Shown: positions 1-30,104 of the stretch, piece by piece
Layout of the letters: each line of letters starts with the position of its first letter
How positions within the stretch are numbered: position 1 is the first letter of the stretch
From: a virus
Direction: 5' to 3' (one strand)
DNA length: 30,104 nucleotides
IMG/VR virus record: IMGVR_UViG_3300030333_005082
Span: 1 to 30,104 of that record
Position numbers and translations under genes: made by a program
The notes under the pieces: generated by a model
The model's database searches: none
The model's input: only the letters and a program-made list of their open reading frames with translations
What the model was told of the DNA's origin: nothing

Positions 1-9
1 GGAGGGAGG
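1..9 (+). promoter_or_regulatory. Strong Shine-Dalgarno for the first gene
   Basis: A purine run GGAGGGAGG lies two bases before the ATG at 12, consistent with a leadered, SD-dependent message. It supports the ATG at 12 as the real start, although the spacing from the last GGAGG is short. The promoter must lie left of the window. Confidence 0.6.
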
Positions 10-11
10 TT

Positions 12-578
12 ATGGAGAATACATTGCCTAAATGGGCGATTAAGAAGGTAAAGCGTCTCAATGACCCCACTGATGCTGCACAGCATATATCTGAAGATAG
101 AGCCGTTATACTGTGGAATGCAGAAGGAATACATACATTTGAGAATACACACTATGAAATGGTCATATTGAGTGCAAAGAAGAAGAAGCAACCTATCTTC
201 AAGATAGTAAGCGGTAGATGGGTTGAATCAATTCATGGAAGTCAATCCTCATTGGTGGGTAAATGGAGAATCGCAGCGAGAGATGGGGATACATACTACC
301 CTGTTGGTTTGATCGAATCTGAACCCCATGTAGCAAAGCGATTGAAGTCCTTTGTCGATGGCGGGGCGCAATGGAGGTTGAATGATGAGTTCAAGTTTGA
401 TAGGCCCGTTTTTGTTGAGGTAGAGGTCAATGCTGGGGGGTGGGGCGACTATGGCCCTTACATTCATGGACGTATTGTTGGTCTCGCATCTGAAGCGGGC
501 AGAAAGGACTGCATTGGGATTGAGGAAATTGATTTGATTTGTGGGATGGATGGGAATGAAGAAGAACAAGAAGGTTGA
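12..578 (+). CDS. Hypothetical protein, mixed beta-rich, 188 aa
   Basis: I do not recognise this protein. It is soluble, with no signal peptide, membrane segment or obvious catalytic motif. The N-terminal 20 residues are basic, a lysine cluster (KKKK) lies near residue 56, and the C-terminus is a short acidic tail (DGNEEEQEG). Alternating hydrophobic and charged residues in the middle suggest a beta-rich fold. The start is the ATG directly after a GGAGGGAGG ribosome-binding site. Its end overlaps the next small membrane gene, so the two are probably co-transcribed and translationally coupled. Position at the head of the replication block suggests an early accessory role, which is inference only. 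Confidence 0.75.
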   Translation: MENTLPKWAIKKVKRLNDPTDAAQHISEDRAVILWNAEGIHTFENTHYEMVILSAKKKKQPIFKIVSGRWVESIHGSQSSLVGKWRIAARDGDTYYPVGLIESEPHVAKRLKSFVDGGAQWRLNDEFKFDRPVFVEVEVNAGGWGDYGPYIHGRIVGLASEAGRKDCIGIEEIDLICGMDGNEEEQEG

Positions 579-744
579 TGAGTTATTTGAAATCGAGAAT
601 GTGTTTTTGAGATGGTTGTGTATATTGTGGGTTCTTTCAATAGCGATACTGACGATAATCATTCTGTCCCCGTTGTGGATATTGCTTCAGGTGATGAAAA
701 AAGTAGACGACCTATGGGATTCTTGGATAGAACGCCGACATTGA
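541..744 (+). CDS. Small single-pass membrane protein, about 62-67 aa
   Basis: A short basic N-terminus (KKNKK) is followed by an acidic stretch. A hydrophobic segment of roughly 25 residues comes next (from FLRWLCILWVLSIAILTIII onward), then a charged C-terminal tail ending WIERRH. This is the profile of a single-pass inner-membrane protein. The GTG at 541 is the longest start; in-frame ATGs at 550 and 556 are equally possible, and a GAGGAA at 522-527 sits rather far from all of them. The gene overlaps its upstream neighbour by 38 bases. Function is unknown. Small viral membrane proteins often act in host takeover or lysis, but nothing here shows that. Confidence 0.6.
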   Translation: MGWMGMKKNKKVDELFEIENVFLRWLCILWVLSIAILTIIILSPLWILLQVMKKVDDLWDSWIERRH

Positions 745-1109
745 CCTATGATGACTTTACACGCATACTGATAGTATCCACATTGAGACCTGCAATACGT
801 TGCCAAAAAACAACATCACGGGCGTGTGGATATATCATCAGGCCCGAAATTAGATTGCCCCGTCTTGAGGGGCGTGCTGCTCAATATCTTGAATCATTAG
901 GAATTGAACCTCGTGAGGTATATGCAAAGCCCGAAGAAATTACCCGTGTGCTTTCGATCACAAAAGGAATGGATGAGTTTGTTCCTGATGTGGACTCACT
1001 TAGATTGGTGCGTGCATTGAATGGTCGGCTCAAACAACCGAGAACCCATGATGAGGTAATTGACGCATTACAGATGATTCAGGATGCAATTTCAAGTGAG
1101 CCTTCATAA
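714..1109 (+). CDS. Hypothetical protein; possible degenerate LAGLIDADG-like domain
   Basis: The open frame extends back to 612, but that would overlap the membrane gene by 133 bases. I therefore prefer the ATG at 714, giving 131 aa; no good SD decides it. The segment GYIIRPEIRLPR, then GRAAQYLESLGIEP, then a C-terminal helix-rich part (residues around HDEVIDAL) resembles by eye the second half of small LAGLIDADG-like proteins common in archaeal viruses. Those proteins read 'RPE/x-I-x-V ... L..LGI.P'. The LAGLIDADG helix with its catalytic acid is not visible, so this would be a relic or a repurposed DNA-binding domain. The resemblance is weak and the protein could be something else. Confidence 0.55.
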   Translation: MGFLDRTPTLTYDDFTRILIVSTLRPAIRCQKTTSRACGYIIRPEIRLPRLEGRAAQYLESLGIEPREVYAKPEEITRVLSITKGMDEFVPDVDSLRLVRALNGRLKQPRTHDEVIDALQMIQDAISSEPS

Positions 1110-1151
1110 GGTGGACCTTGATACGACAGACCCCGACAGGTGATGAGTATT

Positions 1152-2477
1152 ATGATGAATGAGACACTGAAGAGAATTGGAACGCAGAACGGATGGACTG
1201 ATGACGAGGTGATGGACAAGTTTGCTACATTCGTGGCAGATTCGTTCCCCGAAGTATGGTCGCAGAATGGAAATAAATTGGATGGTTTAGATGCCGATGA
1301 TTTTGATTTCTTTTCTGCATCCTATGATGTCCACATGAACCGCCGAAGTGGTGGCGGTGGCAAAGGCGATGAATGGGTTGGTATGATTGTAGCATACAAT
1401 GGTCGTAGAGACACCATGGAACGACAGCGAACACTCGCTGCCGAAAGTGCTGAAATCAACCTGCCTCAAACACTACGTTATGGCATTCAATACAATGGCA
1501 ATTCCGTGCCTATTGGTCGTGCCTATCTATCCGATAGTGGTGATTGGGTCTTAGTGGATGCTGACGACAAACAGATTCATACTGAAAAGGCTGAAGATAA
1601 GCCACCTCGCTGGGTTATACCGATCAATAATAGTCAAATGCACATTGCTATGATTTCACAGAAAGATGGCCGTAAGTATCCAAAGCCAGCATTCATGCCT
1701 AAGCGTGAATGGATTTTCATTGGCAACAAGAAGGATTCATTCTTGAGCGAGGGGCCATTGCCTCCAAGGACTCTTGAATGTTCATTTGAATCTGCTGATA
1801 TGGATTTGGTTATGCACAGACCTATTCGATTCAAGGCTGAAGAAGCACAAGGCTGGCCTAACCCTGAAGAAGTGATTCTACGCACAGGGAACATGAGTCC
1901 ATCCTATGACCTTGATTGGGTTCCTGATGAATCGTTGGAGAAGGCTACTGCCATCTTCCAACCTGATCAATTCATGGCTCAATTCATGCCCGTTGTGGAT
2001 TTGAATGATTTGTGGGACTACCACGATGCAAACAAGACCACTTCACAAGCAGGAAGAGAATATGGCCCAACATTCGCTATTTCAGGCGTTGTTGACTACA
2101 TTGACTATGACGGTAAAGAAGCCCCTGCATTCATTGAAGGGGGCTACAAGCATTCACTCACAATCAGCAGCAACAGCCTGCGCCGTGATAATCCTGATGC
2201 TAACCTATGGGTCGAAATCACTCGACACCTTGTAGAAAAGCACCATGCATTGAAGGTTCTAAAGTCCGATGGATGGAGACCTTATGCTCGTGGTTCACGG
2301 ATTTGGATTGTAGTCCGTTCAAGAACATGGGATGCCACTGATGGCTCTCGCAATATGTCTCTTGACGGATTGAGTGTCTATGCTATGCCATTGCGTTCTA
2401 TTGTTGCCCAAGAACCTGATGATCAAATCAGCGACCTTGGTGGACTTGATGAGTTTACTCCGGTCGGTGGTGCTTGA
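1152..2477 (+). CDS. Hypothetical replication-associated protein, possible OB-fold ssDNA-binding protein, 441 aa
   Basis: No domain is recognised with certainty. The protein is soluble and acidic. A Gly-rich linker (SGGGGKG) lies near residue 68, and the last 120 residues (from about 308, FAISGVVDYIDYDG, to ALPLRS-like strands) alternate beta strands with aromatic and basic residues. That pattern would fit an OB fold of RPA/SSB type. It stands first in a run leading to RecA-like ATPase, Cas4-like nuclease and primase, where a single-strand-binding protein would be expected. The ATG at 1152 is chosen because AGGTGA at 1138-1143 sits 8 bases upstream; GTG 1140 and ATG 1143 are alternatives. Its stop overlaps the next ATG (TGATG). 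The SSB role is inference. Confidence 0.72.
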   Translation: MMNETLKRIGTQNGWTDDEVMDKFATFVADSFPEVWSQNGNKLDGLDADDFDFFSASYDVHMNRRSGGGGKGDEWVGMIVAYNGRRDTMERQRTLAAESAEINLPQTLRYGIQYNGNSVPIGRAYLSDSGDWVLVDADDKQIHTEKAEDKPPRWVIPINNSQMHIAMISQKDGRKYPKPAFMPKREWIFIGNKKDSFLSEGPLPPRTLECSFESADMDLVMHRPIRFKAEEAQGWPNPEEVILRTGNMSPSYDLDWVPDESLEKATAIFQPDQFMAQFMPVVDLNDLWDYHDANKTTSQAGREYGPTFAISGVVDYIDYDGKEAPAFIEGGYKHSLTISSNSLRRDNPDANLWVEITRHLVEKHHALKVLKSDGWRPYARGSRIWIVVRSRTWDATDGSRNMSLDGLSVYAMPLRSIVAQEPDDQISDLGGLDEFTPVGGA

Positions 2478-2797
2478 TGGGTTGGTGGCCTTTAGACCTC
2501 AAAACAGGCGGAATCGCTTGGGGGACAAATGACTTGAAGGATGGTCTCATGTGGGGCGATTCTGTTGCAGATATTGTTGATGCACATTTGACTCAATTGC
2601 TTGAAGATTTGCACAGGGACTGCGGTAGTGTATTCGCAGACCACATTGGTAGAGCCATGACCCCACAGGAGTTTTTGTGTGGTTTGGCGTTCAGCCTGAA
2701 TGCAGTTGAACAGCATGAGGAGAAGGTATTCGGTAAAGACCTGCCATTCACATTGAAGGTTGAGGTTGCTCTTGTAGAGAAGGAGGAATCCGAATGA
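2477..2797 (+). CDS. Small phage-type 'GWWPLD' protein, 106 aa
   Basis: It begins MGWWPLDLKTGGI, followed by WGDSVADIVDAHL and a helical stretch with MTPQEFLCGLAF. The order of a GWW-x-hydrophobic-D/N...TGG start, a 'GD.pADI.D' helix and a C-terminal 'ptl.El...L' helix recalls a small hypothetical family I have seen in marine tailed phages and archaeal viruses. No activity is known to me. The start is the ATG overlapping the stop of the upstream gene (TGATG). The end overlaps the next start as ATGA, so it is coupled on both sides. Its place between a putative SSB and the RecA-like ATPase suggests an accessory to recombination or replication, which is inference. Confidence 0.75.
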   Translation: MGWWPLDLKTGGIAWGTNDLKDGLMWGDSVADIVDAHLTQLLEDLHRDCGSVFADHIGRAMTPQEFLCGLAFSLNAVEQHEEKVFGKDLPFTLKVEVALVEKEESE

Positions 2798-4014
2798 GTG
2801 GAACAGGATTCTTTGATCAGGTCGAATTGGTTGATACCAGCAAAGACCCTTCAGCGATGAAGGCAGCCCCTATTCAGGATTTGCCTTCTACTTCTGAAGC
2901 ACCTAATACGTTCAATAACCCAAACCCCCCACATCCTGAAGTTATGCCTCCTTCTATGGAGGAATTGATTCACGAGGTTGCCAATGAGACACCCGTGGCC
3001 CCTCTTAGAGGAGTTGATTTCCCAGCGAAAGAGGGCGTTGCGAGTCAATTGCGTGGTCCCGTTGCTAAAGCCCCTCAATGGGGTTCGCCCGGTTCACTGA
3101 TTGTTGATGATGCCCGTGTTGCGGCGAAATATACGCCCACTTGTGTATTGGCCTGCATTGCTGGCCCTGCAAAGAGTGGTAAAACGGGAATGGTTCTTGA
3201 TAGCCTGACTCCTGAAGAGGTCGAAGCAGGTGCTGAAATATGGCACGTTGATTTTGACCTTGGTGGAGACACAACAAAGGCAGCACATCATTCAGATAAG
3301 AAAGACAACATCATTGTTATTTCACCATGGGTGATGGTTCAGAACCAAAGTCGTGTTCCATACGATTTTCCAGCAACCTATCAACGTGTATTGGATATAT
3401 TGAATCATGCACATGAGGTTGCTAAATCACAGGCACGTCATTTTGTTGAGCATGGCTCAATGCCTAAACCATATCTGAAGGCCCTCGTATTCGATGGTGC
3501 TGATCAGTGGCTGAATATCTGTGGAACCCTGATGAAGGTGTATGACCTTGAATTGGGGCCTGATGGCATTGCCACCACAGGTCAGAAGACAACAACCAAG
3601 ATTGGTAGATTCAATTGGGAAATCCGTAAGAACCGATACAGGGCAGCAATCCCTCATGGTTTGCAGGAGACAGCACGTCTTGGTGTCCATTGCTATGTGA
3701 TTACACACATGAAGCCGTCATACGACAGCAACGGCAATGAAATCCTTGGTTCTGATGTTCCTGATATTTTGCCCCGTTCTGAAGGGGACTTCCAACAATT
3801 CATTCATGTTCATACTGAAGAAGAACGCAATGAGAAAGGAGAGAAGACAGGTGGTAGCAGGTCTATTGCTACATTGGTTGAAAACCGAACAAGCCTCAAA
3901 TGCGGCCAAGGTGTTCTGATATTCCAACGTAATCCTGATGGTGGTAAATGGTATGGATGGCCGGGTCTAAGAGACGGTTCATTCGATCATCCTGATGACC
4001 TTCTCGGCAATTGA
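2794..4014 (+). CDS. RecA-like P-loop ATPase (Sak4/RadA-like recombinase)
   Basis: The protein has a proline-rich, probably disordered N-terminus (to about residue 100) followed by a RecA-type ATPase core. The Walker A motif is GPAKSGKT at about residues 124-131. Walker B is ALVFDGAD at about 230-237. A following strand ending YVITHMKP fits the RecA motif III/sensor position. Viral proteins of this size are usually annotated as AAA ATPase, Sak4-like single-strand annealing protein or RadA-like. Its likely job is ATP-dependent handling of recombination or replication intermediates on viral DNA. The start overlaps the upstream stop (ATGA), and a GGAGGA SD at 2782-2787 is 6 bases upstream. Recombinase identity is moderate; the ATPase fold is firm. 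Confidence 0.85.
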   Translation: MSGTGFFDQVELVDTSKDPSAMKAAPIQDLPSTSEAPNTFNNPNPPHPEVMPPSMEELIHEVANETPVAPLRGVDFPAKEGVASQLRGPVAKAPQWGSPGSLIVDDARVAAKYTPTCVLACIAGPAKSGKTGMVLDSLTPEEVEAGAEIWHVDFDLGGDTTKAAHHSDKKDNIIVISPWVMVQNQSRVPYDFPATYQRVLDILNHAHEVAKSQARHFVEHGSMPKPYLKALVFDGADQWLNICGTLMKVYDLELGPDGIATTGQKTTTKIGRFNWEIRKNRYRAAIPHGLQETARLGVHCYVITHMKPSYDSNGNEILGSDVPDILPRSEGDFQQFIHVHTEEERNEKGEKTGGSRSIATLVENRTSLKCGQGVLIFQRNPDGGKWYGWPGLRDGSFDHPDDLLGN

Positions 4015-4023
4015 GGTGGTCAT

Positions 4024-4308
4024 GTGAGTGATAAATGGAAAACGGGGAATGGGCGAGACGAATACTTTGATGATTCATTGGGCCGTATGGTCAAGTTAAA
4101 CTCACCACAGGCGTTCCTCGCATACCAAGCGAATCAATTCAGAAAGTTGTTCAGTATGACCCGCCACATTGTTGGTTATGGGGATGCAGTTGAGGAATTA
4201 TCACTTGCAGATATTGAGACGGCAGCAGAAGCCGTTTATGCATTGGGAATGGCTGGTAAACTACCGATGCCTAATTCCAAGAGAAAATTGCCGAAAGGCG
4301 ACAAATGA
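4024..4308 (+). CDS. Hypothetical protein, 94 aa
   Basis: This small soluble protein is unrecognised. It has a polar, charged N-terminus (DKWKTGNGRDEYFDD), then two likely helices (PQAFLAYQANQFRKLF and SLADIETAAEAVYALGMAG), and a basic C-terminus (NSKRKLPKGDK). The start is GTG at 4024, because the neighbouring ATG at 4022 is followed immediately by a stop. The GAGG at about 4013-4016 is a usable ribosome-binding site. The end overlaps the following nuclease start (ATGA). It may be an accessory of the flanking ATPase or nuclease, but the only evidence is position. Confidence 0.7.
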   Translation: MSDKWKTGNGRDEYFDDSLGRMVKLNSPQAFLAYQANQFRKLFSMTRHIVGYGDAVEELSLADIETAAEAVYALGMAGKLPMPNSKRKLPKGDK

Positions 4309-5360
4309 AAATTAGGGATGATCGAATGCAGGTATCAGGAGACGGCATTGCGGATATTAGGCCACCAAAGGCATACCCCGTCAATGTCCATGATACACTC
4401 AAATCATCATACGGTTGGATTCCAACCATTGAAGATGATAATATCATCCTCCGTGTATCAAAATCATCAATGAATACATTCACATTCTGTGAACAGCAGT
4501 ATTTCATCAAATACATACTCGGAGTCAAAGAAGTAGAGAATGATGATATGAGACGTGGAACAAATGTCCACGATGCGTTAGAAGATTTCTATGATGCTAT
4601 TGATTTAGAGAAAGCACAGGAGACGCTTGATTCCTATGGCCCTCAAGGGCTTATCGACTACTTCAGGGGGTTCATACCATCTGCGAGCAAAGAGAAGACG
4701 TGGGGGGGTGTCCTGAAGCCCTCACAGCCATTTACGCTGGGGGAGGAGGAACATCTACGCAAATTGATGGTATCCGAAGCATCAAGATTCATTTCATCCG
4801 ACATTGATCATTTTCGACCTGTAATTAACGAGGATTCTCTCGATGCAGTCATTGACCTTGAGGTGGATGGCAGAATTGTATTTGTCCATTTGACGGGAAT
4901 CATTGATAGAGCATTCATGGACCCCAATGGCGACATTCACATTCATGAATTGAAAACAGGACTATGGAAGCATACTGACTTCAAGAAGGAGTCAATGCAG
5001 AAGGAAATGGCATTCTATGTGTATCTACTCCGTAAGTCCAAGGGACACCCATTGAGTGGTAAAACGGCCACTTATTGGGGCTGGGACCACACGAGAGGTG
5101 ATGTTGACGGCTCGGACAAGATTTACCGTTTTGTTGAGAATGTTCGATCAGAAGCGATTCAAGATGTATTGAAAGACCTGAAATCATTGGTTCGTATGCA
5201 CCTGAAATATACAGGGAACAACAATGGTTGGATGTTCCCACAGAAACCGAATGGCTGGGCCACGACTAATCTTTGTGAGCCTTGGTGCAGGGTCAAAGGA
5301 TTTTGTCCGAAATATGGCAGGGTCTTGATGCCTCATGAAATGAAAGCGGAGATTGATTGA
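4305..5360 (+). CDS. Cas4-like PD-(D/E)XK exonuclease with Fe-S cysteines
   Basis: This is a RecB/Cas4-family nuclease by its motif set. An N-terminal cysteine (C62 in FTFCEQQYF) follows the typical 'lS.S.l..F..C...y' start, and an RGTNVHDALE helix lies near residue 88. The active-site acids are D201 (GIIDRA) and E215-x-K217 (HELKTG). Three C-terminal cysteines (C324, C328, C334 in NLCEPWCRVKGFC) together with C62 would bind a 4Fe-4S cluster. Family members degrade or trim DNA ends. In a virus they are linked to recombination, end processing or host DNA breakdown. It lies next to the RecA-like ATPase and primase, with an ATGA overlap upstream. There is no CRISPR context, so calling it a CRISPR Cas4 would be wrong. 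Confidence 0.88.
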   Translation: MKIRDDRMQVSGDGIADIRPPKAYPVNVHDTLKSSYGWIPTIEDDNIILRVSKSSMNTFTFCEQQYFIKYILGVKEVENDDMRRGTNVHDALEDFYDAIDLEKAQETLDSYGPQGLIDYFRGFIPSASKEKTWGGVLKPSQPFTLGEEEHLRKLMVSEASRFISSDIDHFRPVINEDSLDAVIDLEVDGRIVFVHLTGIIDRAFMDPNGDIHIHELKTGLWKHTDFKKESMQKEMAFYVYLLRKSKGHPLSGKTATYWGWDHTRGDVDGSDKIYRFVENVRSEAIQDVLKDLKSLVRMHLKYTGNNNGWMFPQKPNGWATTNLCEPWCRVKGFCPKYGRVLMPHEMKAEID

Positions 5361-6464
5361 ATGGCGAGTATGTTCAACCATTTTCCCCGTGAGGTCTGTA
5401 TGAGGACACGCAGGGTAGTGAAGAACAAAGACCAATTACAGAAATACGTTAGGGCCACTAATGGCAAAGACAACATTACAACGACAGTATATGGATTCAG
5501 GGATTTGAAGCCGAAAGGGAACCGTTGTGAATACAATACAGCAATCATACCGCATTTTGTAGTAGACCTCGACAAAGACCGTTTAGTGTCCGAGGGTATG
5601 GATGACTCCGAAGCAGGACAGCAATGTGCTGAAGAAGCGTGGCGACTATCTGCACACTTATTGCAGAACCAATGGAGGCACGCTATATGGTTTACAGGTG
5701 GCGGGTTCCATATATGGGTTAATCTTGATCAAGAGTATGTCCTTGACCCCAAGGAATTGAATGACCTTCTCGTATCAGGCAGGTCATTGATTTCAAAATG
5801 GGTCAAAGATATGGACTTGAAGACGCTTGACCCTGTTGTATCATTCAGACCGGACAGGCACATCAGGATACCCAATTCATTCAATTTCAAGCGTAATTTA
5901 TGGTCCATACCCCTCTCTATGGGGACACTATCAATGGGTTGGGACACAGTTATACAATTGGCACAGGAACCAGCGAGGTTCAGCATATTCGTTATGGGTA
6001 AGGTTGGTATGCCAATAGAAATTATCGAGAGAGACCCGAACAACCCATTCGGCCCTCAAGGGTTTGCGAAGCAGGAGTTTAATGCAGAAGACGTGGAAAT
6101 CGAAATGAAGCGTATAGGAAATATCCCAATGCTACCGTGCCTCGCTGAAGCAACGTGTGAATTGGGTGCTAATCCCCCTCATCTACCAAGAGTGTATCTA
6201 ATGATGTATTTACTTGATTACTTTGGTCGGTTCGCTCGACCACCATCCAGCAGCCGCATACCTATTGATGATCGAGTCAATCAGGCTCATGCATTCATAT
6301 CACAATTAAAATGGGCGGATTACAATCCTGAAATAACTCACAAATACCTTAAACATGGGGCAGAGAGGGACTATCAAACGCCAACCTGCCCCACGTTATA
6401 CCGTGAGGGTTTGTGCGTGGGCAAATGTCCATTTTATGACGGAAAAGGAGTAGGAAAAATATGA
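5361..6464 (+). CDS. Archaeo-eukaryotic primase, PriS-PriL-type fusion
   Basis: The N-terminal half carries the AEP (PriS-like) catalytic motifs. These are FVVDLD with D69 and D71, then FTGGGFHIW with G113-G115 and H117 (motif II), and a later HIRIPNSFNFK segment as the basic nucleotide-binding region. The C-terminal third has cysteines C260, C266, C343, C352 and C356. The arrangement LPCLAEATC ... TCPTLYREGLCVGKC recalls the PriL/PriCT iron-sulfur domain. So catalytic and regulatory primase halves appear joined in one 367-aa chain, as in some archaeal viruses and plasmids. It would synthesise primers for viral replication. The ATG at 5361 has GGAG 9 bases upstream; a second ATG at 5400, with GAGG at 5391-5394, is also possible. 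The stop overlaps the next start (ATGA). Confidence 0.88.
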   Translation: MASMFNHFPREVCMRTRRVVKNKDQLQKYVRATNGKDNITTTVYGFRDLKPKGNRCEYNTAIIPHFVVDLDKDRLVSEGMDDSEAGQQCAEEAWRLSAHLLQNQWRHAIWFTGGGFHIWVNLDQEYVLDPKELNDLLVSGRSLISKWVKDMDLKTLDPVVSFRPDRHIRIPNSFNFKRNLWSIPLSMGTLSMGWDTVIQLAQEPARFSIFVMGKVGMPIEIIERDPNNPFGPQGFAKQEFNAEDVEIEMKRIGNIPMLPCLAEATCELGANPPHLPRVYLMMYLLDYFGRFARPPSSSRIPIDDRVNQAHAFISQLKWADYNPEITHKYLKHGAERDYQTPTCPTLYREGLCVGKCPFYDGKGVGKI

Positions 6465-6769
6465 ATGAAGGAAATGAAAGTATGTGGAGTGCTAATGCGT
6501 TCCAAACACCACAAGGAATACAATTTGCGATATGCCAAATAGGAAATCCTATTGCATTTACGGCTGATCAGAACTTTGCGAGGTTGGTAATCGACCTTCT
6601 TGAAACACACAGAAAACCTGTGTTCCAAAAGGCACTTCAATTAGCGGCTGAAATGGAAGAGGAAGAAGAAGACCCCCCGTGGGTTGCTTCTGCTCAAGCA
6701 GTTAATGACCAAGCCAATTATGAGGCACAACGAAAGAAGCGACTTGAAGAGTTATCCGAGGAGGAGTAA
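6461..6769 (+). CDS. Hypothetical acidic protein, 102 aa
   Basis: I do not recognise this protein. Residues 10-60 look folded (AFQTPQGIQFAICQIGNPIAF and a helix ARLVIDLLETHRKPVFQKALQ). The rest is highly charged: an EEEEED run near residue 66 and a helix ending KKRLEELSEEE. It starts with ATGA overlap on the primase stop, so it is translated with the primase. It could be a primase or helicase partner, but nothing in the sequence proves this. Confidence 0.72.
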   Translation: MNEGNESMWSANAFQTPQGIQFAICQIGNPIAFTADQNFARLVIDLLETHRKPVFQKALQLAAEMEEEEEDPPWVASAQAVNDQANYEAQRKKRLEELSEEE

Positions 6770-6771
6770 GG

Positions 6772-6951
6772 ATGCGCCTCACAGCGCATTTCTGCGTGGT
6801 AAAGAATTGCCATAACCAAGCAAGAGCAGGATTCAGAAAGTGTATTTCCTGTATTCAAGGGTGGACTCCCGAAAAGCGTGAAGAACACGCTAAGGTGATG
6901 AAGGAAAAAGCCGAAAGAGAGGCGAGAGAAGCGGCAGGTGAAGAGGAATGA
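6772..6951 (+). CDS. Tiny zinc-knuckle protein, 59 aa
   Basis: A short gene begins at ATG 6772 with GAGGAGG at 6759-6765 as SD. It encodes MRLTAHFCVVKNC, then CISC, with cysteines at residues 8, 13, 24 and 27: a C-x4-C-x10-C-x2-C pattern that should bind one zinc. The remaining 30 residues form a highly charged helix (KREEHAKVMKEKAERE). Small single-zinc proteins in archaeal viruses are often nucleic-acid or protein adaptors. The exact role is unknown. It ends in an ATGA overlap with a second four-cysteine protein, so the two are made together. Confidence 0.7.
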   Translation: MRLTAHFCVVKNCHNQARAGFRKCISCIQGWTPEKREEHAKVMKEKAEREAREAAGEEE

Positions 6952-7118
6952 AGTGCGCTCACCCTGAATGCGACAAGGAGGTATGGCCTTATTCAGGTTT
7001 ACATCAATTCTGTTATCCATGCTACGCTAAATGGCATAATGGATATGCAGAAGCATACGGGTGGGTAAAAATGGACCCTGATGTAGAACCTGAAATGGAG
7101 GTCGAGTTTGATGGGTGA
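6948..7118 (+). CDS. Tiny zinc-finger-like protein, 56 aa
   Basis: The gene begins at the ATGA overlap with its upstream neighbour. It encodes MKCAHPECDKEVW ... FCYPC with cysteines at residues 3, 8, 22 and 25 (C-x4-C-x13-C-x2-C), the same spacing logic as the preceding protein. Aromatic residues cluster after the last cysteine (CYAKWHNGYAEAYGW), and the tail is acidic. One zinc is likely. Its stop lies 8 bases inside the XPF-like nuclease gene, so it is coupled to that gene. It may have arisen by duplication from the neighbour, but sequence identity outside the cysteines is low. Confidence 0.68.
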   Translation: MKCAHPECDKEVWPYSGLHQFCYPCYAKWHNGYAEAYGWVKMDPDVEPEMEVEFDG

Positions 7119-7818
7119 GAAGGTTCTATTCATTGATAATCGTGAGCGTTCAGGTCTTGAAGACCTTGTGAAGAAATACTGCGATAAGAAAGGGCTGAAG
7201 TATCAGACCCGACAGAACATGATCACTGACTACGCCTTTGGTAGTGTTGGTATCGAATCCAAATCAATGGCAGATTACATGAACAGCCTATACAGCGGTC
7301 ATCTTGAACATCAATTACAGAATCTTGACGACAATTACAATCAGGGCATTCTACTTGTATGGGGGACTGTGGACAAATATGTTGCAGACGCCAAGAAGGG
7401 TGGGAGAAAGATACCCTATGCGAGAGCGTGGAGTGGCTTCATTGGGTCATTAGCGAGGTGGGCGGTGGATTATGACGTATCCATCATTACATTGTCTGAC
7501 CGTTCATCTGCGGCACGGTTTATCTGCAAACGGTTTGAGAAGCATGGAACCATTGGTGGGTCTTCCACATATCGTGTAATGAGAAGAACCAATTCAGAAG
7601 ACATGAGGATGGACGTTTTGCGTGGGGCAGGATGTAGTGAAGCAATTGCTGAACGATTGCTTGACCAACACGGCTCGATCATAGAAATAGCAGGTCTAAC
7701 GGGTAAAGAATTGATGAAAATCGAAGGTGTTGGTAAAGTAAGAGCGCAGAAGATATTGACCGTCTTGTCCTCCGAAGCACCTGTGCCAAATGAAAAGGTG
7801 AAAATGACGAGGGCGTGA
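7111..7818 (+). CDS. XPF/Hef-type ERCC4 nuclease with helix-hairpin-helix
   Basis: The 235-aa protein has an ERCC4 nuclease domain followed by (HhH)2, the layout and length of archaeal XPF. N-terminal D9 and R11-E12 (FIDNRER) match the 'vD.RE' motif, and D40 (ITDY) matches the GD acid. The central motif is E49-S-K51-x3-D55, where the family normally has ERKxxxD. Arginine is therefore replaced by serine while the metal-binding acids and lysine remain. The HhH region spans about residues 167-217, with the hairpin KIEGVGKVRAQKI near 203-215. It would cut flaps, forks or branched intermediates in replicating viral DNA. The ATG at 7111 has GGAGG at 7097-7101; the frame also opens at TTG 7108. Confidence 0.88.
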   Translation: MGEKVLFIDNRERSGLEDLVKKYCDKKGLKYQTRQNMITDYAFGSVGIESKSMADYMNSLYSGHLEHQLQNLDDNYNQGILLVWGTVDKYVADAKKGGRKIPYARAWSGFIGSLARWAVDYDVSIITLSDRSSAARFICKRFEKHGTIGGSSTYRVMRRTNSEDMRMDVLRGAGCSEAIAERLLDQHGSIIEIAGLTGKELMKIEGVGKVRAQKILTVLSSEAPVPNEKVKMTRA

Positions 7819-7838
7819 GTGTTGAAATACTCGACACT
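7818..7838 (+). promoter_or_regulatory. Hairpin in the gap between nuclease and helicase genes
   Basis: AGTGTTGA at 7818-7825 pairs with TCGACACT at 7831-7838 around a 5-base loop. The stem has 8 pairs with one G-U wobble. It starts on the last base of the nuclease stop codon and occupies the largest gap in the plus-strand block, ending 17 bases before the helicase SD (GGAGGTGA, 7855-7862). It could be an RNA processing or attenuation site, or chance. Confidence 0.4.
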
Positions 7839-7867
7839 TGTTCCATCGTTCCCCGGAGGTGAAGAGG

Positions 7868-9313
7868 ATGCTACTAAGACCCACAACAGACGCTGGCAGA
7901 AAATGGGACGACTATACACTCGTCAAATCAGATTTCGATGGCAGCAAATACATTCGCAATTACATTCAAAGATTCAATACTGTATCATTCTTCAATGAAT
8001 ATGCAGGAATGCTGTCTTACTTTTTCGTAGCAGGACAAGCATTAGCACCGTATATGAGAGTCCCCATCCATGGCGCACACGTTGATTGTAGAGTTCATGT
8101 ATATTGGATTCAGCAATCAAGAACAGGTAAATCAATTGCTTATGAGTTTACAGCAAAATTACTCAAAGCGTGTGGTATTGAAACAGAACAATTCAGTGCT
8201 GGTTCTGATGCGAAGATGATCGGAACCGTTCAATTGCAGGCAACCTATGACGATGAAGGAAAACCGAATGGTGAAGAATACATCACAGTCCCCGGTATCC
8301 TAAATGGATACAAAACCCTCCTATTTGATGAAGCCAGCGTTCTACTGAATGACGCCAAGGCATATTTCAGTGATAAGATTCTCTACTTACAGCAGGCAAT
8401 GGCCCCGATTGGTAGTGAGACCAACGTATTGGTAAAGCACCTTGTAGGAGGTTCTGTAAGGACTCCTTCAGGCGTATCCTTGTGGATGACCACCTATCCG
8501 CCGAAAGACATCATGGCGCACGTTCTTGAGAAGGGGTTCTTTCAGCGTGTATTTCTATATCAAAATGACGTTGGAGTAGAACAGCGTCAGACAACCAGCG
8601 AACACCGTATGGGAGGAGTATATGTTCCCGTTCCCGACAAGGTATGGTCATACGAAGACCTTGCACAATTCATTCTTGAGGTTCAGGGAGAAGTCAAAGG
8701 AAGATTGCTCAAAGCGGCAGGAAAGACCGAAGAAGAATGGGATGCTTTGAGCGAAGGAGAACAAGAGGACATCGCAATTAGGCATTCATACGACATCTTC
8801 TCAATAGGGCCGTCATACCATGCAGCATTGTTGAATGCGGTTGATGACTACTATTCCCTGATCAAGGGAATCAATAACGACATCATCAGGGAGACCGCAA
8901 TGTCGTTCATACCAAACGTGGAAAACTACACAGTCATATTCTCCAATATCATTGCAGCAACCATGAAGTCATCTGTAATTACAGCAGACCATGTAATGAT
9001 GGCTACCGAAATCATTTACGACAATCTACACAATCTGATTATTTGGCTTGAACAGAAGCAGGATGTGCGTGCAAAGAAGAAGCGTGAGAACGAAATGCAT
9101 GGTTGGAAGAAAGCATACAATGGATGTGGTAAGTTTGCACACAAGAAGTCAGGCAAAGAGGTGGTTGCCAAGAAGGACCTTGAAAAGAGGTATGCCTCCG
9201 AAGCAGGAGTTAGCACAAGGACCGCCGAGAGGCGTCTCGACAAGTTAATTGCCAATAGTCAAGCAGAACGGTTGATGGATGGCCGTAAAGCATTCATACA
9301 TTTAGCGTGGTGA
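7868..9313 (+). CDS. AAA+ family helicase-like ATPase with winged-helix C-terminus
   Basis: The 481-aa ATPase has Walker A QQSRTGKS (residues 82-89, K88), Walker B TLLFDEAS with D154 and E155, and a sensor-like SLWMTTYPP around 205-212. An arginine-finger-like FFQRVFLY has its arginine at 227. These resemble viral MCM-like or DUF3987-type replicative helicases; I cannot tell which. The C-terminal 60 residues look like a winged helix (KKDLEKRYASEAGVSTRTAERRLDK...), as in archaeal MCM tails. It probably unwinds viral DNA at the fork with the upstream primase. The open frame begins at TTG 7838, but ATG 7868 is preceded by GGAGGTGA, so it is chosen. A hairpin lies just upstream. Confidence 0.82.
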   Translation: MLLRPTTDAGRKWDDYTLVKSDFDGSKYIRNYIQRFNTVSFFNEYAGMLSYFFVAGQALAPYMRVPIHGAHVDCRVHVYWIQQSRTGKSIAYEFTAKLLKACGIETEQFSAGSDAKMIGTVQLQATYDDEGKPNGEEYITVPGILNGYKTLLFDEASVLLNDAKAYFSDKILYLQQAMAPIGSETNVLVKHLVGGSVRTPSGVSLWMTTYPPKDIMAHVLEKGFFQRVFLYQNDVGVEQRQTTSEHRMGGVYVPVPDKVWSYEDLAQFILEVQGEVKGRLLKAAGKTEEEWDALSEGEQEDIAIRHSYDIFSIGPSYHAALLNAVDDYYSLIKGINNDIIRETAMSFIPNVENYTVIFSNIIAATMKSSVITADHVMMATEIIYDNLHNLIIWLEQKQDVRAKKKRENEMHGWKKAYNGCGKFAHKKSGKEVVAKKDLEKRYASEAGVSTRTAERRLDKLIANSQAERLMDGRKAFIHLAW

Positions 9314-9317
9314 ATAT

Positions 9318-10019
9318 ATGGGTTGGAATAGAAATAGCGTAGAACCGTGGATGAAAGAACGAAAGGTCATTTCGATCAGGGCATTTTCAGAAACAGATGC
9401 CTGTGAATTACCACATGGATGGGAGAAGCCAAGTGAGTTTAATTTGGATATGATAGTGGTGAAGGATGGTATTGACTACATCACATTCACTAAAGTTGGG
9501 TATCAGGTTGCCCCTTTAGATGTAAGGACCATGGAGGAGTTCAAAGAATACTATGATGGGTTAGAGGAGGGGACAACAATAGTAGGTTATGGTTCATCCA
9601 AATGGGACCTGCCGCTGATATTTTCAAAAACAGATACATCGCTAAGAGAGGATTTATTCTACTATGATTTAATGGATGAAGTGCATGATGCTACTGCTGA
9701 ACATTATGAATCGTATGGGCGTAGAATACCGCTTTCAGGATTGGCGGCCACCAACAAAATAAATCAACACATAATTCCATTATTGGGTGTGATTACAAAG
9801 CCACTGAAATTGATCAGTGAATGGCGATATGGGAATAGGTCAAAGGTTATCAAAAATCTAATGGCCGATACAGTTGTGATTGCCAAATTAGTATGGACAG
9901 TAGAGAAAGAGGAGTCGTTGAAAATCAGGGATGACCGAACAGACAAATTGGTCAGAATCAATCTTCCTTGGCATCATTCCAACACGAGTTCCGAAGACCC
10001 TGTTGAAACATCTGAATGA
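9318..10019 (+). CDS. DEDD-type 3'-5' exonuclease-like protein (DnaQ/PolB-exo family)
   Basis: The middle and C-terminal parts match the viral 'predicted 3'-5' exonuclease' pattern. IVGYGSSKWDLPLI carries D97, equivalent to the Exo II N..FD..vL motif. YDLMDEV has D117, and GRRIPLSGLAATN is followed by ISEWRYGNRSKVIKNLMADT with D184, equivalent to the Exo III region. The Exo I signature (D-I/L-E-T) expected near the N-terminus is not visible; the corresponding segment reads VISIRAFSETDA. It may therefore be inactive, divergent or N-terminally rearranged. With no polymerase in the window, it could proofread for a polymerase encoded elsewhere. The start ATG lies 4 bases after the helicase stop. 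Family assignment is by eye and moderate. Confidence 0.68.
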   Translation: MGWNRNSVEPWMKERKVISIRAFSETDACELPHGWEKPSEFNLDMIVVKDGIDYITFTKVGYQVAPLDVRTMEEFKEYYDGLEEGTTIVGYGSSKWDLPLIFSKTDTSLREDLFYYDLMDEVHDATAEHYESYGRRIPLSGLAATNKINQHIIPLLGVITKPLKLISEWRYGNRSKVIKNLMADTVVIAKLVWTVEKEESLKIRDDRTDKLVRINLPWHHSNTSSEDPVETSE

Positions 10020-10161
10020 AGTCCTCGCCTTCTTCTCCATTGAGGTCTATTTCCAATTGAATATCAAAACGAAATGCTTCGATCAATACGAGAAAAAGCA
10101 ACAATACAACAACAAAACCAACGAAGAATAAAACGTCTAACATCTTAACCGATGTTAGCAC
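9958..10161 (-). CDS. Small single-pass membrane protein, 61-67 aa
   Basis: The minus-strand frame lies just downstream of the methyltransferase gene. After a short start it has a strongly hydrophobic segment (LDVLFFVGFVVVLLLFLVLI), then an acidic soluble tail (DIQLEIDLNGEEGEDF and onward). It may start at GTG 10161 or ATG 10143. The ATG lies inside a perfect inverted repeat (10137-10158), so translation could be controlled by RNA structure. The 3' end overlaps the opposite-strand exonuclease-like gene by 62 bases. The hydrophobic run is long and clean enough to look real, but T-rich DNA could give it by chance. Function is unknown. Confidence 0.5.
   Translation of the reverse strand: MLTSVKMLDVLFFVGFVVVLLLFLVLIEAFRFDIQLEIDLNGEEGEDFIQMFQQGLRNSCWNDAKED
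10137..10158 (-). terminator. Perfect 8-bp inverted repeat at the convergent junction
   Basis: CTAACATC (10137-10144) and GATGTTAG (10151-10158) are exact complements separated by six bases. On the minus strand this stem-loop follows the methyltransferase stop by seven bases. A T-rich stretch (TTTTATTCTT and onward) follows, resembling an intrinsic terminator of the late operon. The alternative is a translation-control hairpin, because the stem contains the possible ATG (10143) of the small membrane ORF. Confidence 0.45.
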
Positions 10162-10164
10162 TCC

Positions 10165-11790
10165 TCATCGGCGCATGAAGTTTTCGATTACTTGTGCGGG
10201 ATTGAGAACGGCTTGGCCTGCTGGCGCAATATCCATGCCATGTGCCTTCTCCGCTGCTATAATCGCATCAAGTCCTTCACCGTATGGAATTAGAGACCTT
10301 GTGAAGTATTGAGGGGCCGTTCTCCTCTCTCCTGCCCTGTTAATGAAACTAATAGCAGGAAGCCCCATGACGCCACCGCTGCTGCCTGCGGGTGCGGGGG
10401 CGTAATACCTGCCCGCATACTTACCTGCGGTAAGGGACTTTGGACGTTGATATACGGGTTTTCCCCGCCTATTTCTGATCCAAAACTTGTCCATTGGCTC
10501 ACCAAAGTGTGGACTTTTTTTCTGCCTAATTCTAAAATCATCAATGTTTGCTGGGTCCACAGGTATTCGGGGTAGCATTTCGTGTTTTGTTCCCATCCCC
10601 GCTGTTTGTCCCTTTCTTGGGCCATGCCTCCAAACCATGTGGTCTCCTTTTCCTTCATAACCATAAGAGCCATATTCATGCGGGGCATTTGGATAGCCTC
10701 CTGCAAGAACACCCAATTCGGGTGCGTGTGAATAGCGGTCTAATGCATCGACATTTAGATTTAGATTCTCTAAAGCCCATACTATTTCTTCTCCTGTTAA
10801 TGGTCGTTTTTCGTGTGCGCCGGGATAATCGGAATACAATACATTTGAACCATACAAAATGTCGTCTTTGGGGTTTTTTGATGTATCACCAATTCTTGGC
10901 CTTGGTGTCCACTCTTTTGGAAAATGACCCCATATGTCTGTTGGCTTCAAATCAGGCAATCCTTCAAGGACCTGTCTACCGGGCAATACAGGAGAGAACT
11001 GATTTGGGTCCATGCCGAATAAATCCCTTGAGGCTGGTTCCTGATATGATGCGTGGTTGATCGCAGCCATATCCCAATCACCAAAAGTCACGGGATGATA
11101 ACGAGCCGCACCAAGGGGATTTTCAACAAATGCATACATATCAGGATTGATTTCACGGAGGTCTTCAATGATGTCGAAGGTCCTTTGCATCAATTGATGA
11201 GACCTTATTGCATTTTCACGGTTCGCTACCCATTGGTCGGCCCAGCGTTCAGGATATTCTTCATCAGTCCCTCTAATTTGATTCAACATTCTCTTAGCAT
11301 CTTCTTGCGTGATTCCGTCAAAACTCTTCCCACCATAAGGACCTCCTGTCTGACGATAAAACTCCGGTTGAATCCAATTTCCTGATATTCGATTACCGTA
11401 AAGCCCCCTGTCTCCTTTTGAACTTACTACCTTTGACCATCCCTCACAAGGAGGGCTTGCGAATAGAACATCAACAGGGCCACCAAAGTGGTCAATGATT
11501 TGGTCAGCGTTTAGATTCATAATATCCACACGATGGTCAGGCATCAAACCAACATATTTTCCTTCATGTTGGTCCCAATCATATGTCTGAACATTATGCC
11601 CTCTATCACGGGCTGCCGAAGACCAACCTGCGTGCATTACAGATGAACCATCAGGTCCTACTGCACCGCCTAAAGCGGAGAATAAATCGGCTACATTGAG
11701 ACGGTGGTCATTGCTTTTCATTAGTTGGCCCTCCAAGAGCGTCCACGCTCTCTTAGCCGCCTTATAGGATCGCCGGTCAATATCGCTCAT
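10165..11790 (-). CDS. C5-cytosine-type DNA methyltransferase with long C-terminal extension, 541 aa
   Basis: Motif I is DLFSALGG (residues 35-42). The catalytic motif IV is SPPCEGW with C115 as the nucleophile, and motif VI is VENPLG (222-227). KPTDIWG (282-288) followed by WTPRP is typical of phage Dcm-like enzymes. Relative to those enzymes there is an insertion around 250-280. About 200 extra C-terminal residues are rich in Gly, Pro and Tyr and resemble no methyltransferase part I know. It would methylate cytosines in viral DNA, for example against host restriction. It is the last major gene of the minus-strand virion operon, implying late expression. ATG 11790 is seven bases after the preceding gene's stop. 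Confidence 0.85.
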   Translation of the reverse strand: MSDIDRRSYKAAKRAWTLLEGQLMKSNDHRLNVADLFSALGGAVGPDGSSVMHAGWSSAARDRGHNVQTYDWDQHEGKYVGLMPDHRVDIMNLNADQIIDHFGGPVDVLFASPPCEGWSKVVSSKGDRGLYGNRISGNWIQPEFYRQTGGPYGGKSFDGITQEDAKRMLNQIRGTDEEYPERWADQWVANRENAIRSHQLMQRTFDIIEDLREINPDMYAFVENPLGAARYHPVTFGDWDMAAINHASYQEPASRDLFGMDPNQFSPVLPGRQVLEGLPDLKPTDIWGHFPKEWTPRPRIGDTSKNPKDDILYGSNVLYSDYPGAHEKRPLTGEEIVWALENLNLNVDALDRYSHAPELGVLAGGYPNAPHEYGSYGYEGKGDHMVWRHGPRKGQTAGMGTKHEMLPRIPVDPANIDDFRIRQKKSPHFGEPMDKFWIRNRRGKPVYQRPKSLTAGKYAGRYYAPAPAGSSGGVMGLPAISFINRAGERRTAPQYFTRSLIPYGEGLDAIIAAEKAHGMDIAPAGQAVLNPAQVIENFMRR

Positions 11791-11796
11791 TTTTGA

Positions 11797-12249
11797 TCAT
11801 CTCTTGGTAGAAGCACGGCTACCACCTGCACCTAATTGTCGGCGCATTGCAGGTCGAACATTACCACGGGATTTATTTCGCTGGTATCTGCGGGCTGTTC
11901 TGCCTCTCTTATTCTTCCTGCTAACTGTCCATGCCTTGTTTTTTGCTTGTCGTAATGGTCGGTCTGAAATACTTGAACGGGAGTATCCTCTAAACTTGCC
12001 TTTTTCATCAGATTTATCATCCGACCTTTGAATTAGATTAGGGGCCATAGAACCGCCACCTCTACATTTAGGACAAAGGTCCCCTTCATTAGGAACTTGA
12101 GCCAAGCAATGGACATTATCACATATAGAGCCAGCGATATAACGCCGTTTGTCCATATTCTTGATTACTGCGAATCCGGCAGCAATTGCACGTCTTTCAA
12201 CCGAGGCCGCACTCTCCGCCATACATGAGCGCACAACGGACACTCCCAT
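11797..12249 (-). CDS. Basic zinc-motif protein, up to 150 aa
   Basis: The protein has four cysteines in the order C-x4-C ... C-x2-C (ICDNVHC, then LCPKC), consistent with one zinc. The C-terminus is strongly basic (SRKNKRGRTARRYQRNKSRG and onward), consistent with nucleic-acid binding. The ATG at 12249 has an AAAGGA SD and overlaps the preceding zinc-ribbon gene by 85 bases. Later ATGs at 12222 or 12156 would reduce or remove the overlap, the last giving 119 aa. It lies between a fibre-like gene and the methyltransferase in the late operon. The role, perhaps DNA condensation or late regulation, is inferred only from charge. Confidence 0.62.
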   Translation of the reverse strand: MGVSVVRSCMAESAASVERRAIAAGFAVIKNMDKRRYIAGSICDNVHCLAQVPNEGDLCPKCRGGGSMAPNLIQRSDDKSDEKGKFRGYSRSSISDRPLRQAKNKAWTVSRKNKRGRTARRYQRNKSRGNVRPAMRRQLGAGGSRASTKR

Positions 12250-12365
12250 AGATGTATCCTTTCTCGACTACCAGCATAGAATCCATTTATTCGTATAGCG
12301 AGAACCACCGAACTACATTTCGGACACTCTTGTGAAATCTTGTCCGTGTATTTCGTTGCCTTCAA
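12165..12365 (-). CDS. Zinc-ribbon protein, 66 aa
   Basis: Two CPxC knuckles (ECPKCSS and ECPLCAH) are about 25 residues apart, the classical C-x2-C...C-x2-C zinc ribbon. A basic segment follows (WRRVRPRLK). Such ribbons occur in archaeal TFS/TFB-like transcription factors and many viral regulators, but this one is too short to assign. The start appears to be TTG at 12365, with GGAAAGTGA upstream inside the end of the preceding gene. The 3' part overlaps the next zinc protein in another frame. Since both frames carry convincing cysteine motifs, the overlap is probably genuine. Confidence 0.62.
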   Translation of the reverse strand: MKATKYTDKISQECPKCSSVVLAIRINGFYAGSRERIHLWECPLCAHVWRRVRPRLKDVQLLPDSQ

Positions 12366-12370
12366 TCAAA

Positions 12371-13579
12371 TCACTTTCCAGCATGGGTGTATTCCACAAT
12401 AACGTGGTCATACGGAAGTCCACCAAATACGGGAAAACCGGGGTCTGCACCAATAGTCAATTGGGTTGCTGATGAAGTGATCAGACCATTTCCTTCATTC
12501 ATAACTATTTCAGGAACAGCATCGGCTGCGGCACGGGATACAAAGGTGCATTTGACCAACCACAATGGGGTTGCAGGGACCGCACCTGCATTTGATTCTA
12601 TTACTTGTAAGGGAGTGTATGAAAGGCCACCAGCAGCGGGCGCAGCCCCGTAGTTCAAAGTCATAGGTGCAATCCAAGGGAACACCGCTTTAGATTGGCG
12701 GTGAACAGGTGTTAATTGGAATGAAGTCAAAGGTGCTACATCAGTTTGGTAGAATAAATGTGTTTGACCTGCCCCTTCAGGTGCAATGTTATGTGCAGTC
12801 GGGTCTCTCGCATATAGAAGCCCCATATCTGTAATTGGAAGGTTTGCAGCATTCAAACCAGCAATCATATCATTGCGTGGGTTTTCATGATCGGTGGCGT
12901 TGTCTTTGTCTATCAATGATGAAAGAGCCATAGGTCCGGCCCTGATGAATGTCCTCTTGTCCTCAACCTGATGTATTACAGGATTCGCACCACCTTTACC
13001 GATACGAAGCCATGCCAATACTGTGGTTTGCCTTACAAGATGTGCAAAGGGGGTGGATGGGTATTGACCTGTTGCGGTATCGACATATGAACCATATACA
13101 AAACCGATATTTTGAGGCCCACGAGGGTCCACATACACGAGGAGAATTGCTTCATCAGTGGCGGCTGTTCCATTGGGAATAGGTGCTACATTTGCACCTG
13201 CCATGCCACCGGGAGTAGCCCCCGGATGGTAATCAGCGTGGTAATTCGCTGCTGCTGTAATGTCGATTGCTGCGCCACCACCCACTGTGTAATACATCCC
13301 ATCTACACAAACCGTCCCTGTGGCAACAGTAATTTCCTTGGCTGTTCCCATAGCACCGTTTGGCGTCACACAACAATTCCCTTGAATGGGGTTATTGCGG
13401 TTAGCGTCATTGTAATTATTGAGGCCAACAGGAATGACCCCGTTCCCAAGCAGGTTTTCAGTGATATTTGTTAGAGTGGTAGTGGAAAGAACATCAGTGT
13501 CTCTCAATCCTTCAAATTGATACGCACCTGCTGATGTTGCAGTTTTGTTGTGGCCTTCAGATAAGTCCGTATTTGGCAT
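12371..13579 (-). CDS. Virion structural protein, probably tail fibre or spike, 402 aa
   Basis: This beta-rich, Gly/Ala/Thr/Asn-rich protein has few charged residues and no enzyme motif. Segments such as GTVCVDGMYYTVGGG and AILLVYVDPRGPQNIGFVYG have the look of phage tail-fibre or baseplate-associated proteins. The repeated 'V.DG..Y.V' type strand is often seen near their N-termini. It follows a short tail-like protein with stop and start overlapping (TAATG) in the minus-strand structural operon. That position supports a distal tail part, perhaps contacting the host. The specific role is not proven. Confidence 0.7.
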   Translation of the reverse strand: MPNTDLSEGHNKTATSAGAYQFEGLRDTDVLSTTTLTNITENLLGNGVIPVGLNNYNDANRNNPIQGNCCVTPNGAMGTAKEITVATGTVCVDGMYYTVGGGAAIDITAAANYHADYHPGATPGGMAGANVAPIPNGTAATDEAILLVYVDPRGPQNIGFVYGSYVDTATGQYPSTPFAHLVRQTTVLAWLRIGKGGANPVIHQVEDKRTFIRAGPMALSSLIDKDNATDHENPRNDMIAGLNAANLPITDMGLLYARDPTAHNIAPEGAGQTHLFYQTDVAPLTSFQLTPVHRQSKAVFPWIAPMTLNYGAAPAAGGLSYTPLQVIESNAGAVPATPLWLVKCTFVSRAAADAVPEIVMNEGNGLITSSATQLTIGADPGFPVFGGLPYDHVIVEYTHAGK

Positions 13580-13920
13580 TAACGAACCTCCATCAACACA
13601 TCAACACGGATTTCGTTTGTAGAATCCTTGGTAATTGGCAAAAACGATGCCCTGTAAGCAGGATTATCAAGTGCAGTTTCACCATGAAGAACTACCTCCT
13701 TTACCGAGTTAGCAGCGGTATTTCTTGTATCAAAAATAGCAGTAAAGGATAGGGTCCGGTCATCAATTCTTTGAATTGAAGGTGTGGTCGTCATTTGAGC
13801 GTTCCCCGCCCCTGAATCTCTACTTGATGCTTCACTACCTGATGCACCGAGGACTACGTTTTTGATCAACGAAGCCAAATGGTCAGTTAATGCTGCTTTT
13901 ACTCCATCTAATGTTGGCAT
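13579..13920 (-). CDS. Short tail/fibre-associated protein, 113 aa
   Basis: The N-terminus is a helix (LDGVKAALTDHLASLIKNVV) followed by a Ser/Gly linker. The C-terminal domain (about 48-113) reads IDDRTLSFTAIFDT ... NSVKEVVLHGE ... YRASFLPITKDSTNEIRVDV. This is very like a common phage tail-fibre-linked domain where strands 'v.w.atF', 'EvgLf', 'a.fp.i.K...d.l.v.w.i' follow one another. It probably links fibres to the baseplate or forms the fibre N-terminal part. Start ATG 13920 and stop overlap the fibre-like gene downstream, forming an adapter-fibre pair. Confidence 0.72.
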   Translation of the reverse strand: MPTLDGVKAALTDHLASLIKNVVLGASGSEASSRDSGAGNAQMTTTPSIQRIDDRTLSFTAIFDTRNTAANSVKEVVLHGETALDNPAYRASFLPITKDSTNEIRVDVLMEVR

Positions 13921-13934
13921 ATACCTCTCCCCTA

Positions 13935-16900
13935 TTACTTCACGACATACGGCCTACTCTTGGACATTCCGATAGGTAAAGCCCGTTTATTGCCTCCTTG
14001 GACACCAATTGCACCTTTGCGGTCTGTTGGTGATGAACGATGACCAATTATCATTCTTGTGTTGTTATTGTTCCTCGCAACGATTCTATGGACAACAACA
14101 AGTTTTGTGGATGTTGATAACGACACCACTGTCCTGTCCTGATTCAATGGTCTCTCTTGCGAGGTCATATTTCCAACAGATGCTTGAATATCCGATAAGA
14201 TGCCTTCAATTCCTTTTTCGTATTGTGCTACAACGAAATCACTTGTGCCTTCTTCATAATTGTGTGTTGCTTCAAAAATAGCGAAGAGTCCCACTAAACC
14301 GTGAGTTGAGAGGTCGAGAGTAATTACGTCTCCGGGTTGTAATGAGGTAGCCTGTATCATTCCCATAATTCTAACCATAGGCGCACCATTTTCAACACGG
14401 CTCAAAAGTGATTTAGCCAATTTTAGGGCTTCTTTTTCGGTCTTCAGTCCGGGGACTTCTTGGCGCAATGCTCTTACTACATCCTGATCACTACCAGCAC
14501 CTGCTTGCGTTTTCATCCGTTCAACATCTTTCACTTCAACGAAAATTGTCTCGTTTTCAGCAATTCTATCGCCTTCGACTGCGACTACATTAGGAGAGTC
14601 GAACATTTTGCTGACTGAAATATCTCTCGCACCACTATCAGAACCCAGCCGTTTTCCTGTTTCTTTGAACACTTGACTTGAATATATCAGGACTCCTGAT
14701 GATTTGTTCAACAATTGATTACCATCCAATTGTGAGGCATTACGGATAACTTCCAATATATTCAGCCCACGAGTATTCCTTGAAATGAATGTATTGCTGT
14801 GATCAAGAATATCACGAAGAGAAGGATGACCACCAACACCTATCACTTCAGCCGCACCACCACTTTCTAACATTGCATTTGTTTCTTTCAAGTTGTATCC
14901 CGCTAATGAAGAAGAAGCATCATTCAATAGCGTCATAACTGCGTCAGTAGTCCTTACACCAATTGTGGCATACTGCCCTGATAGCACTTTACCAATTTCC
15001 ATTCCACCATCTGAAAGCGTATCCCCGTCAATGTTTTTGAATGATGCAAATCTGCCATTGTATTCATCTTTGACTTCAGATATTTTCCATTTTTTGCCTT
15101 CTATGTCGAAAATGTATGGTGGGAAAAACTCGGATGTAATTTCTCTACTATCTCTCAATATCTTATTGCCCCTTTCTAATGATTCAATTAAGCCTTGACC
15201 TGAACCGTTATTGATATTGAATGCTCTTTGTGTAAGCATAATGAAATCAGATGGTTTGTATGGATTAAGCCCCCTATATGATATTCCGGTTTTAGTCGTT
15301 TTCAAACCATCGTGCCGATACCAAGATTCCGCCGAATAAGCGTTGATTGTAATTGCATTGTCGATGAAAGTTGGGGCGATTGGATACTTCTTCACAAGTG
15401 GCGATACATCAGCCACTACGCCTGTTGATACAGGGTATCGAATGTTTGATGAAGTCGCTGCCTTTCCTGCCGACTTCTTTGCATAATACAGGGTTTTTCC
15501 AACCCAAGTATGTCCCGCAGGCAATGTAGGTGCAGTTAGCAATGGGGAAGTTGCTGCGGTTGTGTTGATCGTAATGTTGTCCCCACTCTTTGCAGTATAT
15601 TCGATTGAACCAGCATGATTCAAAAATATCAAATTGCCGGAATTGGGCAACAAAGAAGCATCATCTAAAGTCATGAAAGTGCCTGAAGGGTTTGTGTAAT
15701 ACGCTTTGACTACAACCCTATGGTAATTTCGATTTCCATCTTTCGGTTGGTTTCTAACCGCTTCTTCATGGACATATTGTGCGGCATAATCCTTGCCGAT
15801 GTTTGTATTACTTTGTGAATGCCTTACTTGTGTTTGACTGACCTCTTCTAAACCTCCGGGGTGCGTAGTTTGTGAATACCTCGGCTCAATATCAGGAATT
15901 AGGTTCCCGTCTGATATTCTATTCGCATCTGATTTGAAAAACTCAAGTAATGCGGTTGATGGAATTAGATGATATACAATATCATGGTTATTTGGGTCCG
16001 GCCATTCAATTCTAAAGTGGTCATAAGCAGATGAAAGGGGTTCGGTCATTCCAATGTCTTTGTCCATGTTTAATTCAAAAATCCCATATCTTTTGTCCCG
16101 ATGATAGAAATTATCAGACGGGCGTGATACATTTCCTGTATCGTTTGTGTATGCCCCCATCAAGTATCCATCCTGAACCAATTCAGAAGCAAATGGGAAC
16201 ATCTTATTCGGTCTGAATGGCCTTACCACATAATCGACATATTGTCGGGTCGGGTGAGAAGCAGTTGCTCTATGAGACACCCATGTAGTTGGATGCTCAT
16301 ATATCATTGTAGATTTCGGCCCTTCTTCTTCTAAACGATTCAGATATGTTTTTCTCAAAATGAATACGCCACCCCATGGGGGCAAATCAGCACAACCTCT
16401 AACATTCCAAAAATCAACAGCAGATGCTCTCGCTGATGATTCAGTAGTATCGCTTAATACTGCTGACCCCTTTAGTGTATTTCGATCAAGGTCAAACACG
16501 GGCGGCTCGTCATAGAAATCACCCATAGCCACGCTTACTCGTGTAGTTCCAACAGGGGCCGCAACAGTTCCTCTCGTATTTCCGTGCGTTTTCAACAATG
16601 ATTTGGGGATAAATGATGGCGTAATGGGGAATTGCTGCCCTAAAATCAAATCACTGTGTAAAGATGCTGCCTTTGTTGACGTAATCAAATAATCAGTATT
16701 TTGTTCGGATAACCTCTCACCTTCTGTCCTTGTGACCAAACCCATTCTTGGTTCTGCTCTCGCCATAATTTGACGATGGTCTGTTATTTCAGAAAGAGGG
16801 GTTGCGATTACGTTTTCACCAGCAAAATCGGACACACCCCATCCATTTGAAGGATATGTGTCTATACTTGTAATTGACCTTACGTCTTTTGAGTTGGTAT

Positions 16901-19900
16901 GCAATGCATTGCCCACTAAATGATAACCTGTGGCCCCAAATGTATCTGTTTGAACAGTAGAGGTTGCCTGACTTCCGGTTCCTGTTTGGTCAAAAGAAGG
17001 AATCATCGGGTCGCTTCCTTTACTGATCACGGGAACATCATCGAGGCTATTGTGTAAAGTAGAATCGTATTCATTTACCCACATACCAGCGGGTAGGCTT
17101 GTTGGTTTGAACAGCCCCATAGATACCATACCAAAAGAGTGGCCTATTCCTATTGGTTCTTCATTAGGCAAAATGGGTTCATTACTCAAACGCTTTGCAC
17201 TTGATGAATAAGGGGTTGCTTCGCTTGTATGACCACTCATTACCATTCCGATAGGGGTTGTTCTTTCAACACCTGAAAACTTCGGGTCCCACAAGAAATC
17301 ATGTTTATGCGTGCCTGACGCTGGTGCAAGGATTTTGGCACATGAATCGTGAATACCGCCATCAAATCTCCCCTTACCAAATATAGACGCCTGTGTCGCT
17401 GATTGTGTTTCGTGAGGGTCGCCAGCCAACATATCCAACGCATCAGATGCTGTTCTAATCCCCCAAGCACGAACAGGCAAACGCCTACCATAGTCAAAAC
17501 CCACTAATGGATTCAAACCCATGTAAAAATGATGTTTTATTGTGTATCCTCCGGTGCTGGTCCTTTGTGCTTTGAGTGCAATGGTGTTGTTCTTTTCAGG
17601 GTCAATACTATCTCCAATTGATTCACCACGACTATACCTGATGCCGTTGTATATTTTAGGCAGCCTCATCGTTCCTCTTGGTTCTCTAACTGTTGTATTT
17701 CCCATTATTACCGCTGAAGCAGCCTTTAGGGTTCCAACACCATGTCCCCCTGCATTAAGGCCGTTGTATCCATATGACTGCAACCATTGAAGCACATACA
17801 TTCTTTCAAAATTAGCAGCCTTCTTGATCATACCTGAACGATAAGGAGTTAATGAGGTCGTTGTTGAGTTATTCAAAATCAACATATTTGCCGTTTTTGA
17901 GGTGTGCTTTGGTTCTGTAAGGGCCAAACGTGAGTGATTACGCAAAAACAATCCCCTTACAGCGGGGTATTGCATCGCTCTTGGCATTCCCGCTTCACGG
18001 TATCTAAACATCATGAAATGTTCACGGCTGGTTCCCATCAATGCAGGATGAGAGTATTCAGCCAACCAATTGCACAGGAATGCATCGGGCTTACATCCGG
18101 TATTCGTATCATTTTCTTTCAAAAGCCCCATATCCCAATTTTGAGTATCAGAATCATCGACCCTATTCATCATATCAGGGTCATGTGCAAACAAAGGAGG
18201 AACTGTTGCTAATTCTGTTGCAGCACGAGGCGTAATCCATCCCCATTCACTACCTCTCACCAAAAACCAATTCGTTTCGCTCACAGGTATGACGAACGGT
18301 GCGGGTCCTTGGGATTCAAAATGCATTCTTGGCAAAGAAGGTAATGGGCGACCTCCTGATAACTGATAATCAGATACGATAAAACCATTTACCATTATTT
18401 CGGAAGCAGTTTCGTCCCTATGTCTCCTTACAGGGGCTTGTGCAGTAGTCATATCATCTCGGTAAGTCCGTAAGTATGTAATGCCCGAAATGCCCGCAAC
18501 CGAAAGGTCTGTTTCATACCTGCCAAAATGAACTTGTTCGGTAAATCCTTCACAATTCGTCATTGTTTGTCCGGGTGCGATCAAATAGTCAATCTGACGG
18601 CCTTCATCGTTTGGTGTATCATGGCCGTATGTTGCTTGAAGGTAAGTTTTCCTATTTTCACGACCATAACCAATAGTCATCTCATCAAAAGGTAATGCTT
18701 CGGTTGTCCCTGACCCTGTGGCCCCTGCGTGTCCTGCAACATTTTTCAATTCAATCGAATCAAAGTCAAAATCGCCACCTGATGTGTGTTGCGATGCCCC
18801 TTGGAATGCATGGTGTTTATTCTCTGTTTCAGCCTCAAACATCAAGGTGTATGCCGAACCATGACTTCGATGCAATTGTCTTCTCATACCAAAAGGAGTC
18901 CCCCTATGGCAAAGAGGGGTGACGAATGAATGGCCCTGTCTTCCAAATCTTAGCCTCATGTGAGGAACTAATTCACCCGTTTCCAAACCATTGTTTGTTA
19001 AATGTGCAACAGAACCTCTTTCAGCATGGTCTGTAATCCTATGTGAGGAATATATCCTTGTAGTCCCGCTGGGGACTGCACCCGGAGTAATCGAAGAACT
19101 CAATCCTTGTTTTGTCGATATGTCGGGGTGAAGAATACGTTCACAATGGAATACCAACATACGGTCATGTGTATCGAATTGACTTACTTCTCCAATAGCC
19201 ATGGTGTTTTCAATTGCTTCGTGATTTGTGGAGGTCTCTCCATGGTCAAGGCCATAAATTGAACCAAGAGTATCAAGGAATGTGTTTTCAAGCGTTCCTG
19301 AATCAGAAGGATGAGGTGGTTCGATTCCCCCTAATCCCCATGTTTTGTCCGAATGAGCCTGTATTCGGTCATGTGCAGACCTAACAAATATACCGCCCGG
19401 AATCTGATCAGGGTCAGGCAGTTGAATACGGAGGTTTGGAGTTAGTTTTGCATTTCCTGTTGACGGACCAATTCGTTCAAATCCTGTGTCCGGGTCAATT
19501 GAAATGTTCTCTACTTTGAAATCCCGAATGATTGTTCCAAATGGAGAACCACCGTTCAAAGTCAATTGATTTCCAAGGTCATCAACGACTGCCAAATCAT
19601 CGAATACCTGTTCCTCGTTTGTAATTTTGAGACCACGAACTCTTTCTTCATTTACTTTCCTTTTCACAAAGAATTGTTGTGAGTATTTGGTTGAATTGGT
19701 TCCAATGTAATTTCCTTGTAATTCTGTATTCTCTAAGGATGTATGAGCCGCCCGTGATTCGCCACTAACGCCCCATAATGATGGTGTTTGGTCCAATTGC
19801 CCTAATTCATCAACCTCATTTTTATTGATTATTGTGTTGGGGGACATAACGGCTGATTCAGCAATAGTTTTACCTTCAGACAAGACAATACCTTTCACTC

Positions 19901-21236
19901 CCTGTGTAGCGGTTGGTTGTTTTGTCCCATATTCTGTTTTCGCAATTTGTAATTGCCTAACGTCTGCGTCATTTCGGTCTAACAAAGGATTTGCAGCAGT
20001 CACGCCTTGAATTGCAGGTTCTGTGATCGTAAAATCAGGAGGAGGCATATCAGGTAAATCACATGAGTTTAATCCCTCTATGCTGAACCGGCAAAAACCA
20101 TGATTTTCAGTATGCTTTACGGCGGTTCCACCTCTTGCGTTGTAATTTAGTGCAGGGAGGCCCATATTACCGCCATCCATTGGTTTTGCCGTTAAATGCC
20201 ACACAGGAAGTGTTTGTCCAAGCCCTTGAATAATTGGACCACCGTTTGCTTCGGCCCAATAACCTCCATCAGCAGTAGCATTGTCTAATTCCCAAGACAC
20301 AACAACAGTATGCTGTGGTGGGGCAGCATCAATACTGATTTCCATAGGTTTCGGCATTGCACCCCCTACGGTTGACTTTCCTCCCATGTATCCTGTATTC
20401 ATGGCCGTTCCCAATTCTTTGTCCGTGATTCCGATCAAGTCAACAATGCCGCCTAACTCGTAAATACCATCACCATGCGTATATGCAGCAGGTTGTAAGC
20501 CACCCGCAACATAATCATCATCATCACGAAGCCATGGCCGAACAAATCTAATAGAATTGTAAGTGTATCTTCTTGTGGCAACAGGGCTATGAGAGGTAGA
20601 ATGATGACCATCAATTGGGTCTCCATTTTCCGACCCTCCTGAAGTGACCACGAACTCGCCCTTTTCAGGAAGGTCAGAAGGCGCACCATTGCCAAATGCC
20701 CCCCTCATGTAAACTCTCAATGTCGTTGCATCATCTGCACATGACTTTACAAATCCCGCATAGGACTCCCTGCCGGACATCTTAACGTATCTCGCTCTCA
20801 AATATCGTGAAGTCCCTCTTTCACCCACTTGTCTTACTCTTTGGCTGTTAATTTTGGCTGCGATCAAACGAGTCGCTTCTTCAGACCCAAGATTGTATCC
20901 AACACCGCCATTTGCGCTTGCTGCGGCGTGCAAATCGACCAATACCACGTTTGTTGTATCTGATGTAGGTTGGGCTGGGACAGCACTACCACCCGCATCA
21001 CCGAGAGGTGTCCTGATAATTACAGTAAAGCCCTGTCTCCAAGATTGAGTGTTTTGACCGTATTGGAACCCGCCTGCCACAGTAGGGTCTATTTCATCAG
21101 CATATTCAGTATCAGGGTATGTGATATGCATGGCAAACCACCCATTTGCGGGGTATCCTGACGCACTACCAAGTGGATTGATAATAGCAGGATATACCTG
21201 CTTTCTATCCATATAGCCCGTCTCATATTTGCTCAT
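13935..21236 (-). CDS. Giant tail/baseplate protein with C-terminal hub-like domain, 2433 aa
   Basis: One of the largest genes in the window. Residues 1 to about 2080 are beta-rich, with many Gly, Asn, Pro and His and no domain I can name. The C-terminal part (about 2080-2350) resembles a tail-hub/gpD-like domain. It has a helix LEVIRNASQLDGNQLL, then helix EKEALKLAKSLLSRV, then strands with LQPGDVITLDLS and GLFAIFEATHNYEEG. This 'pGD.v.l ... l.G.y.v...+H' order is typical of phage hub proteins. It would sit at the tail tip, bridging tail tube and receptor-binding parts. ATG 21236 is preferred over GTG 21245; the gene overlaps or abuts the upstream gene's stop at 21239. The basic tail (last 60 residues) is unusual. 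Confidence 0.78.
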   Translation of the reverse strand: MSKYETGYMDRKQVYPAIINPLGSASGYPANGWFAMHITYPDTEYADEIDPTVAGGFQYGQNTQSWRQGFTVIIRTPLGDAGGSAVPAQPTSDTTNVVLVDLHAAASANGGVGYNLGSEEATRLIAAKINSQRVRQVGERGTSRYLRARYVKMSGRESYAGFVKSCADDATTLRVYMRGAFGNGAPSDLPEKGEFVVTSGGSENGDPIDGHHSTSHSPVATRRYTYNSIRFVRPWLRDDDDYVAGGLQPAAYTHGDGIYELGGIVDLIGITDKELGTAMNTGYMGGKSTVGGAMPKPMEISIDAAPPQHTVVVSWELDNATADGGYWAEANGGPIIQGLGQTLPVWHLTAKPMDGGNMGLPALNYNARGGTAVKHTENHGFCRFSIEGLNSCDLPDMPPPDFTITEPAIQGVTAANPLLDRNDADVRQLQIAKTEYGTKQPTATQGVKGIVLSEGKTIAESAVMSPNTIINKNEVDELGQLDQTPSLWGVSGESRAAHTSLENTELQGNYIGTNSTKYSQQFFVKRKVNEERVRGLKITNEEQVFDDLAVVDDLGNQLTLNGGSPFGTIIRDFKVENISIDPDTGFERIGPSTGNAKLTPNLRIQLPDPDQIPGGIFVRSAHDRIQAHSDKTWGLGGIEPPHPSDSGTLENTFLDTLGSIYGLDHGETSTNHEAIENTMAIGEVSQFDTHDRMLVFHCERILHPDISTKQGLSSSITPGAVPSGTTRIYSSHRITDHAERGSVAHLTNNGLETGELVPHMRLRFGRQGHSFVTPLCHRGTPFGMRRQLHRSHGSAYTLMFEAETENKHHAFQGASQHTSGGDFDFDSIELKNVAGHAGATGSGTTEALPFDEMTIGYGRENRKTYLQATYGHDTPNDEGRQIDYLIAPGQTMTNCEGFTEQVHFGRYETDLSVAGISGITYLRTYRDDMTTAQAPVRRHRDETASEIMVNGFIVSDYQLSGGRPLPSLPRMHFESQGPAPFVIPVSETNWFLVRGSEWGWITPRAATELATVPPLFAHDPDMMNRVDDSDTQNWDMGLLKENDTNTGCKPDAFLCNWLAEYSHPALMGTSREHFMMFRYREAGMPRAMQYPAVRGLFLRNHSRLALTEPKHTSKTANMLILNNSTTTSLTPYRSGMIKKAANFERMYVLQWLQSYGYNGLNAGGHGVGTLKAASAVIMGNTTVREPRGTMRLPKIYNGIRYSRGESIGDSIDPEKNNTIALKAQRTSTGGYTIKHHFYMGLNPLVGFDYGRRLPVRAWGIRTASDALDMLAGDPHETQSATQASIFGKGRFDGGIHDSCAKILAPASGTHKHDFLWDPKFSGVERTTPIGMVMSGHTSEATPYSSSAKRLSNEPILPNEEPIGIGHSFGMVSMGLFKPTSLPAGMWVNEYDSTLHNSLDDVPVISKGSDPMIPSFDQTGTGSQATSTVQTDTFGATGYHLVGNALHTNSKDVRSITSIDTYPSNGWGVSDFAGENVIATPLSEITDHRQIMARAEPRMGLVTRTEGERLSEQNTDYLITSTKAASLHSDLILGQQFPITPSFIPKSLLKTHGNTRGTVAAPVGTTRVSVAMGDFYDEPPVFDLDRNTLKGSAVLSDTTESSARASAVDFWNVRGCADLPPWGGVFILRKTYLNRLEEEGPKSTMIYEHPTTWVSHRATASHPTRQYVDYVVRPFRPNKMFPFASELVQDGYLMGAYTNDTGNVSRPSDNFYHRDKRYGIFELNMDKDIGMTEPLSSAYDHFRIEWPDPNNHDIVYHLIPSTALLEFFKSDANRISDGNLIPDIEPRYSQTTHPGGLEEVSQTQVRHSQSNTNIGKDYAAQYVHEEAVRNQPKDGNRNYHRVVVKAYYTNPSGTFMTLDDASLLPNSGNLIFLNHAGSIEYTAKSGDNITINTTAATSPLLTAPTLPAGHTWVGKTLYYAKKSAGKAATSSNIRYPVSTGVVADVSPLVKKYPIAPTFIDNAITINAYSAESWYRHDGLKTTKTGISYRGLNPYKPSDFIMLTQRAFNINNGSGQGLIESLERGNKILRDSREITSEFFPPYIFDIEGKKWKISEVKDEYNGRFASFKNIDGDTLSDGGMEIGKVLSGQYATIGVRTTDAVMTLLNDASSSLAGYNLKETNAMLESGGAAEVIGVGGHPSLRDILDHSNTFISRNTRGLNILEVIRNASQLDGNQLLNKSSGVLIYSSQVFKETGKRLGSDSGARDISVSKMFDSPNVVAVEGDRIAENETIFVEVKDVERMKTQAGAGSDQDVVRALRQEVPGLKTEKEALKLAKSLLSRVENGAPMVRIMGMIQATSLQPGDVITLDLSTHGLVGLFAIFEATHNYEEGTSDFVVAQYEKGIEGILSDIQASVGNMTSQERPLNQDRTVVSLSTSTKLVVVHRIVARNNNNTRMIIGHRSSPTDRKGAIGVQGGNKRALPIGMSKSRPYVVK

Positions 21237-21238
21237 AA

Positions 21239-24200
21239 TCACCACACCAATCTTGAAGCATACAATGCCTGTGCTTCAGCAACCGTAAATGCCCTGTCCC
21301 ACACGCCAATATGAGCCACGGCCCCGCCGTGCAAATAAATTGGCCCTACTTGATTTAGTCCGTTTGTTCCACCCCCACCCGAAGGTGCAGTAGAACCGTA
21401 TGTGTTTCCTGCTGTTGCATCCGGTCCTTGGCAGAAGTAATGGCCTGCGGGTGTAAATGGGCCACCATGTAATGCAACGCCCACTGTGGTCATCCCTTCT
21501 TTTCTGACTGCTTTTGTCGCATCTACTGTCGATGCTGGACCATTTGCCAATGGGACATAAGGGTGGTCAGGCACACCTTCTGATGTTGGAACACCTTGTT
21601 GGTCGTGAGAAGGATAGTATTCAGGAGAAGTCGTCCCTACTCTACTATTCGCCATTGCTGCTGCAACGTATAACTGATCATAATCAATATCGAGAAATGA
21701 AGTTAAATCACTACCATTGAGAATCAATTTAGCAGTTGATTTTGTCGCACCACTACTATTCCCATCGTGAACAAATACAACATGATGCCAAGCACTTTTT
21801 GTAATTCGTGGGTCAGACCCGTAAATTGCCTTGTATGCTGTTTCATTTATGCGTGCATAAATGGGTTTTGAATCATTATGTGCAGCATGAAGTGCGAAAT
21901 TAAATGATTGTGTTCCTGCACTTACAGTATTGCCCCCCATGGATATTCCCCAAGGGTTTCCATTGTAGTCAATTCCGTGGATAATAGGCCCCGTCATCCA
22001 ACCATTGTTGGCCCCCCCATTATCGAAATCTGCATTGAACCAAAATGAAATTGTAAATGGCTTCATTGCAGAAAGGGGCCGATTTATTGTAGTATCCATA
22101 TAGCCATGTCCGGTATTTGGTCCGATATGGGGGACTGTTGGCATAACCAATTTTGCCGCTGGCATTGACGGCCTTGGGGCTTTGTAATCGTGGCATATCA
22201 AGTAAGGGTATCCCGATGTCGGCCAAGAACCTGCACCTGTATGGGGGTGGAACTGCATTGGTTTGTATTGAGTTGGGCCGAATGGTGCTGATTGAACTCC
22301 GGCTGTTCCAGCAGGCAAACTCAATTTTTGATAACGACCGTAAATATGTTCTTTCAAAAGGGGCATATAGGTCCCTGCATGATGGAATCCCTCCGAGTTT
22401 TGAGGGAATGGATGGTCGGTGGGGTCGAATGGAGGCAATACAGTGTATGCCGCAAGTGTTTCTATGTCTAAATGCATTGGTAGATACATCAAACAATCAT
22501 TTAGAATAATCTGCTGTGGAGTCGATGCGGGCATATGTTCTCTCATTTTGTGATGCAATCCAATGTATGAATCTTCATTGATCGTATCTGCGTTTTTCAA
22601 ATGTGTAAAGTCAAGAACAGCAGCAGCATTATTCGTTTCATGTAGATTTTGAAGTCCTGAAAAGCCTTCAGGTCCTTTTGAGTAATGATGCTTGTAAGAA
22701 TCACTGTAATCATTCGCTGAACCGTCACTAATGTCCAACATCACACCTGTATGGCCTCCTCCAAAGAATAGAATGCCTTTTGAATTGACTAATGGGTATA
22801 GGATTTCGATTTCTAAGCCAACAGCGTCTTGTTCCGCCCCTGCTGCGTCCTTCGTAAACAAAGAATCGTAGAACTTTTCCGTTTCTTCAAAAGGCGTGAT
22901 ATTTCTAATGAATAAACCATTATTTGCCCTTGACCCATAAGATGAATTGGGCGATATTTGCTCAAAATATGCCTTTTTTCCCCCAATTTGGAGGATTCCC
23001 CTGTGATGTGGTCCAATTTCTGAAGCCAGCGACAAAAGAGCCTCTTTTGCCCCATTATCTACACAAATCTGTTTTATTGGGGGGCTTGTTCCTGCGTTAA
23101 AGGCGGGCATAGTCACCGTCACACCATGCATCGCTTGAGTAGCGATTGCCCTTCTTGGATGAACTACTTTTTCAAATAATGCGCCGCCGGTCAAAGGAGT
23201 TTCTTGGGAGTCCTCTCTTTCAACAGGGATTACAGTTTTGACTTTGAGTCGCTGACCTATTCCACTGTAAGTCCGTGGTGTCCCTGCAAAATCATCCATC
23301 AATTTTCCATGAACTCCCCCTGTGAATGTTGTGATCGGGACATATGTCTCGCCATCAGAGCCAAGTGGTAGAGGTGCTGGGAATGAGTTTGCTTGGTAAT
23401 GGCTACTGTTTGTAGCAATAAGGCCGCCTGAACCAATACACTGAATGGGTTGATATGGATATGGACTTTTGTTGTTGAACCAAATGGCAAAATTACGGCT
23501 TGTAGCACCCGGAACAGTGCTGTGAATTACAATTGTCTTTCCTTTTTCACCACTTCTACTTTCTACCTCTTTTCCTTCAATCGCTCTCACATACCCCATG
23601 TGGCTACCTGTGTTCAAATCGGATGATATGAGTGTTGTAAACGGCGAGGGAGGGTCAAATGCGCTACCTCCTTGTGTATTCTTTGCTTGAGGATGTGCGG
23701 CCATGTTGATTCTTCTTAACACTTCATCATAGCATGAATTAAAATCACGATTTGCATTAGCAATTGCTGTAAAATCTAATTTCATAGGTCTAACGTATTT
23801 CAATGATTGACCATCACTTGTTTTTCCTTTCAAGGATAATGCAGCAGGGCGACAATCAACGCCTATATTCAGGGGTCTGTCTGCAAATGAATACAATACC
23901 TCATCACAATCAAAGTCGAATGCCTCCATAGAGGGGCCGTTCAGTATCCACCATTTGTTTGGATTATCATTATCAGGCACTATATCTTGTGCGCCGGACG
24001 AACTGTATGTTTTTGTTAGCAAAGTCGCCACCCCCGCCGCAATGTCTGCTGCGATTGTTGCTTTGGTAAGGTTGGGGTGTGCATTGTAGGCTAACACCCA
24101 TGGGTCCAAAGCAGCAGCATCACTACCAACCAAATATCCGCCCATTGTGACGGTCATTCCCGCTTTAATGTCGCTGATCAAAGCAGCAGCAAGGCTTGTT

Positions 24201-26509
24201 GCTTCATCTGAACGATATTCCGGGTCCATTGCCCACAATTCAGTCGCATGAGCAATTGTAAACACATTTCCAGCAAGGGTCGCTTTCGCAACATAGCCAT
24301 TTCTGCCCAATACACCTTCTCCTATTGTGATGTAAGCATTAACTCCAATTCCTAATGTTCTACCATTTTCTCCCGGCGTAGCCCAAGCACTTGCGTCATC
24401 AACAGTGACGGTTCCTGCACCTACATCCACAGACACAACCACCGCCTGAACATTTGGCCGCTGGCATCTGATCAGTGGGCGGTGAGGTAATGATTTGTTG
24501 CCACTGTTGCCCAAAGAATGTTTGTAGATTGAATCCGTCACTTCAAATGAAGATGCACGATTTTTTATCCCCCAATCAATTGAAAAACGACTTTCTTGGT
24601 TTTTCATTTCGGGCCTATTTGTTGCCGTCATGGTGCAATCAATCGTCATCTCAAAGTTCTGTTCTGATGGCAATGGCTGAATTGTATCGCTATTGGGGTA
24701 GATGATTTTGCTGCTATCGAAGAACATTGAAGGGAATAGTGGGAACTCTGTTATTGCTCTTGTCGATGCATAATATGTTGATGCCTGTTTATCATTCCTT
24801 ACAGATGCATTCCCCGAACCGACAATACGGTCTTTCCATCCGGGGAACTTTGGATGCTGAACTCTTGATGGTTTAATGTCTATTGCACCTTGTCCGGGGC
24901 CTCCAAGTGAGAGGGATACTGTTGGTGTTCCAAGGTCTCCTATTTCCTTGAGGAATGTTCCTTCATCTAATCCAAAATCTCTTTCTGCATTCTGATCAGC
25001 AAGGTCAGACATCATAGACCTCCCTCTTATGGTCAAACCTGCTTCTTTGTTTGTGCTTGTTCCGGGTTCGATTTCTTCAATTCTACCCTGCATCAATGAG
25101 TATTCCAAAACAACAGTATGTGGGGCGGGGTTATTGGAGACAGTGGATAAATCGAGTAAAGCCCCACCCATCTTACGGTCATGTGGATGAATTAGGACTA
25201 ACAATTCTGTTTTCGTGACTAAATTGTCGATCACGTCAAAGGCTCGATTTGAAGTCAAAGATGTAATGCTTGGTGCATTTCCATAAGGAACCAACGGGTT
25301 CATACTTTTGTTATCTCCAATCGTTTTGCCTATATGAACTGTAAGAAGATGATAATCTGATTTTGTTGTAGGGTCGGGAACTGTAATGCTTGGGACAGGC
25401 ATTGGCCGCCCATACCCTGAATATGAAATTGGTTTGTTGACCATACAATCATCTATATTGACGAAAGGAGAGGGGGTGTAATCGCCTGTGGGGGCTGATT
25501 TCAAGATATTTGACTTCAATGGTTTCTTGAGGTCTTTTGTTGGTATTGAAATGAGGCCGCCGGGGGAGTATATGGTAAATGGAACATCAGCAGGTGATGC
25601 GGGGCCAAGTGCGGTGTCGTATGGTCTTCTCAATAAATCAGATAGAACTCTTGTTTTTCCTGTGGATTTTGATTGATAGACAGTTGTTCCCGATGGGTGT
25701 GTTCGTTTAACTACTAAATGCCCCGCATGGCTATTATCGCCTTTGATGTATGGTTTTGCGAAATCATTGACTACCGTGTGGGCATTTGCTATGTTTGTTC
25801 CAGCAATTACTTCGCCCGTTAGGTCTATTGCGTCATAATGGACTTCTATGTTCGGGGGGACGCCGAACTCGGTCTTCAGATATGTGGGGGTTTCAATGAT
25901 GGCGCATCTTGTTTGCTTACTCGGCGTAAGGTGTTGGACATAAATGTCGTTTGAAGGAGTGTATTTGATGTTTGGTTGTCCCGTTGCAGAATTAGCATTT
26001 TTGTGTTGTTTCAATTCTGCCGTATGTGATGCATCGAGTGTTTTCAATAAAAATGGGGCGATGTCTTCGACAGCAATAGCGATAATATCATCACAAGTCG
26101 ATGACGACAAATTAGATGACGAAAGTCCAAGCATTCTATACTCCCCACTACCATATTCACAGATTATTCGGTTGTAGGTATGGTTTGGCAAAAGACCCAT
26201 TTCAGCGGTTTTGGTTTTTGAACGGTTGATCACACGATGAATCTCACCTTGATAGACCATTTCAGTCACTTTGACTTTATCACTTTCATTTACGATAGAC
26301 CCTAATGATAAATCATCACTTTCGTAGGTAAATGAATCCGAAATACCCTGAACTGTCTTTTTGACGAATTGCTTATCAGGGGCGGGCAATGCTTTGAGGA
26401 AAAACTCGCCTTCTACAATGGAATATGATGTTGCACCACCCATTCCACCTCTTGTAGTTGCTTCATCGGGTTCGATCAAAGTCCCCAAGTTGTCCCACGG
26501 TTCAGTCAT
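21239..26509 (-). CDS. Large tail protein with hub-like segment and C-terminal LamG domain, 1756 aa
   Basis: The N-terminal half includes YSLMQGRIEEIEPGTSTN, then LTIRGRSMMSDLADQNAE (about 465-515), which recalls the 'G.I..i ... i.G.s....L' part of tail-hub/gp27-like proteins. The centre (about 680-830) has a helical Ala-rich stretch (AADIAAGVATLLTKTY). The C-terminal 280 residues form a concanavalin-A/LamG domain: FTISFWFN (about 1480), WHHVVFVHDG (about 1574), KLILNGSDL (about 1595) and a final AHIGVWDRAFTVAEAQALYA helix (about 1732). LamG domains in virus tails usually bind sugars, suggesting host attachment. The start ATG follows the previous stop directly, with GGAGTGA as SD. I would call it an adhesive baseplate protein. 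Confidence 0.8.
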   Translation of the reverse strand: MTEPWDNLGTLIEPDEATTRGGMGGATSYSIVEGEFFLKALPAPDKQFVKKTVQGISDSFTYESDDLSLGSIVNESDKVKVTEMVYQGEIHRVINRSKTKTAEMGLLPNHTYNRIICEYGSGEYRMLGLSSSNLSSSTCDDIIAIAVEDIAPFLLKTLDASHTAELKQHKNANSATGQPNIKYTPSNDIYVQHLTPSKQTRCAIIETPTYLKTEFGVPPNIEVHYDAIDLTGEVIAGTNIANAHTVVNDFAKPYIKGDNSHAGHLVVKRTHPSGTTVYQSKSTGKTRVLSDLLRRPYDTALGPASPADVPFTIYSPGGLISIPTKDLKKPLKSNILKSAPTGDYTPSPFVNIDDCMVNKPISYSGYGRPMPVPSITVPDPTTKSDYHLLTVHIGKTIGDNKSMNPLVPYGNAPSITSLTSNRAFDVIDNLVTKTELLVLIHPHDRKMGGALLDLSTVSNNPAPHTVVLEYSLMQGRIEEIEPGTSTNKEAGLTIRGRSMMSDLADQNAERDFGLDEGTFLKEIGDLGTPTVSLSLGGPGQGAIDIKPSRVQHPKFPGWKDRIVGSGNASVRNDKQASTYYASTRAITEFPLFPSMFFDSSKIIYPNSDTIQPLPSEQNFEMTIDCTMTATNRPEMKNQESRFSIDWGIKNRASSFEVTDSIYKHSLGNSGNKSLPHRPLIRCQRPNVQAVVVSVDVGAGTVTVDDASAWATPGENGRTLGIGVNAYITIGEGVLGRNGYVAKATLAGNVFTIAHATELWAMDPEYRSDEATSLAAALISDIKAGMTVTMGGYLVGSDAAALDPWVLAYNAHPNLTKATIAADIAAGVATLLTKTYSSSGAQDIVPDNDNPNKWWILNGPSMEAFDFDCDEVLYSFADRPLNIGVDCRPAALSLKGKTSDGQSLKYVRPMKLDFTAIANANRDFNSCYDEVLRRINMAAHPQAKNTQGGSAFDPPSPFTTLISSDLNTGSHMGYVRAIEGKEVESRSGEKGKTIVIHSTVPGATSRNFAIWFNNKSPYPYQPIQCIGSGGLIATNSSHYQANSFPAPLPLGSDGETYVPITTFTGGVHGKLMDDFAGTPRTYSGIGQRLKVKTVIPVEREDSQETPLTGGALFEKVVHPRRAIATQAMHGVTVTMPAFNAGTSPPIKQICVDNGAKEALLSLASEIGPHHRGILQIGGKKAYFEQISPNSSYGSRANNGLFIRNITPFEETEKFYDSLFTKDAAGAEQDAVGLEIEILYPLVNSKGILFFGGGHTGVMLDISDGSANDYSDSYKHHYSKGPEGFSGLQNLHETNNAAAVLDFTHLKNADTINEDSYIGLHHKMREHMPASTPQQIILNDCLMYLPMHLDIETLAAYTVLPPFDPTDHPFPQNSEGFHHAGTYMPLLKEHIYGRYQKLSLPAGTAGVQSAPFGPTQYKPMQFHPHTGAGSWPTSGYPYLICHDYKAPRPSMPAAKLVMPTVPHIGPNTGHGYMDTTINRPLSAMKPFTISFWFNADFDNGGANNGWMTGPIIHGIDYNGNPWGISMGGNTVSAGTQSFNFALHAAHNDSKPIYARINETAYKAIYGSDPRITKSAWHHVVFVHDGNSSGATKSTAKLILNGSDLTSFLDIDYDQLYVAAAMANSRVGTTSPEYYPSHDQQGVPTSEGVPDHPYVPLANGPASTVDATKAVRKEGMTTVGVALHGGPFTPAGHYFCQGPDATAGNTYGSTAPSGGGGTNGLNQVGPIYLHGGAVAHIGVWDRAFTVAEAQALYASRLVW

Positions 26510-29098
26510 CTAAATCACTCCGTATTTATCGAGAAAATAGCCATTTACTTGAGCCATTTCTGCATCGGTCATTGCGGTGTTGTAGATTAAGATTTCAGAC
26601 CATCTAAAATCAGGAGGTGCGCCATAATTAGCAGTCGTCCCCTTCTTTGTTGCTGTGTTAATTGCAGTCACATTGCCAAGTAAACTGAATATCCCATCTG
26701 CAAAGTTTACAGGTGTATTGATACAACCATCAGCAAATACTCCCGGTGGCATCTGAACATTTGAGACATACTCACGAACATGATTTGGTGCGCCAAGAGG
26801 ATGTGCGGGCAAAGCACCGGGGTAAATACGAATTGCGTATAGCATGGTTCTTCCTGCTTGTAGAGTAGATGGTCTTGTTCCTCCTCCGCCCGCATTTCCA
26901 AATGTAGTCAGGTTTGCAGCCACGTTCATATCTATGTATGATTGATTAACACCACCTTGAACACCAAAAAAACGCAGGTTTTGGGTTGGGTGGAATGCTG
27001 CCCTGACCATCATGAAGATTGTATATCCAAACGCTGATGCGGTAATTTGTTTTCCCGTTCCATCGGCGGTTGCCATATTTACCAAACTCTTGCCATTTAT
27101 TGATGCGCCGCTATTTACCACATACGAGGGTCTGCCTCCAAAAAATCCACTATCCTCCTCCCACTTCCAAAAATCTGTATTTGTGTCTGTATGAAAATCG
27201 TGATTATTTCCCGACAAATCCTTGAACAAGTCACATTGACCTGTCGCAATGCTTACGAGGGTTTTGTTGCTCGCTTGATGCCAAAAAAGCAATCCCGACT
27301 TTGGTGGGTCTGCGTCCAATACAGAATATAGTGAACTACCAACAGGTGGGCTGAAGAAATAAGTGAACCGTGCATCAGATGGTAAATGGGCAGGCGGGGT
27401 AATGGGTGTTCTACTCATTTTTGAAATGAAAAATGCTTCGTTATTATTGCCCGACTTATCTTTGAATCGCTGCCCCTGTGTAAATGTTGCACGAGTAAAG
27501 GTGTCCTTTGCACGAGTCACCTGACCCGGATGTGCAGTTTGGTCAGTATCTTTGTTGCCATCATCCAAAACCAAATCTCCATTACCCAAGCAAACCCAAA
27601 CAGGAGTATCATCATCGTGATGATATTGTAAACCCGATAACACGGGCCTATTTTCTATACTTTGATTTGGTGCAGGAATAGAAGGGTCATTATTTGGGTG
27701 AACTCCTGTGACCCATAGATAATCACTCATAAAATCAATCGCAACCACTCTTACACGTTCTACCGGATTAACCATGGGGTCCAAATCCCTTTGAGGTGCT
27801 GTTGATAGGATTTTTTCTTGATACAAGGCCACATAAGACGCAGGTGCTACTGCTGGGTCGAAATATGGGAACCGGATTGAAGATGATGCATTTCTATGTG
27901 TTTTTGTGTCGGGATTGGTTCCTGAATGATTTATGATCAGATTCAGGCTGCTTTGTGGAACAACAGGGAGAGCGTCATCAAAATAATCCCGAAGTATTGA
28001 TGACGAACCGCCTTCCAAACCTCGGAATGTTGAATCACTCGATGTCCTCAAAGTGCCTGTCTGATACCAAGATTGTTTTCGGATGTCCTTCAAAGGTATT
28101 CCTGTAAACATTGAGGCGAGTTTTTCTGTTCCTCGGTAAACATCCTCTTCTCCACCAGCATTTGGGGTAGGTTCTCTAAGCCTGAAAATCCCCAATTCTA
28201 TGTTGTTTGTTGGATTTTTGATATTATGAAAATCATAACCCAAAAACACACCCGGCACGTTAAAATTACCATCATTTGTGGATGGTGGCCCATCTCTTGC
28301 AGCAGTAGGGCTTCCTGATTGTGAATGGGAATAGAAGTAATGTTCGGGGATTTGAATCTCATCATTGAAATCCCAAAAACCAATTGTTTCATCAAGAACA
28401 GTCAGCGGTTCAAGTTTTGGAGACACTATTCCACGGGATATACGCACACTTTCGATCACACCACGATACTCCCCCCCACGGCCTCCAATGAATAAATCTG
28501 AAGAATTGCCGTCTAACAGTAATTTATCCCCTCCAAACGACATTTCAGCAACAAGGCCCGTATTCAAATACAATTTCATTTCCTTTTCTGTAAATTGCGC
28601 CGTGACCATCATCAATTGTTGTCTTGGTAGAGTCATATCTTGGGGTTTGTAGCGTTTATCGGGATATTGATACATCTGTGGATGGATATACGACCTAATG
28701 TCGAAGTTTGTCTCAATTGTATGTGTTTTGCCTGATGTGTATATGGTGAACTTAATCGTTCCTGCTTGAGTAGGGCCTCCCATTTTTGGCATTCCAAAAG
28801 GAGACCCAACCTCTAATTTGTATGAGCCTTCTTTATGCACTACAACACCCCCAAGGTCGGGGATAATGTAAGCATCAATAGTGAAAGCCCCTCTAACCGC
28901 ATTCAATGGATTTGTTTCATTTGGTATATGCAATCTGCCTGTCCGAGTAGCATTTGAATACTCCGTATTAGATGGTTCAGTGGTTGCAGGGCGGCGAAGT
29001 TTTAACCCACGTTCTCTGTATAGTCCCGTGGGGACAGTTAATCCATCCGAATAACCATTGAATCGAACTGCTTTACCATAATACCGATGAACACCCAT
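26510..29098 (-). CDS. Virion protein with two concanavalin-A-like (LamG) domains, 862 aa
   Basis: The N-terminal LamG-like domain spans about residues 68-228: AFTIDAYIIP, then MKLYLNTGLVAEMSFGG, then DLFIGGRGGEYRGVIESVRISRG. A second lectin-type domain occupies about 612-862. It has the phage pattern DLSGNNHDFH near its start and ends WSEILIYNTAMTDAEMAQVNGY with a final LDKYGVI, a hallmark ending of viral ConA-like domains. Another KDKSGNNNEAFF near 543 suggests a third, partial unit. No enzyme residues are seen. It lies directly upstream of the LamG-bearing 1756-aa protein, so host glycan recognition at the tail tip is likely. The start ATG is preceded by GGGGTT. Confidence 0.8.
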   Translation of the reverse strand: MGVHRYYGKAVRFNGYSDGLTVPTGLYRERGLKLRRPATTEPSNTEYSNATRTGRLHIPNETNPLNAVRGAFTIDAYIIPDLGGVVVHKEGSYKLEVGSPFGMPKMGGPTQAGTIKFTIYTSGKTHTIETNFDIRSYIHPQMYQYPDKRYKPQDMTLPRQQLMMVTAQFTEKEMKLYLNTGLVAEMSFGGDKLLLDGNSSDLFIGGRGGEYRGVIESVRISRGIVSPKLEPLTVLDETIGFWDFNDEIQIPEHYFYSHSQSGSPTAARDGPPSTNDGNFNVPGVFLGYDFHNIKNPTNNIELGIFRLREPTPNAGGEEDVYRGTEKLASMFTGIPLKDIRKQSWYQTGTLRTSSDSTFRGLEGGSSSILRDYFDDALPVVPQSSLNLIINHSGTNPDTKTHRNASSSIRFPYFDPAVAPASYVALYQEKILSTAPQRDLDPMVNPVERVRVVAIDFMSDYLWVTGVHPNNDPSIPAPNQSIENRPVLSGLQYHHDDDTPVWVCLGNGDLVLDDGNKDTDQTAHPGQVTRAKDTFTRATFTQGQRFKDKSGNNNEAFFISKMSRTPITPPAHLPSDARFTYFFSPPVGSSLYSVLDADPPKSGLLFWHQASNKTLVSIATGQCDLFKDLSGNNHDFHTDTNTDFWKWEEDSGFFGGRPSYVVNSGASINGKSLVNMATADGTGKQITASAFGYTIFMMVRAAFHPTQNLRFFGVQGGVNQSYIDMNVAANLTTFGNAGGGGTRPSTLQAGRTMLYAIRIYPGALPAHPLGAPNHVREYVSNVQMPPGVFADGCINTPVNFADGIFSLLGNVTAINTATKKGTTANYGAPPDFRWSEILIYNTAMTDAEMAQVNGYFLDKYGVI

Positions 29099-29101
29099 GG
29101 C

Positions 29102-30104
29102 TCATAACCCCACTAATTGCTCTACTGCTGCCAATGATATATCATATTGCCACACTGAATCCCCTGCTGTAAAGGAAGGGTCAAATGAAGTAATAACCGC
29201 AGGAATAGCGACTCCCTGCTGTAAAAATGGATTGGGCCTGACGGATTCCCCATTGACTATTTCAACGGGGTCAAATTGTCCTGTATTTGATTCGGCTGAA
29301 AAGTCGGTTCCGGGGCCAGCGGGTATCAAAAATTGTCTCAACACTTTTTGTCCTGTTTCTGAAGATATGAATGAATCATAGGGGATTCTAATGCCCACGA
29401 TGTATTTCTGAACAGCCTTACTTTCACTGATTCTCAAGAATTGTGCGGTATCGAGAGAAGCAATGGAATCAGGCAAATCAATGAGGCTACCTGTAAGGAC
29501 CTGTGGGCTGATCAATGCACCTCCGGGGCTTGGATTGGAAATCATGTTAATCAAATCCTGCAATTTATCCCCTTTCGTCATCTTTGCTGATGCTACTCCG
29601 CCTGTGAAATTAGAGACGTAAAACGGATTAGGCCAATGTTGACCTGAACCCGACACTGATGAATCAGATTGAACAACAACATTTTGATTTCCTTTGATGC
29701 CTGTTGATATGTTCTTGATAGTCAACATTTCACCTGTGGAATATGAACCCGATACTCCCGTTTGGTGCTGATATGAAATTGCGTTTTGTCCTGCGGATTG
29801 TCTGACTGCTAATTCAGTATTCAGACCTACCACTGAAGTATTGACGTGGATTGATGCGGCCAGCATTGCTGTTTTTATTGCAGTAGCAACAGTTTCTGTA
29901 TTTGTTGTGGCGGATATATCGACATTTACAATTGATTGCGCCGCTACTACATTTGCGACCGCCGAATTGCGTAATCTGATCGTGATATTCTCTCCTAAAC
30001 CAGCAGCGACTTGGCCTGCTGTTGAAAATACAATTTCCTTTCCTTCCATCAATAATTTCATTGCAGCCCAACCCGGAGAATTGTTTGATGCATACCACGA
30101 TGAG
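29102..30104 (-). CDS. Virion structural protein, 5'-partial, at least 334 aa
   Basis: The frame runs off the right edge. Upstream of the ATG at 30061 the codons stay open to the window end, reading SSWYASNNSPGWAA in frame, and no SD precedes that ATG, so the true start lies outside. The protein is beta-rich with few charges. It contains a segment (TETVATAIKTAML ... QSAGQNAISYQ ... GIKGNQNVVV ... FYVSNFTGG) that recalls a domain repeated in phage sheath, baseplate and fibre proteins: 'AtaI..ai.a ... n.v.lt...G..GN..I....... F.GG'. The C-terminal part (DPVEIVNGESVRPNPFLQQG) is unassigned. It begins the late operon as far as visible and is followed by the lectin-like proteins, so it is probably another tail or baseplate component. 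Confidence 0.75.
   Translation of the reverse strand, partial: SSWYASNNSPGWAAMKLLMEGKEIVFSTAGQVAAGLGENITIRLRNSAVANVVAAQSIVNVDISATTNTETVATAIKTAMLAASIHVNTSVVGLNTELAVRQSAGQNAISYQHQTGVSGSYSTGEMLTIKNISTGIKGNQNVVVQSDSSVSGSGQHWPNPFYVSNFTGGVASAKMTKGDKLQDLINMISNPSPGGALISPQVLTGSLIDLPDSIASLDTAQFLRISESKAVQKYIVGIRIPYDSFISSETGQKVLRQFLIPAGPGTDFSAESNTGQFDPVEIVNGESVRPNPFLQQGVAIPAVITSFDPSFTAGDSVWQYDISLAAVEQLVGL

Follow-up and report, generated by a model that had tools for sequence, protein, structure and literature searches.

The hub closes the tail of a tailed virus and takes part in genome release. To our knowledge, few hubs of archaeal viruses have solved structures, HFTV1 being one of them; its baseplate hub gp44 (PDB 9h4p), from an archaeal siphovirus, is a single protein of 954 aa with the hub core at its N-terminus. 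In Mu gp44, the MuSo2 43 kDa protein and Neisseria 3d37, the complete hub is contained in one protein of ~330-380 aa. All four hub domains, HDI to HDIV, likewise lie in one protein in T5, T4, 80alpha and T6SS; lambda carries HDI in gpL and HDII-HDIV in gpJ, and RcGTA splits HDI from HDII-HDIV over gp13 and gp15, again with HDI encoded upstream (PMC10721106). An earlier note on the DNA studied here held that ordinary tailed phages keep both parts of the hub in one protein, a premise that lambda and RcGTA already contradict.

Results

Two giant proteins are encoded side by side in a conserved tail operon

The window analysed here, a 30,104-base IMG/VR virus record taken at its full length, has genes for replication and repair in its left part, encoded on the plus strand, and a tail operon in its right part, encoded on the minus strand. 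The operon runs in the order P4, P3, P2, P1, P5, P6. Its two largest ORFs are giant and adjacent, just as the earlier note had described them: P2 (21239-26509, minus strand) encodes 1756 aa and lies directly upstream of P1 (13935-21245, minus strand), which encodes 2436 aa when read from a GTG and 2433 aa from the in-frame ATG at 21236. Both are tail-tip proteins, P2 belonging to a conserved family and P1 carrying a hub at its C-terminus. Upstream of them stand P4 (29102-30103, minus strand), a tail protein by synteny that is cut by the end of the window and measures ~420 aa in relatives, and P3 (26510-29098, minus strand), a tail-tip protein of 862 aa. Downstream, the hub gene is followed by P5 (13579-13920, minus strand), a small conserved gene of 113 aa that keeps a length of ~113 aa in nearly all relatives, and by P6 (12371-13579, minus strand; 402 aa), which is conserved and, on the basis of synteny, the last gene of the tail operon. 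In relatives, P4 directly follows the tape measure gene, and we infer that P4 is possibly a Dit or connector protein. Comparison of P4, P3, P5 and P6 with HFTV1 gp41 and gp42 and with hub profiles returned nothing.

Many relatives of P1 and P2 are present in viral contigs of IMG/VR, those of P1 at 61% to 39% identity. When 50,697 phage records were searched with tblastn, P1 had no match and P2 had chance-level matches only. No relatives of either protein were found in bacterial and archaeal genome contigs, so that no host can be assigned from proviruses. The gene order P4-(P3)-P2-P1-P5-P6 is largely kept across relatives, and P2 and P1 are conserved together: in 52 of 52 non-redundant junctions they are adjacent, co-oriented and never fused, and no ORF matches both. 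One clade instead has P2 fused to a P3-like sequence, 46 ORFs being matched by both P2 and P3. This fusion gene measures ~2,070-2,400 aa in L009, L010, L016, L019, L023 and others, and in L022 the P3-like and P2-like sequences are separate again. The N-terminus of P2 is longer by ~180-200 residues in several relatives (L002, L005) than in the protein of the window, and in L103 P1 is spread over two ORFs of 951 and 1518 aa, reflecting either a sequencing error or a real break. P4 is preceded in G001, a 107-kb relative, by a gene for a tape measure protein of 493 aa (PHROGs E 1.7e-9). This record also matches terminase, portal, head protease and major head protein, which together indicate a tailed virus.

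The late part of a hub lies at the C-terminus of P1

We are all but certain that P1 is a hub protein. Searched as a single protein against Pfam, PHROGs and PDB sequences, P1 returned nothing; the late hub emerges with the family. The Pfam profile of the YQBQ-like hub, PF24032, matches 28 of 38 P1 family members at E<=1, with a best value of 2.7e-5, the individual matches falling under the curated cut-off of 27 bits and the longest covering profile positions 123-284 of 294. In addition, an HFTV1-hub profile compared with all P1 and P2 windows scored 44.3 at P1 residues 2301-2356, against 19.7 for the best forward windows off this segment and 17.8 for the best reversed ones. An AlphaFold model of P1 residues 1240-2436 (pLDDT 61, pTM 0.63) was matched by Foldseek to 3d37 at 1.9e-8 as the best and to HFTV1 BPH at 4.8e-8 as the second hit, with further matches to MuSo2, Mu gp44, monocin, lambda gpJ, T5 pb3 and VgrG. 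The late-hub-like segment that the earlier note had placed at about residues 2080-2350 of the 2433-aa protein is borne out by these profile and structure matches.

The hub core, that is the HDII-HDIV-type part, spans P1 residues 2098-2357 (14175-14954, minus strand) and includes the motif PGDVITL at residue 2304. A helix followed by PGDVI-type strands, a trait of gp27/gp44/YqbQ-type hubs, is present at residues 2265-2357. The late part of HFTV1 gp44 is similar to this same stretch, and P1 also resembles the late part of the Mu gp44, MuSo2 43 kDa, Neisseria 3d37 and YqbQ-like hubs (PF24032). Helices precede the PGD motif by 206, 184 and 143 residues in P1, by 207, 185 and 146 in Mu, by 195, 177 and 139 in HFTV1 and by 204, 179 and 141 in lambda J. 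From residue 2098 on, P1 shows the standard layout of a hub core, and this helix spacing fits a divided and a complete hub alike. In contrast to the N-terminal core of HFTV1 gp44, the core of P1 is C-terminal and comes after ~1,960 residues.

A short HDI-like signature lies in P2

The candidate HDI domain of P2, which is based on hhalign, phrog_177 and AlphaFold strands, spans residues 387-510 (25351-24980, minus strand) and holds a strand-strand-helix core signature at residues 466-510 (24980-25114, minus strand). In an unbiased scan with a Mu-family HDI profile, the best match paired P2 residues 472-505 with residues 63-95 of Mu gp44 at a score of 31.7. Elsewhere, no forward window scored above 17.6, and the highest score among 157 reversed windows was 18.0. 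This result confirms the early-hub-like segment which had been noticed at about residues 465-515 of the 1756-aa protein. A tight hhalign comparison of P2 with the Mu-family HDI gave a probability of 91% and a score of 30.7 (null mean 7.6, sd 2.1, max 13.5). Moreover, positions 138-172 of phrog_177, annotated as 'baseplate hub', weakly match the same segment in 2 of 45 members, with E-values of 0.043 and 0.15. The strong match is short, covering 33-44 residues of Mu-type HDI only, and the full-domain alignment of P2 387-510 with the Mu HDI is weak (score 17.5). Neither an HDI profile built from haloarchaeal hubs nor lambda gpL profiles detect the P2 segment.

In the AlphaFold model of P2, strands are placed at residues 387-393, 423-431, 435-442, 464-483 and 491-498 and a helix at 499-508. 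The order of strands and helix over residues 387-508 is the order expected for HDI. The earlier note had proposed a resemblance to hub structures for both proteins; by Foldseek it was recovered for the P1 model, and the P2 model returned no PDB hub at E<=10. By sequence, the HDI signal is found in P2 only and the late-hub signal in P1 only: a late hub sought in P2 gave no signal, a P2-like HDI was not found in P1, and P1 gave no HDI signal, residues 1950-2160 included.

Directly after the HDI signature lies the most conserved stretch of P2, residues 511-600 (24710-24979, minus strand; KEIGDLGTP...WKDRIVGSGNASVRNDKQ), with a conservation of 0.73-0.84 and a pLDDT mostly below 50. High conservation combined with low model confidence suggests that this stretch could be an interface. 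No cysteine cluster follows the HDI signature; the cysteine columns are isolated ones (355, 625, 682, 886, 926 and others). Further towards the C-terminus, residues 1467-1600 (21710-22111, minus strand) resemble a laminin-G/concanavalin-like domain (PF13385, E 1.6e-5) at 25.6 bits, under the cut-off of 27.6. This weak lectin match was the only one obtained when P2 was searched as a single protein against Pfam, PHROGs and PDB sequences, and it points to a probable lectin-like domain with predicted glycan binding. Against BFVD, the P2 model matched unnamed viral proteins, namely A0A1B1IU10 (E 6.7e-27, 16% identity) and three A0A516 entries, which, judged from the predicted fold, are probably distant homologues of P2.

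Discussion

One hub shared by P2 and P1, or a complete hub in P1

At the level of sequence, the best reading of these results is a split hub with HDI in P2 and HDII-HDIV in P1, and our confidence in it is evenly poised. P1 and P2 would then together build the distal tail tip of a probably marine and archaeal Caudoviricetes virus whose tail is probably non-contractile, with P2 giving the first, tube-like hub domain and the C-terminus of P1 giving HDII-HDIV. Assembled as three copies of each protein, they would make a single trimeric, pseudo-hexameric ring that closes the tail tube, like gpL/gpJ and gp13/gp15. The stretch of ~3,200 residues that separates the hub parts, comprising the rest of P2 and the first 1,960 residues of P1, would hang from this ring and, together with the N-terminus of P2, may act as host-binding and shielding domains, among which the lectin-like domain of P2 would be located.

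The region of P1 directly before the hub core bears on this reading. Residues 1964-2097 (14955-15356, minus strand) are predicted by AlphaFold to form a beta-rich domain with strands at a pLDDT of ~57-87, and the model is compatible either with P1's own HDI or with an HDII or HDII-insertion-type domain. If the former were true, P1 alone would be a complete four-domain hub (~1960-2357), and the HDI-like domain of P2 would be a second tube-type domain in another tail-tip ring, making P2 comparable to a connector or to an evolved distal tail protein with lectin domains. We consider this arrangement rather unlikely. It is consistent with the moderately confident strands in residues 1964-2097, with a segment length and helix spacing that fit a canonical hub, and with the fact that Foldseek gives its lowest E-values for complete hubs (3d37, 3cdd, Mu gp44, HFTV1 BPH). 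Moreover, the P1 model aligns with complete four-domain hubs of 316-387 residues over 377-452 columns. The late part by itself would not account for such lengths, the partial alignments of T5 type covering ~193 columns only. Residues 1964-2097 would fall within this span in the model and could, given such lengths, be P1's own HDI. However, the absence of an HDI sequence signal in P1 1950-2160 speaks against a complete hub, and superpositions of the model on Mu-type hubs that include residues 1964-2097 leave an rmsd of 25-28 Å. By our estimate, extending the alignment from ~193 to ~425 columns improves the E-value from ~2e-5 to ~2e-8 only, which implies that the added region is a much poorer match per residue, and J-type tips, which lack HDI, also align over 653-666 columns. 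Because of this small gain in E, the poor superpositions and the equally long alignments of HDI-less gpJ, we regard the long alignments as weak evidence, and Foldseek, which gives lengths without coordinates here, is not taken as proof of a complete P1 hub.

In a quite different view, P2 466-510 has no relation to the hub and represents a tube-like or another kind of beta-hairpin-helix motif, in which case P2 would be a large receptor-binding protein or adhesin of the tip and P1 an unusually long hub. The shortness of the match would be in line with this view, as would the lack of a PDB fold match for P2, its unnamed structural relatives in BFVD and its lectin-like domain. We nevertheless find it improbable, since the HDI score is far above every null, two hub profiles (Mu-family and phrog_177) land on one P2 segment, and the region does not match lambda Dit gpM or Mu gp43C/45/46. 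Taken with the evidence on P1, the proposal in the earlier note of one divided hub holds insofar as hub parts occur in both proteins; the division itself is less settled, given that alignments of 377-452 columns and a Mu-like helix spacing also suit a complete hub in P1. Its suggestion of a hugely expanded tail tip is supported.

Relation to the split hubs of lambda and RcGTA

If the split reading is right, P2 and P1 would work like a hub of the lambda/RcGTA type. Like gpL and gpJ, they are two genes, on this reading with HDI upstream and HDII-HDIV downstream, which come after the tape measure and distal tail genes, and the order tape measure-P4-P3-P2-P1 parallels lambda H-M-L-(K-I)-J. The likeness to RcGTA gp13/gp15 (megatron) would also be one of layout, with HDI and HDII-HDIV distributed over two genes. 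In contrast, lambda gpL is 232 aa long, and gpJ, at 1132 aa, carries the hub close to its N-terminus, whereas the proteins described here have 1756 and 2433 aa and the late hub is C-terminal. Lambda has the K and I genes between L and J, and none lie between P2 and P1; RcGTA differs in size, in host domain and in an intervening gene that is absent here. The Fe-S cysteine cluster of lambda gpL and RcGTA gp13 was not found in P2. When P1 and P2 were compared with lambda gpL and gpJ by hhalign, singly and as small families, only background scores were obtained, leaving direct descent from lambda-like tips unsupported. We do not file P2 and P1 in the lambda/RcGTA lineage because there is no detectable sequence likeness to gpL and gpJ, the Fe-S cysteines are lacking and the sizes are different.

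Hub splitting as such is known from lambda and RcGTA; a split at this size is nowhere near matched there. Whether we are dealing with an archaeal-virus lineage that has a lambda/GTA-type split hub, with halves >3,000 residues and a gene boundary apart and both proteins giant, we judge to be somewhat doubtful, at a little under an even chance. If true, hub splitting either arose more than once or goes back to a time before the tailed viruses of bacteria and archaea separated. The P1/P2 family allows the frequency and the age of such splitting to be tested. A widespread, probably marine family in which the hub core ends one giant protein, and the first domain probably lies on another, widens the known hub layouts. 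In addition, two proteins that rank among the largest unannotated ones in the genomes of this family receive a role.

Host and further genes

The virus is probably archaeal and marine. An archaeal host is suggested by an XPF/Hef-like ERCC4 nuclease with a helix-hairpin-helix in the window (7108-7818, plus strand; PF02732 1.3e-15, NCBIfam Hef 1.5e-21), together with the HMG-CoA lyase and archaeal-type thermosome genes of the 107-kb relative at L283:3071-3961 (minus strand) and L283:19079-20000 (plus strand). These two genes are comparable to the chaperonin and HMG-CoA lyase reported for Aoguangviridae (PMC10768690). Traits of Magrovirales, the viruses of Poseidoniales, are HMG-CoA lyase, a chaperonin, their own replisome including PolB and a genome of ~90-110 kb; the 107-kb relative shows the lyase and the thermosome, as reported for magroviruses, whereas among five related records a single one yielded PolB, and membership of Magrovirales is possible. 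The same 107-kb record also encodes a 3528-aa ORF with a signal-peptide-like start (L283:7284-17870, plus strand). Among the remaining genes of the window are a PD-(D/E)XK nuclease (4305-5360, plus strand; PF12705 1e-22) and, downstream of the tail operon and on the same strand, a possible cytosine methyltransferase (10165-11790, minus strand; phrog_757 5e-5).
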